DNA from: Candidatus Methanoperedens sp. BLZ2 | Lineage (GTDB): Archaea > Halobacteriota > Methanosarcinia > Methanosarcinales > Methanoperedenaceae | Reading direction: 5' to 3' | DNA length: 64,000 bases | Assembly (NCBI RefSeq): GCF_002487355.1 | Contig: NZ_NTMG01000018.1 | Coordinates: forward strand, 1-64,000 | Part shown: positions 1 through 64,000 of the stretch, piece after piece | How the letters are laid out: each line of letters opens with the position of its first letter | Numbering within the stretch: position 1 is the stretch's first letter | The notes under the pieces: model-generated | The model's database searches: none | Told to the model about the DNA's origin: nothing | The model's input: only the letters and a program-made list of their open reading frames with translations | Made by a program: the position numbers and the translations under genes

Positions 1-312
1 GTAGATGCATCATGGTCACAATTAATCAATTTAACTATATACAAAGCAGAATACGCTGGTAAAATAGTGGAATTGGTTAACCCTAATGGAACATCGCAGA
101 CCTGTATATGCGGATATCATGTACCGAAAACATTAGCAGTAAGAGTTCATTCATGCCCTTCCTGTGGTCTTGTGCTAAATAGAGACCATGTATCTGCGAT
201 GGTAATAGAAAGTAGAAGTAGTACGGCAGGTATTGCCGGAATTCAAGCCCGACAGAGCAATCCCAATAGGGAAGCAATGAAGCGGGAAGCCCCTTGTGAG
301 AGCAAGGGGTAG
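1..312 (+). CDS. tnpB: TnpB-type transposon nuclease, C-terminal part (cut by window edge)
   Basis: The reading frame is open from base 1, so the start lies outside the window. About 103 residues are visible. They hold the C-terminal zinc ribbon of IS200/IS605 TnpB proteins, with CxC and CxxC pairs (TCICGY and CPSCG), followed by the LNRDHVSA segment that carries the last RuvC-type aspartate of the family. TnpB is known as an RNA-guided DNA nuclease carried by these transposons. The gene ends inside the hairpin-plus-TAGTTCAC right end of the element, as is usual. Whether the missing N-terminus is intact, and whether a TnpA partner exists, cannot be seen. Confidence 0.9.
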   Translation, partial: VDASWSQLINLTIYKAEYAGKIVELVNPNGTSQTCICGYHVPKTLAVRVHSCPSCGLVLNRDHVSAMVIESRSSTAGIAGIQARQSNPNREAMKREAPCESKG

Positions 313-317
313 TTCAC
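270..317 (+). mobile_element. Right end of IS200/IS605-type element with omega-RNA 3' hairpin
   Basis: Bases 290-296 (ccccttg) and 303-309 (caagggg) form a 7-bp stem with a 6-base loop that overlaps the tnpB stop codon. The sequence then reads TAGTTCAC, ending at 317. Single-strand-transposed IS200/IS605 elements end this way, and the same RNA end serves as the omega-RNA scaffold of TnpB. By analogy the guide would begin at base 318. The exact boundary is inferred from the family pattern. Confidence 0.65.
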
Positions 318-363
318 ATTACCTTGATACTATCAATGCCAATCATACTGATTTCATTAATAT

Positions 364-666
364 ATGAGTATGAAATTTGTCGAACGCATAGAACAGGTGC
401 TTCCATGCCTGGTAGATCCATGGAAACTACGGATAATCGCTCATCTTAATAGCCCGCCTGATCTTAAAGAGCTTGCCCAGACCCTGGATGCGCGTTATTC
501 CGAGAGCCTGGGCGTGGTCCTTGTACGTCTTGGAAAGCGTGAGGTTAATTTTTTCGCAAGCGGAAAAGTTACTATAAGAGAGGTAAATGATATTGAAGAA
601 GGGAAAAAGCTTGTTAACTCAATACTTGCTATGGTTGCACAAAAGCAGCTGCTTAAAGAACAATAA
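364..666 (+). CDS. Small conserved-looking protein upstream of arsR, function unknown
   Basis: This 100-residue soluble protein has no signal peptide or membrane segment. The N-terminal half looks helical (residues 5-45). The second half reads like an alternating strand-helix domain, with VVLVRLGKREVNFFASGKV around residues 51-69 and then a helix rich in E and K. I do not recognise the family. It stands 33 bases before the ArsR-type regulator on the same strand and may be co-transcribed with it. Its only link to arsenic resistance is position. Codon use is ordinary for the window, which supports a real gene. Confidence 0.6.
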   Translation: MSMKFVERIEQVLPCLVDPWKLRIIAHLNSPPDLKELAQTLDARYSESLGVVLVRLGKREVNFFASGKVTIREVNDIEEGKKLVNSILAMVAQKQLLKEQ

Positions 667-699
667 GTTGCAATAAAAAGACATAAAATGCAGAGGATC

Positions 700-1071
700 A
701 TGAATAATAAATGCCTGTGTGCTTCAAAAACCGCAAAATTTTGCTGCCCCGGTGATAAAAAACTTCGTAAAGCCTGGCTTATGGACCTGGAAAAAGAACA
801 TGATCCATTAAGGCAGACCTCAAAAGAAATCGTCAGGAAATTAAAACTCCTCGCAAATTCCCACAGGATTGAGATTCTCCTGATGCTTGGGCAGCGAGAA
901 CATTGTATGGATGAGATGGCAAGAAAGTTAAAAGCCAAAAAGTCTGCTGTTTCTTATCATTTGATGATGTTAGAAAAAAATGGAATGATATGCAAAATAA
1001 AACGCTCCAGGTTTGCATTCTATTCACTTTCCCGGGGTGGAGAAAAAACGCTCTCTCTTTTTCGAAACTGA
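700..1071 (+). CDS. arsR: ArsR-family winged-helix transcriptional regulator
   Basis: The protein has 123 residues from the ATG at 700, which has a GAGG just upstream; an in-frame ATG at 688 would add four residues. A helix-turn-helix core sits in the second half, with the typical ArsR phrases LLANSHRIEILLML and SAVSYHLMMLEKNGMI. The N-terminus is cysteine-rich (CLC and CC within the first 15 residues), and one more Cys lies in EHCMDEMARKL, the position of the classical metal-binding helix. These cysteines may sense arsenite or another thiophilic metal. The arsenite pump gene follows directly, so it is the likely local repressor. Confidence 0.85.
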   Translation: MNNKCLCASKTAKFCCPGDKKLRKAWLMDLEKEHDPLRQTSKEIVRKLKLLANSHRIEILLMLGQREHCMDEMARKLKAKKSAVSYHLMMLEKNGMICKIKRSRFAFYSLSRGGEKTLSLFRN

Positions 1072-1134
1072 TCGTTCAAATTTTTTTGAAATTTTTATCA
1101 GGGTTTTATTACTGGAACGTCATTATAATATGCA

Positions 1135-2265
1135 ATGTCTCAAGTAAGGAATAGAATAGATAAAGGTAGCCTGGGCATAGTAAGTAAATTCCTGACTTTA
1201 TGGATTCTTCTTGCCATGGCAGCTGGCATAATTATAGGCGCTGCGTATCCGCAGGTGGCTAAAATATTAGATGCTGTCCGTATTGAACAGGTTTCCCTGC
1301 CAATTGCAATAGGTCTTATATGGATGATGTACCCGCCACTTGCGGGTGTGAAATACGAAGAACTCTATAAAATGAAGCAGCAGGGAAAGGCACTGAGTGT
1401 ATCCATTGTGCAGAACTGGGTAATAGGGCCTGTGCTGATGTTCGCTCTTGCCTGGATTTTTCTTCCTGACCTTCCTGAATACAGGATAGGTTTGATCATA
1501 ATCGGTCTTGCGCGATGCATCGCCATGGTTCTTGTCTGGAACCAGCTGGCAGGTGGAGATAATGAATTATGCGCTGTCCTTGTGGCTGTGAACTCAATAT
1601 TCCAGGTGGCGCTTTATTCGGTTCTGGCGTACTTATTTGTAACTGTATTATCAGCATGGATAGGCGGAACCGGAGCAGGCGCTGTAGTGGACATTTCCAT
1701 ATGGGAAGTCGCCAAAGCTGTATTCATCTATCTGGGGATTCCTTTTATTGCAGGTATAATAACACGGTCTGTCCTTGTGAAAAAGAGAGGAAAAGACTGG
1801 TATGATAATGTATTTATGAAAAAGCTTGGTCCCACTGCTTTGATCGGATTGCTTTTTACAATTATAGTTATGTTCTCCTTAAAGGGAGAGTACATTCTAA
1901 AACTCCCCATGGACGTGTTCAGGATAGCAGTCCCGCTGCTTATTTATTTCATCCTGATGTTTAGCATTTCATTTTTCATGTCGTACAGGCTGGGCTTTTC
2001 TTATGACAAATCCACAACCCTGGCATTCACAGCAGCAAGCAACAATTTTGAACTTGCAATTGCAGTAGCTGTTGCGGTGTTCGGGATAGATTCAGGCGTG
2101 GCTTTTGCAGCCGTGGTGGGACCGCTGATTGAAGTGCCTGTTATGCTGGGACTGGTACATGTAGCAAGACGGGTAAGCGTCATGTGGTTTGATCAAAAAG
2201 GTCTTTCGATAAATAGAAAAATTACTGCTGATGTTACAGGAAACTTGAATATAAAGGAGGAATAA
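1135..2265 (+). CDS. acr3: Arsenite efflux permease, ACR3 family
   Basis: This 376-residue polytopic membrane protein has about ten hydrophobic segments. Family signatures are [14 protein letters not shown] near residue 65, [14 protein letters not shown] with the conserved cysteine at 128, and the late [15 protein letters not shown] helix with its conserved glutamate. ACR3 exports As(III) across the cytoplasmic membrane. Its length fits the family. The gene is followed by arsD and an ATPase gene arsA, so efflux may be ATP-assisted, although ArsA partnership is best documented for ArsB pumps. It ends on TAA three bases before the AhpD-like remnant, within an evident operon. Confidence 0.93.
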
Positions 2266-2268
2266 AAT

Positions 2269-2421
2269 TTGTCATGGTTCAACGAGAAAACACCGGATGT
2301 TGCGAAAGCATTTTCTGAGTTGAGAAATTCTGTATATAAAGAAGGTGCGCTTGATCTTCGCACAAAAGAACTCATATCTGTGACGGCTTCTGTGCTTATG
2401 AGATGCGAGCGATGTATATGA
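2269..2421 (+). pseudogene. Truncated AhpD-like carboxymuconolactone decarboxylase remnant
   Basis: From a TTG at 2269 a 50-residue frame resembles the N-terminus of AhpD/CMD proteins: FNEKTPDVAKAFSELR, LRTKELISVTASVLM, then RCERCI with the redox CxxC pair. A TGA at 2419-2421 stops it exactly after the CxxC, where the family normally continues with a histidine-containing helix. The codons after the stop still read KNHGEKG, which weakly resembles that helix, before the arsD start takes over. AhpD-like genes are common in ars operons. I read this as a gene cut by a nonsense change and a 3' deletion. Confidence 0.65.
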
Positions 2422-2446
2422 AAAAATCATGGAGAAAAAGGAATAG

Positions 2447-2761
2447 ATGGCAAAGATAAATTTGGTTATATACGAAGGTGCGATGTGCTGCTCCACTGGC
2501 GTCTGCGGTCCGGAGCCGAATAAGGAACTGATAGAGCTTAACGAGGCATTAAAAAGATTGCAAAAAGAATTCAAAGAATTGAATGCAGTAAGGGCAAGCA
2601 TATCTTTTAACCTGGACATGTTCCTTAAGAATAGTGAAATTTCTCAACTGATACAAGTTAATGGACCGGGTGTACTCCCCATTACCACTATCAACGGCAA
2701 AATTGTTGCCAAACAAAAATATTTAACATACGCTGAACTGAAAAAAGAAATTGAAAAATAG
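2447..2761 (+). CDS. arsD: ArsD arsenic metallochaperone
   Basis: This 104-residue thioredoxin-fold protein matches the length of ArsD. The N-terminus shows the vicinal pair C14-C15 and C20 in GAMCCSTGVCGP, the arsenite-binding cysteines of the family. VLPITTINGKIV near residue 75 is also typical. ArsD hands As(III) to the ArsA ATPase, and the arsA start is only 3 bases downstream, which agrees. The C-terminal CC pairs of the longer enterobacterial ArsD are absent, as in many short ArsD proteins. Confidence 0.93.
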   Translation: MAKINLVIYEGAMCCSTGVCGPEPNKELIELNEALKRLQKEFKELNAVRASISFNLDMFLKNSEISQLIQVNGPGVLPITTINGKIVAKQKYLTYAELKKEIEK

Positions 2762-2764
2762 CAA

Positions 2765-4642
2765 ATGGACAATAATGTGACAAATCAATTAATAGAGCCA
2801 CAACAAAAAGGAGAAACAAAATTCGTTTTTTTCAGCGGTAAGGGCGGAGTTGGGAAAAGCACGATGAGCTGCACTACTGCTGTGTGGCTTGCAAAAAAAG
2901 GTTATAAAACTTTACTCGTTACCACAGACCCGGCTCCAAATCTCTCTGATATATTTACACAGGAAATCGGGCATAAAATTACTTCCATTAATAATATTGA
3001 GAACCTGTTCGCAATCGAGATAAACCCCGATACAGCTTCCGAAGAATATAGAGAAAGAATTATTGCCCCTATGAGAAAGATTCTGGATGAAAAGAATATA
3101 CAGGTAATAAATGAGCAGATGAACAGCCCCTGCGTTGAGGAAGTGGCAGCATTTGATAAATTCATAGAATTTATGGATGATCCCCAATATGATGTTGTCA
3201 TATTTGATACCGCACCGACCGGACATACGATCAGACTCTTAGAACTTCCAGGCGGCTGGAGCACAACATTAGAAAAAAGTGCCTCTACCTGCATAGGACC
3301 CGGCGCATCTTTGCAGAATGCAAAATCCAGATATGAAAAAGCAATATCGTATCTTCAGGATGATGCTAAAACTTCCTTCATCTTTGTTCTGAAACCTGAG
3401 AGCTCCTCGCTTCTTGAAACAAAAAGAAGTTCTGATGAATTATCTAAATTGGGAATTAAAATAAATATCCTGATAATTAATGGAATACTGCCAGAAGAGG
3501 CGTGTACAGATGAATTTTTCAAAAAGAAGAAAGTAGATGAGCAAAAAATAGTGAAAAAAATCAATGAAACATTTCCTGCCATGCAGAAATTATTTTACCA
3601 GCTCAGAGATTCTGAGGTTTCTGGTCTGGAATTGTTAGAAGCAGCAGGGAAATTTTTATATGAAGCTAAAATAGAGGATGTTGAAATAGAAATAGAAACA
3701 GAATTAGAATTATCAAATAAGAAAGGGAAAATCCAGGAATCCGGGTTGATAACTGATCAAAGTGAACTGTATGATTTACTCACCCCTTTGAATGGAACCA
3801 GATATATATTTTTCACAGGCAAAGGGGGTGTGGGTAAAAGCACGATTGCCTGTGCAACTTCCCTTTATCTGGCAGAAAAAGGTTTTAGAACTTTGATACT
3901 CACAACAGATCCAGCATCTCATTTACAGGATATTTTCGGGCAGACGGTTGAGCATGAACCGACGAGAATTAGCGGTGTGGATAATTTATATGCAGCAAGA
4001 ATAGACCAGAAGAAAGCACTGGAGGAGTATAAAAAACGAATTCTGGATATAGTTAAAGATAATGACGAGGAAACAAAGAAATCTGTGGAAGAAGACCTGA
4101 ACTCTCCCTGCGCGCAAGAAATGGCTGCATTTGAACGATTTATAAATTATTTTGAATTGAATGGATATGATATAATAATTTTTGACACAGCACCGACAGG
4201 GCACACCCTGCGATTATTAGAACTTCCTTCTGACTGGAAAGGATTTATCGACCTGGGGGATTTAACAAAGAAATCATCTGATGAAACTGAAACTAAGAAT
4301 AAGTATGCCAATGTCATAGAAACAATGAAAAACAAAGAAAAAAGCACGTTTGTTTTTGTGATGTATCCCGAATACACACCCATAATAGAAGCATGGAGAG
4401 CCTCTGAAGAATTAAAAAGGCAGGTTAAAATAGAAACCGCCCTGGTAGCGGTTAATTACCTGCTTCCGCAGGATTTTGGGAAGAATAAGTTCTTCAGCAA
4501 TAGAAGAAAACAGCAAGAGAAGTATTTATCTGAAATAAAGCAGAGATTCAAAACCCCGATGCTTATAGTTCCTCTTCTTGAACGTGAGCCTGAAGGTCTC
4601 GATAAATTAAGAGAGCTTGGAAGAACCGTCTTTAGTGGATAG
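2765..4642 (+). CDS. arsA: ArsA arsenical pump-driving ATPase, two-domain form
   Basis: This 625-residue soluble ATPase consists of two homologous halves. Each half has a deviant Walker A motif: FFSGKGGVGKST near residue 22 and FFTGKGGVGKST near 345. Each has a NSPC segment followed by FDTAPTGHT. The NSPC cysteines and the cysteine in ASTCIGPG match the As(III)-binding positions of bacterial ArsA. ArsA couples ATP hydrolysis to arsenite extrusion through the membrane pump, here presumably the ACR3 protein upstream. The linker around residues 315-335 is rich in acidic residues and lysine. The gene ends 43 bases from the converging mtrH, with a shared palindrome between them. Confidence 0.94.
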   Translation: MDNNVTNQLIEPQQKGETKFVFFSGKGGVGKSTMSCTTAVWLAKKGYKTLLVTTDPAPNLSDIFTQEIGHKITSINNIENLFAIEINPDTASEEYRERIIAPMRKILDEKNIQVINEQMNSPCVEEVAAFDKFIEFMDDPQYDVVIFDTAPTGHTIRLLELPGGWSTTLEKSASTCIGPGASLQNAKSRYEKAISYLQDDAKTSFIFVLKPESSSLLETKRSSDELSKLGIKINILIINGILPEEACTDEFFKKKKVDEQKIVKKINETFPAMQKLFYQLRDSEVSGLELLEAAGKFLYEAKIEDVEIEIETELELSNKKGKIQESGLITDQSELYDLLTPLNGTRYIFFTGKGGVGKSTIACATSLYLAEKGFRTLILTTDPASHLQDIFGQTVEHEPTRISGVDNLYAARIDQKKALEEYKKRILDIVKDNDEETKKSVEEDLNSPCAQEMAAFERFINYFELNGYDIIIFDTAPTGHTLRLLELPSDWKGFIDLGDLTKKSSDETETKNKYANVIETMKNKEKSTFVFVMYPEYTPIIEAWRASEELKRQVKIETALVAVNYLLPQDFGKNKFFSNRRKQQEKYLSEIKQRFKTPMLIVPLLEREPEGLDKLRELGRTVFSG

Positions 4643-4670
4643 AGTCTTTAGTAAAGTCTTTGGTGGTAAA

Positions 4671-4696
4671 AAATTGGTGTAAATTTACACCAATTT
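4671..4696. terminator. Perfect 26-bp palindrome between converging arsA and mtrH
   Basis: Bases 4671-4683 are followed immediately by their exact reverse complement, 4684-4696 (arm aaattggtgtaaa). The palindrome spans the mtrH stop codon and has a T-rich run on the plus side. It lies where two convergent operons meet and could act as a bidirectional terminator or mRNA 3' end. Function is inferred. Confidence 0.5.
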
Positions 4697-5635
4697 CTTT
4701 ATCGGATGGGATTCAGCCAGAACACTGAGGCCAAGGTCTTTTGCGGTTTCACCGAGCATAATATCTACCATTGCTACTGCCGGGAAAACCTTCTTTACGT
4801 TTTCAATCGGACCATACAGCAGGAAATTGGCGCCCATTATCTGTGCGACAAGGTTTGTGCCTATATCCACTGGCGGCCATGATTCGGTCTTTGCATCCGG
4901 ATCTGTTTTCTTGTATTTTTTCATCCAGTCCCATGCTGAAGCCATGTTGTGGAAGCCCCCGCCTGCGGGTAAGCCTAATTTACCTTTTATGGCAAGAACC
5001 GACCTGATAGTAGCTCCGGAACCTGCTCCGAGAGGTGTTGCTGCTACATCCACCAGGGGTCTTGTAATTCCGACTTCTTTTGCTACATCAAGCATACCTT
5101 TTGTCTGTCCTGTTCCTCCTTTCTCAAGGATCTCAAGTTTTCCTTCAACGCTGGGGTTTGTGGCATTGAATGCAAGAACAATTGCGGATGTCATCTTGCT
5201 CTCCTTTAGGGCCTTGATCTCTTCAGCACCGATACTTGCATTTATGGAATTGTGTATGGCACGTTTCTCAACACCGATCTCCTTTGCGTACTTTGCTGCA
5301 ACAGCCCTGACATGTCCGTCAGAGGAGTCAACAAGGAATGGTACATCATCGCATATATTTACGAACCAGTCAATATATTTCTTGATAGCTTCTGGCGTTT
5401 CGCCAACGAGCTGATTGAAATATGGATTTCCTGTCGTATCTCCCATCACTTCCTGTGTATTCCACAGTTTCTCGGCTGCAGCTTTGTCAAATACACCATG
5501 GTCTTCATCAGTCACGATCTTATGTTTTAAATAAAACATCGTACTGACAAGTACTGTTGGGTATTCTCCAGGCTGTCCGCCCACTTTTGTTTTACCGAAC
5601 TCAAATACTTCTTGTTTCTTATCAAATCTGAACAT
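4685..5635 (-). CDS. mtrH: Tetrahydromethanopterin S-methyltransferase subunit H
   Basis: MtrH, 316 residues, is the soluble subunit that moves the methyl group from methyl-tetrahydromethanopterin to the corrinoid on MtrA. It belongs to the TIM-barrel pterin-binding methyltransferases. Recognisable segments include KVGGQPGEYPTVLVSTMFY near the start and VLAFNATNPSVEGKLEILE in the middle. It is the last gene of the operon, 13 bases after mtrG. Length and composition are normal for the family. The C-terminal codons are embedded in the palindrome shared with the ars operon end. Confidence 0.96.
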   Translation of the reverse strand: MFRFDKKQEVFEFGKTKVGGQPGEYPTVLVSTMFYLKHKIVTDEDHGVFDKAAAEKLWNTQEVMGDTTGNPYFNQLVGETPEAIKKYIDWFVNICDDVPFLVDSSDGHVRAVAAKYAKEIGVEKRAIHNSINASIGAEEIKALKESKMTSAIVLAFNATNPSVEGKLEILEKGGTGQTKGMLDVAKEVGITRPLVDVAATPLGAGSGATIRSVLAIKGKLGLPAGGGFHNMASAWDWMKKYKKTDPDAKTESWPPVDIGTNLVAQIMGANFLLYGPIENVKKVFPAVAMVDIMLGETAKDLGLSVLAESHPIKKLV

Positions 5636-5648
5636 CTTGGCACCTCAC

Positions 5649-5918
5649 TTATTCTAATCCTAAAGCTTTCTTTACTGCATTGATCAATACCGGGTTTGAA
5701 AGCGCTGGTGAAAGAAGCAGTAACAAATATACCACCACAATCATGAGCGATGCGCAAATCCCGTACAGTATTCCTATGTCTCTTCCTATTTTTTTTCCAT
5801 ATCTCTGGTGTATCTCAGAATTTGTGAACTCGATCTTTTCATCTATTTCATCTAATTTCTGGAGGATATTTTTGTAGTCTTCCGGATCTACGATAACTAT
5901 TGGGACTTTTTCTGCCAT
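5649..5918 (-). CDS. mtrG: Tetrahydromethanopterin S-methyltransferase subunit G
   Basis: MtrG is a small subunit of the membrane Mtr complex, here 89 residues. The family segment IDEKIEFTNSEIHQRYGKK is followed by GRDIGILYG and one C-terminal transmembrane helix near residues 53-71. It continues about 15 residues past the helix, slightly longer than most MtrG proteins. It lies between mtrF and mtrH in the usual order. Assignment rests on motif and position. Confidence 0.92.
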   Translation of the reverse strand: MAEKVPIVIVDPEDYKNILQKLDEIDEKIEFTNSEIHQRYGKKIGRDIGILYGICASLMIVVVYLLLLLSPALSNPVLINAVKKALGLE

Positions 5919-5922
5919 TTTT

Positions 5923-6147
5923 TCACCCCATCAAATAAGGAGGAACAAGTACTGCTATCATAACGATCACGAAACCGATCGAGATACCGATCACGCCTGT
6001 TGCGCCGACACCTGATTCAAGTTTCTGGTTTCGTGAAATAAGCTGGCCCCTGTATCTGATATCCTCTACCAGCGATTCTATGGCAACCATTGAAGGATTT
6101 AATACCATTGGTACGCCTTTTCCATATTCGTATTCTTTCTCTGCCAT
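5923..6147 (-). CDS. mtrF: Tetrahydromethanopterin S-methyltransferase subunit F
   Basis: MtrF, 74 residues from the ATG at 6147. A GGAGGTG at about 6153-6160 selects this start rather than the ATG three codons upstream, which would overlap mtrA. The sequence holds [23 protein letters not shown] and then [12 protein letters not shown], both characteristic, and one C-terminal transmembrane helix. MtrF anchors in the membrane beside MtrA and may help couple methyl transfer to sodium pumping. It follows mtrA by one base and precedes mtrG by four. Confidence 0.92.
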
Positions 6148-6148
6148 T

Positions 6149-6874
6149 TTAAACACCTCCGCCGAATATCAGTATTCCAAGAATGGTCAATCCCACGACA
6201 AGACCTATCATCATACCTTCTATCTTTCCGGCATAGATACCTGACATTAATTTATTCATATTCCCGATATCGATCGTCTGCTGTTGAACGCCTTTTATCC
6301 TTGCCTGGATGGACGCAAGCTCGGCTGACATGGGCTTGACACCGCCTAACTCTTCTGCCTCTTTTGCCTCGCCGACCTGGATTATCATAGGTTCGCCATC
6401 AAAGGCTCCCGGGTCTTTTGCTGCCAGTTCTTTTATCTTTGCAATGATGGCATTTTCATCTTCAGTGCCCATCATTTCAACTATCTGGACCTGTGCCTGG
6501 AATCTCTTTACGGCATCATCAGGCAGGTTTTCAATGTAAGGGATAGCGCCTGTTGAACCTACGATCCTGTTGTCTTTGATCCCATTCTTGTGAAGCATTA
6601 TTATTGCTTCACCTGATATGTGACCCTTTACTTCAGCGCCTGTAACGAGAAGAAAGCGTATGTTGGGGTTGGAAATGATGTTCGCAACTATTTTCTCGAT
6701 ACCCAGGTTTTCAGTTTTGTGCGGGCCGGTGATACATGCGCCAGCTGCTATTTGAGGTGCGCCTTTAAGATGCGAACCGCATGTGGTTACTGCAACACAA
6801 TTTTCCGGGTTTCCCGCATCATATTCACCTTTAACAACGGGCCAGCCTGCTGCAGGTTTTACTTTATTAGCCAT
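6149..6874 (-). CDS. mtrA: Tetrahydromethanopterin S-methyltransferase subunit A (corrinoid protein)
   Basis: MtrA, 241 residues, carries the corrinoid that receives the methyl group before it passes to coenzyme M. The N-terminal cytoplasmic domain has the conserved stretch [20 protein letters not shown], and the cobalt-ligand histidine is likely H85 in [11 protein letters not shown] single C-terminal transmembrane helix (about 217-238) anchors it. Length equals the full-length, membrane-bound form. It lies between mtrB and mtrF and is separated from mtrB by no bases. Confidence 0.96.
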
Positions 6875-7186
6875 TTACATCCCTCCAAGCTTCGTCACAG
6901 TGAGCAATAAAAAGGACACGATAAATCCTATTATTGCACCATAGAATACATTTGTTACTATTCCTGCATTATAGGAAGCACTCTCTCTTCCAGGGAACAT
7001 GCTCAATAATTTTGCCCTGGGATCAAGCTGGTTCATCATATCAGTGACGATATTATCCAGTTCATCCAGTTGTGTTTTCACAGCATCGAGTGAATATTCC
7101 ACAACATCATCCTTTTCTTCTGCGATCACACCTGTCGTGGGATCCAGGATCAGGTGCATTTCAGGAACAACTCTTATATGGCTCAT
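6875..7186 (-). CDS. mtrB: Tetrahydromethanopterin S-methyltransferase subunit B
   Basis: MtrB, 103 residues, has a soluble N-terminal part (IRVVPEMHLILDPTTGVI near the start) and one C-terminal transmembrane helix with FYGAIIGFIVSFLLL. It is a small anchoring subunit of the sodium-pumping Mtr complex. Its stop abuts the mtrA start and its own start lies two bases after mtrC, so translation is probably coupled. Confidence 0.94.
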   Translation of the reverse strand: MSHIRVVPEMHLILDPTTGVIAEEKDDVVEYSLDAVKTQLDELDNIVTDMMNQLDPRAKLLSMFPGRESASYNAGIVTNVFYGAIIGFIVSFLLLTVTKLGGM

Positions 7187-7188
7187 TT

Positions 7189-8016
7189 TTATGCCTCCGT
7201 CTTGGGGATCAATCCGGTTCCGACTACTGATGAAGCATCATGATAAACTTCATCCCAGAATTTCTTGTAAAATATTATCCAGAGACCTATTCCAAGGACC
7301 AGGGTTATAACTCCTGATGTACCGAGTGTCATGGTTGCAGCAATTCCGATTATTGCCATTGTTATGGCTCCTGTTGAGCCGGCAAGATACAGAAGCCTCT
7401 TTTGCTTTTCATCAGGACCGAGACATGCATTGAAAGGATGCAGCATTGCAACAGCCCCGACCCAGAAGACTGCAAGTATTATACCATTATCGAAAACCAG
7501 TGTAACAATATTTGCAAACTCAAAATTTCCTGCTACTGCCGCGGAAAAGCCGATAATGATTATCGTTCCGGAAGCAGCGATTTCAGTCATACAGCGGATC
7601 ATCACAGGTATCTTCATTTTTATGACGTTCTGTGCAAACCAGCCAACTATGAATCCGAGAATGGATGCTGTTACCAGAGCTACTATCGGACCTGCAAGGA
7701 CAATAGTTTTTACTATTGCGAGGCCGAACATGGCAGCGATTATTCCCATTCCCATCGCAATTTGTCCGATGGATGGGACACCTGTTCCCAGGCCATATTT
7801 TGCAACGCGCCTTACTGCGTCTGCGCCCCACACAACAGCGCAAATGCCTCCAAGCGCTCCGAATGTGGGGGCTATGGTTCTAAGGACGATCGCGGGATTA
7901 CCACCGATTTTATCTCCAGCAAATGGAAGTAAATAGGTGAGGTATATTCCAAGAAGCCCTCCGATTATCCCGATAAGCAGTAATTGATTGGGTGATCTTT
8001 CTTTGACATCGCTCAT
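7189..8016 (-). CDS. mtrC: Tetrahydromethanopterin S-methyltransferase subunit C
   Basis: MtrC is an integral membrane subunit of 275 residues from the ATG at 8016. That start overlaps the mtrD stop as ATGA; an upstream in-frame ATG at 8058 would extend into mtrD and is unlikely. Several hydrophobic helices are seen, with phrases such as FGALGGICAVVWGADAVRR and HPFNACLGPDEKQKRLLYLA. With MtrD and MtrE it forms the membrane part that couples exergonic methyl transfer to sodium export. It sits in the standard E-D-C-B-A-F-G-H order. Confidence 0.95.
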   Translation of the reverse strand: MSDVKERSPNQLLLIGIIGGLLGIYLTYLLPFAGDKIGGNPAIVLRTIAPTFGALGGICAVVWGADAVRRVAKYGLGTGVPSIGQIAMGMGIIAAMFGLAIVKTIVLAGPIVALVTASILGFIVGWFAQNVIKMKIPVMIRCMTEIAASGTIIIIGFSAAVAGNFEFANIVTLVFDNGIILAVFWVGAVAMLHPFNACLGPDEKQKRLLYLAGSTGAITMAIIGIAATMTLGTSGVITLVLGIGLWIIFYKKFWDEVYHDASSVVGTGLIPKTEA

Positions 8017-8741
8017 GGTGAGATTCCTCCTGCGATCAATACTGCAAGAAGTCCGCAAAGAATGCTTACGAAAAAGCTTGTGAAAATGTCTTTGCCGACC
8101 ACACGCCTGAACTTGGGATCATGAACTCCTTCAATTGTTCCGCCCACGCCGTATGATGGGACAACAGCATTAACATAGAAAACGCCCAGGGTAAATACGC
8201 CCGCAACTGCGGCGGCGCTTGTTGCACTGATCAATTGTCCGTATATTCCAACCAGGACATAATAGATAAGAGCCCCTCCAATACCTCCAAGCGCAGCGCC
8301 CACAATACCGCTAACAAAGCAGATAGTAGGAAGGCCCTGTCCCTGTGTTCCTTTGGAAATATAGGTATCCTGCCTGTCTCCAGTAATCGGGTCTTTTTTG
8401 ACCTGTGCTGAGGCAAATGGCACTGCCACGCCATAAGCATATATCAAACCGCCAGAGAACATGGTGCTTGCAAGCATTACCATGGAGCCAACTGCTCCCG
8501 CAGCCAGTATTAAAGCCATTGGCGCGTTTTCAACATTTGTATACATATAAGCCGCTGTTATAAGTCCTACAAGACCTGACCCTGCCGCAAGTTCCACAGT
8601 CCCGGTTCCGATACCTGTTGCCTGTGCCATTGCCGCAGGAGCGCCGCCTACTGGAATGAAGTGAACTGCAAGACAAATAAGAGTCCCGCTCAAGCCGATC
8701 AATAAAATATTGGTTAATAATGTTGGATCAATCGCTACCAT
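8013..8741 (-). CDS. mtrD: Tetrahydromethanopterin S-methyltransferase subunit D
   Basis: MtrD, 242 residues, is a polytopic membrane protein rich in Gly and Ala. Family features include HFIPVGGAPAAMAQATGIGT near residue 26 and a C-terminal GVGGTIEGVHDPKFRR. It is one of the three large membrane subunits of the sodium-translocating methyltransferase. It overlaps the mtrE stop by one base and the mtrC start by four, consistent with tight translational coupling. Confidence 0.95.
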   Translation of the reverse strand: MVAIDPTLLTNILLIGLSGTLICLAVHFIPVGGAPAAMAQATGIGTGTVELAAGSGLVGLITAAYMYTNVENAPMALILAAGAVGSMVMLASTMFSGGLIYAYGVAVPFASAQVKKDPITGDRQDTYISKGTQGQGLPTICFVSGIVGAALGGIGGALIYYVLVGIYGQLISATSAAAVAGVFTLGVFYVNAVVPSYGVGGTIEGVHDPKFRRVVGKDIFTSFFVSILCGLLAVLIAGGISP

Positions 8742-9643
8742 TATGCTTTAGCCTCCTTTTCATTTTTTTCTTCCTTATATGGGCCATAAGCATGCCTGAC
8801 GTTGAGTTCTATCAGCCTGTTCATTATTATGAGAACTACCACAATTAATACACCCACACCTATCGCTTTCCAGGTATACCCGAAAATGGTTGTGGGCCAG
8901 CTTGAAAAGAACACAGTAAGACCAAGAGCTATGCCTGTTGCAGGTCCTCCGAACTTGGCGCAGAACCAGACATTATCTATGCTGTTCCTTAAGCCAGATT
9001 CGGCTTTCCTCACAATGCGTCCTGAGAGCGCAGTGTTAAGACCGCACCCGAATTCGCGGTTCTGGAATTCACGTTCTCCGCCGTAATGCACATCACCAAC
9101 AGATGAGCCGATAGCGCCCACGGAAATTCCCCATATCAATGCAAGGAATGGAATAGTGAAAGGATATCCGAGTATTTCAAATTGGATGTATGCAATAGCT
9201 ACAAGGCAGAAATTCATAATGAAATTATGCCCGATGATCGAAGGTGTCGTATATCTCATAATATCCATATACAAAGGCTGCTTGAACCTTGTCTGGCTCG
9301 CAACCCTTCCTGCATATGAGGTTGTAGCAAAGATGCCCAATATGATTGCGCCGAAAAACGCGCCGATTACTATTGCAGTCAATGGATAGAACTTCTGGCT
9401 CAAAAGTACGGTTGTGACCGTACCGCCGATCACGGCCGACATGCCGTTGCTGATTGGTTCACCTGAAATCGCTTTGTTAAATATTCTGTGCAAAAACCCC
9501 ATCTGGGGAGCTAATTGTACCTGGGAGTTCGGATTGCTCTGGGAGCCTACATCGGATTCAAGGTCCTCAAGGCATCCCGCTATAGTAGCAAGAGCTCCCA
9601 TGAGTGCCAATATAGCCATGCTCATGGTTAAATCTAATACCAT
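8741..9643 (-). CDS. mtrE: Tetrahydromethanopterin S-methyltransferase subunit E
   Basis: MtrE, 300 residues, is the first gene of the mtr operon. It is a membrane subunit with about six to seven helices. Typical segments are LATIAGCLEDLESDVGSQSN near the N-terminus and GSSVGDVHYGGEREFQNREF in the middle. The start codon at 9643 is preceded by a strong GGAGGA at 9653-9658 and, further up, a TATA-like element. The C-terminus is charged (KEEKNEKEAKA). All eight Mtr subunits are present and look intact. Confidence 0.96.
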   Translation of the reverse strand: MVLDLTMSMAILALMGALATIAGCLEDLESDVGSQSNPNSQVQLAPQMGFLHRIFNKAISGEPISNGMSAVIGGTVTTVLLSQKFYPLTAIVIGAFFGAIILGIFATTSYAGRVASQTRFKQPLYMDIMRYTTPSIIGHNFIMNFCLVAIAYIQFEILGYPFTIPFLALIWGISVGAIGSSVGDVHYGGEREFQNREFGCGLNTALSGRIVRKAESGLRNSIDNVWFCAKFGGPATGIALGLTVFFSSWPTTIFGYTWKAIGVGVLIVVVLIIMNRLIELNVRHAYGPYKEEKNEKEAKA

Positions 9644-9683
9644 TTTATCATATCCTCCTATATTGAATTCAAATCACCATAAA

Positions 9684-9700
9684 AAACTATATATTAGTTT
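9684..9700 (-). promoter_or_regulatory. Likely archaeal promoter (TATA box) of the mtr operon
   Basis: On the minus strand the sequence AACTAATATATAG lies roughly 45-55 bases before the mtrE ATG. This position predicts a short leader of about 25 bases that carries the GGAGGA ribosome binding site. It is the only strong TATA-like element directly upstream of mtrE. Assignment is by pattern and position only. Confidence 0.5.
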
Positions 9701-9799
9701 TATCGGAGTACCTTATTATACATTATAAATGTTTCGAATATTGTCTGGCTGTCAGCACATTGCGGCATGGCCAGGATCAAATATGCATCAAAAAGCATC

Positions 9800-10407
9800 T
9801 TAAATGAGAGGCTTTGGCTGTTTATGCTCAGGAAGCACAGGCAATTGTGCAGTGCTTGTAAGAATCGGTGAATCAATTTCCTTTGCTCTCTCAATGATCA
9901 GCTCTTTACCCTTCTGTGTCAATGCAAACATGGGAACAGAAGTGCCAGCCTGGAGGACAGGACGTATAAGGTGGCGCACCATATGTGAAGCGCAGCTTGT
10001 GATAATATCCATTTTCGCAATAATCTCTTGCGTTTCCCTGAACTGGATACCTGTGAGGTGAGCCCCGATAAGGATCAGGTTAATATTCTTTTCTTTCTCT
10101 ATCAAACGAAGTTTTCCCGCTGCAGGATTATCAGTGATCACGGTTCCAGCACCATCGCATCTTCTTTCCGGAGTGAACATCCTCAGTTCGCGTATCCTGT
10201 ATTCCATATTCCTTTTTGCTTCCAGGGAGGTGAGTCTTGAAACATTTGAAACCTTACTGAAAACAGCTTTGAGGTAGAAATATGCTGGCTTACAGGAGGA
10301 AGCACTGACCTGAATTCCCAGCCCGCATGTCCGCATGTGTTATCAGCAAGTTCAGAAGCGATTTTTTTAAGAATTTGAAGATCCAGCGAATTCAGCTTTC
10401 GTGCCAT
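9800..10407 (-). pseudogene. Decayed gene resembling methanogenesis marker protein 8
   Basis: Two overlapping frames (10183-10407 and 9800-10336) together look like one damaged gene. The first begins MARKLNSLDLQILKKIA. The second contains NMEYRIRELRMFTPER, CDGAGTVITDNP, ILIGAHLTGI, CASHMVRHLI, SVPMFALTQKGKEL and the tail LPEHKQPKPLI. From memory these phrases match methanogenesis marker protein 8 (DUF2099), but the family is about 280 residues and the parts are joined with material missing: roughly 25-30 residues between MFTPER and CDGAGTV, and about 50-60 between ITDNP and AAGKLRLIEK. A frameshift separates the N-terminal piece. The C-terminal third looks well kept, which suggests fairly recent decay. 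Confidence 0.6.
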
Positions 10408-10431
10408 TGCTTAACCATAATTTCATGAAGT

Positions 10432-10572
10432 ATGTCGGAATTGAAAAAGAACGGATATGACCAGCACAGGCTGATACTTACAGGATATCTTCGGGCTTTG
10501 CATGAAACGTCCAAATTTTATATTGCACAATTTAAAAAAATTGCACATGAAAATCTATTTAAACTATTATGA
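10432..10572 (+). pseudogene. Fragment copied from the winged-helix gene at 13.0 kb
   Basis: Bases 10437-10505 are identical over 69 bp to 13111-13179, inside the winged-helix gene. An ATG at 10432 keeps the same reading frame (MSELKKNGYDQHRLI and so on) and the frame runs 46 codons to a TGA, but after ALHET the residues no longer match. It is therefore a piece of that gene's helix-turn-helix joined to unrelated AT-rich sequence. It probably makes no functional protein, though a short DNA-binding peptide cannot be ruled out. It lies directly before the promoter region of the REC-PAS-kinase gene. Confidence 0.75.
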
Positions 10573-10619
10573 TTAGTATCATAACCATAAATATATCTTT
10601 TAAAAGGGGATAATCCTTA

Positions 10620-12032
10620 ATGAATAAACAGGTTCGTGTATTGGTTATTGAAGACTCCAGATTTGACGCACGGATATTAATTGGGGAACTTGAGCATGGT
10701 GGTTACGAACCTGATTATGAACTTGTGGACACTCCCGAAGGTATGCGAACTGCAATTACGGCAAAATCATGGGATATCGTTATATCTGATTATGTAATGC
10801 CTGATTTTTCAGGATTGGATGCGATCAGGATCTTACAGGAAAGCGGTCTTGACATACCGATAATAATTGTATCAGGAAATATCGGTGAAGATACTGCTGT
10901 ACAGGCCATGAAAGCCGGAGCGCATGACTATCTCATAAAAGGCAATCTTGCAAGGCTCATACCTGCTATCGAGAGAGAGCTCAGCGAGGCACAAGAGCGG
11001 CGAAAACGAAAGAAAGCAGAAGCTGAACTGAAAAGTACTAAAGAAAAACTTGAATCGTTTATTAACAACACTTCTGATGCCATCATAATACTGGATCTGG
11101 AAGAAAAAATCCTCCAGGTAAACACTGGTTTTGAAAAGATATATGGATGGACTGCCGCGGAAGCAGTGGGGATCAAATTGCCCACAATACCCGTAAATAT
11201 AATTCCAGAAACCGAGAAGCTCCTGGCGAAAGTAAAGTCCGGCAATGTCATTACGGCTCATGAAACTATAAGGAGGCGAAAAGACGGAAGTGTTTTTGAT
11301 GTCAGCGTGACAATCTCACCCATAAAGGATGCCGAAGGTAAAGTTGTTGCTTTTGCTGGAATATCACGGGATATAACTGAACGGAAGAGATCGGAAGAAC
11401 TGATAAGATCTTCTCTTTTAGAGAAAGAAACCCTTCTCAGGGAAATACATCATCGGGTCAAGAATAATATGCAGGTTATTTCCAGTTTACTCAGGCTACA
11501 ATCAAGATATGCCAAAGACAAGGACGATATTGAGTTTTTCAAAGATAGCCAGAACCGGATCTCTTCCATGGCTCTGGTTCACGAGAAACTTTACCAGTCC
11601 GGAAATTTTACAAAAATTGATTTTAGTGTTTATGCAAAAGACCTGATAAAGAGTATATTCCACTCTTATGGGACTATTTCAAGCCGTATCACACCGACTA
11701 TTAAAGTTGAAAATGTTTCACTTGGGATTGATTCAGCCATCCCCTGCGGTTTGATCATCAATGAGCTTGTCACCAATTCATTGAAACACGCATTTCCTGA
11801 TGGTAAAAAAGGTGATATCAAGATTTTTATGCGGCGAACAGGTGAAAATGAATATAGTTTAGAAGTATGCGATAATGGGATAGGCATAGCGCAAGGAATA
11901 GATTTCGATAACAGTAACAGTCTGGGTTTGCATCTGGTTAAAATATTGGCACAGAAACAGTTAAATGGAGATATCAATCTGAATCGTGATCATGGGACCG
12001 AAATCAAAATTAATTTTAAAGGAGCTAAATAA
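10620..12032 (+). CDS. Hybrid sensor kinase: REC-PAS-HisKA_2-HATPase
   Basis: This 470-residue soluble protein begins with a receiver domain (residues 5-122; acidic E11-D12, phospho-acceptor D57 in VISDYVMPD, KG at 107-108). A helical linker leads to a PAS domain (about 145-257, ending in GISRDITERKR). A HisKA_2 dimerisation motif follows, LREIHHRVKNNMQVISSLLR, with H277/H278, and then a HATPase with LIINELVTNSLKHAF and DNGIGI. Such receiver-first kinases are common in methanogenic archaea. There is no membrane segment, so the input is cytoplasmic, either a phosphate from another kinase or a PAS ligand. The stop overlaps the next gene as TAATG, so the pair is co-translated. Confidence 0.9.
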   Translation: MNKQVRVLVIEDSRFDARILIGELEHGGYEPDYELVDTPEGMRTAITAKSWDIVISDYVMPDFSGLDAIRILQESGLDIPIIIVSGNIGEDTAVQAMKAGAHDYLIKGNLARLIPAIERELSEAQERRKRKKAEAELKSTKEKLESFINNTSDAIIILDLEEKILQVNTGFEKIYGWTAAEAVGIKLPTIPVNIIPETEKLLAKVKSGNVITAHETIRRRKDGSVFDVSVTISPIKDAEGKVVAFAGISRDITERKRSEELIRSSLLEKETLLREIHHRVKNNMQVISSLLRLQSRYAKDKDDIEFFKDSQNRISSMALVHEKLYQSGNFTKIDFSVYAKDLIKSIFHSYGTISSRITPTIKVENVSLGIDSAIPCGLIINELVTNSLKHAFPDGKKGDIKIFMRRTGENEYSLEVCDNGIGIAQGIDFDNSNSLGLHLVKILAQKQLNGDINLNRDHGTEIKINFKGAK

Positions 12033-12832
12033 TGTCTAAAAAACAGATACTCATTGTCGAAGATGAAAGTATCGTTGCTGAAGACCTGAGGGAAACCTTG
12101 ATCAGTTTGGGATATGCAGTTCCTTCGGTTGAATCTTCAGGGGAAAAAGCTATCGAGAAAATAGAAGGAATGCGCCCTGACGTTGTGCTTATGGATATTA
12201 TGTTGCAGGGTGCAATGGACGGCATTGAGACGGCAAAAGAGGTACATGACCGGTTCGATATTCCTATCCTATATATTACTTCATATTCTGATGAGCATAT
12301 CCTTGAAAGAGCAAAAATAACAGAACCATACTGTTATATAATAAAACCCTTCAGGGAAAGAGAGCTTCATATCAATATCGAGATAGCAATCTATAAACAC
12401 CAGATGGAAAATAAATTAAAAGAAAGCGAACACTGGTTGTCATCAACGATCAAAAGCCTCGGGGAGGCTGTAATATCAACAGATAAAGACGGTTTGATAA
12501 AGACCATGAACCCATTTGCAGAGGCTATGACTGGTTGGAAATTTGATGAAGCATTTGCAAAACCCATTTCTACTGTTTTTAATATAATCAGTGAAAAACC
12601 CGATATAAAAGTGGAAAACCCGGTAACCAGGGCTATCCGGGAAGGAATTTACTACGGACTTGCAGAGCACACTGTATTGATATCAAAAGAGGGAATGAAA
12701 GTACCTGTTGATGTTATTGGATCCCTTATAAAAGACAATTTTGGAAATATTATGGGTACTGTAATGATCTTTGAGGATATTATTGAGCGTAAACGTCTGG
12801 AGGAAAGAATCAAAAAAACAAATATCGAATAA
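12032..12832 (+). CDS. Response regulator with REC and PAS domains
   Basis: This protein has 266 residues. The receiver domain (residues 4-122) has E10-D11, phospho-acceptor D55 in VVLMDIMLQG, and KPF near residue 110. A coiled linker and a PAS domain (about 130-255) follow, with PFAEAMTGWK and a C-terminal IFEDIIERKRLEERI. There is no DNA-binding or kinase output domain, so it probably works as a relay partner. The start shares bases with the stop of the upstream hybrid kinase, which makes that kinase the obvious phosphodonor. It may dock onto another kinase through the PAS domain. Confidence 0.88.
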   Translation: MSKKQILIVEDESIVAEDLRETLISLGYAVPSVESSGEKAIEKIEGMRPDVVLMDIMLQGAMDGIETAKEVHDRFDIPILYITSYSDEHILERAKITEPYCYIIKPFRERELHINIEIAIYKHQMENKLKESEHWLSSTIKSLGEAVISTDKDGLIKTMNPFAEAMTGWKFDEAFAKPISTVFNIISEKPDIKVENPVTRAIREGIYYGLAEHTVLISKEGMKVPVDVIGSLIKDNFGNIMGTVMIFEDIIERKRLEERIKKTNIE

Positions 12833-12854
12833 AAAAATCACTTAATCTGGATAT

Positions 12855-12956
12855 GATGAACAGCCAGCCATGCCGCCAAGGATCGCTATGGAAAGGCTTG
12901 TTCACCGGGAAACATGGTGATTTAAATTCCATCGGTCACTTTTTGCCAGAAGTGAC
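12855..12956 (+). pseudogene. C-terminal remnant of a nitroreductase gene
   Basis: These 102 bases match 17577-17678, the last 22 codons of the nitroreductase gene plus its stop and the first part of its terminator hairpin, at 99 of 102 positions without gaps. One coding difference is silent and one changes Gln to Arg; the frame and the TGA stop are kept. Upstream of 12855 the similarity ends abruptly. The terminator stem is partly spoiled here (aggt in place of cgat). It is a displaced or duplicated gene tail with no start of its own. Confidence 0.8.
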
Positions 12957-13039
12957 AGGTAGGCTTTTTTGTTTTCTCTATGATAATGATGTTTAACACC
13001 CAAACATTTATCAGGTTTGTTATCAAATCTAATTTGTTC

Positions 13040-13609
13040 ATGTCGGAATATTACAATATCCTTACAAAAGTGATGGCAAATAAGCAGATGTCCATCAGCA
13101 GTATAGCAAGGGAATTGAAAAAGAACGGATATGACCAGCACAGGCTGATACTTACAGGATATCTTCGGGCTTTGCATGAGACCGGTTACATGGAAGAAAT
13201 TGACATACCGCCATCAAAAGTATATGTTTTAAAATCCGGTATGAAGCGTGATGTTTATAGTATTGTGAAAGAGCATTTGAAAGATATCGACATTTCAGAA
13301 AGGTTAGGAATTGCAGTATTTATCCTTACCTCACTTTTCCACCGCCCGTCTTTTAAATACGAACTTGAATTGCTGGGTATTGAGGCGCGAAAGACCGAAA
13401 CCATAAAAGAGTCAAAAGATGCCCTTCTCAACGAACACCGCGTGGCTGTAACACGCATAAAAATTCCAGTAGATGATCCGGCATTTGAAATGAACGGGGA
13501 CACAACTGAGATCCAGCTTCTTGGGAACAAAGTCCTGATAGATATTATTAAAGATCTGATCGACCTTGATGGATTGAAAGCAAAGTCCCAGCAGACAAAA
13601 CTTGCATAA
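13040..13609 (+). CDS. Winged-helix protein of unknown function
   Basis: The protein has 189 residues from the ATG at 13040; an in-frame ATG at 12980 would add 20 residues without clear similarity. Residues 5-60 look like a winged helix (SISSIARELKKNGYD, then YLRALHETGYMEEIDI). The remainder is mixed helix and strand with no motif I recognise. It has no membrane segment. It stands between the two signalling gene groups and could be their DNA-binding output, which is inference from position. A 69-bp piece of it is repeated at 10437-10505. Confidence 0.65.
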   Translation: MSEYYNILTKVMANKQMSISSIARELKKNGYDQHRLILTGYLRALHETGYMEEIDIPPSKVYVLKSGMKRDVYSIVKEHLKDIDISERLGIAVFILTSLFHRPSFKYELELLGIEARKTETIKESKDALLNEHRVAVTRIKIPVDDPAFEMNGDTTEIQLLGNKVLIDIIKDLIDLDGLKAKSQQTKLA

Positions 13610-13806
13610 TTTTTTGATCTTTTTTCAAATACATTAAAAAAAAATGATATATGAAATAGTATATATAGTATAAAAAATCAATGTTATAATCATTATAATC
13701 ATGATAAATATCCCTTCAACTGCGGGGAGATACATCTATGAGTAAAACCACTTCGAATATTAATTGTTGAGCCTTTTCGGTTGAATCTAATAATCTGAAT
13801 ATAGTC

Positions 13807-16023
13807 ATGTCGGAATTGAAAACTAAATATAAATTTTTTATAATATCTGTCCTGCTAAGTGTCGCTTCTTTTCTTACTTATTATTTTCATGCGGTACTAA
13901 AGACAGGTATTATTTTTACCCATTTTTTTTATATTCCTATTATTCTGGCAGCCCTGTGGTGGAAAAGAAAAGGCATGGTCGTTGCTATATTTTTAGTGGA
14001 AGTGCTATTTCTCAGCGATATTCTTATTAAAAAAGAGGCACCCAGTTACGATAATATAATTCGTTCTATTATGTTTATAGTAATTTCCAGTGTTGTTATT
14101 ATATTAAGTGAGAGAATTGCAAAAGACGAGAAATTGCTTCGAGATAACGAAGAAGAATACCGTATGCTGTATGAAGGTTCATCGGATGCGGTCATGATGC
14201 TTGATGAAGACGGATTTTTTGACTGTAATGATGCGACACTTCGGATATTCGGATTTTCGAAAAAAGAAGAATTTACCAAAATTCATCCGAAAGACGTATC
14301 GCCGCTGTATCAGCCTGATGGCGCATATTCTCTGGAATCTGCGAATAATAAAATTGCTGAGGCATTCAGGAAAGGTTCGAACCGTTTTGAGTGGGTACAT
14401 CAAAGAAAAAATGGGGATGAATTCCAGGCTGATGTGCTACTGACCGCGCTCCAGTTCAGGAATAAACGGGTTCTTCAGGCGACTATCAGGGATATCACAC
14501 AGAGCAAGGAAGTTATTGATAATCTTACGACATCAAATGAGTTCTCAAAGACAATTTTCAACAGTATGAAAGATGCTTTCTGCATCATAGATGTAAATAA
14601 TTTCAGAATTGTCGAAGCAAATGATGTTTTTATAAACGAATTCGGGCTTAAAAAAGAAGATATTATCGGAAGGACATGTTTTGAGATTACCCATCATGCA
14701 AAAGAACCCTGCAATTCCCCGGAAGGCGGATGTTCTCTTATGGAGACAAGAAGTACTGGAATGGTTTCATCTGCTGAGCATATTCATTATGGAAAAAACG
14801 GAGAAAAAATATATCTTGAGATATCCACGTCCCCAATAAAAGATATGAATGGGACTGTTATTCAGGTAATCCATATATCCAGAGATATTACCCGGAACAA
14901 ACATGCTGAAGATAAACTTCGGGAAAGTGAAGAAAAATTCCGTTTGACAGTTCAGTCAGCAAACGATGCAATTATTTTGACAGATAGTGAGAATAACATA
15001 ATCTCCTTGAATAAAAGTGCAATAATTATGTTCGGTTATGATGAGAACGAAATGGTCGGGAAATCATTTCTTAACCTGCTGCCGAAACGATATAAAGAGA
15101 CTTACAGATATGGGCTGGAATGGATGTTGTCAGGGGTAAGTATTTCAGAAAAATCCATAGAAATGCACGGCCTCAGGAAAAATGGAACCGAGTTCGCACT
15201 GGATATATCGGTAGCATCATGGAAAACGACATCAGGGACCTATCAAGCCAGTATAATACGCGATATTACAGACAGAAAAAGACTGGAGGAAGAAATAATC
15301 CGGATTAATCTGGAACTTAAAATGGCGGATCAAATAAAAACACAATTCTTAAGTATTGTTTCCCATGAGCTTCGAACTCCTATCACGCCTATGAAAGCAC
15401 AGCTACAGATGAACCTTGCAGGATACTTCGGGATAGTGACTGAAAAGCAAAAAACAAGCCTCGAAATGATACTTCGAAACACCGAGAGACTTGACCGCCT
15501 GATAGGTGACGTTCTTGATATTTCCAAGCTTGAAGCAGGGGTAATGAAATTTGACAAGGACAGGGCTAACCTTAATGAAGTGGTCAGGAATGCGATAGAA
15601 ACAATGAGGCAAAAAGCTGAGGATAAGAATATCGAACTTAATCTAAAAGAAGAAAAAGTTGAGAATATAATAATGGATACTGACAGGATCACCCAGGTAG
15701 TAATTAACCTTGTAAATAATGCGATTAAGTTTACGCGTCCAGGGGGCATAATAAATGTCGATATATTAAAAAGCGACAAAGATGCAATTGTTAAAATAAA
15801 GGATACCGGGATCGGGATTAAAAAAGAAGATCAGGAAAAGTTATTCAAGCCATTTGTCCAGGTGGATTCTACTGACACAAGGAAGTTTGAAGGGACAGGT
15901 CTTGGTCTTTCTATATGTAAGGGGATAATAAATTCTCATGGCGGGAAGATCTGGATTGAAAGTGAGTTAAGTAAAGGATCAACATTCCAATTTACAATTC
16001 CTCTAAAATATGAAAAGAACTAG
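13807..16023 (+). CDS. Membrane sensor histidine kinase with three PAS domains
   Basis: This 738-residue protein has four predicted membrane helices at about 8-26, 33-50, 56-74 and 85-101, with little sequence outside the membrane. Three PAS domains follow: about 115-232, 240-365 and 373-492. The second has C291, C302 and C309 in a CFEITHHAKEPC...GGC pattern, which resembles PAS domains that bind metal or sense redox. The kinase core has H520 in FLSIVSHELRTPITP, then HATPase N, G1 and G2 boxes (VVINLVNNAIKF, DTGIGI, GTGLGLSI). It likely phosphorylates the receiver protein encoded next. The first codons (ATGTCGGAATTGAAAA) repeat those at 10432. Confidence 0.9.
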   Translation: MSELKTKYKFFIISVLLSVASFLTYYFHAVLKTGIIFTHFFYIPIILAALWWKRKGMVVAIFLVEVLFLSDILIKKEAPSYDNIIRSIMFIVISSVVIILSERIAKDEKLLRDNEEEYRMLYEGSSDAVMMLDEDGFFDCNDATLRIFGFSKKEEFTKIHPKDVSPLYQPDGAYSLESANNKIAEAFRKGSNRFEWVHQRKNGDEFQADVLLTALQFRNKRVLQATIRDITQSKEVIDNLTTSNEFSKTIFNSMKDAFCIIDVNNFRIVEANDVFINEFGLKKEDIIGRTCFEITHHAKEPCNSPEGGCSLMETRSTGMVSSAEHIHYGKNGEKIYLEISTSPIKDMNGTVIQVIHISRDITRNKHAEDKLRESEEKFRLTVQSANDAIILTDSENNIISLNKSAIIMFGYDENEMVGKSFLNLLPKRYKETYRYGLEWMLSGVSISEKSIEMHGLRKNGTEFALDISVASWKTTSGTYQASIIRDITDRKRLEEEIIRINLELKMADQIKTQFLSIVSHELRTPITPMKAQLQMNLAGYFGIVTEKQKTSLEMILRNTERLDRLIGDVLDISKLEAGVMKFDKDRANLNEVVRNAIETMRQKAEDKNIELNLKEEKVENIIMDTDRITQVVINLVNNAIKFTRPGGIINVDILKSDKDAIVKIKDTGIGIKKEDQEKLFKPFVQVDSTDTRKFEGTGLGLSICKGIINSHGGKIWIESELSKGSTFQFTIPLKYEKN

Positions 16024-16075
16024 AAGAAATCTGAAATGAATTTATTTGAAAAAGTATGAAAAATAAGTGATAACA

Positions 16076-16441
16076 ATGGCAAAAATAATGATAGTTGATG
16101 ACAACCCTGATATATCAGAAACTTTGAAAACAATAATGGAGCTTGAAAAACATGAAGCTGAGACCGCATCCAGTGGAGAAGAGTTCCTGAATAAGGTTGA
16201 AAATGCAAAACCAGACCTTGTTCTCCTGGATGTAATGATGCCGGGACTGAAAACAAAAGAGATACTGGTAAAGCTTAAGGAAAAAGGGCTCAAGAACCTG
16301 AAAATAATACTTGTCACAGTTGTCAGGTTTTCAGATGAAGAAAGAAAAATCCTGATGACTGAATCTAATATCAAGGATTACATCACAAAACCGTTTGACC
16401 TTCAGGATATCGTGAGCAGGGTAAGGAAACACCTGGACTAA
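16076..16441 (+). CDS. Single-domain response regulator (REC)
   Basis: The gene starts at the ATG at 16076 (MAKIMIVDD); an in-frame ATG at 16067 gives three more residues. The 121-residue receiver domain is complete, with D8-D9, phospho-acceptor D52 in LVLLDVMMPG, a hydroxyl position in LVTVV, and the lysine of ITKPF near residue 108. It has no output domain, so it acts by protein contacts. It stands 52 bases after the membrane kinase and 6 bases before the RecA-like gene, so the three genes probably form one signalling unit. Confidence 0.9.
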   Translation: MAKIMIVDDNPDISETLKTIMELEKHEAETASSGEEFLNKVENAKPDLVLLDVMMPGLKTKEILVKLKEKGLKNLKIILVTVVRFSDEERKILMTESNIKDYITKPFDLQDIVSRVRKHLD

Positions 16442-16447
16442 ATTGAT

Positions 16448-17047
16448 ATGGATTCAGAAGTACTTGCTGTAAATTACTGGAAGGAAACAAGGAAAGACCT
16501 GAAGAAAATACTCTCTGAGCCATGGAAAACTTTACTGCTTTTTCATAATTCCAGGGAAGTTAAAGGGATTGTGGATTTTATAAAGAAACAAACAGGGGCA
16601 AAGAAAATATTGTATATTTCATTGACAAAAACGGACAATGCAATAAGACCTTATTTTCAGGATATGGGGGCTTCGTTATTCATAGTTGATTGCGTTTCCG
16701 GGGGATTGTTTGAAAAGAAGAATACAATGACAAGTTTCTATGAGAATCCGCCTTCGACGATAGATGAAATGTCAAAATTAAATGAAAAATATATCTCACA
16801 ACTTTGTCCTGACTATATAATTCTGGATTCATTATCACAATTTATTGATTTTTCCACCACAACCCCAAAAAACACACAAAATTTATATGATTATTTAAAT
16901 ACTTTAAAAAATACAAAGACTTCATGTAAGTTCATTTTATTATACATGGATACGAATTCAAAAGGTGTCGCTTTCGTACCTTCTTATGATGTGGATATTA
17001 TCTTGAAAATGGAAGTGATTGTGGATAAGGTCTACTGGAATGGGTGA
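16448..17047 (+). CDS. RecA/KaiC-like protein without a P-loop
   Basis: This 199-residue soluble protein has alternating strands and helices in the pattern of a RecA-fold ATPase. KTLLLFHNSREV stands where a Walker A would be, but the GxxxxGK signature is missing. YIILDSLSQFID near residue 125 resembles a Walker B strand. Archaeal signalling clusters often carry such degenerate KaiC-like proteins; exact family membership is uncertain. It follows the REC gene by 6 bases and may be the target of the regulator. The loss of the P-loop suggests it no longer hydrolyses ATP. Confidence 0.6.
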   Translation: MDSEVLAVNYWKETRKDLKKILSEPWKTLLLFHNSREVKGIVDFIKKQTGAKKILYISLTKTDNAIRPYFQDMGASLFIVDCVSGGLFEKKNTMTSFYENPPSTIDEMSKLNEKYISQLCPDYIILDSLSQFIDFSTTTPKNTQNLYDYLNTLKNTKTSCKFILLYMDTNSKGVAFVPSYDVDIILKMEVIVDKVYWNG

Positions 17048-17120
17048 GTTGGAGAAAACAATTACATGAAGCTTTCGGTTATTTTATAATGTTTAAGAAT
17101 CATTTTAATTATGAGGTTGT

Positions 17121-17642
17121 ATGATGGAGTTCATGGAAGTGCTCAAAGGGAGAAGGTCTGTCAGGAAATTCAAAGACCGGGCAGTAGGAAAAGAGATAAT
17201 TGAAGAATTGCTCAAAGCCGCGCAAATGGCGCCATCTGCGGGAAATCTTCAGGCGCGGGATTTTATAATAGTTACCAGCAAAACAACAAAACAAAAATTA
17301 ACAAAAGCGGCTCTTGGCCAGTCTTTCATTGAGCAGGCGCCTGTTGTTATCGTTGCTGTTGCTAATATTGAGCGCTCATCCCGCATATACAGATCAAGAG
17401 GAGAACTTTATGCGGCACAGGATGCTGCTGCGGGCATCGAGAACCTGCTTCTTGCGGCTTATTCTGTGGGGCTTGGCACGTGCTGGATCGGCGCTTTTGA
17501 TGAAAATGCGGTCAGAGAGCTTCTCGGAATACCGGATAAAACATTACCTGTTGCGATAATACCTGTTGGATATCCGGATGAACAGCCAGCCATGCCGCCA
17601 AGGATCGCTATGGAACGGCTTGTTCACCAGGAAACATGGTGA
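17121..17642 (+). CDS. Nitroreductase family flavoprotein
   Basis: This 173-residue protein has the nitroreductase fold. The N-terminal GRRSVRKFKDR is the usual FMN phosphate-binding start, APSAGNLQARDF follows, and GLGTCWIGAF with VAIIPVGYPDE are late motifs. Members are FMN-dependent NAD(P)H oxidoreductases acting on nitro compounds, quinones or flavins; the substrate here is unknown. A second ATG at 17124 is equally possible as start. A strong hairpin lies 11 bases after the stop. The last 22 codons and most of that hairpin are repeated at 12855-12956. Confidence 0.88.
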   Translation: MMEFMEVLKGRRSVRKFKDRAVGKEIIEELLKAAQMAPSAGNLQARDFIIVTSKTTKQKLTKAALGQSFIEQAPVVIVAVANIERSSRIYRSRGELYAAQDAAAGIENLLLAAYSVGLGTCWIGAFDENAVRELLGIPDKTLPVAIIPVGYPDEQPAMPPRIAMERLVHQETW

Positions 17643-17652
17643 TTTAAACTCC

Positions 17653-17682
17653 ATCGGTCACTTTTTGCCAGAAGTGACCGAT
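17653..17682 (+). terminator. Hairpin downstream of the nitroreductase gene
   Basis: Bases 17653-17662 (atcggtcact) pair perfectly with 17673-17682 (agtgaccgat) across a 10-base loop. It lies 11 bases after the nitroreductase stop and before the converging adenylate kinase-like gene. The position fits a transcript end. Confidence 0.55.
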
Positions 17683-17697
17683 AGACTTTATATAAAT

Positions 17698-18267
17698 TTA
17701 ATCCATTTCCACCTGCTCGATCCAGTTTATCTTCCCGGGCATGAATTCAACAGGTGTTTTTCCCTGTCTAAGGGCTTCAATTATTGAAATAACCGATTTC
17801 ACAACTGCCAGCAGGTTCATATTTGTAGTATCGATCTCAAACACGTTCTTATTTCCCTGGGTCGCTTCCACCAATATTACGTCCAGCGCTTCAGCATCAG
17901 CATTTTCTTTTACTTTTTGAAATGAATAATTTTTCCTTTTTCCCAGGCGCTTTCGCAGGGCCACAGGATGCGCCCGAAGCACGATAACGGCATCCGCCGG
18001 CAAATGATGTGAAAGATGTCCTTCCATTATGATATCCACTCCATTGCATATATTTTCAATTTCCTGTTTCACGCGCACCTGTAGCTTATCCATATCAGCT
18101 TCATAAGTGTCCCGCACTTCGTCTTTTCCTGTGTATAGTTTTTCATCAAGAACAATTTTATTCACATCTATTATGCTGTATTGCTTTTTGTACTGTGAAT
18201 GTTCTTTAATTACTTCACAGACCGCTGTTTTTCCTGTGCCCGGCGTACCTGTAAGAGCAATTATCAT
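17698..18267 (-). CDS. Fap7/AK6-type adenylate kinase-like ATPase
   Basis: This 189-residue P-loop protein starts with [18 protein letters not shown], the Walker A motif of the Fap7/AK6 (hCINAP) family. [14 protein letters not shown] segment is typical of this group, as is the short lid near residues 100-115 (LRKRLGKRK). Archaeal and eukaryotic members assist late small-subunit ribosome maturation and show adenylate kinase activity. The ATG overlaps the hisC stop by four bases, an arrangement that suggests co-translation. Confidence 0.82.
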
Positions 18268-19355
18268 AATATTTCTCGAAATGCTTCAATGACTTTTTCG
18301 TTCTGCACCTCTGTACCAACAGATATCCGTATCAGGGACTTACCTGCGCCCCTGAAAGACGTGCAGTCCCGGATTATTATACCTTTTCTCAACAGGGATT
18401 CAGAAACTTCTTTTGCGCTGCGGGGAGATACATCTATCATGATAAAATTAGCATCGCTTGGATATACTTTACAGAGTGACCCAAGTGCGCCTGAAAGCTG
18501 CATGCGCCCTTTTTTTACGGTCTCGATGCTCTTATTAAGATATTCCCTATCCTTAAGGGCAGCTAATCCCGCAGCAGTAGATAAAACATCCATTGAGAAT
18601 GGGGTCATTACTTTCATATAAACTCTTGCTATCCATTCCGGTACAATTGCATAACCCATGCGCATCCCTGCAAGCCCGAACGCTTTTGAAAAAGTGCGGC
18701 CGACAATAAGATTTTCGTATTCCCTGACAAGCCCGGTTATGCTGCTGCCTGCAAATTCAACATAAGCTTCGTCTATGAACACGATAGCATCAGTAGAATC
18801 AAGGATTTTTCGTACATCCTTTTCAGGGATCGAATTCCCGGATGGGTTGTTGGGAGAACAGAGAAATATCAAACTTGTATTCTCATTTACTTTGCCAAGT
18901 ATCTTTTCCGGGGAAATGGAAAAATCAGGATCTCGCTCAACGAACACAGGTTTTCCACCATTGGCAAGTGTCGATATCTCATAATAGGAAAACGTTGGTA
19001 TGGGTATTATTGATTCAGCGCCCGGTGACATGAATAGCCTCATCATCGTATCAAAAATCCCATCCATACCATTCCCCGATACAACAATGTTACTGACCGG
19101 ATATCCTGTATGATCTCCAATGGCTTTCCTCAATTCAAGCGCATCAGCCTGTGGATACAGGTGAACTCCTGGCGCTTTTTCTTTTATGGCCAAAACTGCC
19201 AGAGGTGAGGCCCCAAGCGGATTTTCATTTGAACCCAGTTTGATTATGGTAGCAGGATCAAGCCCGTATTTTTTTGCTATCTCCTCAATGGATTTTCCGG
19301 GTACGTACTCCTTGATATCCTTTACCGTTGGCCGAACCAGTTTTTCAAATCTCAT
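18264..19355 (-). CDS. hisC: Histidinol-phosphate aminotransferase
   Basis: HisC, 363 residues from the ATG at 19355 ([14 protein letters not shown]). The frame is open further upstream, but that part is a shadow of argD. It is a fold-type I PLP enzyme: [12 protein letters not shown] near residue 35, a pocket region at [14 protein letters not shown], and the Schiff-base lysine in [17 protein letters not shown]. It converts imidazole-acetol phosphate and glutamate to histidinol phosphate. The start overlaps the end of argD by 11 bases. A 20-bp stretch at 18418-18437 recurs at 13720-13739. Confidence 0.9.
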
Positions 19356-20523
19356 CCAGCACCGACACCACTGTATCAAGCTGTTGTTTTGTGATAGTAA
19401 GAGGCGGGACAAAACGCAGGACTGATTCTGATGTGCAGTTAAGAAGAACACCTTTTTCGCGTGCTTTTGCAACAATGTCCTCGCACTTAACCGAGAGTTC
19501 CATGCCAACCATCAATCCTTTGCCCCGTATTTCCAGAATGTAATCCTTATTAAGCTCGCGAAGTTTCGAAACAAGATACTCTCCCAGAACTTGCGACCTT
19601 TCCACAAGTTTTTCTTTTTTGATCACATCGATATTAGCAAGAGCAGCCGCACAGGCTAAAGCTGTGCCGCCGAACGTCGAAGCATGGTCGCCGCGAACAA
19701 AATTTGCAGCCACATCCTCACGGGCAAGCATTGCGCCCATTGGGAAGCCTCCTCCCATTGCTTTTGCGGTTGTCATTATATCCGGGGTGATATCGGAATG
19801 CTCTTTTGCGAACCATTTTCCAGTCCTGCCAAAACCCGTCTGTACTTCATCAAGGATCAATAAAACGCCGTTCTCATCGCAAATCTCCCTTACTTCCTTA
19901 AGATACGTTTCAGACGGAATGATAACTCCGCCTTCTCCCTGGATGGGTTCAAGTATTACGCCTGCGGTATTATCAGCGATAGCAGACCGTATTGCATCGG
20001 CATTATTATAAGGGACAAAAACTGCGGGGCCAAGAGGTTCAAATGGTTTCCTGTATTTTTCTTTATGAGTGACGCTCAGGGCGCCGCGAGTGCGTCCGTG
20101 GAATGCATGTTCTGTGGCTATGAACTCTTTTTTGCCAGAGGCTTTCCTGGCAAGTTTCAGGGCGCCTTCTACTGCTTCAGCGCCGGAATTACAGTAAAAT
20201 ACACGGTCCAGCCCTGAAATGCCTGCAAGTTCTTCGGCGAGGATTGCCTGGTTCTCGGTATAATACAGGTTTGAGACATGAATTAATTGCTCAGCCTGTT
20301 GTTTTATGGCAGAAACGACTTCAGGGTGGCAGTGTCCTACATTATTTACGGCGATCCCTGCCACACAGTCAATGTATTCTTTTCCATTAACATCCGTGAC
20401 CAGCGCGCCCTGTGCACTCTTTATAGCTATGGGCTGGCGGGTATATGTCTGGAATATATATTTTTCATATTTGCTGACTATTTCATTATAGTTAAGGGGC
20501 ATCTGTTTTCTTCTCCGGGTCAT
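19345..20523 (-). CDS. argD: Acetylornithine aminotransferase
   Basis: ArgD, 392 residues, is a class III PLP aminotransferase. It shows [19 protein letters not shown] and [16 protein letters not shown], the [11 protein letters not shown] loop, and the PLP lysine in [15 protein letters not shown]. It makes N-acetylornithine in arginine synthesis and may also serve lysine synthesis. The ATG at 20523 overlaps the stop of the KaiC-like gene as ATGA; an alternative ATG at 20502 (MPLNYNE) would drop seven basic residues. Its 3' end overlaps hisC. Confidence 0.92.
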
Positions 20524-21287
20524 TTCTTTCTTGCTGCATCAAAAAGGCTGATCTCATCGTTCATTACGGTCTCACCCGGATAAACGACAATGCCTTTTTC
20601 CCTGATCTCGTATGGATGCAGGGTCTCATCATGCTTGACGCCTCTCATCTTTAATATTTCGATTGCTTTTACCCTGTTTCCTTCCACCCTGAACACATGA
20701 AGTCTTATGACGCCTGAGCAAAGATATTCCTCAACATTGAATGATTGCTCTCCTTGTATTTCACTTGATAGAACCGTAGTGCAATCAAGAAATTCAAGAT
20801 TCTTGATAAACTCTGATATCATATGCCTCACTTCTGACTGGTCCGGAGATATTTTAAGAGATGTTATCGAATCGATAAATATTCTTTTTGCCTGGATCGA
20901 TTCAACTTCGATTTGAATTTGCTCAAATAGGTCGCCAATATTTTTCCTTGCAGCAATAACATTGCCTGGCGTGTCTTGTAGTGTTTTTACGAACCTGGTA
21001 TATGTGAAAGGATTTGCATAAATTATTTTCAGCTTCTTCTGGGATATAAGTTTCTCAAGTTCCCAGCCAAATCTCCACATATCCCGGATTATCCTTGAAG
21101 GGGTTTCCTCCATGCAAACAAGTACCCCGGGTTCATTAAAAGTTCTTGCACCCTCCACAAGATATTGAACTCCGAAGGTTGTTTTTCCTGAGCCGGGGCC
21201 TCCGGTCACAAGGATAACATCATACTCGACATAACCTCCTTCGATTAATTCATCAAGGCCAGGGATAGCAGTTTTTACTTTGCCCAT
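20520..21287 (-). CDS. KaiC-like RecA-superfamily ATPase
   Basis: This 255-residue single-domain KaiC/RadA-type protein shows GLDELIEGGYVEYDVILVTG leading into Walker A GGPGSGKTTFGVQYL. A CMEETPSRIIRDM segment is typical of archaeal KaiC homologues, and a Walker B-like RIFIDSITSL lies near residue 140. Such proteins are common in archaeal signalling, but their targets are mostly unknown. It leads the argD-hisC-AK6 gene string, joined by a 4-base overlap, a combination that need not be functional. Unlike the protein at 16.4 kb, its P-loop is intact. Confidence 0.85.
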   Translation of the reverse strand: MGKVKTAIPGLDELIEGGYVEYDVILVTGGPGSGKTTFGVQYLVEGARTFNEPGVLVCMEETPSRIIRDMWRFGWELEKLISQKKLKIIYANPFTYTRFVKTLQDTPGNVIAARKNIGDLFEQIQIEVESIQAKRIFIDSITSLKISPDQSEVRHMISEFIKNLEFLDCTTVLSSEIQGEQSFNVEEYLCSGVIRLHVFRVEGNRVKAIEILKMRGVKHDETLHPYEIREKGIVVYPGETVMNDEISLFDAARKK

Positions 21288-21355
21288 TCATTTATCACTA
21301 ATTAAGATGCAACGATTTAACAGTATAAATATTTAACTGTAAAAATAACCAGAAA

Positions 21356-21559
21356 TCAGGGATGTGCAATAAACCTGTTCTTTGTAAACTCATTCAGAAC
21401 AAGTTCTTTTACCGGAATGTCCTCTTCCGTGCATTTCTCTTCTTTCCAGGCCTCTATCGAGCGAAAAATAAAGAACATGCCATCTTTTTTCTTTGAAGCC
21501 TTAAGATTCGGGTCTTCTTCGGCATCTAAAAATGATTTATATCCGTCTAATATGGTCAT
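21356..21559 (-). CDS. Small hypothetical protein (67 aa)
   Basis: This is a charged 67-residue frame with even composition and a helix-forming middle (FRSIEAWKEEKCTEEDIP). It has no signal or membrane segment and no motif I recognise. It lies between the KaiC-like gene and the divergent lipoprotein gene. It is retained because its composition is protein-like and no other feature explains the stretch. Confidence 0.45.
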   Translation of the reverse strand: MTILDGYKSFLDAEEDPNLKASKKKDGMFFIFRSIEAWKEEKCTEEDIPVKELVLNEFTKNRFIAHP

Positions 21560-21776
21560 TCTATCATTATTAATGTGTTAATCCAATATGAATTTTACTG
21601 CATTGGCAAATTCATCTACCGGTACTATCTCCAATGATGGATTGATACATGGAAAGTCTATGATCATAACAAGTATTATATACATATATATTATTTTTAG
21701 TTGAAGATACTTTTATATATTAATCTGATATTGATGCACGATGAACTCTTTAGAATCACAAATTCAGGAGAAAAAA

Positions 21777-22175
21777 ATGAGACCAGATATAGGCACAAAA
21801 ACAGGTAAAAACGTTAAAGTCTTCATGATTATATCAATAATATTATTGACAGCGTTTGCAGGATGTACAACGAAAGAGCAGACCATCAGTACTCCAGGCG
21901 GAGATCTAAAAGTATCACAGGGCTCAGGTTCCGGGCCTGCCTGGTGTAAGACAGGAACAAAAATGACGATGACAGGTGTCAATGGGCAGCAGGGATCATA
22001 TGAAATAAAGGGAATTGTCAACTACGAAGGTAGAGAAGTCTGCTTATCAGAATACGTTGGTGACGAAGGGTCTATGGAGCAATATTTCAGTCAAGATTCC
22101 AGCTACATGGTTATGATCACTAAAGATAAATCTGGAAAAATAATAAACAAACTTGACATGTCGCAACCGAAGTAA
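21777..22175 (+). CDS. Putative lipoprotein, function unknown
   Basis: The ATG at 21777 is chosen because an AGGAG lies six bases before it; an in-frame ATG at 21741 would add 12 polar residues before the signal. The protein has 132 residues. A hydrophobic segment ends in LTAFAGC, a lipobox with Cys about residue 30. The mature part is 100 residues, polar, with two more cysteines (WCKTG and EVCLSEY) that could pair. It probably sits on the outer face of the cytoplasmic membrane. It is followed by a membrane protein gene with a strong ribosome binding site. Confidence 0.65.
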   Translation: MRPDIGTKTGKNVKVFMIISIILLTAFAGCTTKEQTISTPGGDLKVSQGSGSGPAWCKTGTKMTMTGVNGQQGSYEIKGIVNYEGREVCLSEYVGDEGSMEQYFSQDSSYMVMITKDKSGKIINKLDMSQPK

Positions 22176-22202
22176 GGAACAGAAATTTAAGGAGGAAATA
22201 AT

Positions 22203-22556
22203 ATGTTGGAAAAAACAGTTGTAGAAGATACTGGTGTAGTGAAAGGAAACATAGTAGGAGTACTGTGCTATCTTGGAGGAATCCTATCTGCGATCTTAAT
22301 ACTGGCATTAGAGAAAGACAATAAATTCGTAAGATTTCATGCTATGCAATCAGCAATTACTTTTGTCGTTTTGATTGTAGTAGCCACAATGTTATCGGCA
22401 ATAGCGTCTTTTATCTGGATATTGTTTGCACTTATACCTCTGGTATGGATGCTGGGACTGATTGTTTTTATATTCCTGATGTATAAAGCATACCAGGGAG
22501 AAAAATATAAATTACCGGTGATCGGTGATATTGCCGAGAAACAAATATATCAGTAA
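22203..22556 (+). CDS. DUF4870-like membrane protein
   Basis: This 117-residue protein is preceded by AAGGAGG. It shows GVLCYLGGILSAILILALEK, then NKFVRFHAMQSAITF, and two further helices with a C-terminal YKAYQGEKYKLPVIGDIAE. This pattern matches the DUF4870/Tic20-like family of small membrane proteins, in which the FVRFHAxQS segment between helices is the hallmark. The biochemical role is unknown. It lies 27 bases after the lipoprotein gene and may be in one transcript with it. Confidence 0.8.
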   Translation: MLEKTVVEDTGVVKGNIVGVLCYLGGILSAILILALEKDNKFVRFHAMQSAITFVVLIVVATMLSAIASFIWILFALIPLVWMLGLIVFIFLMYKAYQGEKYKLPVIGDIAEKQIYQ

Positions 22557-22756
22557 CAACAATAATCGGTAAGAACAATACTTCTTTTTATTTTTCCTGA
22601 ACACCTGCGAATATTTTTTTCATAATGTATTATGTTCTGTTGATTTTTATTATGTTTATTATGTTTTGTTGAATAAAAGACTCAACATTTATCTATAATA
22701 GCAGATATTGAAGAATCACATACATCTTCCAATCAATGGAAGGAGCTTATTCCAAA

Positions 22757-24004
22757 ATGGTCGAATCAGACGCACATAAAAAATACGAATTTAAAAGAAC
22801 ACTTGAAGCGCTTCGCGGTAAACGCGGAAGGGGCACAGAACTCATCTCGCTATATATACCGCATGACAAGCAGGTATCGGATATAACGAGCCAGCTCAGG
22901 GAAGAATTTGGCCAGGCGTCGAACATCAAATCCAGGGTGACACGCCAGAATGTACAGGGTGCAATTGAGTCGCTGCTGTCAAGACTTAAACTCATACCAA
23001 AAGCGCCAGAGAATGGTGTTGTTATTTTTTGCGGCGCTGTGGACATTGGCGCAAATAAAACAGATATGCAGACCTTTATAATCGAGCCGCCTGAACCCAT
23101 AGTATCATACAAATACCATTGCGACTCATCGTTCCTTCTCACCCCGCTTGAGGAGATGCTTCACGAGCAAAAAACCTACGGTCTCCTTGTTCTTGACAGG
23201 CGCGAAGCTACTATTGGAGTTTTAAGAGGAAAACATATCGAAGAAATGGCACATCTTACTTCTAATGTTCCTGGCAAACAGCGAAAAGGTGGTCAGAGTT
23301 CCCACAGGTTCCAGCAGCTTCGACTCATTGCTATCAATGAATTCTATACACGCATAGGGGATGCGGCAAGCGAGGTCTATCTGGGGATCAACCAGAAGGA
23401 TTTCGAGGGAGTTTTCATAGGCGGACCATCGCCCACTAAAGAAGAATTCGAAGCAGGGGCATATCTGCATCATGAGATACAGAAGAAGATACTGGGTCTT
23501 TTTGATGTGGCAAATACTGACGAATCGGGTCTCACCGAACTCTTCGACAGACTGGGCGATGCTTTGCAGGATGTGGAAGTTGTCCAGGAAAAAAAATACA
23601 TGGAACGGTTCCTTAAAGAACTTGTAAGTGATATGGGGCTTGCCTCTTATGGCGAGGAACAGGTGCGAAAGAACCTTCAGATGGGTTCGGTAGAGACGCT
23701 TTTACTTTCGGATGAACTGAGAAAAGTGCGCCTTACAATAAAATGCGGCAATTGCGGTTTCGAGGAAAAAAAGACTATCACGAAGAAACTCGGTGATGAT
23801 GAATACCAGCCGGGTAATTGTACAAAATGCGGGTCAAGCCTGAAAGTTATGGAATCCGTAGATATCGTAGAGGAGCTATCAGATATTGCTGACCAGATGG
23901 GGACGAACATAGCTTTCATTTCAAGTGATTTTGAAGAAGGCAACCAGCTTTTGAACGCATTTGGCGGGATAGCGGCGATATTAAGGTTCAAGACAGGCAT
24001 CTAA
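22757..24004 (+). CDS. prf1: Archaeal peptide chain release factor 1
   Basis: aRF1, 415 residues from the ATG at 22757, which has GGAAGGAG about ten bases upstream; the ATG at 22736 would add seven residues. The stop-codon-reading NIKS motif lies in ASNIKSRVTRQNVQ near residue 55, and the catalytic GGQ in KGGQSSHRFQQL near 178. The C-terminal domain has a zinc-ribbon-like pair, CGNCG and CTKCG. It releases the finished peptide at all three stop codons. The Vms1-like GGWSQ protein at 28.5 kb is a paralogue of its central domain. Confidence 0.95.
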   Translation: MVESDAHKKYEFKRTLEALRGKRGRGTELISLYIPHDKQVSDITSQLREEFGQASNIKSRVTRQNVQGAIESLLSRLKLIPKAPENGVVIFCGAVDIGANKTDMQTFIIEPPEPIVSYKYHCDSSFLLTPLEEMLHEQKTYGLLVLDRREATIGVLRGKHIEEMAHLTSNVPGKQRKGGQSSHRFQQLRLIAINEFYTRIGDAASEVYLGINQKDFEGVFIGGPSPTKEEFEAGAYLHHEIQKKILGLFDVANTDESGLTELFDRLGDALQDVEVVQEKKYMERFLKELVSDMGLASYGEEQVRKNLQMGSVETLLLSDELRKVRLTIKCGNCGFEEKKTITKKLGDDEYQPGNCTKCGSSLKVMESVDIVEELSDIADQMGTNIAFISSDFEEGNQLLNAFGGIAAILRFKTGI

Positions 24005-24204
24005 TGTTTTTTCTTATTGACAGAAAATTTAACAATCAGATCGATTGAGAGACCATTAATTGATTCCTCAGCATCCTGCAGCGTTTCTTTAATATTGGCA
24101 TTATCCAGGATATGCTGGATCTGGTCTCTTATCCCGATGTAGCGGACGTACTCATCGACTGTGAGCTGCTTCTCATTATTCGTTTCAATCGAAATCGAAC
24201 TCAT
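24001..24204 (-). CDS. Small hypothetical protein (67 aa)
   Basis: This is a 67-residue acidic protein with ATG at 24204 (one codon earlier also possible). YVRYIGIRDQIQHILDNANI and LQDAEESINGLSIDLIVKF look like helix and strand, and the C-terminus is basic. Family not recognised. Its end overlaps the prf1 stop by four bases on the opposite strand. It precedes ftsZ's 3' end by about 60 bases on the same strand but belongs to a different transcript. Confidence 0.5.
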   Translation of the reverse strand: MSSISIETNNEKQLTVDEYVRYIGIRDQIQHILDNANIKETLQDAEESINGLSIDLIVKFSVNKKKH

Positions 24205-24260
24205 CAATTGAATAAATATGCGGATGTAAGTACAATAGGTTTTGATAAAAAAATAGAAAT

Positions 24261-24288
24261 TATGTGATGTGAAAAATCACATCACGTA
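24261..24288 (-). terminator. Hairpin downstream of ftsZ
   Basis: Bases 24264-24272 (gtgatgtga) pair perfectly with 24277-24285 (tcacatcac) over a 4-base A loop, and the stem can extend outward with one G-T pair. It lies 6 bases after the ftsZ stop. T-richness beyond it on the minus strand supports a transcript end. Confidence 0.55.
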
Positions 24289-24293
24289 AAATA

Positions 24294-25274
24294 TTATTCT
24301 CCTTCCATGAATGGGCTCTTGACACCGGTCAATACTGCCATTACACGTACTCTGCCTGTGAGCTGGTCATCGACTTTTGCGCCCCAGATAACTCTCTTGG
24401 TATTCGGGACTTTGTCCATGATCAATTCGCCAGTTACTGCTACTTCTTCGAGTGTCAGGTCTTCGCCACCAACTATGTGGATCAATACGCCATAGGTTGC
24501 TGACATATCTGAAATATCAAGCAATGGGACTGCAAGTGCCTGTGAAACTGCCTTAGCTACCCTGTCCTCACCGTCTCCTTCGCCAATGCCTATTGCTGAG
24601 ACTCCGCCTCGCTCCATTACTGCGCGAAGATCTGCGTAATCAAGGTTTATCAAGCTTGGCTGTGTGATCGTCTCGGTAATGTTCTTTACAAATGCTCCAA
24701 TGAGTGCGTTTGCTACTGCAAGTGCCTCTTTTAATGGAAGGTTACCTGCAACTTCTCTTAATTTTCCGTTATCAATAACAATTGTTGCGTCACAGCTTGC
24801 TGAGAGCGCTTTAATGGCTTCCCTGGCCTTCTCTCTTCTGAACTGTTCGATCTTGAATGGAATTGTCACACATGCAATTGTGAGAGAGCCGAGTTCTCTT
24901 GTTAATTCGCCAACTACAGGTATTGCTCCTGTACCTGTTCCTCCTCCCAATCCTGCTACAAGGAAGACAAGGTTTGTTCCCTCAAGTTCAGCCCTGAGTT
25001 CTGTGAGGTTTTCTTTGGTTGCCTGGGCACCCATTTCCGGATATCCCCCGCATCCATGTCCCTTACATAATTTCTCACCAAGCAGAACCAGTTTATCAGC
25101 TTTACTCATTGTTGATAAGTGGTTTACATCGGTATTAGCTGCTATAATCTTTCCGCCCGCCATTCCTTTTTCTGCTATCCATGTCGTTATATTACATCCT
25201 GCGCCACCAAGCCCGACTACGGCCACTGATGGCTTTGACGTCTTTACAAACTCTGCTAACTTTTCGTTAACCAT
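24294..25274 (-). CDS. ftsZ: Cell division protein FtsZ, short form
   Basis: This tubulin-like GTPase has 326 residues. It shows VVGLGGAGCN at the N-terminus, NTDVNHL, the signature GLGGGTGTGAIPVV near residue 105, FRREKAREAI, and INLDYADLRAVM. It polymerises into the division ring. Compared with most FtsZ proteins it stops soon after the T8-T10 region (ending SPFMEGE), so the variable linker and conserved C-terminal peptide that bind membrane anchors seem absent. It follows cdhE by 116 bases on the same strand with its own AT-rich upstream segment, so a separate promoter is likely. Confidence 0.9.
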   Translation of the reverse strand: MVNEKLAEFVKTSKPSVAVVGLGGAGCNITTWIAEKGMAGGKIIAANTDVNHLSTMSKADKLVLLGEKLCKGHGCGGYPEMGAQATKENLTELRAELEGTNLVFLVAGLGGGTGTGAIPVVGELTRELGSLTIACVTIPFKIEQFRREKAREAIKALSASCDATIVIDNGKLREVAGNLPLKEALAVANALIGAFVKNITETITQPSLINLDYADLRAVMERGGVSAIGIGEGDGEDRVAKAVSQALAVPLLDISDMSATYGVLIHIVGGEDLTLEEVAVTGELIMDKVPNTKRVIWGAKVDDQLTGRVRVMAVLTGVKSPFMEGE

Positions 25275-25390
25275 ATTAAATGCCTCTTTCGAACCACATT
25301 ATGGGTCTCTTTACTGATTACACTGTTAAAGTATATAGATTTGATTGATAAAAAGGTGTGTAAAAAGAAAAAAAAGGTGTGAACGTATTT

Positions 25391-26800
25391 TTATTTCGGT
25401 TTTGGAGGCCAATTCTTCTCCATCCAGCCCGGAATTCTTCCTGAGTCGGGCGGACCGATCATCACACGAAGTCCTGTCACATCTTCCACATCCCCCTGCA
25501 GCCTTGCAGCAAGACCCGGAAGAATAACAGTACTATGGGAAGTTTTATCCTTGAACTCGAAATTGGCCTTCTGGAATGTATCTTTTATCTTGGCTGCGGT
25601 AAGCTGTCCGCCTGCAACCGCGGCTTCAACTCCAATACCGTCTGTATCAACCGCTGCAAGATAACAGTTTATCTTATTGGAAGAAAGGTCGCTCTCCACA
25701 GTATAGTAAGTAAGAGCGAAATTCGTTGTAACTATCACAGGCGAATCCTTTGTTGGAGAACCAACTTCATTTACACCTGGCGCCACTTTCACCGGTGTCC
25801 TGGGATCTGTATAGATCGTATCCCTGATGTGGACTTCAGGAAGCATGGCATACGGCTCAAGGCTGTGAAGTATCATGATGTCGCCGTACCTTACGGTAAA
25901 TATTGAGGCAAGTACCGTTTCCCAGTAAGAAGCAGTAACCGTATCCTTATAAACAAGCCAGGCATTGAGGGGAACAGCCATGATCGGATAAGCTATATCC
26001 TTTTGTCCTTCTTTTATTCCTGAGCGGCGAAGTTTTATGAACCTTTCAAAAGTTTCCTTCAATTGCTTACCCTGCGGATAAGTACCAGGATCAAGGACAA
26101 TATCCTTTATGCCCATTTCCCCGAAGGTCAGGGCAAGGGATTTGAGCTTATCAAGGTCTGATGAGAATAATACCACAGGAACTTTATAATTCAAAGCAAG
26201 TTCTGAAACTTCACTCCAGTTTTTCTCATTTGCTGCATATATAAGCGGATTCTTATCTTTAACGACTTCAAGTCCTGCTTTGAGGACTGCCGGATCAAAT
26301 GAACAGAGTACCAATGGAAGTTTTGTGATCTCGCTTACCTTCCTGACCGTCGCGGCAAATTTAAGGGCATCACCGGAAACACATCTTATGGCTATCATGT
26401 CAACATTCAGGAACTTCCCGACATAGAATTTCCTGAAATTCTGGATCTTGTTCACTCTTTCCACAAGTTCATTTTCAGGCATTGTGTCCCATACATCGTA
26501 GGCTAATGCAGTCGGATCAAAGAAAGTCAACTGGTGCCGGTAAAGAATATCATCTCCCCCGATCCTTTTTGCGCGTTCTCCCGTACCGATCGTGATCTCG
26601 CGTATCTCCGGAGCAAGAAGCGTCACCAATTCCAGGTATTTTTTCTTAAATCCTTCCTTCAGTATGGGCGGGCAATCCTCAACTTTCTTTGACCTGTCAA
26701 TGAGATGGGACGCAAAAGCCATACATGTTGCTTCACCGCATTCTGCGCAGTTTGTCTGCGGCAGGAATTTATAGACTTGAAGCGGACTATTTACTTTCAT
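25391..26800 (-). CDS. cdhE: Acetyl-CoA decarbonylase/synthase gamma subunit (corrinoid Fe-S protein, large)
   Basis: CdhE has 469 residues from the ATG at 26800, whose A is the last base of the cdhD stop (TAATG), so translation is coupled. The N-terminal 4Fe-4S motif has C18, C21, C26 and C43 (NCAECGEATC, then EDCP). A TIM-barrel and a C-terminal corrinoid-binding region follow. With CdhD it forms the corrinoid protein that carries the methyl group between tetrahydromethanopterin (sarcinapterin) and the A-cluster for acetyl-CoA synthesis or cleavage. The genes for the CODH and ACS subunits are not in this window. Confidence 0.95.
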   Translation of the reverse strand: MKVNSPLQVYKFLPQTNCAECGEATCMAFASHLIDRSKKVEDCPPILKEGFKKKYLELVTLLAPEIREITIGTGERAKRIGGDDILYRHQLTFFDPTALAYDVWDTMPENELVERVNKIQNFRKFYVGKFLNVDMIAIRCVSGDALKFAATVRKVSEITKLPLVLCSFDPAVLKAGLEVVKDKNPLIYAANEKNWSEVSELALNYKVPVVLFSSDLDKLKSLALTFGEMGIKDIVLDPGTYPQGKQLKETFERFIKLRRSGIKEGQKDIAYPIMAVPLNAWLVYKDTVTASYWETVLASIFTVRYGDIMILHSLEPYAMLPEVHIRDTIYTDPRTPVKVAPGVNEVGSPTKDSPVIVTTNFALTYYTVESDLSSNKINCYLAAVDTDGIGVEAAVAGGQLTAAKIKDTFQKANFEFKDKTSHSTVILPGLAARLQGDVEDVTGLRVMIGPPDSGRIPGWMEKNWPPKPK

Positions 26801-28089
26801 TATACCACCGCCGTGATCCAATTATCAATATTAAGCGGCTCTGTTTCTTTCAAACCATACAATGTCTGTGTAATTTCCTTGAGAACCTGAACAGCGGTGG
26901 GGTGCATCATCATAAAAAGGTCGTTTCCCGCTAGCGATAATGTCAAACCTGTGATTATTTCCCATATCGGGCCACGGTACTCACGGGGCCCCCAGTCAGA
27001 ATCTTCCTTTAAAGGTGACGCTGTCATCCATGCCTCGCGCGCCCCCCATGCGTTGGTTGTGCCGCTTGACATCGGGAAATTAAGTTCAGTATCACCGGAT
27101 AAACCTGCAAGCCTTATCCGTTCCATATTCGTGTAAGCATAATCAAGCCCGTATCCGAGGGCTGCAGTCGTCGGATCCATCAATATATTTTCGCGCGCCA
27201 CACCGCACTGTTTCATAAGCTTTCGGTTAAGTTCTTTTTGTGCGTTTATCTCAAGCTGCGTCCATGAGAGCACAACATGATTATATTTCTTAGCCGCCTC
27301 AGCAATCCTTGCGTAATCAAGGTTCAAGCTGGCTGATGCAAGAATGCATCGTTCGCCTTCAGCGGCCTCAGCCGCTTTCTCAAGAACAGCAGGATCTTTT
27401 TCCGGGTTACCCGAACCTCCGATCACAATAGGCACATCCACTGCCTGCAGGACCTCTTCCACGGTTTTTGCAGCCTGCGCCGGGGATGTGTCCTTGATGT
27501 TAGGATCGGTACTGATAAGATGAATTGTGACCATATCAGCGCCGAAATCCCGGACGACTTTCTTTGCCCATTCTGCAGGGCTGTTGATAACGTCCTCATA
27601 GTTGGATTTTACCGCTTTTGCCATGTTAATGGGCATGTCAAAAACATCCATAGTGATGTGATTGCGATGCGGCATCGGACTGTCAAAATAATAAGGTAGG
27701 GATTTTTCCCCGCCAAGTGTTATTGTACTCTTTCTGCTTCCACCGTCTGATGAAGTTGCTCCCAGCACGACTTCCTGGATAGGAGTTTTCCATTCCTCTA
27801 TTTTTCCAACGCTGAATTTCGACTCGATCAACTTGCTTAACTTCTTTGGGGCTGCAACCTGTTGTCCTCCTAACACCTGGTCAATGGGATAACCCAATAT
27901 TCTTGAAATATTCATCAGGTGGAGAGCCATCTGTGCGGTTTCGTGGCCTAACGCGTATGCCATCTGGGGATTCATACCCATTTGTCCGAGGTCTATTTCA
28001 ACATCACCTTCTATTTTTACTCCTTCAAGGGCTTCAATATCGCCACCAAGAAGGCTTCCAAGTTCAGAGAGTTTGATCTTTTTTGTCAT
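26800..28089 (-). CDS. cdhD: Acetyl-CoA decarbonylase/synthase delta subunit (corrinoid Fe-S protein, small)
   Basis: CdhD, 429 residues, is the partner of CdhE. Recognised stretches are [40 protein letters not shown] and the C-terminal [20 protein letters not shown]. The fold is a TIM barrel related to pterin methyltransferases. The gene leads a cdhD-cdhE pair; in many Methanosarcina genomes these follow cdhABC, but here the upstream neighbour is a short unrelated gene, so the pair stands alone. A TATA-like element lies about 50 bases upstream on the minus strand. Confidence 0.95.
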
Positions 28090-28135
28090 TCTTGCATCTC
28101 ATTTCGCACTATTAATCGTCTAAGATAGGACTTGA

Positions 28136-28200
28136 TACATATATAATTTTATATTCGGGGCTGCACAGTTCTTGAGCCATATTCGAGGCAAAGCTGTGCA
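28136..28200 (-). promoter_or_regulatory. Promoter region of cdhD with an adjacent inverted repeat
   Basis: On the minus strand AAAATTATATATG (28137-28150) lies about 50 bases before the cdhD ATG and fits an archaeal TATA box. Just upstream, 28162-28168 (tgcacag) and 28194-28200 (ctgtgca) form a 7-bp inverted repeat 25 bases apart, which could be an operator or the end of the neighbouring transcript. Both readings are from pattern only. Confidence 0.35.
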
Positions 28201-28210
28201 TATCCTGAGC

Positions 28211-28459
28211 TCAGATATTATAGCGATTAAAAAGTTCTTTCCTCACAGGACATATACAAACGAAAGAATAACCAAATGATATCCTGTAATTACAGGGTTC
28301 ACTGCTCATGCATTTCACAAAATGTATTTTATTATCGATATTGAGTTCAACCTTGCAAAGGTTATTTCTTATATCCGATAGGCAGGAAAAATCTTTTCTG
28401 CATTTTGTAGTATTCTTTAAGACCTCTTCATCTATTTGAATATTCTTTTTTTGAGTCAA
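28211..28459 (-). CDS. Small cysteine-rich hypothetical protein (82 aa)
   Basis: This 82-residue protein has seven cysteines (at 20, 26, 35, 50, 56, 68 and 70), including CRKDFSC, CMSSEPC and CIC. The arrangement could bind a metal or Fe-S cluster. There is no signal peptide. I do not recognise the family. It lies between the Vms1-like gene and cdhD, all on the minus strand, with more than 70 bases to each. Confidence 0.55.
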   Translation of the reverse strand: MTQKKNIQIDEEVLKNTTKCRKDFSCLSDIRNNLCKVELNIDNKIHFVKCMSSEPCNYRISFGYSFVCICPVRKELFNRYNI

Positions 28460-28534
28460 TTTTTTTTATCCTCAGGATGCTATAACTATTTGCATTCTCG
28501 TATTTATACATGGCAGATTTAACTGTTCCTGGTG

Positions 28535-29482
28535 TTAAATCCAGTAACATCTGACAGCCAGTACATCCCTCAAGACCTGGTCAACATTCCCGTTTGAAAT
28601 TGTATCCATACTCTTCATAACAAGGGGAAAATCATATCCTTCCATTATCATTTTTATCAATTTACCTTCTCCGCCTGCGAGGACATATTGAATATCCGTA
28701 TGCTTTGAAAGCATCGGATCAAGTGCAGACCTCACTTTATTCGCATGATGTTTGACATCCTCTTCAACCAGGCTCTGGAATCGCTTCTGGCTCCATCCTC
28801 CCTGTTTATGTTTTCCCATAACACTGCTTCTTACGATCTCATGTTCCACAAAAGTATCAGCTTCGACAATTCCTATAATGGTCTCACCTGCATGGGTATT
28901 GACAACAAGTATTTTTTCATATTCAAGATTCTGTTTTAAAGGTTCAAGGTCGAATTGTGTACCCAGAACACATTCTGAAGTAAGGATTGGAAAAACCGGT
29001 ATTATTACAAGGTTAACGATCCGGTTGGTATCGTAAAGAATTATTTTTCCAGTTGATGATTCTATTTTTTCAATAAGATGCAAAGCTGAACTGTCAAAAA
29101 GGCTTACCGTTTCTCTTGCCACATCCCCGACCGCCTTATCTTTTTCCAGGTAAACTGTTATCAATGTCGAAATCTTCGACTTCATTGTGCTAATAAAAAA
29201 AATTATCTCCTCAAGCCTGTTTTTGGACATGCTTTCGGATAGCCTGAATTTAAACTCCTGTGATGTTTCTTTTTTCAGAGTCTGTATCTCGTTAGTAAGT
29301 GAAGAGATCTTATTTATGGCTTCATTTAATTCCCTGTCAACATCCTGTTTTATTGCGATCGTTTTTTTTGCTTTTTCATCTTTTTTCCCAAGCTGAAGGG
29401 AGAGTATCCTGTTCTCTTCCTCAAGCTGTGATATTCTTGCTTTCAGGGAATTGATTTCTTCTTTCTTGAATAGATCAAACAC
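28535..29482 (-). CDS. Vms1-like (VLRF1) release-factor homologue with GGWSQ loop
   Basis: This 315-residue protein has an N-terminal coiled coil (about 8-75) and then a domain related to the middle domain of release factors. VMGKHKQGGWSQKRFQSLVE (residues 221-240) is the signature of the Vms1-like release factor family, in which a GGxSQ loop replaces GGQ; eukaryotic Vms1/ANKZF1 frees peptides from stalled ribosomes. YVLAGGEGKLIKMIMEGYDF fits the following helix. The start overlaps the end of the Brix gene by 8 bases, so it belongs to the exosome superoperon transcript. A peptidyl-tRNA hydrolase role is inference from the family. Confidence 0.8.
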   Translation of the reverse strand: MFDLFKKEEINSLKARISQLEEENRILSLQLGKKDEKAKKTIAIKQDVDRELNEAINKISSLTNEIQTLKKETSQEFKFRLSESMSKNRLEEIIFFISTMKSKISTLITVYLEKDKAVGDVARETVSLFDSSALHLIEKIESSTGKIILYDTNRIVNLVIIPVFPILTSECVLGTQFDLEPLKQNLEYEKILVVNTHAGETIIGIVEADTFVEHEIVRSSVMGKHKQGGWSQKRFQSLVEEDVKHHANKVRSALDPMLSKHTDIQYVLAGGEGKLIKMIMEGYDFPLVMKSMDTISNGNVDQVLRDVLAVRCYWI

Positions 29483-29909
29483 TATCTTCGCCTCGTACTT
29501 CCAGTACTTTTAATTTGATATAGGATTCACCATCACTTGTAAATTCAATATTATCATCGACCATAATAATCCGTTTTGATTTTTCCCCTGTTCCTGTTCT
29601 TAATCCTGTGACTTTACCAAGATCAAGCGCAAGGGAATTATTTCCCTGGATTACAGGTTCGATCCCAATACCGATATCTTTATCGAGTGATACATTGGCA
29701 CGGATTGAGAGAAGACATTTTTCTTTAAAAAAAAAATTAAAACTGCCAGGGTTTCCTTTGTATTCACCTACTAATAAAAAAGATTTATCTGCAAACTCCT
29801 GCAGGCTGGCTTTTCCGCGGGTCACATATTTCCAGCCCGTGAACCTGCCTAAATGTTTGCAGAATATTCGTGTTTTTGGTGATGGTTTTCGTGCAGTGGT
29901 AATGATCAT
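29475..29909 (-). CDS. Brix-domain ribosome biogenesis protein
   Basis: The protein has 144 residues from the ATG at 29909, which overlaps the rpoP stop as ATGA; upstream codons in this frame belong to rpoP sequence. It begins [20 protein letters not shown], typical of archaeal Brix/Imp4-like proteins. In eukaryotes Brix proteins act in rRNA processing and subunit assembly. The archaeal one is a single small domain, usually next to rpoP, rpl37ae and the exosome genes, as here. Basic N-terminal residues fit RNA binding. Confidence 0.85.
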
Positions 29910-30043
29910 TCGGCTTTGACCTGTTTTACAACCACAGGTCTTTCCTTGACAAGGATTCGATGGCCGCAATAAGGGCAACGGACACCGCTATATTCATAAT
30001 CTATCTCCACTGCCCGCTTGCAACGGGTACATTTATAAACCAT
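29906..30043 (-). CDS. rpoP: DNA-directed RNA polymerase subunit P (Rpc10/Rpb12)
   Basis: This 45-residue zinc-ribbon protein reads [20 protein letters not shown] and continues with [14 protein letters not shown]. The metal-binding cysteines are C5, C8, C23 and C26. Length and sequence match archaeal RpoP, an assembly subunit of RNA polymerase. It lies 9 bases after rpl37ae and shares ATGA with the Brix gene, the standard archaeal order. Confidence 0.93.
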
Positions 30044-30052
30044 ACTGTATCC

Positions 30053-30358
30053 TTATCTTGCTGAAGCTAATTGTTTATTAATTTCAGCTTTTACAGCCTG
30101 AACTGCTCTTAAGACTGTCATGTGTGCCGGACTTTGTGGAACATATGAGCCTCCAGCGAATGTGTGTTCACATTTGGAGCACTGCCATATTCCTGTGCCG
30201 ATCCTTGATATTTTCTTTGCGCCGCATTTGGAACATGTATATTCGGCCCGCATTTTCTCTTCACTATCGCCCACAAGTTTTCGGGCCTTTGTTCCGTATC
30301 TTACACCAAATCTTCCGGCGGATCTTGATTTATGTCCTTTTGAACTGATTTTAGCCAT
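30053..30358 (-). CDS. rpl37ae: Ribosomal protein eL43 (L37Ae)
   Basis: This 101-residue large-subunit protein begins SSKGHKSRSAGRFGVRYGTK and has a zinc ribbon (CSKCG and CSKCEHTF). eL43 binds rRNA near the E site. It follows rrp42 by two bases and precedes rpoP. Length is ordinary for archaea (about 90-100). Confidence 0.94.
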   Translation of the reverse strand: MAKISSKGHKSRSAGRFGVRYGTKARKLVGDSEEKMRAEYTCSKCGAKKISRIGTGIWQCSKCEHTFAGGSYVPQSPAHMTVLRAVQAVKAEINKQLASAR

Positions 30359-30360
30359 GA

Positions 30361-31140
30361 TTATATCTCCAGGAATTTTTCTCTTAATTCTTTTGCCTTC
30401 TCAATTGAAATATCCACTATATAATTTATCTGTTCAGTTGTAAGCGGCGAAACACCGCTCTTTTGCATGCCTGATAAACCGCCATCCTGGTTGGAAATAA
30501 CTGTCAGTTTTGTTCCCGATATGCTTTGTTCATCAAGTGAGGGGTCAAGCATGATAGCCCCGCCGATCTCAACCGCAGTTACGGCCACTGGCACATCCCT
30601 CATGGGAACAGGCGTGTCCTCTCCCACACCAAACTTTTGTGCCGGTAATTTTGCGGTCATAAGAGCTGCTATGGCGCCCAGGGATGCAGCATCCATGATG
30701 TTCCCGCCATCATCAAGGACATGAACATCAATGAAAACCATCCATACTTTTTCTCCGGGTGTTATACACAACTTTGAAAGGTCAATTGACTCTGATTCAC
30801 GGATGCCCCTGTCAACTACCCTGGCAAGTTCTATGGCATCTTCCCTTGGCGGGCCTGATTCAAATACAGGTGAAGCAAGAGGGATAAGTTCAAGATTTGT
30901 AATAATCACTCCCTTATCGGGTGTGTCAGGGAAAGGTGTGCCGGTCTGGATCTTAACCCCGACGACCACATGTGTATCCCCGAGTTTGACGCGTGCAGAG
31001 CCTTCTGCCTTTTCAATAACATTTGTGTCAATTGTTATCTCCCTGTACTCGTCAAATTTTCGTCCATCCTCTCTTTCTCCTTTGATCATCAGATTATAGA
31101 TATAATCTTTACGAAGTTCGGACATAATTTCATTACTCAT
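30361..31140 (-). CDS. rrp42: Exosome complex subunit Rrp42
   Basis: Rrp42 has 259 residues from the ATG at 31140; an ATG three codons earlier is possible and also overlaps rrp41. It is the catalytically inactive RNase PH-like subunit that alternates with Rrp41 in the hexameric archaeal exosome. Seen are [38 protein letters not shown] and [20 protein letters not shown]. Its start overlaps the rrp41 end by 8 bases. Confidence 0.95.
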
Positions 31141-31864
31141 TGACTTCACCTTCCATCAGGGAGGAGTATTTTTCCATGAGTGCAGTTCTTTGTAATTGCG
31201 CTATCTCAAGACATCCTTTCTTTGCCATTTCAAGCCCTTCCCTGAATTCGTCTCTGGTAAGATGACCATCCATCTGCAATAGTGTGATCTTTCCATCCGG
31301 AGTCATGGCAATTGGCATATCAGCCTGCCCATAATTATCTTCATCTTTATTCAGGTCAAGAACAAGAGTATCATCGACTTTACCAACCGCGCAGGCCGAA
31401 ACCAGGCTTTTCATTGGTATACCCGCATCTGCAAGAGCTATGGATGCGGCATTAATTCCTGCCGTCCTTGTACCTGCATCAGCCTGGAGGACTTCTACGA
31501 AGATATCTATGGCTGAACGGGGAAAATATTCCTGGAATATAACAGGTTCCAGGGCTTCCCTGCTCACCTTTGAGACTTCAATGCTTCTCCTGTCAGGTCC
31601 GGGGCGTTTTCGTTCTTCAACTGAGAACGATGCCATATTATACCTGTACCGAACAACTGCGCTTGTTGATTTCTGCTGGTGTCTGGGATGTACTTCCCGC
31701 GGCCCGTATACTGCTGCAATTACCTTGTTCCCTCCGAACTCAAAATAACATGAACCGTCAGCCCTATTCAAAACGCCCACCTTTATTTTGATGGGTCTTA
31801 TTTCATCTGGTTTTCTGCCATCAAGGCGAATACCGTTTTCAATTAACTTTTCTGGTTTTACCAT
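31133..31864 (-). CDS. rrp41: Exosome complex exonuclease Rrp41
   Basis: Rrp41, 243 residues, is the active RNase PH-type subunit for phosphorolytic 3'-5' RNA decay. [15 protein letters not shown] opens the domain, and [15 protein letters not shown] follows. [15 protein letters not shown] holds the RNA-binding arginines, and [20 protein letters not shown] holds the catalytic aspartate. It lies 52 bases after rrp4, the largest gap inside this part of the superoperon. Confidence 0.96.
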
Positions 31865-31916
31865 AAGATTCCTCTTCTCTTTCTTCCTCGTTCCTTATAA
31901 TTTCATACAAGACATA

Positions 31917-32762
31917 TTATTTATCCAGCAGTTCATCCAGAATCCCACCGGATTTATTCTCTTCAATGTTCTCAGGTTCTTCTGCATCTTCCATGACCGT
32001 TTCTTCGCTTTCTTTTTCGCCTCTGGCAGTTTCTTCTGCAGGTACCTGTTCGTGCTTTTCTGTCTCTTCTTTTTTCGCTTTCTTTTTTACCTGTTGTTTG
32101 ACCGGTATCCCTTTTGCTTCTTTCAAGAAGTTGACTATCCTGTCTGTCAAACCCGGAATATGAGATTCTTTTTCGATTTTCTGGATCGTCCGTACTGCAA
32201 GATCGAGATTCTTATCTTTGCCTGTAAGCCATACCCTGCCATTTTGCCCGATAAATATATTGCAGTTAGTCTCACTTTTCAGCATAGCGATCATCGAGCC
32301 GCTTCTGCCTATTAATCTTGGCACCTTGGAAGGTGTTACTTCAATGATCCTGCCGTCTTTTATTTGCCTCAGTCTCTGGTCATTCAATGTAAGTTCGACC
32401 TTCATGCTCTGGTCAACGTCCTTAACAAGCGTCATTATTGAATCGCCGACTTTAAGATATTTTGACATTTCCGAGTTATCTATTCGTCTTGGAAATTCGG
32501 ATATATGCAGTAAACCCTCATAAGGGGACCGAATATCAACTATCCAGTTCGAAAAAGAGACTTCGTTTATTATGCCTATAATAAGGTCGCCCTGTCTGGG
32601 TATATATTTCCCTGACAGCGGCACGACTTTGATATGGTTTTTCAATGATGCTACACCAAAGACAGATGAAAATACTTTACTATCTTCAACATATGTACCC
32701 TCATCAGCAAGCTTTACATCATCTGATAAGAATTCACCCGGAATTACTAATTTTTTATCCAT
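31917..32762 (-). CDS. rrp4: Exosome RNA-binding subunit Rrp4
   Basis: Rrp4, 281 residues, forms the RNA-entry cap. An N-terminal domain is followed by S1 (about 55-130; YIPRQGDLIIGIINEVSF) and KH (about 140-205; VPRLIGRSGSMIAML, INLINE GxxG replaced by GRSG). The last 60 residues form a low-complexity, highly charged tail rich in K and E, unusually long for the family. The gene follows sdo1 by five bases in the standard order. Confidence 0.94.
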   Translation of the reverse strand: MDKKLVIPGEFLSDDVKLADEGTYVEDSKVFSSVFGVASLKNHIKVVPLSGKYIPRQGDLIIGIINEVSFSNWIVDIRSPYEGLLHISEFPRRIDNSEMSKYLKVGDSIMTLVKDVDQSMKVELTLNDQRLRQIKDGRIIEVTPSKVPRLIGRSGSMIAMLKSETNCNIFIGQNGRVWLTGKDKNLDLAVRTIQKIEKESHIPGLTDRIVNFLKEAKGIPVKQQVKKKAKKEETEKHEQVPAEETARGEKESEETVMEDAEEPENIEENKSGGILDELLDK

Positions 32763-32767
32763 TTACA

Positions 32768-33463
32768 TCACTTTAAGAACTTTGTCTCCGCACTCCCTTT
32801 TGTCAGCCTGTTCAGGAGGCTGTACAGTTCATCCTGCCTTCCCGCCGGAATAGTTAAAACACCGATCCAGGAGCCGTCATTTTGCCATTCCTGCTTTGTC
32901 AGGGTTCCAAATCCTGCAACACCACCATACGCTTTTACTGCGTATTCTGCCGGAAGCTTAATAGCGATCTTTACTTCCTCAAATCGTATCGGGATGATAG
33001 GTCTTATCGCTTTCATCGCGATTTCTACAAGTTCATCCACGTTTTTCATCGGGTCGATATGCACGCCAGCTTCATTCATAGCAGCTTCGATACGTGCTGG
33101 CGGATGCGGACCTTTTGTCTGGGGATTGATGGCATTGGTCGCAATGATACTTATTACACGATGCCTTTTTTCATCCTGTATCTTCTTTTTCTGTTCGGTT
33201 GTAAGATGAAGCTCTCCATCCGTAATTATTTTTTCCGCGATCTTCAACGCATCGGTCGTCCCGAAAGCATTAATAACATCCTGTTCATTTGGTCTGTCAC
33301 CATTCTTGGCATCTTCGAAGACTTCTTCCACTGCCAGGATATTCTCGATCTTCACGGGGTCGCCTTTTTTATATGCCAGCGCTCCCTCAGGTTCTACAAA
33401 AACCTCAAAAGTTTTTCCGTGAGTCTTAAGACGCGCAATTATGGACTCATCAAGAGTGACCAT
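32768..33463 (-). CDS. sdo1: SBDS/Sdo1 ribosome maturation protein
   Basis: This 231-residue protein has the full three-domain SBDS layout. The N-terminal domain includes the CysGly-type segment FEVFVEPEGALAYKKG. The middle helical part has HRVISIIATNAINPQTKGPH, and the C-terminal ferredoxin-like domain covers roughly residues 165-231. In eukaryotes Sdo1 helps release the anti-association factor eIF6 from the large subunit. It lies between psmA and rrp4, as in most euryarchaea. Confidence 0.95.
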   Translation of the reverse strand: MVTLDESIIARLKTHGKTFEVFVEPEGALAYKKGDPVKIENILAVEEVFEDAKNGDRPNEQDVINAFGTTDALKIAEKIITDGELHLTTEQKKKIQDEKRHRVISIIATNAINPQTKGPHPPARIEAAMNEAGVHIDPMKNVDELVEIAMKAIRPIIPIRFEEVKIAIKLPAEYAVKAYGGVAGFGTLTKQEWQNDGSWIGVLTIPAGRQDELYSLLNRLTKGSAETKFLK

Positions 33464-33470
33464 ATTTACC

Positions 33471-34244
33471 TCAATCTTCAGATTTCTTTTTCTTATCCTT
33501 TCCCTTTGTTTCGGAGGCGTGCATCTTTATTACCCGTTCCACGTATTTTTCCACTTCCGATGGAGTGAGTTTCCTGAATTTCCTGTTTGAAAGTTCTATT
33601 ATACCGACTTCGATAGTAGAAGCGTTAAAAACCCCCTCCGTCGTGCTGTGAAGTGCATCCAGGCCAAGGATAATTGCATCTTCCAGTTTTATATCATCAG
33701 TATATTTTTTCTCAAAGACCTCCATGGTCTCTGTTCTTCCCGAACCAATGCTTGTGGCCTTATATTCAAGTAGAGCGCCGCTGGGGTCTGTTTCAAAAAG
33801 GCGCGCACGATGGTCATCAACTCCTGCGATAAGTAGAGCTGTCCCGAAAGGCCTGACACCACCGTATTGTGTATATGATTGCTTAAAGTCGCAGATTTTC
33901 TTGGAGAGGACTTCAACACCTATGAGTTCATCATAAGTAACTTTATTTATCTGGGCTTCAACGCGGGCTCGATCAATGAGCGCCCTGGCATCTGCAACAA
34001 GACCTGATGTGGCAGCTCCTATATGATCATCGATCTGGAATATTTTTTCAATTGATTCCGCTTCAAGTAACTTACTCGTAACACGTTTATCGACCAGAAG
34101 TGCCACCCCATCCACAGCCTTTACTCCAACTGCCGTTGTTCCGCGTTTAACTGCTTCACGTGCATATTCTACCTGAAATAATCTTCCATCAGGACTAAAA
34201 ACAGTTATTGCCCTGTCATATCCCATTTGTGGTGCCATTTGCAT
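33471..34244 (-). CDS. psmA: Proteasome alpha subunit
   Basis: PsmA has 257 residues. The N-terminal [20 protein letters not shown] is the alpha-subunit signature, followed by [33 protein letters not shown] and [10 protein letters not shown] are further markers. Alpha subunits form the outer gating rings of the 20S proteasome; the beta subunit is not encoded here. A lysine-rich C-terminal tail ([10 protein letters not shown]) is present. It lies 52 bases after rnp2 and 7 bases before sdo1. Confidence 0.96.
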
Positions 34245-34296
34245 TCTATCATCTCCTTATATGAAAAACCGTAATTTCCTATAGTCTGTTATTTCT

Positions 34297-34659
34297 TTAT
34301 CCTTTTTCGGGTTCTGACTCTTTAACGAGTGATTGTTGTATAAACTTTTCCGTTGCACCTTTAATAGTGCCGGATATACCGAGTACATGAATAGAAACGA
34401 GTATTCCGTGAATATTATTGATGCAGGCAAGACCTGCCCTTGTTTCATTTGTTTTTTCCCGGGCGCAGCGAAGTATCCCGAATCTTCCCTCAAATGACAT
34501 GAGCGAAGGGTTAATTTCACTTGCTCCTTTATCTCCGAACAAAGAAATTATTGAATTCGATATCTCTCTGATCAGCTCCTGCCTGTTTATCGTCTTCTGT
34601 GAATTAATTTCAAACGCTATATATCTTTTTTTTTCACGCAAGGTGGGCAGGGTTTTCAT
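34297..34659 (-). CDS. rnp2: RNase P protein component 2 (Pop5)
   Basis: This 120-residue homologue of eukaryotic Pop5 begins LPTLREKKRYIAFEINSQ, with FEGRFGILRCAREKTNETRA in the middle. With Rnp3 it activates the RNase P RNA for tRNA 5' maturation. The start overlaps the rnp3 stop as ATGA. It belongs to the 5' part of the superoperon, before psmA. Confidence 0.92.
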   Translation of the reverse strand: MKTLPTLREKKRYIAFEINSQKTINRQELIREISNSIISLFGDKGASEINPSLMSFEGRFGILRCAREKTNETRAGLACINNIHGILVSIHVLGISGTIKGATEKFIQQSLVKESEPEKG

Positions 34660-35309
34660 ATTATTTCAATGCCTTCCTTGATATAATCAGGGCTTTTTCT
34701 TCGAAGTATGCTTTCTGGTGTCGCACTCATTGAGTCAATGGCTTCGAAAGGTGTCATCCCGAAAAGGCTTGAGAGTGCGACCATTTCCCTCGGGGAACGA
34801 AGATCATAAATTGAACCGGAATCACCTGTGAGGATCATTTTGAGTTTGTATTTCCTTGCATGTTTAAGAATTATCCTCATATTCTTTAATTCCCTGACGC
34901 GCGCATCCCCCCTTAGCCTTATTAGTAAGCCAAGATTGAATCCGATAGCTATGGAATTATCACTCGCAGCTTTAGCAAGGACATTATTAAATTCAGATGG
35001 CTGTAAAAGTATGTCAAGACCCTCTGATTCAACAGCTGCACGATTTATGTCTTCTTCTCCTCCCCTGACTGTGGAAATAAGATTTGAGTCCCTGTGTTTT
35101 TTTATTTCTTCCCTGACCCTTGATGGCTTTGCCTGGATCTCGACACCTTTGTATATGGAAAAATCATCCGGAAGAATGATACCTTCATTGGCTTTTAGGT
35201 TCGTAACAACTATTCCTGAATAGCCATACTTTTTTGCCAGCGCTGCCATTGGTTCGAGGCTATCGGGATGCGTGAAAAAATCATAGAATTTAGAGTCAAA
35301 CTGCGACAT
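34656..35309 (-). CDS. rnp3: RNase P protein component 3 (Rpp30)
   Basis: This 217-residue TIM-barrel protein related to PHP enzymes shows KFYDFFTHPDSLEPMAALAK near the start, then GFNLGLLIR and KMILTGDSGSIYDLRSPREM. It pairs with Rnp2/Pop5 in RNase P. It is the first gene of the minus-strand superoperon in this window; its upstream region is shared with the divergent eIF5A gene. The ribosomal protein gene that often precedes it elsewhere (rpl15e) is not here. Confidence 0.92.
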   Translation of the reverse strand: MSQFDSKFYDFFTHPDSLEPMAALAKKYGYSGIVVTNLKANEGIILPDDFSIYKGVEIQAKPSRVREEIKKHRDSNLISTVRGGEEDINRAAVESEGLDILLQPSEFNNVLAKAASDNSIAIGFNLGLLIRLRGDARVRELKNMRIILKHARKYKLKMILTGDSGSIYDLRSPREMVALSSLFGMTPFEAIDSMSATPESILRRKSPDYIKEGIEII

Positions 35310-35604
35310 TATCCGGCTTAATAATACTTAAAAGTGATATAGTTATGTTATTGATGGAGTGATTATTGAGTTATATCATTGGTGAACTACCACCTACAAG
35401 TCCTAATGGCATTAAGTTATAGCAATCATGAAGCCTAAAAGGAAAAATAATTAACCCAAATGAAAGGGATTTCTTAAGATTTAATAGGTCTTTAAATATG
35501 TTATTATGTGGTCTCAAGAGTATGAAATATAGTGATAAATATAAATATATACATTTAGAAAGGTTTAATATATAAGAAGCTATCATGAGGCAAGGAGATT
35601 AACA
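35310..35604. promoter_or_regulatory. Divergent control region between rnp3 and eIF5A
   Basis: This is 295 AT-rich bases without a credible gene; the 71-residue minus-strand frame here looks accidental. TATA-like TTTAATATATA at 35564-35574 and AAGGAG at 35592-35597 precede eIF5A. On the minus side CTTTTAAGTATT near 35325-35336 could serve rnp3. A gtgaactacc at 35392-35401 equals the reverse complement of the last ten bases of the IS200/IS605 right end at 308-317. Confidence 0.45.
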
Positions 35605-35991
35605 ATGAAGGATCAAGTTGAAGTTCGGACATTAAAAGAAGGAAAATATGTCTTAATTGATGATGAACCCTGTGTCATCAAAAGCATTTCTCATGCAAAA
35701 ACAGGAAAACATGGTTCAGCAAAAGCAAGGATCGATGCCATAGGCATTTTCGACGGTACAAAACGATCAATCGTGCAGCCAGTTACGGATAAGACGTATG
35801 TCCCTGTCGTAGAAAGGAAGAATGGACAGGTCCTGGCTATAAAAGGCGATGTCTGCCAGATTATGGATAACGCCGACTATTCCACACTTGAGCTCAAAAT
35901 ACCCGAAGAATATAAGGGACTGATTGAAGTCGGAAAAGATATTTCATATCTGGTCGCCATGGGTAAAATGAAAATAGACATACGTACTTAA
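35605..35991 (+). CDS. eif5A: Translation initiation factor 5A
   Basis: This 128-residue factor has an N-terminal SH3-like and a C-terminal OB domain. The modification loop SHAKTGKHGSAKARIDAIGI carries K35, the lysine converted to deoxyhypusine/hypusine. eIF5A relieves ribosome stalling, for instance at prolines. The agmatinase gene begins on the base after its stop; agmatinase supplies the polyamine used for the lysine modification, so the pairing makes biochemical sense. The deoxyhypusine synthase gene is not in the window. Confidence 0.95.
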   Translation: MKDQVEVRTLKEGKYVLIDDEPCVIKSISHAKTGKHGSAKARIDAIGIFDGTKRSIVQPVTDKTYVPVVERKNGQVLAIKGDVCQIMDNADYSTLELKIPEEYKGLIEVGKDISYLVAMGKMKIDIRT

Positions 35992-36870
35992 ATGCATCAG
36001 GCTCTTTTTGCAGATGCCAATTCCGATTACGAAAAAGCCCGTTACGTGATTTGCGGGGTGCCGTTTGACGGTACCTCAAGCTACAGGCTTGGAAGCAGGT
36101 TTGCGCCTGACGAAATGAGGGCAGCATCATATAATTTTGAGACTTATAGCAGTTTTTTTGATCATGACCTTGCAGATGTGGACATCCATGATGCTGGCAA
36201 TCTTGAAGTCGCTGAAAATATCGATGATACGCTTTTTGCAATCTCAAAATACGCCGATAAATATGTCAACGACGGAAAGATCCCTGTAATGCTTGGAGGC
36301 GAGCATTCTCTTTCATATCCATTTGTAAAAGCCTGTAAAAATAAATATCCGGAACTGGGATTTGTGGTTCTTGATGCGCATATGGACCTGAGAGAGGAGT
36401 TTCATGGTGAGAAGAACAGCCATGCATGCATATCAAGGCATGTCATTGATGATTTGACACAAAAATATGTTTCAATCGGGATAAGGAGCGGAACCCGCGA
36501 AGAATACGAGTACGTCAGTGAAAATAAAATAAAAATGTTCACGGCGGAAGATGTTTACTCAATAGGCATAGAAAAAATTATTTCTGAATTTCGCGATTAC
36601 ATCAAGGGACCGGTTTATCTATCTGTAGATATGGATGCGATCGACCCTGCTTATGCACCTGCTCTTGGCACCCCGGAGCCGTTCGGGATAACACCGCGTG
36701 ATGTCAGGGACGTAATATCATGCTTGGCGCCCCAGATAGTGGGTTTTGACCTTGTCGAGATCGCCCCTGCTTACGATTCCGGGGGAACGGCAGTCCTTGG
36801 AGCAAAGCTTGTGCGTGATTTTATAGCTGCAAGCGCAAAAGCGCGTTTATTCCTTGAACATACTCTTTAA
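35992..36870 (+). CDS. speB: Agmatinase (ureohydrolase family)
   Basis: This 292-residue enzyme carries the binuclear manganese ligands of the arginase fold: GGEHSLSYP, DAHMDLRE and SVDMDAIDPAYAP. It hydrolyses agmatine to putrescine and urea. Substrate choice over arginine or other guanidines is inferred from overall similarity and position. It starts on the base after the eIF5A stop. Its 3' end overlaps the converging hydrolase gene by 24 bases. Confidence 0.92.
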   Translation: MHQALFADANSDYEKARYVICGVPFDGTSSYRLGSRFAPDEMRAASYNFETYSSFFDHDLADVDIHDAGNLEVAENIDDTLFAISKYADKYVNDGKIPVMLGGEHSLSYPFVKACKNKYPELGFVVLDAHMDLREEFHGEKNSHACISRHVIDDLTQKYVSIGIRSGTREEYEYVSENKIKMFTAEDVYSIGIEKIISEFRDYIKGPVYLSVDMDAIDPAYAPALGTPEPFGITPRDVRDVISCLAPQIVGFDLVEIAPAYDSGGTAVLGAKLVRDFIAASAKARLFLEHTL

Positions 36871-37791
36871 TTCATTCTCCAGCGGCTCTTTCATGCCCTC
36901 GCTATATCCATGGGTTCCGGTGGTTACCGTATAAAACTGCTTTGGCTCTTTAGCTTTCTCAAATGTCTTTCGGGCAAGCTGTACAGGAATAATTGTGTCA
37001 TTTACAGAATGGATCATAACGAATTTTCCTGGAGGAATAGACCCAAGATAGGTTTCAGGATCGATTGAGCGATAGAACCGTATGACATTCTCATCCCCTA
37101 TCTCACTAATTTGTGACTCGATGTCATAACCGCTTGTGCTTATCCCGATCACACCTGTTATTCCAGAATCAATTGCTGCTGCAATTATAGCAAAACGTCC
37201 TCCGTTACTCTCACCCACAATTACTATCCTATCAGGATCAACCGATGGCTCCTGCCTTAACACATCCACAGCCCGCAGGACATCAAATACCATTTTATGT
37301 TCCACAGGTTCTAATCCCTTTTTCCAGAGGCCATAATCATAATCCATATCCACTCCACCGCGGTTTCGCTGTTCGATTCCGATGCTTGCATATCCCATAC
37401 TGGAAAAAATTTCGGCAAGAGTTTGTGTTCCTTCCTTCGGGACAGTAGCTCCGGGCAGGATCACAACTCCAGGTACTTTTTTTCCTGCAACAGGAATGCG
37501 AAGAAGTCCTTCTACGGTATAATCCTTGCTCGGAAAAGAAATGTTTTTGAGGATATAATCAGGTCCTGATTCGGTTTTCAGGATTTTGACATCAACCTTG
37601 CCCCTGTTTTCAGGATACGAGAGAATTCCTTTATCACTCACAGTCCATTTATTGCTATCGCTTCCCTGCGGGATAAGATAATAAACCAGTGCAATAAGTA
37701 GAAGCATACCGATCATAACATAAATACCTGATTTAATGGAAGATTTCTTTTCAACTTTCTTTAATTTAATATTCTTTTTTTTTGAACTCAT
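36847..37791 (-). CDS. Membrane-anchored alpha/beta hydrolase
   Basis: The protein has 314 residues. A lysine-rich N-terminus precedes one transmembrane helix (about 23-44), and the catalytic part lies outside. The nucleophile elbow is GESNGG near residue 194, and the catalytic histidine is probably in TGTHGYSEG close to the C-terminus. KKVPGVVILPGATVPKEG resembles the oxyanion-side strand of acyl-peptide hydrolase and dienelactone hydrolase relatives. The substrate is unknown. It converges on speB with a 24-base coding overlap. Confidence 0.82.
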   Translation of the reverse strand: MSSKKKNIKLKKVEKKSSIKSGIYVMIGMLLLIALVYYLIPQGSDSNKWTVSDKGILSYPENRGKVDVKILKTESGPDYILKNISFPSKDYTVEGLLRIPVAGKKVPGVVILPGATVPKEGTQTLAEIFSSMGYASIGIEQRNRGGVDMDYDYGLWKKGLEPVEHKMVFDVLRAVDVLRQEPSVDPDRIVIVGESNGGRFAIIAAAIDSGITGVIGISTSGYDIESQISEIGDENVIRFYRSIDPETYLGSIPPGKFVMIHSVNDTIIPVQLARKTFEKAKEPKQFYTVTTGTHGYSEGMKEPLENELKSMFKE

Positions 37792-37918
37792 TTTCTGTCC
37801 TCTATCTGTTCAGGCAATTGAGAGCATTTACATATTAATATTACTCAACTATGTTCAGACTCAAAACAGTTTTGTTAAAGATTATCTTTAAATAATGTCC
37901 ACTCCATCTTAAACAGCA

Positions 37919-38860
37919 ATGAAATGTTTAGTAACAGGCGGAGCTGGGTTCATCGGTTCGCATATTATCCGGCATTTACTTGAGCGGGGATATGATACTG
38001 TATGCCTTGACAATTTTGACCCTACCTATGATATCAATACCAAGAAAGGAAATATTTCTCCTTTTTTAGAAAATAATAATTTTGAATTGATAGAAGGGGA
38101 TGTCCGGGACAGGGAATTGCTGAAAAAAGCAATAACAGACATTGATTATATTTTCCATGAAGCTGCTCTTGTTTCGGTTGTTGAGAGCATGAAAAATCCT
38201 GCTAAGACAATAGAGATCAATACTATAGGCACATTCAATATCCTGGAGGCAGCTATATCCGGAAATGTCAAAAAAGTGATACTTGCGTCATCGGCAGCAG
38301 TTTATGGTGACTCGCTTGAGCTTCCCAAAAAAGAGATCATGATCCCTGTTCCAAAATCTCCTTATGCCATTTCCAAGCTTGATTGTGAATATGCTGCGAG
38401 AATATATTTTGAAGAGCATGGATTGAAAACCACTTCTTTGCGCTATTTTAATGTTTACGGCCCAAGACAAGACCCGACATCGCCATATGCTGCTGCAATC
38501 CCCATCTTTTTACAAAAGGCTTTGAAGAACCAAAAAATCCGGATATATGGTGATGGAATGCAAACGCGTGATTTTGTTTTTGTCAATGATGTTGTGCAGG
38601 CTAATGAATTAGTGATGTCAAAGGGAGATGGGAAGACATTTAATGTTGCTAATGGCATTGCCACTTCAATTAATGAGATTGCAGAAAAGATCATAAAGCA
38701 AACCGGATCAAGATCAAGTATCATATATGAAAAAGAAAGAAGTGGGGATATCAAGCATAGTGTCGCTGATATTACCGAAATAAGTAAGATCGGGTTCAAA
38801 GCAAAATACGATATGAATGAAGGCCTGAGGAATACAATTGAATGGTACAGGAATCGATGA
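37919..38860 (+). CDS. NAD-dependent sugar-nucleotide epimerase/dehydratase
   Basis: This 313-residue extended short-chain dehydrogenase has the Rossmann glycine motif TGGAGFIGSHI at residues 6-16. Catalytic serine/threonine lies in LASSAAVYGDS and YxxxK in PYAISKLDCEY. FNVYGPRQDP and YGDGMQTRDFVFVNDV are typical of UDP-glucose 4-epimerase and related enzymes. It likely makes a precursor for surface glycans or glycolipids; the exact sugar cannot be told. It is the last ordinary gene before the restriction island. Confidence 0.9.
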   Translation: MKCLVTGGAGFIGSHIIRHLLERGYDTVCLDNFDPTYDINTKKGNISPFLENNNFELIEGDVRDRELLKKAITDIDYIFHEAALVSVVESMKNPAKTIEINTIGTFNILEAAISGNVKKVILASSAAVYGDSLELPKKEIMIPVPKSPYAISKLDCEYAARIYFEEHGLKTTSLRYFNVYGPRQDPTSPYAAAIPIFLQKALKNQKIRIYGDGMQTRDFVFVNDVVQANELVMSKGDGKTFNVANGIATSINEIAEKIIKQTGSRSSIIYEKERSGDIKHSVADITEISKIGFKAKYDMNEGLRNTIEWYRNR

Positions 38861-39242
38861 ATTGTTAATGTATGTCGGTGAGATGAATTTTTGAGGTAAG
38901 GTTAATTCTTAAATATGCCTAATGCTGAAAATTATATCCAGTATTTAAATTAAATATTGGAAATTATATTGCCTAATAACCAACATCTTCCTCGCTACCC
39001 CCGAACACGGTAGCAAGTTTATCAATGCGATACTTTTCTAAGCTAAAATGGTTGGGAGACTTATTGGATAAGGCTGCACGATATTTTCGGGTAAAATTAC
39101 CGTGATCGACTATATTACTTTTTGCAAATTTACAAAAACATTTAGAGAATTATGTTACTTTTTAATTAGTACAAAAATAAGCACAAACTATTTAAGTATG
39201 AATTCATATAAAACAGTACTAACAAAAAAAGAACTGATTTTA
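38861..39242. other. Gene-free stretch at the left edge of the restriction island
   Basis: These 382 bases show no convincing coding frame. An imperfect inverted repeat at 38938-38960 (ccagtattta / taaatattgg, 9 of 10 pairs) may end the epimerase transcript. The right part is strongly AT-rich, and CTATTTAAGTATG near 39187-39199 could be the promoter of the half-HsdS gene. I see no tRNA, integrase remnant or clear attachment repeat. Confidence 0.4.
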
Positions 39243-39821
39243 ATGAACTTAATATACATCTCAGAAGTGCAAACAGGTCTCGTCCTTGTAAGAAAAAGGG
39301 CCGATGCTAAAGATAAGGATACACATAAGTATCGTATGTTGACCCTGAAAAGTTTTGAACCTCAGGGATTTCTCAATGAGCGCGAGTTAGATGTATTCTT
39401 CTCAAAAGAAAATCTCGAAAAAAAGTATCTTACAAATAAGGGAGATATTATTGTCCGACTTACAACCCCTTATACAGCAATTTGCATAAATGAAAAACAG
39501 GAAGGATTGGTCATACCCTCTAATTTTGCCATAATCCGATTAAAAGAACAGACATACATACCAGAGTTTGTTGCATTATTCTTAAATTCTGAAATTATTG
39601 AAAAAAAGTTCTTCAAATCATCTATCAGCACAACAATACCCTTGATTAAAACAAAGCATCTGAGAGAAATAGACATTTCTGATATACCCCTCGCTATGCA
39701 AAAGAAAATTGTTGAACTTAATCAACTTCAAATGAAGGAAAAAATGTTACTGTCTTGTTTAATGGAAGAAAAAGAAAAACTTGCAAAAGCCAGCATAAAT
39801 AAAATCATAATGGAGAAATAA
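39243..39821 (+). CDS. Half-length HsdS-like specificity protein
   Basis: The protein has 192 residues from the ATG at 39243; in-frame ATGs at 39198 and 39102 exist, but a TATA-like element near 39187 argues for the late start. It resembles one target-recognition domain plus one helical spacer of a type I specificity subunit: YISEVQTGLVLVRKRA, KGDIIVRLTTPYTA, PLIKTKHLREIDISDIPLA and a coiled C-terminus. A full HsdS is encoded at 43.6 kb. This half could dimerise or modulate specificity, or be a relic. It ends two bases before hsdM, so it is translated with it. Confidence 0.7.
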   Translation: MNLIYISEVQTGLVLVRKRADAKDKDTHKYRMLTLKSFEPQGFLNERELDVFFSKENLEKKYLTNKGDIIVRLTTPYTAICINEKQEGLVIPSNFAIIRLKEQTYIPEFVALFLNSEIIEKKFFKSSISTTIPLIKTKHLREIDISDIPLAMQKKIVELNQLQMKEKMLLSCLMEEKEKLAKASINKIIMEK

Positions 39822-39823
39822 TC

Positions 39824-41350
39824 ATGGAACCAAAGACATCAAAGACAACTATTTCAAATACCCTGTGGAGGGCATGTGATACATTTAGAGGAAAGATCGA
39901 CTCATCAACCTACAAAGACTACGTTTTAGTCATGTTGTTTGTAAAATATCTGTCTGATACCTATAAAGAACATCTGGAAGATTATGAAAAAAAGTATGAA
40001 GGAGATAAAGAGAGGATACAGCGTGCTTTAGGAAGAGATCGGTTTGTATTAGACGAAAAATCAACATTTGATCATATTTACAGTAAAAGAAACGAATCAA
40101 ATGTCGGTGAAGTTATCAATAAGGCATTGGAACACATAGAAGAAGAAAACAAAATGAAACTGCGGGGTGTATTTAGAAATATAGATTTCAACTCTGAATC
40201 AATTCTTGGACAAACCAAAGATAGAAACATCATGTTAAAGCACCTGCTTGAAGATTTCAAGGATCTTGATTTGAGACCAACAAGTATCGGAAGCGCAGAT
40301 GTCATCGGCGATGCGTATGAGTATATGATTGGAAAATTCGCGTCTGATGCAGGGAAAAAAGGTGGGGAGTTTTTCACGCCATCCGAGGTCTCTGAATTAG
40401 TTTCAAGACTTGTAAAGCCAAAAGAGAATGATCGTATATATGACGCCACGATCGGATCAGGATCACTGGTAATCAGAACTGCAAAAAAAGTTCCAAGCGG
40501 AAAGGTTGCAATTTATGGGCAGGAGAGAAACGGGCAAACTCATTCACTTTGCAGGATGAATATGTTTTTGCATAAGTTTGATGATGCAAACATCGCATGG
40601 GGAGATACGCTTTCAAATCCAATGTTCTTAGAAGACGGAAAGTTGATGAAATTCCAGGTGATAGTTGCCAATCCGCCATTTAGTCTTGATAAATGGGCTA
40701 TGGGTTTTGCAGGAAGCGGAGATGATAGGGACTTTACAATGGAAGCCTCGCTTGATCCCTACAGAAGATTTGAATGGGGTGTTCCCCCGAAATCAAAAGG
40801 GGATTATGCCTTTGTCCAGCACATGCTTTACTCGCTTGCAGAAGGCGGGAGGATGGGGATTGTCCTTCCCCATGGTGTACTTTTCAGGGGTGCAACAGAA
40901 GGAGCAATCAGGAAGCAGATAATCGAACTTAACCTGCTTGATGCAGTAATCGGGCTTCCTGCAAACTTATTTTTTGGTACAGGAATTCCTGCATGTATAT
41001 TGGTGTTCAAGAAAAACCGAAGCAGAAGGGATATATTATTCATTGATGCTTCTAATGACGGGCACTTTGAAAAGGGAAAGAACCAGAACATCTTAAGGGA
41101 GGAGGACATCCAGAGAATTGTTGATGCTTATGATAAATATGAAAATATTGACAGGTTTGCGCATGTCGCCTCACCCGATGAGATCAAGGAAAATGAATAT
41201 AACCTGAATATCCCAAGATATGTGGATACATTTGAAGAGGAAAAACCTGTTGACATGGATGCAGTCAAGGAAAATATCGCAAACATCAAACGAGAGCTTG
41301 CAGAAGTTGAGGTTAAGATGCAGAAGCAGCTTGAAGAACTGGGGTTGTAG
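39824..41350 (+). CDS. hsdM: Type I restriction-modification DNA methyltransferase HsdM
   Basis: HsdM, 508 residues, is an N6-adenine methyltransferase. An N-terminal helical HsdM_N domain (WRACDTFRGKIDSSTYKDYV) precedes the SAM-binding motif YDATIGSGSLVI near residue 205 and the catalytic IVANPPFSLD near 280. FFTPSEVSELVSRLVKP is characteristic. The C-terminal coiled coil (residues 470-505) contacts HsdS. In a standard operon hsdS would follow directly, but here about 2.3 kb of other genes intervene. Confidence 0.95.
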   Translation: MEPKTSKTTISNTLWRACDTFRGKIDSSTYKDYVLVMLFVKYLSDTYKEHLEDYEKKYEGDKERIQRALGRDRFVLDEKSTFDHIYSKRNESNVGEVINKALEHIEEENKMKLRGVFRNIDFNSESILGQTKDRNIMLKHLLEDFKDLDLRPTSIGSADVIGDAYEYMIGKFASDAGKKGGEFFTPSEVSELVSRLVKPKENDRIYDATIGSGSLVIRTAKKVPSGKVAIYGQERNGQTHSLCRMNMFLHKFDDANIAWGDTLSNPMFLEDGKLMKFQVIVANPPFSLDKWAMGFAGSGDDRDFTMEASLDPYRRFEWGVPPKSKGDYAFVQHMLYSLAEGGRMGIVLPHGVLFRGATEGAIRKQIIELNLLDAVIGLPANLFFGTGIPACILVFKKNRSRRDILFIDASNDGHFEKGKNQNILREEDIQRIVDAYDKYENIDRFAHVASPDEIKENEYNLNIPRYVDTFEEEKPVDMDAVKENIANIKRELAEVEVKMQKQLEELGL

Positions 41351-41355
41351 GTGGG

Positions 41356-41589
41356 GTGATGAAAATGAGCAAAAATAAAAATATTACCATTGAAGTCCTG
41401 GGTTTGTGGGAAAAATTAAGCAATCCTGATTTTAAACCTCTCGAATTCGAGAGGTTTAGAAATGAAGCCGGAAATAATTATTTTGTGCTGTCTCCTCAAA
41501 GAGGGATTGAATCCACCAATGAAATTGCGATCCGCCAGCTGAAAACGCTTATGGCATCGAATATCCGAGAATTGGAGGCCGACAAATGA
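41356..41589 (+). pseudogene. KilA-N-like N-terminal stub
   Basis: This 77-residue frame contains WEKLSNPDFKPLEFERFRN and FVLSPQRGIESTNEI, resembling the first third of KilA-N domain proteins of phages and defence loci. The conserved GRYGGT and later parts are missing, and the frame ends in an unrelated RQLKTLMASNIRELEADK. It overlaps the start of the YhcG-like gene as ATGA. A perfect 26-bp palindrome (41433-41458) lies within the KPLEFERF codons. It may be a truncated gene serving only as leader for the next gene. Confidence 0.55.
41433..41458. repeat. Perfect 26-bp palindrome inside the first KilA-N-like stub
   Basis: The half-site taaacctctcgaa is followed at once by its exact reverse complement; the centre is an EcoRI-like GAATTC. 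In reading frame it encodes KPLEFERF. A palindrome with different arms but the same centre occurs at the equivalent codons of the second stub (42971-42988). Confidence 0.9.
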
Positions 41590-42749
41590 ATACATCGCAA
41601 GATGTTTCCATCGCATCGCCGGAATACCGGCAGTTCATTGAACAACTGAAGGCTCGCGTGTTATCCGCCCGCCTCTGTGCAGCACGTGCGGTCAATTGCG
41701 ACCTGATCCTGCTATACTGGGATATTGGGCGTGGGATTGTGGAAAAGCAGCAAGAACTTGGATGGGGTGAATCGGTAGTCGAGATGGTCGCAGCAGACCT
41801 GCAACAGGCGTTTCCAGGCACGACCGGCTTTTCGCCGAGAAATCTACGCAGTGCGAAACAGTTATTCCTCTCTTATTCAGATCCCACAATTTGGCTGCAG
41901 ACTGTAGCCAAATTGCCAAGGGGGGCTAAAGTAGGTGACTCTGAAATTTGGCCACAAGATGCAGCCAAATTGACAAATGAAACGGTCATCGAACTTATGC
42001 GGCAGCTTGTCGCAGAAGTTCCCTGGGGGCAAAACCTGCTCATTCTTAACAAATTGAGTGATTCTGTAGCCCGGCTTTATTACCTGCGCGCCACTGCCCA
42101 ATTCGGCTGGAGCCGCAACGTCCTGCTCAACCAGATCAAGGCCGGGGCTTACGAACGCGCCGTGATCGAGAAGAAGACGCACAATTTTCCACTCGCTCTG
42201 CCGGAGTATCTGGCCGAGCAGGCCGATGAAATGATGAAGAGTTCCTACAATCTGGAATTCCTCGGAATCCGCCGGGAAGTGAAGGAACGGGAATTGGAGG
42301 ATCGACTTATCTCCCGTCTGCAAGCGTTCCTCCTTGAACTCGGCTATGGCTTCTGCTTCGTAGGTCGCCAGTACCGGCTGACGCTGGGCCAGAAGGAATA
42401 TTTCATCGATCTGCTCTTCTACCACCGCTTCCTCAAGGCGCTGGTGGCGTTCGAATTGAAAGTCGGACAGTTTGAGCCGGAATACGCAGGCAAGATGGAT
42501 TTCTACTTGAATCTACTCAACGATACGCAACGCGGTGAAGGCGATCAGCCGTCTATCGGCATCATCCTCTGCGCTGAAAAGGACGACGTGGAAGTGGAAT
42601 ATGCCCTTCGCACCAAGAAGAATCCCATCGGTGTTGCAGTTTATCAACTCCAGTCGAAACTGCCAGCGGATATGAAGGGCAAACTGCCGACTGAGAAACA
42701 GCTTGCTGATGTCGTGCGGGCTGTTCTTCCCGAAAGGGGCGTCTCATGA
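41586..42749 (+). CDS. YhcG/DUF1016-family PD-(D/E)XK nuclease
   Basis: This 387-residue protein has an N-terminal DUF1016_N domain (LLYWDIGRGIVEKQQELGWG, FSPRNLRSAKQLFLSY, then VPWGQNLLIL) and a C-terminal nuclease domain with D in YFIDLLFYH and ExK in VAFELKVGQFEPEY (residues about 270-295). These proteins are common in defence and mobile regions. Base composition is clearly more GC-rich than the flanking genes, which points to later entry. It overlaps the stubs on both sides as ATGA. Two hairpin-forming direct repeats lie at 41888-41914 and 41945-41971. Confidence 0.88.
   Translation: MNTSQDVSIASPEYRQFIEQLKARVLSARLCAARAVNCDLILLYWDIGRGIVEKQQELGWGESVVEMVAADLQQAFPGTTGFSPRNLRSAKQLFLSYSDPTIWLQTVAKLPRGAKVGDSEIWPQDAAKLTNETVIELMRQLVAEVPWGQNLLILNKLSDSVARLYYLRATAQFGWSRNVLLNQIKAGAYERAVIEKKTHNFPLALPEYLAEQADEMMKSSYNLEFLGIRREVKERELEDRLISRLQAFLLELGYGFCFVGRQYRLTLGQKEYFIDLLFYHRFLKALVAFELKVGQFEPEYAGKMDFYLNLLNDTQRGEGDQPSIGIILCAEKDDVEVEYALRTKKNPIGVAVYQLQSKLPADMKGKLPTEKQLADVVRAVLPERGVS
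41888..41971. repeat. Two direct hairpin repeats inside the YhcG-like gene
   Basis: At 41888-41914 aatttggct and agccaaatt form a 9-bp stem over nine bases. At 41945-41971 aatttggcc and agccaaatt form the same stem with one mismatch over nine bases. The units are 57 bp apart, so the frame is kept, and they encode IWLQTVAKL and IWPQDAAKL. Confidence 0.8.
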
Positions 42750-43024
42750 CAAAATACTTCCATCTCTCCATCCTCATCTCCTGCCACAAGTCGCTAATCC
42801 ACGAATGCGTCACAGGTCAGCGGAGGGTGACGGAAATGATTGTGGAGCAGGTGCGCAAGGAGGGAAACGAAATGAGCAAAAAAAAGAAAATCACGTGGAA
42901 TTGGCTTCGAAACCGTAACACTATAGAATTTCTGGGTGTCCGGGAACAGCTCAAAAATTCCGATTTCAAACCCGTCGAATTCGACGGGATTAGAATGCAA
43001 GCAGGTCTGTCAGGTTGTAGGTGA
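42746..43024 (+). pseudogene. Second KilA-N-like stub with an unknown N-terminal piece
   Basis: This 92-residue frame starts by ATGA overlap with the YhcG-like gene. Residues 1-42 (MTKYFHLSILISCHKSLIHE onwards) are not recognised. From the ATG at 42872 it reads TIEFLGVREQLKNSDFKPVE and then FDGIRMQAGLS, again the beginning of a KilA-N-type protein, and stops. It parallels the first stub (LSNPDFKPLEFER). A perfect 18-bp palindrome lies in the codons for PVEFDG. It is best read as a truncated gene. Confidence 0.5.
42971..42988. repeat. Perfect 18-bp palindrome inside the second KilA-N-like stub
   Basis: The half-site cccgtcgaa is followed by its exact reverse complement and centred on GAATTC. 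It encodes PVEFDG at the position where the first stub has PLEFER. Five of the nine half-site bases nearest the outer end differ from the first palindrome, yet pairing is kept in both. Confidence 0.9.
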
Positions 43025-43029
43025 TTCTT

Positions 43030-43650
43030 ATGCCAGATATAGAAAATTATTCCCGGAGAGATTTTGAAAGGGCAAAACAACATATGCAAGATGGTGTTGA
43101 ATTCTGGTACGAAAAAACCACAGAGTGCACAGAGGACACAGAGAATTATTACCACTCTGTGATCTCTGCGTCCTCTGTGGTTGATTATGCTTACACAAGT
43201 CATTTATCTGAAGAAGTTAAAAAATCTCAATTTTTGAGTGAATATCCCTCCGACCAGAAAAAATTCAAAAGAATCGGTATTGACAATCCTGAAGATTATG
43301 CAATATTTCAAAATAAAGGCTATCAGGGATTATATAATGGGCTTGGTGTTAAAGATATCCATAAAAGAAAAGGAGTGGATAAAAACCAGAAAATCCTGGA
43401 TCATATGGGAAGCACAGAGCTTGCAGCCAACCTGTTCAGGGCAACCCAGACTGATGATAAATTAAGGCGCGAAAATATCCGGGGAAAAGAGAACGCTAAT
43501 GATACCCACTTTGTTGTAGGCAAAAAAGTAAGGCAGACTATAAAAGAGCTTGGCGGAACAATGCCTGAAGATCTCGAATTGCCTGAAAAAAGCATACAAG
43601 AGATAGAAGAAAAACCTAAGAAAAGATTGTTGCAGGGGGAAGGGGAATGA
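43030..43650 (+). pseudogene. dinD: DinD-like protein with its middle replaced by a repeat
   Basis: The frame encodes 206 residues. RRDFERAKQHMQDGVEFWYE matches the start of DinD (DNA damage-inducible protein D). From DYAIFQNKGYQGLYNGLGVK through ILDHMGSTELAANLFRATQT to KVRQTIKELGGTMPEDLELP it matches the DinD C-terminal half almost residue for residue. The intervening core of about 110-150 residues, with the LGYxxWRxF and DYxLSRYACYL regions, is missing. In its place lies an in-frame hairpin repeat (43116-43182) and a short unmatched stretch. The frame stays open, so a shortened protein may still be made. It overlaps hsdS by four bases. Confidence 0.75.
43116..43182. repeat. REP-like hairpin of the accacagag/ctctgtggt type
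   Basis: The arms 43116-43143 and 43155-43182 (28 bases each) pair at most positions; both ends (aaccacagag / ctctgtggtt) pair perfectly over ten bases. The internal cacagag units repeat every 8-9 bases. Repeats built from this CACAGAG word are familiar from many environmental genomes. This copy is read in frame within the DinD-like gene as TTECTEDTENYYHSVISASS. Confidence 0.75.
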
Positions 43651-44975
43651 AACAGGAAATCAGGGAACGGATTGAGAAAATAAGAAAGGGGGAAGTTCCT
43701 GAAGGGTATAGAAAGACGAAGGTGGGGATAATTCCAGGGGACTGGGATGTCAAAAAATTTGGACGGTTAGCCAAATTCAAAAATGGTCTTAACTTCATCA
43801 AAAATAATGGAAAAGAAATTGTTAAAATCATTGGAGTTTCGGGATTTCAAAAAAATATAACACCTCAAAATAACTCGTTTGAAAATATTATAATAGATCG
43901 AAAGCTTAATGATGATGAATTATTGAAAAAAGAAGATCTCCTTTTTGTTCGCTCAAACGGAAACAGAAAATTAATTGGTAGATGTTTATATATTAATAAA
44001 ATCATATCTTCTACTAGTTTTTCGGGTTTCACAATACGAGCCAGAATCAAGTCTAATGAAATTGAAGCCCTTTATTGTGCCTATTTATTTCATTTTTATC
44101 CAATTAAGAAACAAATATTTATTTTGGGTGGTGGAACTAATATTTCTAATTTGAGTCAAGAAATACTTTCGGAAATAAACATTCAATTTCCACAAGAAAT
44201 AAATGAACGAAATATTATCATCAATATTCTTTCAAATTGGGACAAGGCAATCGAGCTTAATGAAACACTCATTGAAGAGAAAAAGAAACTAAGAAGTGCT
44301 ATTGTAAATGATTTACTTTTTGGTTTAAAGAGGTTTGATGAGTTTATCAAATCACATCAATACAAACATACAAAATATATCCGCATTCCAGAAGATTGGG
44401 AATACATTAAAATTGGTGAAATCGCAACTGAAGTATCAGAAAAAAATGGAGACAATGACGATTTACCTGTTTTATCTTGTACAAAATATGAAGGACTTGT
44501 TGATTCATTGAGTTATTTTAAGAGACAAGTATTCAGTGAAGATATATCTACTTATAAACAAGTTAAAAAGAATCATTTCGTTTATGCAACAAACCATATT
44601 GATGAAGGTTCCATTGGATGTCAAAATCTGTATGAAAATGCCTTAGTTAGTCCAATGTATACAGTATTTAAAACAAACTCAAAAGTAAATAATCACTTTC
44701 TTTTTAATCTCCTAAAAACAAGATTGTACATTTTTATTTATCAAGTAAATATGTCGGCATCTGTAGACAGAAGGGGCAGTTTGAGGTGGAATGAATTTTC
44801 TGAAATACGCATCCCTTTACCCGATATTACTGAACAAGATAAAATTGTTGAATTCATAAGATTATTCGACAATAACATTGAACTTTTAAAATCAGAACTA
44901 ATTCATCTCAAGGAGCAGAAAAAAGGCCTTATGCAATTACTGCTTACAGGAATAGTAAGAGTGGAGGTAGATTAA
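43647..44975 (+). CDS. hsdS: Type I restriction-modification specificity subunit HsdS
   Basis: HsdS, 442 residues, has two target-recognition domains, each followed by a helical spacer. The first starts VGIIPGDWDVKKFGRLAKFK and ends near NWDKAIELNETLIEEKKKLR. The second starts RIPEDWEYIKIGEIATEVS and ends LKEQKKGLMQLLLTGIVRVE. It sets the DNA sequence recognised by the HsdM/HsdR complex. The start overlaps the DinD remnant as ATGA, and hsdR begins two bases after the stop. The target sequence cannot be predicted by eye. Confidence 0.93.
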   Translation: MKQEIRERIEKIRKGEVPEGYRKTKVGIIPGDWDVKKFGRLAKFKNGLNFIKNNGKEIVKIIGVSGFQKNITPQNNSFENIIIDRKLNDDELLKKEDLLFVRSNGNRKLIGRCLYINKIISSTSFSGFTIRARIKSNEIEALYCAYLFHFYPIKKQIFILGGGTNISNLSQEILSEINIQFPQEINERNIIINILSNWDKAIELNETLIEEKKKLRSAIVNDLLFGLKRFDEFIKSHQYKHTKYIRIPEDWEYIKIGEIATEVSEKNGDNDDLPVLSCTKYEGLVDSLSYFKRQVFSEDISTYKQVKKNHFVYATNHIDEGSIGCQNLYENALVSPMYTVFKTNSKVNNHFLFNLLKTRLYIFIYQVNMSASVDRRGSLRWNEFSEIRIPLPDITEQDKIVEFIRLFDNNIELLKSELIHLKEQKKGLMQLLLTGIVRVEVD

Positions 44976-44976
44976 A

Positions 44977-47900
44977 ATGGTAAATCCTGACGATTATAAT
45001 GAACAAAATATTTCCCAGAAACCTGCAATAGAGGTATTGAATAATCTGGGTTATAAGATAATCGCTCCAAAAGATGCGCAAACTTTGAGAGGCAATTTAT
45101 ACAATGTGCTTCTAACCCCAATACTAAAAAAACAGCTTGAAGAGCTAAACTCCTTTGAATATAAAGGACAAAAGCTCAAGTTCAGCAACAAAAACATCGA
45201 GCAGGCAATGAAGGATCTTGATGAAGGTCTGGGAAACGGTCTGGTAAAGACCAATGAGAAAATTTACGACTCCCTGATGCTTGGGCGCTCATATGAAGAG
45301 ACTCTTTTTGACGGCACGAAACGGTCGTTTACAATCAAATTTATTGACTGGGAAAATCCCGAAAACAATGTTTTTCATGTAGTGGAAGAGTTTTCTGTTG
45401 AAAGAGAAAACGCAAAAGACAATGCAAGACCGGATATTGTTATATTTGTCAATGGAATCCCTTTTGCAGTAATCGAGTGCAAGAAAGCATCTATCGACAT
45501 GGGACAGGGAATATCCCAGATGATTAGAAACCAGGGCAGGGATTACATACCCCAACTGTTCAAATTTGTCCAGGTTGTAATGGCGACAAACAAGAACGAG
45601 ACAAAATACGCTACAATTTCGACGCCTGCAAAATTCTGGTCAATCTGGAAAGAAAAGGACGAGAAATGGCACCAGAATATCTTAAGTGAAATTGTCAAAA
45701 ACAGGAAACAAACTGTGCAGGATGAAAATATTGTTTCTTTGTTCCATCCTGAACGGCTCCTGGATATCACGAAATATTTTGTTGTTTATGACCTTGATAT
45801 GAAAAAAATCGCACGATATCAGCAGTTTTTCGCTGTAAAAGAAATAATCAAGACGATCAACACAAACAACGAAGAAGGAAACCGCACGTCAGGTGTTATC
45901 TGGCATACTCAAGGGTCAGGCAAATCAATAACAATGGTCATGCTGTCAAAATATTTATTATCTGAACTGCCTGTCGAACGTCCAAGAGTGATCGTAGTTA
46001 CTGACCGGAAAAATTTAGATAAGCAAATCCGGGATACTTTTAACCACACACGATTAAAAGCCAGCAGGGCAACATCGGGCAATCGCCTCATCGAACTAAT
46101 TGCAGACAATAATGCTGATATAATCACAACCCTTGTCCATAAATTTGATACTGCATCGAAAAAGACGAAAGCTACGACATCAAGAGATATATTTGTCCTG
46201 GTCGATGAGTCACACAGGACACAATACGGTGAGATGCATATCAAAATGAAGAATGTATTTCCCAATGCCTGCTATCTGGGTTTTACCGGCACTCCTTTGA
46301 TGAAAAAAGAAAAGAACACCATGATCAAATTTGGTAAAATAATTCATCAATACACAATTGCCGATGGTGTAAAGGACAAGACAATTGTACCTCTTCTCTA
46401 TGAAGGTAAAATGGTTGAGCAGACAGTCAATCAAAAGGCGATTGACAAGAAACTTGATATTATTACAAGGAATCTGAATAATAAACAAAAAGAAGAAGTA
46501 AAGCAGAAATGGAGCAGGTTTGAGAAGATTGCATCATCAGATCAAAGAATAAATATGATCGCATTCGATATTAACCAGCATTTTGTTGATAATTACAAAA
46601 CTAAAAGCGCCAATTTTAAGGCAATGCTTGCAACAAACAGCAAAATAGAAGCTATCCGCTATCTGGAAGCATTTGAAGAGTTAAATGACCTCAATTGCAG
46701 AGTTGTAATCTCCGCGCCGGATGATTGGGAGGGGTATGAAGCTGTTGACCAGAAATCAAAGGATCTGGTCAAAACATTCTGGGACAAGATGATGGAAAAA
46801 TACGGCGATGAAGAAAAGTATGTGGACACAATTAAAGATGAATTTGTCAATGGCGATGAAATTGACTTGTTAATTGTTGTTGATATGCTATTGACGGGCT
46901 TTGATGCTCCGCGCGCAACGGTGTTGTATGTGGACAAACCGATGAAAGAGCACACGCTTCTACAGGCAATTGCTCGCGTAAACAGATTATATGAAGGCAA
47001 GGATTTTGGATTTATTATTGATTACAGGGGTTTGTTAGAGAAACTTGATGAAGCAATGGATATGTATTCTGGAGCAGGATTGGAAAATTTTGATCCTGAA
47101 GATTTAAAAGGTGCTTTATATGACGTTATCAGTATAATCGGTTCTTTAAGGCAATATCATACAGATCTCATCAATATTTTTATTCCTGTGAAAAACAAGG
47201 GAGATGTTGATGAATTTGAAGTTCTATTGGCAAATGAAGAACTTCGGGATGATTTTTACAATATGCTGAGCCACTTTGGCAGGTATTTGTCAATTGCACT
47301 TGAATCAGAGCAAGTATATAATGCATTAAGCAAAGACGAACTGGATAAATATAAGAAAGATTTAAAGTTTTACCAGGAGCTAAGAAAAGTAGTCAAATTA
47401 AGGTATTCTGACGGCATAGACCACAAGGAATACGAAGCCCATATGCAAAAACTGATGGATAATTACATTTCGGCAGAAGAAATAATCCGTATTACTAATC
47501 CAGTGGACATTCTTGATAAAACAAATTTTGAGAAAGAACTTGAACGTCTTGGTTCAAAAAGAGCAAAAGCCGATGCAATCAGAACAAGAATGTCAAAAAG
47601 TATCAGTGAAAAATGGGATGAAAATCCTGCTTTATACAGAAAATTCTCTGAAAGAATAGAGGAAGTTCTTCGAGCATATAAAGAAGCAAGAATATCTGAA
47701 GGAGAATATTTGAATAAAATGAAAGGAATTGTAGAGGATTACAGAAAAGGAGATTCTGGAATCGCATATCCTTCAAGCATCAAGAATGATCCGAACGCTC
47801 AGGCTTTCTATGGGGTCATAAAAGAGCAAGTCTATGAAATAAATGAAGATAGAGGGCTTTATGAACCTATAGCAGATATTTCCTTAAAAGTAAAATCAAT

Positions 47901-48078
47901 TATTGACAAACATGTGAAAGTTGATTTCCATGACAATACCGACATCCATAACAGAATTGCCCAGGAAATTGACGACCTTTTATTTGACTTTAAAAAGGAA
48001 CACAATTTGGAACTTCCAATTGAGCAGATAGACAAGATAATTGAAATAATAAAATCAATTTCAATCAAAAGATATTAG
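44977..48078 (+). CDS. hsdR: Type I restriction endonuclease HsdR
   Basis: HsdR, 1033 residues, is the motor and nuclease subunit. The nuclease motif is RPDIVIFVNGIPFAVIECKK (D153, E167, K169). The helicase follows: Walker A HTQGSGKSITMVML near 309, DEAD-like VDESHRTQ near 408, GFTGTPLM, and a motif VI area ARVNRLYEG. A long helical C-terminal part binds the methyltransferase. No frameshift or stop interrupts it, so the system is probably active. The peptidase gene follows after three bases. Confidence 0.95.
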   Translation: MVNPDDYNEQNISQKPAIEVLNNLGYKIIAPKDAQTLRGNLYNVLLTPILKKQLEELNSFEYKGQKLKFSNKNIEQAMKDLDEGLGNGLVKTNEKIYDSLMLGRSYEETLFDGTKRSFTIKFIDWENPENNVFHVVEEFSVERENAKDNARPDIVIFVNGIPFAVIECKKASIDMGQGISQMIRNQGRDYIPQLFKFVQVVMATNKNETKYATISTPAKFWSIWKEKDEKWHQNILSEIVKNRKQTVQDENIVSLFHPERLLDITKYFVVYDLDMKKIARYQQFFAVKEIIKTINTNNEEGNRTSGVIWHTQGSGKSITMVMLSKYLLSELPVERPRVIVVTDRKNLDKQIRDTFNHTRLKASRATSGNRLIELIADNNADIITTLVHKFDTASKKTKATTSRDIFVLVDESHRTQYGEMHIKMKNVFPNACYLGFTGTPLMKKEKNTMIKFGKIIHQYTIADGVKDKTIVPLLYEGKMVEQTVNQKAIDKKLDIITRNLNNKQKEEVKQKWSRFEKIASSDQRINMIAFDINQHFVDNYKTKSANFKAMLATNSKIEAIRYLEAFEELNDLNCRVVISAPDDWEGYEAVDQKSKDLVKTFWDKMMEKYGDEEKYVDTIKDEFVNGDEIDLLIVVDMLLTGFDAPRATVLYVDKPMKEHTLLQAIARVNRLYEGKDFGFIIDYRGLLEKLDEAMDMYSGAGLENFDPEDLKGALYDVISIIGSLRQYHTDLINIFIPVKNKGDVDEFEVLLANEELRDDFYNMLSHFGRYLSIALESEQVYNALSKDELDKYKKDLKFYQELRKVVKLRYSDGIDHKEYEAHMQKLMDNYISAEEIIRITNPVDILDKTNFEKELERLGSKRAKADAIRTRMSKSISEKWDENPALYRKFSERIEEVLRAYKEARISEGEYLNKMKGIVEDYRKGDSGIAYPSSIKNDPNAQAFYGVIKEQVYEINEDRGLYEPIADISLKVKSIIDKHVKVDFHDNTDIHNRIAQEIDDLLFDFKKEHNLELPIEQIDKIIEIIKSISIKRY

Positions 48079-48081
48079 GTA

Positions 48082-48810
48082 ATGACGATGGTAAAACACG
48101 AAATTACTTATGGGCGACATAAGATAGAATATACGCTCACAAGAAAAAATGTATCTAATATCAACCTTAATTTAAAACCCAACTTATTAGTAGAGGTTTC
48201 TGCGAATCATGATGTTCCAATTGATAAAATAAACCAGTTCGTAAGAAAAAAAGCATCCTGGATATTAAAGAACACAGAATACTTCAAAAAAACACTTCCT
48301 GAGACAAAATTTGAACGCGAATATATAAGCGGTGAGACCTTCAAATACTTAGGAAGACAGTATCGACTCAAAGTTATTGAATCTAACGAAGAGAGTGTCA
48401 AGTGCCAGAGGGGTTTTTTTAATCTGTTTATTGAAGACAAAAATGACACAGTCAGAAAATCTCAACTTGTAAAGTCATGGTATAAAGAAAAATCCATAAC
48501 TGTATTTAACGAATCTCTAGAACGAATATATAAACAAATTAAAAAATACGATATAGAAAGACCTAAAATTGTAATGCGATTAATGAAAGCCAGATGGGGT
48601 TCTTGCATTGAAAATAAAAAAGCAATTTTGCTGAATACCGAACTAATTGACGCTCCAAAATTTTGTATTGATTATGTAATATTGCACGAACTAATACACT
48701 TCAAGCATAGAAATCATGATGAAAAATTCTATAATATGATGGAAGCTCTTATGCCAGATTGGAAAAGACGCAAGGAAATATTGGATTTGGAGGTTGTAAA
48801 AAACTTGTGA
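48082..48810 (+). CDS. YgjP-like (DUF45) zinc metallopeptidase
   Basis: This 242-residue protein has its metal site in VILHELIHFKHRNHDEKFYN (HExxH near residue 202 and the third histidine in the HRNH stretch). Upstream is MRLMKARWGSCIENKKAILL, the RWGSC segment usual for YgjP/DUF45 proteins. These peptidases are frequently encoded next to hsdR, though their role is not settled. Its start is three bases after the hsdR stop, so it belongs to the operon. Confidence 0.88.
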   Translation: MTMVKHEITYGRHKIEYTLTRKNVSNINLNLKPNLLVEVSANHDVPIDKINQFVRKKASWILKNTEYFKKTLPETKFEREYISGETFKYLGRQYRLKVIESNEESVKCQRGFFNLFIEDKNDTVRKSQLVKSWYKEKSITVFNESLERIYKQIKKYDIERPKIVMRLMKARWGSCIENKKAILLNTELIDAPKFCIDYVILHELIHFKHRNHDEKFYNMMEALMPDWKRRKEILDLEVVKNL

Positions 48811-49079
48811 TGATAAGACAAAATTTGGAACAAAGCGTTAAAATTAGGGTTAAATAATTTTACCACTGTACTTAAACCCTTAGAATATCAGTCTCTGCCT
48901 CTAATCCGACAAGTAGAATCGATGCTCTAACTATCGTTTTTACTGATATTTATTAATAAAATCTATCTTATACTGTTCTCTTCTAACCTAACAAAAATCA
49001 CTATCAATAGAATGGTTTTTAACAAGACAACTGCTACCCTTATTGTGCGTGTGTTGTGGAGTCCGCAACTCTGGGAGCT
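48811..49079. other. Gene-free stretch at the right edge of the restriction island
   Basis: These 269 AT-rich bases have no credible coding frame. An inverted repeat of agggtt/aaccct words (48847-48891) may end the island transcript. I looked for tRNA arms and attachment repeats matching the left edge and found none. Confidence 0.4.
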
Positions 49080-49553
49080 TCACTTTGGATCTGACCGGTT
49101 CAGGAATTCAAGCACTTTATTAAGAATAATATCCATATCTTTGATTTTTTCATCCGTAACCGATATAACCCTGCATCCGTGTTCGAAAATGCCCGCATTT
49201 TTCTCCGGCCCCACAACAATTATCCGGGGCTTATCGGATTGAGTGAACCCGTCTGCAAGAACAACATCAAGGTCGCCAAAATATTTTTCACAAATCTCAT
49301 CAATATCAACCGGAATTTTGTCATTTTTAATAACCGCAAATTTCACAGATGAGGATATGGCAACAGTATTAGCCCCGGCCAATGCATATTTCCATGTATC
49401 TTTACCCTCAATATCTATTTCAAAATCACCATGTTTGTGATATTTTAAGGCTCCTACCCGAAGATCCCGGATTTTCAATTCTTTTATCAATTCTTCCATT
49501 AACCTTGTTTTCCCGGTTTTACTGCTTCCAACGATACAAATTACAGGTGGAAT
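49080..49553 (-). CDS. mobB: Molybdopterin-guanine dinucleotide biosynthesis protein B-like
   Basis: The first ATG (49499) would yield 139 residues without a nucleotide-binding loop. Reading the same frame upstream gives PPVICIVGSSKTGKTRLMEE, a clear P-loop at the expected distance, and the frame is open back to a TGA at 49563-49565. No ATG, GTG or TTG lies in that stretch; ATT codons at 49551-49553 and 49539-49541 are candidates. The extended protein has about 157 residues, normal for MobB, a GTPase-like helper of cofactor maturation. It overlaps the 3' end of fdhD by 13 bases, so translation may be coupled. Confidence 0.75.
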   Translation of the reverse strand: MPPVICIVGSSKTGKTRLMEELIKELKIRDLRVGALKYHKHGDFEIDIEGKDTWKYALAGANTVAISSSVKFAVIKNDKIPVDIDEICEKYFGDLDVVLADGFTQSDKPRIIVVGPEKNAGIFEHGCRVISVTDEKIKDMDIILNKVLEFLNRSDPK

Positions 49554-50299
49554 AAAAGCCTCTCATAGTGTGAAAAAACTGACATTTTATCATTTGAAAC
49601 AAAACAAACAAGACAAACACCGGTCCGCAGGGCAGCATCAATGCCTGAATTAAGCGGTGCGGTTTTTGTGGCAACAAGAGGGATCCCGGCCCTTGCGGCT
49701 TTTAATACCATTCCAGCAGACTGGCGTCCTGTTGATATGATGAAATGCTCCCTTACATTAATCCTGTTAAGATAGGCATATCCAACGACCTTGTCAAAAG
49801 CATTATGTCTTCCTACATCAATCGCTTTTGCCGCGCATTCACCCCTGGCATTTATAAGGCAGGCTGCATGTGTTCCCCGCGTTTCCCTGTATATATCAGA
49901 TTCCAGGAATCTGAGACTTTTCCCAATTAGATCCATGCTGAATTTTGTATCAGAATCAATTGAAATATTTTCATTCTCTTCCCATCGTACACCAACGCAG
50001 CCCGATGACCTTAATTCACGCCAGATTTCAATATGCACGGTCTCTTCTATTGCGGCATATATCCTGTTCCCGTCTATTTTAAAATCTTTTATGCTATCCG
50101 GATCTTTTACAAGGCCTTCGCATATAAAATACCCGATGGCAAGCTCTTTTATCATTTCCGGTGTAGCAAGTATTGATGCGATCGGAATTTTATTTATGAA
50201 AATCTCAATAGTGCTCTCTATAGCTACCGTATGGATTTTTTCATGCGGTACAGGTACACACCTTTTAAACTCAAGTGCAGGATAATTTTTTTTATACAT
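49541..50299 (-). CDS. fdhD: Formate dehydrogenase accessory sulfurtransferase FdhD
   Basis: FdhD has 252 residues. Family phrases are LATPEMIKELAIGYFICEGL, RGTHAACLINARGECAAKAI, DVGRHNAFDKVVGYA, ISTGRQSAGMVLKAARAGIP and KTAPLNSGIDAA. It passes sulfur to the molybdenum or tungsten cofactor of formate dehydrogenase-like enzymes; the enzyme itself is not in this window. In some homologues a CxxC loop is essential; here a single cysteine appears in the corresponding RSSGCVGV. It overlaps mobA by 8 bases. Confidence 0.92.
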   Translation of the reverse strand: MYKKNYPALEFKRCVPVPHEKIHTVAIESTIEIFINKIPIASILATPEMIKELAIGYFICEGLVKDPDSIKDFKIDGNRIYAAIEETVHIEIWRELRSSGCVGVRWEENENISIDSDTKFSMDLIGKSLRFLESDIYRETRGTHAACLINARGECAAKAIDVGRHNAFDKVVGYAYLNRINVREHFIISTGRQSAGMVLKAARAGIPLVATKTAPLNSGIDAALRTGVCLVCFVSNDKMSVFSHYERLLFHL

Positions 50300-50897
50300 T
50301 TTTATTGATTATATCCATCTCTTCTGGGGTATTGATATTGATAAATGTTCTTAAATTCGTATCGATTTTCCTGATCTCTTGCATTTCCACATAATTGGCC
50401 CTTAATTTTTGAATCGGAGCAAGAACTATTTTCTCTCCGTTCCTGATAGCTTTCTCTGTCTCAAATATCATGGGTTTGCATTTATAAACAGCATGAAGCG
50501 GCTCAAGAAAACCATCTTCCCGGCGCGGGATGGCTGCATCGTAATTCTCACCGGACTTAAAAAGCAGCTTTATTACATTTTCATTTATAAAAGGCATATC
50601 GCATGCAGCGATAAAACAAAAATCATCCCTGCAAACCGTAAGCCCTGAAAGTATCCCCGCAAGAGGGCCTGTGTTTTCATATTCATCAAATGCATATGTG
50701 TATCCTGGTAACACCGAATCCAGCATTTTTCCCTGTGCTTTATCACGAACTGAAATTATAATGTTGTCAACAACCTTTTCAAGGCTATCGATAACATAGC
50801 TGATAAGGGGTTTACCATTAATGGCCATAAGAGCTTTTTCCCGGTAACCCATACGTTTTCCTTTTCCTCCCGCAAGGATAATTGCAGAATATGCCAT
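50292..50897 (-). CDS. mobA: Molybdenum cofactor guanylyltransferase MobA
   Basis: MobA has 201 residues. The nucleotidyltransferase start is AIILAGGKGKRMGYREKALM, with GPLAGILSGL and the metal-binding FIAACDMPFINENVI. It transfers GMP to molybdopterin to form the guanine dinucleotide cofactor used by formate dehydrogenase and related enzymes. The gene is first in mobA-fdhD-mobB, all overlapping, and follows radC by 8 bases. Confidence 0.92.
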   Translation of the reverse strand: MAYSAIILAGGKGKRMGYREKALMAINGKPLISYVIDSLEKVVDNIIISVRDKAQGKMLDSVLPGYTYAFDEYENTGPLAGILSGLTVCRDDFCFIAACDMPFINENVIKLLFKSGENYDAAIPRREDGFLEPLHAVYKCKPMIFETEKAIRNGEKIVLAPIQKLRANYVEMQEIRKIDTNLRTFININTPEEMDIINKNV

Positions 50898-50905
50898 ATT
50901 TTTCC

Positions 50906-51592
50906 CTATATATGTCCTGCTTCTTTCATGCTGAAATGCCTTCCATCCCCGATTATTACATGGTCAAGAAGAGTGATCCCCATTATATTCCCGGTCTCAA
51001 CAAGTTTCTGTGTTATTTCAATATCTTCCCGGCTTGGAGTCGGGTCCCCGGACGGATGATTATGAACCACGATTATATGTGCTGCGGATTCTGCCAGTGC
51101 AAGCTTGAATACCTCCCTTGGATGAACGATATTGGCATTCAAAGAACCTATCGAAATCGTCTCCTCTTTGATGATCTGGTTTTTTGTATCAAGACAAAGC
51201 TCGATGAAAAGTTCCTTTTTTTGCTCCCTTATTTTTGGATATATCCGCCTGTAAACATCTTCGGGAGAGTTGATCTTTTGTTTGTCCTCATCTTTGAAAG
51301 TTTCGAGGCGCCGCGCGATCTCAAAACAGGCTGCGATTTGTGCTGCCTTACTTTCCTTGATACCATGGACTTTCATCAATTGTGTTAAATTGATCTGTGA
51401 GAGCTGTTTAATGTTGTATTCTTTTAAGATTCTCTGGGATAGGTTTATGACATTTTCCTGCTTTGAACCTGTCCTCAGTATTATTGCAAGAAGTTCCGAA
51501 TCACTCAATGCCGAAGCGCCGTTCTTTATGAGCCTCTCGCGCGGCCTCTCGTCCTTTGGCAGATCATGGATCCTTATCTTGTATTCCTGCAT
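50906..51592 (-). CDS. radC: RadC/JAB-family protein
   Basis: The protein has 228 residues from the ATG at 51592 (MQEYKIRIHDLPKDERPRER); four more residues are possible upstream. A helix-hairpin-helix region precedes the C-terminal JAB/MPN domain with the metal motif HNHPSGDPTPSREDIE. RadC proteins are widespread in mobile and chromosomal contexts; a direct DNA-repair role is disputed. It lies upstream of mobA and may share its transcript, which is probably positional only. Confidence 0.93.
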   Translation of the reverse strand: MQEYKIRIHDLPKDERPRERLIKNGASALSDSELLAIILRTGSKQENVINLSQRILKEYNIKQLSQINLTQLMKVHGIKESKAAQIAACFEIARRLETFKDEDKQKINSPEDVYRRIYPKIREQKKELFIELCLDTKNQIIKEETISIGSLNANIVHPREVFKLALAESAAHIIVVHNHPSGDPTPSREDIEITQKLVETGNIMGITLLDHVIIGDGRHFSMKEAGHI

Positions 51593-51691
51593 AGGCCCGT
51601 ACAATTATTTTCATACTTCTAAAATCTTTCCGGACAGGATAAACAATAGAACTATATTAAGAATCTGACATATTAGGAATGGAGAAATAAT

Positions 51692-51850
51692 ATGGAAGAT
51701 ATAGAAATAATTCTTGAGATTGATGGGAAAAAAATACCTATGAACGGTTTTGTTAAAAAAATCCTGTGCGGGATGGTCAAAGGCTCGATTGAAACCCTTC
51801 GAGGGGTTAATGGTGATTGGAAGAACGTAAATATCAGGATGAGCAGGTGA
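51692..51850 (+). CDS. Small conserved-looking archaeal protein (52 aa)
   Basis: This 52-residue frame runs from ATG 51692 with GGAGAAATA upstream. It reads IILEIDGKKIPMNGFVKKIL and then GMVKGSIETLRG, a pattern I associate with a small archaeal protein family (strand, then two helices) of unknown function. It lies alone between the divergent radC promoter and a converging membrane protein gene. Composition and a clear start support it. Confidence 0.65.
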   Translation: MEDIEIILEIDGKKIPMNGFVKKILCGMVKGSIETLRGVNGDWKNVNIRMSR

Positions 51851-51871
51851 TGCCAATTAGAAATTTATTGG

Positions 51872-52240
51872 TCATTTAACAATTTCGGAATTTGATTTTC
51901 GTATAGTTACAAATATAATATACACAAAAGTTATCATTATTAAAATAAGAATCAATCCAAAAATCCTTTGTAAATCTTTAATAAAAGAATAATCCAGTGA
52001 AAAAATATGCGGTATATATATTAAAGATACATGGAGGATTAATATAAAGGCAAATACTGCAAACAAAATAAAAGCCTTTTTGATTTCATCATATTTTAAG
52101 AAAATCCTTGACCGAATCACATCAGGATCTTTTTTATATAAATATATTACTATATAGATCAATAGAAAAAAAGTAATAATTGCTATCGGTAAAACAAGTA
52201 CCTCATTTATAACTTCTAAAACGTTTTTAATCTCTATCAT
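51872..52240 (-). CDS. Small membrane protein, function unknown
   Basis: This 122-residue protein has three strong hydrophobic segments at about 15-34, 54-76 and 91-112, separated by short charged loops with a KKDPDVIRSR cytosolic-looking stretch after the first. There is no motif I recognise. The coding strand is AT-rich, but the hydrophobic segments are well spaced and bounded by charges, which favours a real membrane protein over chance. Confidence 0.55.
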   Translation of the reverse strand: MIEIKNVLEVINEVLVLPIAIITFFLLIYIVIYLYKKDPDVIRSRIFLKYDEIKKAFILFAVFAFILILHVSLIYIPHIFSLDYSFIKDLQRIFGLILILIMITFVYIIFVTIRKSNSEIVK

Positions 52241-52343
52241 ATTAATATATCTAAGTTTACATATTCAGGTGGTTTATTTCCTATCCATACATGTAAACAA
52301 TGAACATATATATGAATATTTCTAAAATAACTTATCTGATAAC

Positions 52344-52802
52344 ATGGATAAAATTGATTTGAAATTATTAAAAACGATCCAGGATGGAATTCCGATTGTA
52401 TCCGAGCCCTTCAAACATATTGCAAAAGAAGCTGGGCTTTCTGAAACAGATGTCCTTGCGCGTGTACACAGCATGGCAAAAGAAGGTGTCATAAGACGTT
52501 TTGGCGCTTCAATCGGACACAGGGCAATAGGAATAACGGCTAATGCCATGTGCACCTGGAACGTTCCTGATGAGAAAGTGGAAGAACTGGGAGCCATAAT
52601 GGCAGGCTTTCCGGAAGTCACACATTGCTATGAACGACCCAGATATCCAGATTGGAACTATAACCTTTTTACCATGGTCCATGCATATTCGCGTGAAGAA
52701 TGTGAAAAAATAGCAAAAGAGATCTCTCTTGCTACGGGCATAAAGGATTACAGCATACTTTTCAGCGAAAGGGAGTTCAAAAAAACAGGCGTGAGGTTAT
52801 GA
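52344..52802 (+). CDS. Siroheme decarboxylase subunit (AhbA/AhbB family)
   Basis: This 152-residue Lrp/AsnC-like protein has an N-terminal winged helix (VSEPFKHIAKEAGLSETDVL, EGVIRRFGASIGHRAIGITA) and a C-terminal domain with VTHCYERPRYPDWNYNLFTM, a hallmark of AhbA/AhbB/NirDL proteins. These enzymes decarboxylate siroheme to didecarboxysiroheme on the route to haem b or d1. Two different subunits normally act together; only one is here, and I cannot say which. It overlaps the next gene as ATGA and heads a haem gene set. Confidence 0.88.
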   Translation: MDKIDLKLLKTIQDGIPIVSEPFKHIAKEAGLSETDVLARVHSMAKEGVIRRFGASIGHRAIGITANAMCTWNVPDEKVEELGAIMAGFPEVTHCYERPRYPDWNYNLFTMVHAYSREECEKIAKEISLATGIKDYSILFSEREFKKTGVRL

Positions 52803-53434
52803 GTGATTTTTTACCTCTTATGCTTGACCTGAAGGAAAAAGAGATCATAATTTTCGGCGGTGGGGAAGTGGGTGAGCGAAAAGCGTCTCTTTTTTGTGAG
52901 CTTGCTTTAGTGACTGTCATAAGCAAGGAATTTACATCCGGATTGAACGGATTTTATGAGATGGGAAAAATAAAACTGATAAAAGTTAAAGATATTACCG
53001 GGAAAGATATTTCCTCTTACCTGAAAAAAGCCTTTATTGTAATTCCGGCTACCAATGACGCTATGTTGAATGAGAGAATAGCAAAGATCGCAAGAGATGA
53101 AGGAAAATTTGTAAATCGTGTGGATGATATCGGGGATATTATAATCCCTTCAGTCATCAGGCGAGGCGATATTGTGATTGGTATCTCCACTGCGGGCCAG
53201 AGTCCTGCCCTTTCAAAATACATTCGTCAAAAAGTTGAAGAAGTGATAACACCTGAATTTACACAAATGTCAAAACTTCAAAATGAAATCCGTGAAAGAT
53301 TAAAAACCGAAGTGGACGAACAGAAAAAACGCAAAGAGATCCTGTGGAACATAATTAATGACAATGATGTTTGGAAGGGATTCGAAGAATCATATGAAAA
53401 AGCATATATTATTGCATCAAAGCATATAAGGTAA
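52799..53434 (+). CDS. Precorrin-2 dehydrogenase/sirohydrochlorin ferrochelatase-like
   Basis: The protein has 211 residues. An N-terminal Rossmann fold with IIFGGGEVGERKASLFCELA binds NAD. INRVDD-like FVNRVDDIGDIIIPSVIRRG and GISTAGQSPALSKYIRQKVE are the middle and C-terminal markers of Met8/SirC/CysG N-terminal enzymes. It oxidises precorrin-2 to sirohydrochlorin, feeding siroheme, cobamide or F430. Placement between the siroheme decarboxylase and hemA fits tetrapyrrole supply. Confidence 0.92.
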   Translation: MSDFLPLMLDLKEKEIIIFGGGEVGERKASLFCELALVTVISKEFTSGLNGFYEMGKIKLIKVKDITGKDISSYLKKAFIVIPATNDAMLNERIAKIARDEGKFVNRVDDIGDIIIPSVIRRGDIVIGISTAGQSPALSKYIRQKVEEVITPEFTQMSKLQNEIRERLKTEVDEQKKRKEILWNIINDNDVWKGFEESYEKAYIIASKHIR

Positions 53435-53459
53435 AACGAACATAAAAACAGGGAAATCA

Positions 53460-54713
53460 ATGACAGAAATATCAAGCATGCTAATTACTCATACCAAAGC
53501 GACAATAGTAGAAATGGAAAGCGCATGGCATGGCGGTATAGATCAGCTTCTGGTGCATCTTAAGTCACATGATCTTGTAGAGGAATGCGCTGTGCTTAAG
53601 ACCTGCAACCGTGTTGAAGTTTACGTTGTTTCGCCAAAGGGAAGTAAAGTGCTTTTTGAGTTTGCAAAACACATGAAAGTCTCTTCAAGGATCATTGATT
53701 TCCTTGACCATGAAGAATCACTCAGGCATCTTTTGCGCCTGACTTCAGGTCTTGAATCGATGATCGTGGGTGAAGACCAGATACTCGGACAGGTAAAAGA
53801 ATTGTTCCTGATGGCAAAGAAAGCAGGGGCAGTTGGAAAGGTCCTTGATACTGCATTCAATAAATCGATACAGGTTGGAAAGCGTACCCGGAATGAGACC
53901 GGGATAAACAAAGGTTCGGTATCTATTGGTTCAGCAGCAGTGGAACTGGCTGAAAAGGAATTAGGCGGACTTGTTGGAAAAACAGTAATGGTAATAGGTG
54001 CAGGAGAGATGGGAACTCTTGTTGCAAAAGCGCTTGCTAATAAGGATATTAAGGTTATTTACGTGGCTAACAGGACATTAGATAAAGCACAGGCCCTGGC
54101 ATGTGAATTGAATGGTGAAGCTGTGCCGTATGAGGAAATGGAAGAATATATCCCTAAATCAGATGTTGTAATCAGCGCCACCAAGGCACCTCATTTTGTT
54201 TTAACACAAGAAATAATGTCAAGACTGTTGGAAAAACGAAAAAAGGATATCATGCTGGTAGACATTGGCAATCCCAGGAATATCGAAAGCAGTACAGGGG
54301 ATCTGCCGGGTGTGAGCCTTCATAATATCGACAGTTTAAGAAGCATCAGCGAGGCAAACCTTGATAAACGAAGGGCCGAAGCAAAAAAAGCGGAGATCAT
54401 TATAGAAGAAGAATTGGCTCTTCTTAAGCGGCAATATAAGCGCCAGATGGCGGACAATATTATATCAGCTCTTTATTCTAAAGTTGAGAAAATCCGGGAA
54501 CAGGAGCGCGAAGCGGCAATAAACAAACTCAAGTCAAGACACACGATAGGAGATATAGAGCGTGAAGTCCTGGATGATATGACAAATTCTTTTGCCAAAC
54601 AGATCCTTGCAGAACCAACAAAGATTCTCAGGAATGCAGCGGAGCATGATGATGAAAAATTCCTGGATACGGTTTCAGAGTTATTTAAATTAAATGGAAA
54701 AAAGGTCAAATAA
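53460..54713 (+). CDS. hemA: Glutamyl-tRNA reductase
   Basis: HemA, 417 residues, makes the first committed tetrapyrrole intermediate from Glu-tRNA. The catalytic cysteine is C49 in AVLKTCNRVEVY. GLESMIVGEDQILGQVKE and NKGSVSIGSAAVELAEKELG are typical, followed by the NADPH-binding MVIGAGEMGTLVAKALANK and a helical dimerisation domain at the C-terminus. The gene follows by 25 bases and closes the haem cluster; the next gene begins on the base after its stop. Confidence 0.95.
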   Translation: MTEISSMLITHTKATIVEMESAWHGGIDQLLVHLKSHDLVEECAVLKTCNRVEVYVVSPKGSKVLFEFAKHMKVSSRIIDFLDHEESLRHLLRLTSGLESMIVGEDQILGQVKELFLMAKKAGAVGKVLDTAFNKSIQVGKRTRNETGINKGSVSIGSAAVELAEKELGGLVGKTVMVIGAGEMGTLVAKALANKDIKVIYVANRTLDKAQALACELNGEAVPYEEMEEYIPKSDVVISATKAPHFVLTQEIMSRLLEKRKKDIMLVDIGNPRNIESSTGDLPGVSLHNIDSLRSISEANLDKRRAEAKKAEIIIEEELALLKRQYKRQMADNIISALYSKVEKIREQEREAAINKLKSRHTIGDIEREVLDDMTNSFAKQILAEPTKILRNAAEHDDEKFLDTVSELFKLNGKKVK

Positions 54714-55733
54714 TTGATGGATTCCTGGTTAGCAATTGAAATTTCAACTATATCAATATTGGTTGTGCTGTCTGCTTTTTTTTCCGGCTCGGAGACAGCA
54801 CTTATCTCAATAAATAAAATCCGGATCCGGCACCTTGCAGATACAGGCAATAAAAATGCAGCAGTAATATTAGAACTGCTTGAAAATCCTGAACAGTTCC
54901 TGACCGCGATCCTGATAGGCAACAATATCGTCAACATCAGCGCTTCAGTGCTGGCAGCAGACGCAGCGCTTCATACATTTGGAGACAGCGGGATCGCGAT
55001 AGCTACAGCAGTCATGACGATGTTCATCCTTGTTTTCGGAGAGGTTTTTCCTAAAACGCTTGCTTCAAGACATCCCGAATCGATAGCATTGCATGTAGCA
55101 AAGCCCATACGAACGGTGATATTTATCTTAAATCCGCTTGTCCGGGTTTTAACTGAATCCATAAACTTCCTTATCGTGCGCTTTGGCGGAAAGAAACGTG
55201 TGCAGCATCCCTTCGTCACTGAAGAAAAAATTAAAATTATGCTAAGAGTCGGGGAAAAGGAAGGGACTATCGAGAAACACGAAAGGGAGATAATACACAA
55301 TGTTTTTGAATTATCTGACACAAAAGCAACAGGAGTGATGACTTCGCTTGAAAAAATGGTGTGCATTGAGGAATCAAATACTCTCGATACTGCGCTTGCT
55401 TTAATTAATGAATCCGGTCATTCAAGGATACCTGTTTATAAACAGACACTTGATAATATCACCGGGATGGTTTATGCAAAAGATTTCCTGAAGTTCAGTG
55501 ATCATGAGCTGAGCTGGATAAAAATCCATCAGGTTTTGCGCCCGATGCTGATCGTAAGAGGTGGGCGAAAAATTTATCCGATCATGAAAGAGCTCCAGCA
55601 AAAGAAAATGAATATTTCAATAGTAGTGGACGATAATAAGAAAGTTATCGGATTAGTATCTATTGAAGATATACTGGAAGAACTTGTTGGAGAAATTTTT
55701 GATGAATATGACGTTGAAACTAAAATTGGCTAA
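54714..55733 (+). CDS. CNNM/DUF21 membrane protein with CBS pair
   Basis: The protein has 339 residues. DUF21 transmembrane domain (about 1-175; FFSGSETALISINKIRIRHL, FLTAILIGNNIVNISASVLA, FGEVFPKTLASRHPE) is followed by two CBS domains (about 205-325; VMTSLEKMVCIEE, SGHSRIPVYKQ, LVSIEDILEELVGEIFDEYD). The C-terminal CorC_HlyC domain that most bacterial relatives carry is absent. Members are linked to magnesium or cobalt export. The start abuts hemA, perhaps by chance. Confidence 0.88.
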   Translation: MMDSWLAIEISTISILVVLSAFFSGSETALISINKIRIRHLADTGNKNAAVILELLENPEQFLTAILIGNNIVNISASVLAADAALHTFGDSGIAIATAVMTMFILVFGEVFPKTLASRHPESIALHVAKPIRTVIFILNPLVRVLTESINFLIVRFGGKKRVQHPFVTEEKIKIMLRVGEKEGTIEKHEREIIHNVFELSDTKATGVMTSLEKMVCIEESNTLDTALALINESGHSRIPVYKQTLDNITGMVYAKDFLKFSDHELSWIKIHQVLRPMLIVRGGRKIYPIMKELQQKKMNISIVVDDNKKVIGLVSIEDILEELVGEIFDEYDVETKIG

Positions 55734-55734
55734 C

Positions 55735-55776
55735 TTGCGTAAAAAACAAAAGACCTTTGTGAACAAAGCTACGCAA
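55735..55776 (+). terminator. Nested inverted repeat after the CNNM-type gene
   Basis: Outer arms ttgcgta (55735-55741) and tacgcaa (55770-55776) enclose a smaller hairpin, ctttg (55755-55759) and caaag (55764-55768). It lies in the 77-base gap between two genes of the same strand and may be a transcript end. Confidence 0.4.
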
Positions 55777-55810
55777 AGCATTTTAACCAACACGATCAAA
55801 GATATGCCTG

Positions 55811-56980
55811 ATGGCAATTGACCCGATCTGCAAAACAACTGTTGATGAAAAAACAGCATTCAAATCAGTTTATAAAAACAAAGATTATTATTTTTGCTCC
55901 GAAAATTGCAAGCAGAAATTCGATGAGCTTGACAAAAGTGTGATCCGTGTGCGGCGTTCTTTGAAAGACAAAGAGAGGATATCATTCGCAAAGTTAAGGC
56001 GCGAGATCATAGAACCTGGCATCTGTACCCTGTGTGGGGCATGCGTGGCAAGCTGCGAAGTTTTGTCAGTGGTCAATGGCAAGCCTGCACTCAAAGGACC
56101 GTGCACCGCATGCGGTGTATGCTATAACCAGTGCCCTCGAACCATTACCACGGAATCAAACCTGATCGGGAGTGTGCGTGATGTCTTCACTGCAAAATCC
56201 TTACTTTCCGAAGTAAAAGGACAGGACGGCGGGGTTGTGACATCCATGCTGCTCTATGCTCTGGAAGAAGGACTGATAGACAGTGCCATAGTTACTGTAA
56301 AAAGCGATGAGGAGCCATGGAAACCTGTTCCGATAGTTGCCCAGACAAGAGAGGATATTTTGCGCGGAAGCGGTTCGATCTATGTTCATTCACTCACAAT
56401 GGAATCGTTAATGAGCGCAATAAAAAGAGGTTCCCGTTCAATAGGTTTTGTGGGCCCGTCCTGCAACATAGATGCGGTTCACAAAATGCAGAACTCACCC
56501 TATGGGTTACTTCATATGTTCATGAGGGCGAACATCCTGAAGCTCGGGCTATTCTGCATGGATACCTTTGATTATCCGGGTTTGAAAACATTCATCGAGC
56601 AGAAAGGATTTCCCCTGTCTTCCATCAGGGAAATGAAGATCAGGAAAGGAAAATTCATAATCAGGTCGGAAACAGAAGCCACATTCCCATTAAGTGAACT
56701 TGATCATCTCCGAAGCGGCTCATGCACCGTATGCACAGATCTGACGGCTGAGAAGTCTGACCTTTCATTCGGGAGCGTGGGATCAAACGAAGGCTATACG
56801 ACAGTACTTGCACGAACTGGACTTGGTCTTGAACTCTTCCAGGATGCAGCCGACAGGGGCTACATCAAAATGGAAACGCTTGAAAGACAGGGTCTTGACA
56901 GGGTTCTTCACCAGGCAAAAGCCAAAAAAGTGCAAATGTACATGATAAAGAAAAGAATTGAAACGGGGAAAGGTTTATGA
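55811..56980 (+). CDS. YHS domain fused to an FrhB-like F420-dependent oxidoreductase subunit
   Basis: The protein has 389 residues. Residues 1-45 form a YHS metal-binding domain (DPICKTTVDEKTAFKSVYKN, YYFCSENCKQKF; C7, C29, C33). Two 4Fe-4S motifs follow: CTLCGACVASC (72-82) and CTACGVCYNQC (98-108). The rest is the FrhB/FpoF-type flavin and F420 domain (LLSEVKGQDGGVVTSMLLYA, FVGPSCNIDAVHKM, SGSCTVCTDLTAEKSDLSFG). FrhB proteins pass electrons between F420, FAD and Fe-S clusters. The YHS fusion is unusual for this family. The physiological partner cannot be told. Confidence 0.88.
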   Translation: MAIDPICKTTVDEKTAFKSVYKNKDYYFCSENCKQKFDELDKSVIRVRRSLKDKERISFAKLRREIIEPGICTLCGACVASCEVLSVVNGKPALKGPCTACGVCYNQCPRTITTESNLIGSVRDVFTAKSLLSEVKGQDGGVVTSMLLYALEEGLIDSAIVTVKSDEEPWKPVPIVAQTREDILRGSGSIYVHSLTMESLMSAIKRGSRSIGFVGPSCNIDAVHKMQNSPYGLLHMFMRANILKLGLFCMDTFDYPGLKTFIEQKGFPLSSIREMKIRKGKFIIRSETEATFPLSELDHLRSGSCTVCTDLTAEKSDLSFGSVGSNEGYTTVLARTGLGLELFQDAADRGYIKMETLERQGLDRVLHQAKAKKVQMYMIKKRIETGKGL

Positions 56981-57032
56981 ATAAACGGAAGTATTCTGAA
57001 GCCAAACTAAATCATTGGAGGATAAAAATTAC

Positions 57033-57212
57033 ATGGGAAAAACAGGTATAACAAAATGGGGCAGAGTCAAAGGACGAAAAGGGAACATAATAATGGTCCC
57101 CGAAGCCGAACTCAGCCACAAGCGTCCCGGCCCGATGCAGCGATATACTTCTGACGGCGCAAAGCGCAAGAAGATAGCACGCTCACCAAAAGCTATTGTA
57201 AAAGGATCATAA
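57033..57212 (+). CDS. DUF5350-like small basic protein
   Basis: The protein has 59 residues from the ATG at 57033; GGAGG at 57015-57020 supports it over an ATG six codons upstream, which overlaps that site. It reads MGKTGITKWGRVKGRKGNII and then HKRPGPMQRYTSDGAKRKKI, very basic and probably RNA- or DNA-binding. I associate this with the DUF5350 family of methanogens, function unknown. It stands 52 bases after the YHS-FrhB gene. Confidence 0.75.
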   Translation: MGKTGITKWGRVKGRKGNIIMVPEAELSHKRPGPMQRYTSDGAKRKKIARSPKAIVKGS

Positions 57213-57224
57213 ATAATAATCAAT

Positions 57225-57272
57225 ATGAACGCAGATACCAATCTGTGTTTATCCGCGTTCATCTGCGGTTAA
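57225..57272. repeat. REP-like hairpin of the gcagatgaacgcggat type
   Basis: Bases 57227-57236 (gaacgcagat) pair with 57251-57260 (atccgcgttc) at nine of ten positions. A second gcagat-related word (atctgcggtt) follows to 57270. Hairpins built from cgcagatgaacgcggataaac-like words recur across many environmental genomes. It lies in the gap after the DUF5350-like gene. Confidence 0.65.
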
Positions 57273-57340
57273 TATCACTTGAAAATAAGGATTGTATATG
57301 CGGATTACTTTTCTGAATCCGTCTATTCTGGTTTAAAGAT

Positions 57341-58225
57341 ATGGCGTCAGGCCCTATTCAATTCCTTTTCAACGAAAATATCAATATATTTTTTCGCGAT
57401 ATTGGCACTCCTTTACTGGATACGTTATTCAAGGTTATAACTAATGCAGGCAGTGAGCCTGTATATATATTTCTTGCATCACTTATCTTCTGGTGCCTTA
57501 ACAAGAAAACAGGCATCAGGGCGATGTATTTAATTATGTTTTCTGCATACACGGCGCTAATTGCCAAGAGCCTGTTCAGTATGCCAAGACCTCCTGACTA
57601 CCTTCATAAAGTTACAGAAAATAATTTTGGATTCCCCAGCGGTCATGCGCAGGTTTCATCGGGTTTCTGGGGTTACCTGGGAATCCGAAGCAAGAAAAAA
57701 CAGATCATTATAACAGGCGCAGTTATAGTTCTCCTGGTTTCATTATCGCGGTTATATCTTGGCGTCCATTATCCGGGCGATGTGATCGGGGGCATTATTT
57801 TTGGTCTCATGGTCGCATTTATTTCATACAGGGAAGAGGCGGATATCCTTAAAGTAATTAATAAACAAAGCCGCAATTCAAAATATCTTATTGCCTTGTT
57901 TCTCCCGTTAATACTTATTTTAATAGCAACTTTTCAGGGAAGTCTTTTGAAAGAACAGATCGAATTGGGGTTTGTAATGGCTTCTGTAGGAGCTGGTTAT
58001 TTATTGGAGGAGGAAATAATCAGGTTTCCTGATGCGAAAAATAACGAACAGAAGGTTAAAAGAGCATCTATAGGCATTTTATTTTTGGGATCGATTTACT
58101 TAATTTCAGAGATATTATCCTTAACATTTCCTGTTTTTGCATATATAAAGTATGCCGCACTTGGATTTTCATCAGTTTTTTTTGTCCCCTGGGTATTTAT
58201 GAAGCTGGAAGGTGCGAAATATTGA
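57341..58225 (+). CDS. PAP2-family membrane phosphatase
   Basis: This 294-residue protein has about eight hydrophobic segments. The three PAP2 motifs are KSLFSMPRPP (near residue 73), FPSGHAQ (near 97) and SRLYLGVHYPGDVIGG (near 130), with the catalytic histidines in the latter two. It likely removes phosphate from a lipid or polyprenyl pyrophosphate on the outer side of the membrane. A second membrane region of about 110 residues follows the catalytic part, as in other archaeal members. Confidence 0.9.
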   Translation: MASGPIQFLFNENINIFFRDIGTPLLDTLFKVITNAGSEPVYIFLASLIFWCLNKKTGIRAMYLIMFSAYTALIAKSLFSMPRPPDYLHKVTENNFGFPSGHAQVSSGFWGYLGIRSKKKQIIITGAVIVLLVSLSRLYLGVHYPGDVIGGIIFGLMVAFISYREEADILKVINKQSRNSKYLIALFLPLILILIATFQGSLLKEQIELGFVMASVGAGYLLEEEIIRFPDAKNNEQKVKRASIGILFLGSIYLISEILSLTFPVFAYIKYAALGFSSVFFVPWVFMKLEGAKY

Positions 58226-58336
58226 ACTTTTACCTGGTCTTCTTTCCAATCTTTCCGATAGTTATTTGATTCCATGAAATAATGAAATATAGTGGGATTC
58301 CGTTTAAATAATTTTATCGATCAAAGAGGTTAAGGA

Positions 58337-60376
58337 ATGGGAAAAAATCATCATATTACCAGTAATAACCATGCGGGGCATAATACACATAATACCCATG
58401 AAATGAAAAAACAGGACAAACACCATGATCATGGTGCCATGATGCTCGCAGACTTCAAAAAACGGTTCTGGGTATCATTTATCATTACCATCCCTATACT
58501 CTTATTATCTCCTTTGGTCCAGGATTTTTTGGGTATTAAGAAAATGGTCAGTTTTCCAGGAGATATGTATGTCCTCTTTGCTCTTTCATCCATAGTTTTC
58601 TTCTATGGCGGGTATCCGTTTCTTAAAGGAATCTTTGATGAACTGAAATCAGCAACACCCGGAATGATGACGCTGGTCGCCATAGCGATCACCACGGCCT
58701 ATGTTTATAGCAGTGCTGTTGTATTTGGCCTGAGGGGCATGGTATTTTTCTGGGAACTGGCAACACTGATAGATGTTATGCTTCTTGGCCACTGGATAGA
58801 GATGAAGTCTGTCATGGGCGCTTCAAGGGCTCTTGAAGAACTGGCAAGGCTGATGCCCTCTGATGCGCATAAACTCATGCCTGACGGCAGTATAAAAAAT
58901 GTTCCATTAAGCGAGTTGATGGTGAATGATAGTGTCCTTATCAAGCCTGGAGAAAAGATCCCCGCCGATGGCGTTGTAGTAGATGGTGAGACATCAGTAA
59001 ATGAGGCTATGCTAACAGGAGAGTCAAAGCCTGTTTATAAGAATGTGGGTGCTAAAGTCATAGGAGGCTCGATAAACGGCGAAGGGTCGATCACTGCGAA
59101 GGTCAACAAAACAGGGGAGGATTCATTTCTTTCACAGGTGATCAAGCTTGTTAAAGAAGCACAGGAGAGCAAGTCAAGAACGCAGGACCTGGCGAACCGC
59201 GCAGCCGTGTGGTTAACAATAATAGCTATTGTAGGAGGGGCTATAACCCTTTTTGTATGGTTCTATATTATGAAAGCGGATTTTGCCTTTGCAATTGAGC
59301 GGACTGTCACTGTGATGGTGATCACATGTCCCCACGCGCTCGGGCTTGCTGTTCCCCTGGTGGTTGCGGTCTCGACCGCCATCTCTGCAAGCAACGGTCT
59401 TTTGATACGGGATCGTGCTGCCTTTGAGAGGGCAAGGAACATCCAGGCTATAATTTTTGATAAGACAGGAACGCTCACCGAAGGAAAATTCGGGGTCACT
59501 GATACTATCATGTTTTCAGGAAGTGGTGATGAAAAAGAACTTCTCAAATACGCTGCGTCAGTGGAGGCCCATTCCGAACATCTCATTGCAAAAGGGATCG
59601 TTTCGTCATCCGGGGATGCTTTTCCTGTTGAGGGGTTCAAATCAATTCCAGGCAAAGGTGCCGAGGGGAGGGTTAACGGAAGGGATGTAAAAGTTGTAAG
59701 TCCGGGGTATCTTCGGGAACAGAATATTCCAGTTACGGATGAACGGATTGAGAAGCTCTCCTCCCAGGGAAAGACCGTGGTGTTCGTGTTGATAGATGGA
59801 GAGCTAAGAGGCGCCATTGCACTTGCAGATATCATAAGGCTGGAATCGAAAAAGGCAATCTCAAGGCTCAGGGAGATGGGTATAAGATGCATAATGCTCA
59901 CAGGAGATAACAAACAGGTGGCAAAATGGGTTGCTGATGAACTGGAGCTTGATGAATATTTTGCAGAGGTCCTGCCGCATGAAAAGGCCGCAAAAGTAAA
60001 AGAGATCCAGTCCAGAGGTCTGGTCGTAGCCATGACAGGTGATGGTGTGAACGATGCTCCTGCGCTTGCCCAGGCAGATGTAGGTATTGCCATCGGCGCT
60101 GGAACGGACGTGGCTGTGGAGACGGCTGATATAATCCTTATAAGGAGCGACCCGCTTGATACGGTGGCAATAATCAGCCTTGCAAAAGCAACATACAGAA
60201 AAATGGTCCAGAACCTTATATGGGCAACAGGCTATAACGCATTTGCCATTCCTCTTGCCGCAGGAGTGCTGTATAAATGGGGGATACTTCTTAGCCCTGC
60301 AATGGGCGCCGGACTTATGGCAGCAAGCACGGTGGTCGTTGCCATAAATGCGAGATTTTTGAAGATTGAGAAGTAA
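58337..60376 (+). CDS. copB: Copper-type P1B ATPase with CPH motif
   Basis: The protein has 679 residues. The first 37 residues are rich in histidine (HHITSNNHAGHNTHNTHEMK), a metal-binding tail in place of CxxC domains. Motifs are LTGES near 226, CPH in VITCPHALGLAVPL near 331, DKTGTLTEGKFG near 374, and GDGVNDAPALAQADVGIAIG near 572. CPH with a His-rich N-terminus is the mark of the CopB (P1B-3) group, which exports Cu(I)/Cu(II) or silver. It stands alone on the plus strand; no copper regulator is next to it. Confidence 0.93.
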   Translation: MGKNHHITSNNHAGHNTHNTHEMKKQDKHHDHGAMMLADFKKRFWVSFIITIPILLLSPLVQDFLGIKKMVSFPGDMYVLFALSSIVFFYGGYPFLKGIFDELKSATPGMMTLVAIAITTAYVYSSAVVFGLRGMVFFWELATLIDVMLLGHWIEMKSVMGASRALEELARLMPSDAHKLMPDGSIKNVPLSELMVNDSVLIKPGEKIPADGVVVDGETSVNEAMLTGESKPVYKNVGAKVIGGSINGEGSITAKVNKTGEDSFLSQVIKLVKEAQESKSRTQDLANRAAVWLTIIAIVGGAITLFVWFYIMKADFAFAIERTVTVMVITCPHALGLAVPLVVAVSTAISASNGLLIRDRAAFERARNIQAIIFDKTGTLTEGKFGVTDTIMFSGSGDEKELLKYAASVEAHSEHLIAKGIVSSSGDAFPVEGFKSIPGKGAEGRVNGRDVKVVSPGYLREQNIPVTDERIEKLSSQGKTVVFVLIDGELRGAIALADIIRLESKKAISRLREMGIRCIMLTGDNKQVAKWVADELELDEYFAEVLPHEKAAKVKEIQSRGLVVAMTGDGVNDAPALAQADVGIAIGAGTDVAVETADIILIRSDPLDTVAIISLAKATYRKMVQNLIWATGYNAFAIPLAAGVLYKWGILLSPAMGAGLMAASTVVVAINARFLKIEK

Positions 60377-60388
60377 TAGAAGTAATAC

Positions 60389-61567
60389 TTATTTTAGTTT
60401 ATTCGGATTTATCCTGATTATCCGGTCATCGTCCTCAGCTGGTACACCCCTGCCATCCCTGTTGCTTGTAAGGATATACAGATAATTATCCGGACCTGCT
60501 ACAACATCACGCAACCTGCCAAAATTCCTGTCCAGGTGACGGCGAAATGCTGGTTTTTCATCAACTATTACCTCAAATAAACTTTGTCCTCTTAATCCTG
60601 CAAAGAACAAAGACCCTTCAAAATAGGCAATACCTGTTGGTGCCCATGTATCTGTGCCGCTATGGAGCACAGGGCCTGTAAGTCCCTGAGCCGTTTCATC
60701 GCCGCGGATATCCGGCCATCCATAGTTTTTTCCGGGCTCGATAAGGTTTAGTTCATCATAAGCTTGAGAGCCGTGCTCAGTTGCCCAGAGCCTGCCAATG
60801 TCGTCCCATGCCAGACCCTGGGGGTTCCGGTGACCAGAAGAATAAACAGGCGAGCCAGGGAAAGGATTGTTTGCAGGGATTGTTCCATCATCATTTAAGC
60901 GAAGTATCTTTCCTGCCAGGGAATTTTTATCCTGGGCAGAGTTTGAAATCGCAGCATCACCGGTGGTAATGTACAGAAATCCATCGGGACCGAACTTTAT
61001 CCTGCCGCCGTCATGTATTGAAGCTCCGGGGATACCGTCGATGATTAATTTTTCATCAAGTAAATTGTTGCCCTGCATTTTGAATCTTACCACTTTGTTT
61101 GCTAAATCGGTGTTGTTTCGATAGGTATAATATACATAAACAAATGGGTTCCTGGTAAAATCAGGATGCACAGCAATACCAAGCAAACCTCCTTCACCAG
61201 TATGCGCCACTTCATCGATAGTAAGCAAAGAATCCGGTAAAAGCCCTTTTGCATCGATTAATCTTATCCTGCCAGCCCTCTCGGTAAAAATAATACCGCA
61301 ATCAGGCAGAAAACCAAGAGCCCAGGGAGTGTCTAATCTTTTGGCCACTGATGCAGCGAAAGGCTCTTCAGGGATATCCTTACTTTCATTTTCCTGTGCA
61401 GGTATTATTGGTGTTTCTATCTGAGGAATACCGCCCTGCCTGTTAGCTAAAAGTCCCCACCAGGCCAGGCTGACCAGCAGTGCTGCAAAAACAATTACAG
61501 CAGCAAGGAGCAATTTTTTGTTTGAAAGCTTAATAATGAATCCCCCTGAACATTTCAATACTATCAT
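60389..61567 (-). CDS. PQQ-type soluble aldose sugar dehydrogenase (glucose/sorbosone fold)
   Basis: The protein has 392 residues. One N-terminal membrane helix (about 18-40) anchors an extracytoplasmic six-bladed propeller. DTPWALGFLPDCGIIFTERA, GEGGLLGIAVHPDF, DGGRIKFGPDGFLYITTGDA, SGHRNPQGLAWDDIGRLWAT, EHGSQAYDELNLIEPGKNYG are family segments around the PQQ/calcium site. It would oxidise an aldose on the outer face of the membrane, but archaeal PQQ use is uncertain, so the true substrate and cofactor are open. Start overlaps the upstream lipoprotein stop as ATGA. Confidence 0.87.
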   Translation of the reverse strand: MIVLKCSGGFIIKLSNKKLLLAAVIVFAALLVSLAWWGLLANRQGGIPQIETPIIPAQENESKDIPEEPFAASVAKRLDTPWALGFLPDCGIIFTERAGRIRLIDAKGLLPDSLLTIDEVAHTGEGGLLGIAVHPDFTRNPFVYVYYTYRNNTDLANKVVRFKMQGNNLLDEKLIIDGIPGASIHDGGRIKFGPDGFLYITTGDAAISNSAQDKNSLAGKILRLNDDGTIPANNPFPGSPVYSSGHRNPQGLAWDDIGRLWATEHGSQAYDELNLIEPGKNYGWPDIRGDETAQGLTGPVLHSGTDTWAPTGIAYFEGSLFFAGLRGQSLFEVIVDEKPAFRRHLDRNFGRLRDVVAGPDNYLYILTSNRDGRGVPAEDDDRIIRINPNKLK

Positions 61568-61989
61568 CTACCTGCGAATTGCTTTCCAAGGGCTTCCTCT
61601 AAACCTTTTATAACGTCAGGTTTTTCTCCAATGTAGATAACAATCAATTTTTCTTTCTTATAGAAATGAGGTGTGGATACCCATGTTATCATGCTTGTCC
61701 CTATTGTACTTCCATCCGGTGATGTCAGCGCTGCTTCAGCATCGGCATCAGCAGCTCTTTCATATTCGAAGATTTGAACATCGTCCCCATTCACCTTGAT
61801 TATTCGTCCTTTGACAGAGAAGAATGACTGTGAGATCTCATCCCCTTGTGTAACATTCAGTCCCGTAGCACTCAGATTGTCTATTAAACTCTGGTAATCC
61901 TTTACGGTTTTGCTTTCGGCAGGCGCCTGTTGACCGACACATCCCGCTGCGAGAACAGAAAGAATTATCAGCGAAATCAAATAATTCAT
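61564..61989 (-). CDS. Putative lipoprotein paired with the sugar dehydrogenase
   Basis: This 141-residue protein has a lipobox at LSVLAAGC (Cys 17), so the mature part is membrane-anchored outside the cell. The rest contains QSFFSVKGRIIKVNGDDVQI, FEYERAADADAEAALTSPDG and FYKKEKLIVIYIGEKPDVIK, a small alpha/beta domain of unknown family. The stop overlaps the dehydrogenase start as ATGA, so the two are made together. Confidence 0.75.
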   Translation of the reverse strand: MNYLISLIILSVLAAGCVGQQAPAESKTVKDYQSLIDNLSATGLNVTQGDEISQSFFSVKGRIIKVNGDDVQIFEYERAADADAEAALTSPDGSTIGTSMITWVSTPHFYKKEKLIVIYIGEKPDVIKGLEEALGKQFAGR

Positions 61990-62041
61990 AAATCAACTCC
62001 CAATAAAGATTCTATTTTTTGTTATAAAAATTTTTCTATAG

Positions 62042-62161
62042 GTCTACCAGGGTCAGCCCCATGGGTTCATGATCGAAAATGGCGAGCTCTCCCAGAGCTT
62101 TGTGGCAAAGGATGCTTACAAAGAAATGGTAACATTCTTTGACCGCACGCTGCGAGAATGA
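62042..62161 (+). pseudogene. C-terminal remnant of a dienelactone hydrolase-like gene
   Basis: A 39-codon frame without a start reads VYQGQPHGFMIENGELSQSF and ends AYKEMVTFFDRTLRE before TGA. The PHGF motif carries the catalytic histidine of dienelactone hydrolases, and the FFDRTL helix ends the family. The preceding codon is a stop (62039-62041), and nothing upstream matches. It is a gene tail left by a deletion. Confidence 0.7.
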
Positions 62162-62195
62162 TAGAATGGAATAGAATACCAGCCTGCCGGTTATT

Positions 62196-62630
62196 TCATT
62201 TCTTGAACTGCCCGGCAGCCATTATCACTATTGCCACTACCAAGCTTATGCCTCCCAATATTCTAAGAGGTGATCCCAGCTCTCTTAACGGCATCACCTG
62301 GTTGAAGTAGAAACCAATGGTCACCAGAATGGCTCCAGCAATTGCAAGTATGCTTCCCAGCCTCTTGGTCCTATCCGACAGGTGAACGCTGTCGATGCTC
62401 AGTCCATAAAATATGTTCAGGAATGATAAGAGGGCGCTGTGTACGTGAAGGAGTCTATTTGCTCCCCTTATACCCGTTTCCCCCATATATAAAGTCAAAT
62501 TTTGCCCTGCAATCGATACCTCCCTCATGACTGCAGCATACGCAGCGCCAAGGCTGCTAAACTGGCTCGTTATATACAAACCCATCAATGGGCCTATCAA
62601 TAGCCATAACCATCCAAACTTTTTATTCAA
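62196..62630 (-). CDS. Four-helix membrane protein, function unknown
   Basis: This 144-residue protein has hydrophobic segments at about 7-30, 62-78, 91-109 and 121-140. ALLSFLNIFYGLSIDSVHLS and GSILAIAGAILVTIGFYFNQ are the middle helices, and NRLLHVHSALLSF contains two histidines facing the membrane. I do not recognise a family. The gene ends the cellular sequence; the IS1182-like element begins 10 bases after its start codon on the other side. Confidence 0.6.
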   Translation of the reverse strand: MNKKFGWLWLLIGPLMGLYITSQFSSLGAAYAAVMREVSIAGQNLTLYMGETGIRGANRLLHVHSALLSFLNIFYGLSIDSVHLSDRTKRLGSILAIAGAILVTIGFYFNQVMPLRELGSPLRILGGISLVVAIVIMAAGQFKK

Positions 62631-62640
62631 ATCACCTATA

Positions 62641-62859
62641 CAGGCTGTCCCAAAACTTCCTATTTTTAAAAAAAATCACTAGTTCTACATTTTCCACCAT
62701 TATTTTCTGACCATATAATCTGAATATTTCATTGAAATATTCAGCAATTTCTTCAATATTTATCATAATTTACACTATGCATCGACAGTTTTATATACTT
62801 TCAAATATACTATTACCTAGTAAGTATATTTATAATTAATAAATAATATAGGTGCAATT
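62641..62859 (+). mobile_element. Left end of an IS1182-like insertion sequence
   Basis: The stretch begins caggctgtcccaaaac (62641), the type of terminal repeat found on IS1182 and related elements. It then runs AT-rich to the transposase ATG at 62860, with TATA-like sequences near 62820-62850. The right end and the target duplication lie beyond the window, so the exact left boundary is not proven. Confidence 0.6.
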
Positions 62860-64000
62860 ATGTTTAAAAAATATGACCAAAAGCAGCAATTCCTGCTTCC
62901 CATAAGCCTCGAAGATTTCATAGCGGAAGACCATATAGGCAGGATTTTGAATGACATAATAGATGCAATTGATATCACGACTTTAGAAGCCAAATACTCA
63001 AAAGATGGTTGTCCTGCCTACCATCCACGATTACTAATAAAAATCCTATTATATGGTTACATGATAAACATCCGCAGTTCAAGAGAAATCAACAAAATGA
63101 CCCATACGGATACTGCTTTTATGTATCTTGCAGCGATGCAGCACCCTGATTTTCGAACGATCTGCCGTTTTCGTTCGACCCATCTTGATTCAATTAAGGA
63201 TGTTTTTTCCCAGGTAGTAACAGTATGCAAAGAAATGGGTATGCTTGGTGTTGGGAAAATATCACTTGACGGTACCAAAATTAAAGCAAATGCATCTGTA
63301 AAGCAAAGCAAAAATGCCGATGCACTTGAGAAAGAAATTGACAAAATTCTTAAAGAAAGTATCGAAATCGACAAAGCAGAAGATGAGATGTATGGTGATT
63401 CTACACCATATCAGATGCCAAAAGAATTAGTAGATAAAACAAAAAGGCTGGAAAAAATTAGGGCTGCAAAAAAGAAGCTCGAAGAAGAAAAACTCGAAAA
63501 AATAAACATCACCGATAATGATGCAAAAATTATGAAGCATAAAGATGGTTCCATGAAACCTTCTTATAACGGGCAGATTGCTGTTGATGATAAGGAACAA
63601 GTGATCGTTGCAGCTGATCTCGTTACTGATACAAATGATGTGAATCAAGTCGATCCAATGATTCAACTCCTCTGGGCAACAATGGGTTACAGACCGACAA
63701 TATTGTTAGCTGATGCTGGATATTTTTCATATGATAATATTGATTTACTGAGCCAAATAGGGACAGAGTCATATATTCCAGATAATTTTTTCAAGGTAGA
63801 AGAACGAGGAAAAAGTAAGTATTTCCTGAAATCCATGTTCAGATTTGATAAAGTAAATGATTGTTATTATTGCCCTGCTGGTATTACTATGCCCTTTAAA
63901 TGGATTCAAAAAAGAGATGAAGAACCAGATTTGAAGCAATATATTGGCAACCATTGTTCCATTTGCATATTGAAAAATGCATGTACCAAAGCCAAAAAAA
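62860..64000 (+). CDS. IS1182-like DDE transposase, N-terminal part (cut by window edge)
   Basis: An open frame of 380 codons runs from the ATG at 62860 to the window end without a stop. MFKKYDQKQQFLLPISLEDF opens it, and HPRLLIKILLYGYMINIRSS is the InsH N-terminal domain. The first DDE aspartate is in ISLDGTKIKANAS, the second in TILLADAGYFS, and the late CPAG and CSICILKNAC zinc-like pairs are usual for IS1182. A lysine-rich coiled insert (near residues 160-215) lies between the first two catalytic parts. The C-terminal end is unseen. Confidence 0.88.
   Translation, partial: MFKKYDQKQQFLLPISLEDFIAEDHIGRILNDIIDAIDITTLEAKYSKDGCPAYHPRLLIKILLYGYMINIRSSREINKMTHTDTAFMYLAAMQHPDFRTICRFRSTHLDSIKDVFSQVVTVCKEMGMLGVGKISLDGTKIKANASVKQSKNADALEKEIDKILKESIEIDKAEDEMYGDSTPYQMPKELVDKTKRLEKIRAAKKKLEEEKLEKINITDNDAKIMKHKDGSMKPSYNGQIAVDDKEQVIVAADLVTDTNDVNQVDPMIQLLWATMGYRPTILLADAGYFSYDNIDLLSQIGTESYIPDNFFKVEERGKSKYFLKSMFRFDKVNDCYYCPAGITMPFKWIQKRDEEPDLKQYIGNHCSICILKNACTKAKK

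Follow-up and report, generated by a model that had tools for sequence, protein, structure and literature searches.

The closest counterparts of the locus analysed here are the B-type genes for methanogenesis marker 8 (DUF2099, TIGR03275) in two congeners, C4 of G003 (record METP1) and C73 of G020 (record LFW-24). In both genomes the marker 8 gene and a small gene upstream of it, termed S1 here, lie on one strand, and a gene for a 209-residue regulator-like protein, a histidine kinase and a response regulator lie on the other; in G003 the marker 8 gene stands upstream of mtrE, and in G020 mtrE is on another contig. S1 encodes a protein of 112 residues and terminates at the very start of marker 8 (an intact example is L123:5251-5586), and neither Pfam nor NCBIfam contained a match to it. 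The earlier note on this DNA, which surmised that the host might be an anaerobic methane oxidiser, is supported in this respect, as the congener loci carry the name Candidatus Methanoperedens, a genus of ANME, the anaerobic methane oxidisers.

The role of marker 8 is little illuminated by published work. A search of one literature library by the marker 8 names, DUF2099 and TIGR03275 returned no function in the portions of the papers available, and none is given in the available sections of PMC9635834, PMC3226654 and PMC12774963. A paper on the MCR activation complex names Mmp7, Mmp17, Mmp3 and DUF2098, and the part of its text at hand contains neither 'mmp8' nor 'marker 8' (PMC12176620). Pseudogenes of Methanoperedens did not appear among the titles and opening lines of abstracts in the literature searched. 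Here we show that in one genome of the genus the B-type marker 8 gene has been reduced to a remnant beside an intact mtr operon.

Anatomy of the remnant

The window, that is, the whole 64,000-nucleotide stretch analysed (contig C67), belongs to a genome of 3.74 Mb in 85 contigs with a completeness of 99.99%. The earlier note had described a decayed marker 8-like gene, and this was borne out by profile search. The 178-residue frame at 10336-9800(-) matched PF09872 (DUF2099) with 101.7 bits against a cut-off of 25, covering profile positions 176-257 of 257, a score far above chance that confirms the region as the relic of a marker 8 (DUF2099/TIGR03275) gene. The same frame scored 104.7 bits with TIGR03275, which lies under the full-length cut-off of 232.7, as is expected because the frame is a fragment. 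In the tree the remnant groups within the B clade with the genes of G003 and G020 (support 98/94), on a branch of 0.22 compared with 0.035-0.088 for these two relatives. It shares with them not only the clade but also the sequence of the retained segments, the C-terminal part having 86-89% DNA identity with its counterparts in G003, G020 and G021, in agreement with the good preservation reported for this part. The remnant also resembles its relatives in having S1 as the upstream partner and, as in G003, in its position upstream of mtrE. It had been placed behind the mtr operon; it lies, however, on the minus strand 5' of mtrE, and is thus ahead of the operon (Table 1).

Table 1. Features of the window around the remnant, and the second marker 8 relic of the same genome
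Feature	Position	Strand	Remarks
mtr operon, mtrE to mtrH	4685..9643	minus	Open frames; mtrE and mtrH by Pfam, the others (presumably mtrD, C, B, A, F and G, named by order within the operon) by position
mtrH	5635-4685	minus	Confirmed by Pfam
mtrE	9643-8741	minus	PF04206
Block directly 5' of mtrE	9641..9735	minus	About 90% identity in G003, G020 and G021; untouched by the decay
Whole remnant	9800..10407	minus	Start of S1 joined, out of frame, to a B-type marker 8 gene that has internal deletions
Marker 8 (DUF2099) part	9800..10266	minus	Keeps residues 33-66, 98-110 and 177-end (numbering of the intact protein); frame open
198-bp deletion junction	10114..10125	minus	In frame; residues 111-176 lost
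90-bp deletion junction	10160..10162	minus	In frame; residues 68-97 lost
293-bp deletion junction	10266..10267	minus	No shared bases at the join relative to G020
S1 part	10267..10407	minus	First 47 codons; in relatives, S1 immediately precedes B-type marker 8
72-bp leftover of the 209-residue gene	10437..10508	plus	100% to G020, 97% to G003, 99% to 13111-13182
Histidine kinase	10620..12032	plus	Receiver and PAS domains; adjoins the decayed block here and its intact counterpart in G020 and G003
Response regulator	12032..12832	plus	PAS domain
209-residue regulator-like gene, intact copy	12980..13609	plus	Now beyond the response regulator; holds the second 72-bp copy, 13111-13182
E-type marker 8 relic	G000:C28:92789-92950 (L067)		Precedes a PF02579 (FeMo-co-like) gene; C-terminal end only

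Measured against the intact G020 locus, the remnant differs from the B-type orthologues in that S1 is cut after 47 codons, most of the upstream region is gone and 31 of the 64 near-invariant positions of the family (a hand count) have been deleted. The largest of the three deletions within the remnant joins codon 47 of S1 to codon 32 of marker 8, out of frame. A frameshift near the N-terminus had been proposed, and a shift of frame is indeed present; its cause, however, is not a point frameshift but this 293-bp deletion, which fuses the two genes. The two missing internal segments were described correctly, and both are in frame. A further loss of ~193 bp relative to G020 lies in front of S1, such that upstream of its start only ~27 bp still align to that genome. 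Beyond S1, the 72-bp leftover and the segment inside the displaced copy of the 209-residue gene form a direct repeat, marking the old site and the new one; together with the deletions, these features indicate that ~2 kb of the original arrangement, from mtrE to the kinase, is affected by the losses. The 209-residue gene, tentatively labelled 'HTH', has no Pfam match.

It might be contended that the assembler, or a mixture of strains, created these deletions and that the real gene is intact, since the assembly is a draft in 85 contigs and several deletions are clustered in ~2 kb. The joins, however, share next to no bases with both parent sequences, so few that a k-mer assembler could not have made them without spanning reads. 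The flanks, moreover, are intact and close to those of relatives (the kinase is 97% identical to that of G020 and mtrE 93% to that of G003), and the 72-bp leftover, combined with the displaced intact copy of the 209-residue gene, fits a real rearrangement. An artefact is thus very unlikely. When the region was compared with all 31 genomes of the genus set, which includes this one, alignments outside this genome broke at the joins; the decay is not shared, and the lesion is carried by one genome only. At the other end of the mtr operon, the window contains at 364-4642 a cluster (regulators, a transporter, an ArsD-like protein and a doubled ArsA-like protein) that ends beside mtrH and, judged from its reading frames, resembles one for arsenic resistance.

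State and age of the gene

Relative to the intact orthologues, disabling lesions are present. The 154 retained codons of marker 8 nevertheless contain neither a stop nor a frameshift, and in comparison with the three closest relatives that are intact their dN/dS is 0.12-0.15, as against 0.12-0.20 between those relatives. Unique changes (synonymous:non-synonymous) number 4:6 in the window and 6:7, 5:3 and 5:3 in the three intact genes; among those of the window is the replacement of G60 by arginine. Relaxed selection on the retained codons thus appears not to be measurable, and a dN/dS like that of intact genes suggests that most of the retained divergence predates the death of the gene, which accordingly looks recent.

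The open frame, the two in-frame internal deletions, the unrelaxed dN/dS and the restriction of the lesion to a single genome are the points that speak against a pseudogene. All but the last would also be accommodated by a shortened but working protein, in which the 178-residue frame, starting at the ATG at 10336, makes use of the conserved C-terminal region of marker 8. Several observations argue against such a product. Its native upstream region has been cut to ~27 bp and its start lies out of frame inside S1; the deletions remove the predicted core elements H78-87, E93-98, H128-137, H152-161 and E166-171, as well as the near-invariant positions counted above; and G60, which is invariant in 83/83 rows of the family, is an arginine in the remnant. 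Of the three cysteines that are invariant in the family (C31, C98 and C219 of the intact B protein; 83/83 rows), the remnant keeps C98 and C219, and C31 disappeared with the 293-bp deletion. The structure predicted for the truncated product has a pLDDT of 44.8 and a pTM of 0.33, whereas the intact protein reaches 67.1 and 0.70, and the product is accordingly predicted to be unfolded or disordered. That two of two deletions should be in frame is expected by chance in one of nine cases. We therefore regard a shortened working protein as extremely unlikely.

The region is, very probably, a recently formed and non-functional pseudogene of the B-type marker 8 paralogue that has left mtr untouched and other paralogues in place. 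The anatomy of the remnant, its clade, the deletions and the remaining copies are established directly from the DNA. With respect to the order of events, the ancestor would have had mtrE preceded by marker 8(B) and S1 on the same strand, followed on the opposite strand by the 209-residue gene, the kinase and the response regulator. The present lineage has a second, intact copy of the 209-residue gene beyond the response regulator, and several deletions would have eroded the segment from mtr to the kinase, removing most of the old copy of that gene, the region upstream of S1 and most of S1. The same erosion would have taken three pieces out of marker 8. The remnant is presumed to be non-functional; the mtr operon keeps the block upstream of it. 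This block is matched in 24/30 other genomes of the genus (rows counted by eye) and is likely the mtr promoter region, in which case mtr retains its own promoter. Any need for marker 8 is probably covered by the three intact paralogues, one of A type and a C/D tandem pair.

B-type loss within a multi-copy family

A DUF2099 match was found in 58/60 genomes searched, including that of the window, and the control genome of Methanosarcina acetivorans likewise has the family. A tree of 88 rows resolves clades A, B and E, the tandem C/D pair and a divergent group X; two family-f5 genomes, each with a single gene, branch at the base of B. The genome of the window has five matches: an intact A-type gene on C23, two intact tandem genes of C/D type on C59, the remnant and a short remnant on C28. 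The suggestion of a second intact copy elsewhere therefore holds in so far as intact marker 8 genes exist on C23 and C59 (two on the latter), but these are paralogues of other clades and not the B-type gene. A relocated orthologue, which had likewise been envisaged, was rejected, as the tree places all three intact copies outside the B clade and a search of the 85 contigs returned no further B-type copy.

An intact B orthologue could still reside in an assembly gap or on an unbinned contig. The number of contigs would allow this, as would the variable location of the gene: among the 25 other genomes in which mtrE and a B gene were both found, B is on the mtrE contig in 13 and is not on that contig in 12, so that B may move. 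Against a hidden copy stand the near-total completeness of the genome and the outcome of the search, which found only A, C, D, the present remnant and that on C28; its existence is distinctly unlikely. Where B does occur on the mtrE contig it is always upstream, on the same strand and 234 to 12,396 bp away, within 2.3 kb in nine of the 13 genomes. One of the mtrE genes of the genus, G010:C190:989-1704 (L126), was itself found split in two, interrupted by a stop and lacking a stretch, and represents either a broken gene or an assembly error.

The decay had also been taken as a possible sign of changed methane metabolism, a reading that finds no support here. An intact B gene is present in 29/30 other genomes of the genus (the copy of G010 is cut by a contig edge), the exception being G023, which is 74% complete, and both the mtr operon and McrA are intact in the genome of the window. 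From these comparisons, loss of B is thus not an ANME trait. Given that a single species has lost a gene kept elsewhere in the genus, the loss could instead be adaptive and signal an altered methane metabolism in that species. The intact mtr operon and McrA again argue against this explanation, as do the paralogues that are present and the fact that an E-type paralogue has decayed as well while A, C and D stay, which fits turnover of the family. Adaptive loss is therefore highly unlikely. At the DNA level, the E-type relic on C28 shows 91% identity to the E locus that G021 retains intact. It is a second cut-down marker 8 paralogue in the genome of the window, of which the C-terminal end survives; unlike the B remnant, it belongs to another clade and precedes a PF02579 gene. 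That two of the five marker 8 genes are relics is consistent with turnover in a multi-copy family rather than with changed methane metabolism, and the decay itself represents ordinary pseudogene formation within such a family. A gene of the PF02579 cluster adjoins the E-type gene in 6/6 E loci examined, Pfam having been run on the C28 copy only. In G019:C57 (L083) the E-type marker 8 was matched as two overlapping pieces that lack profile positions 114-136, and is likely broken.

S1 and the intact B-type protein

S1 recurs as the partner of B across the genus. Of the 29 other genomes with B, a full S1 lies upstream of it in 18 and a partial one in G028, while in 10 S1 was not found, G010 with its contig edge among them; the 3' end of S1 remains in G021 and, weakly, in G019 (E 0.025). 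These counts indicate that S1 has been lost more often than B. Relatives of S1 occur in 123/149 genomes of the order. A second, distant S1-like protein is encoded at G000:C15:93089-93403 (L166) and in L181, beside a gene that is presumably the archaeal metK.

The structure of the intact B-type protein was modelled on the gene at L167:5341-6186 (the C73 gene of G020), with a mean pLDDT of 67. Compared with known structures, the twelve best rows had Z scores of 11.7-8.8 and an rmsd of 3.3-4.0 over 137-154 residues, the next row having a Z score of 6.0. From their titles we take these twelve rows to be members of the FrhB family, F420-reducing subunits of the Frh, HCAR, Fsr and Fwd/CODH-associated types. 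With Foldseek, FrhB-family proteins also rank first, but weakly (E 0.017-0.06), and hhalign of the marker 8 and FrhB profiles gave a score of 41.2, a probability of 60 and P of 8.5e-5, compared with scores of at most 23.2 and P of 0.028 or worse for 14 control families. The identity between intact marker 8 and the FrhB family is only 12-20% in the structural alignments. The part of marker 8 that aligns to FrhB begins at SET..T.L..GLID, the segment that the 90-bp deletion has removed from the remnant. A search by sequence for a solved structure of A-type marker 8 found none. Thus, intact marker 8 points to the FrhB (F420/flavin) family, although, with a model of middling confidence, this should be considered a lead rather than proof. 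A bolder proposal, which is possible but rather doubtful, is that marker 8 is a divergent F420/flavin protein of FrhB type, that the B type, paired with S1 and often found 5' of mtrE, serves the Mtr step and that the present species is a natural knockout of B.

The B-type marker 8, kept by nearly all other Methanoperedens genomes, can disappear from a genome that retains mtr and mcr, and the presence or absence of marker genes must consequently be read paralogue by paralogue. The predicted FrhB-like fold, S1 as a recurrent partner of B and the FeMo-co-like neighbour of E, in turn, make the function of marker 8 more testable.
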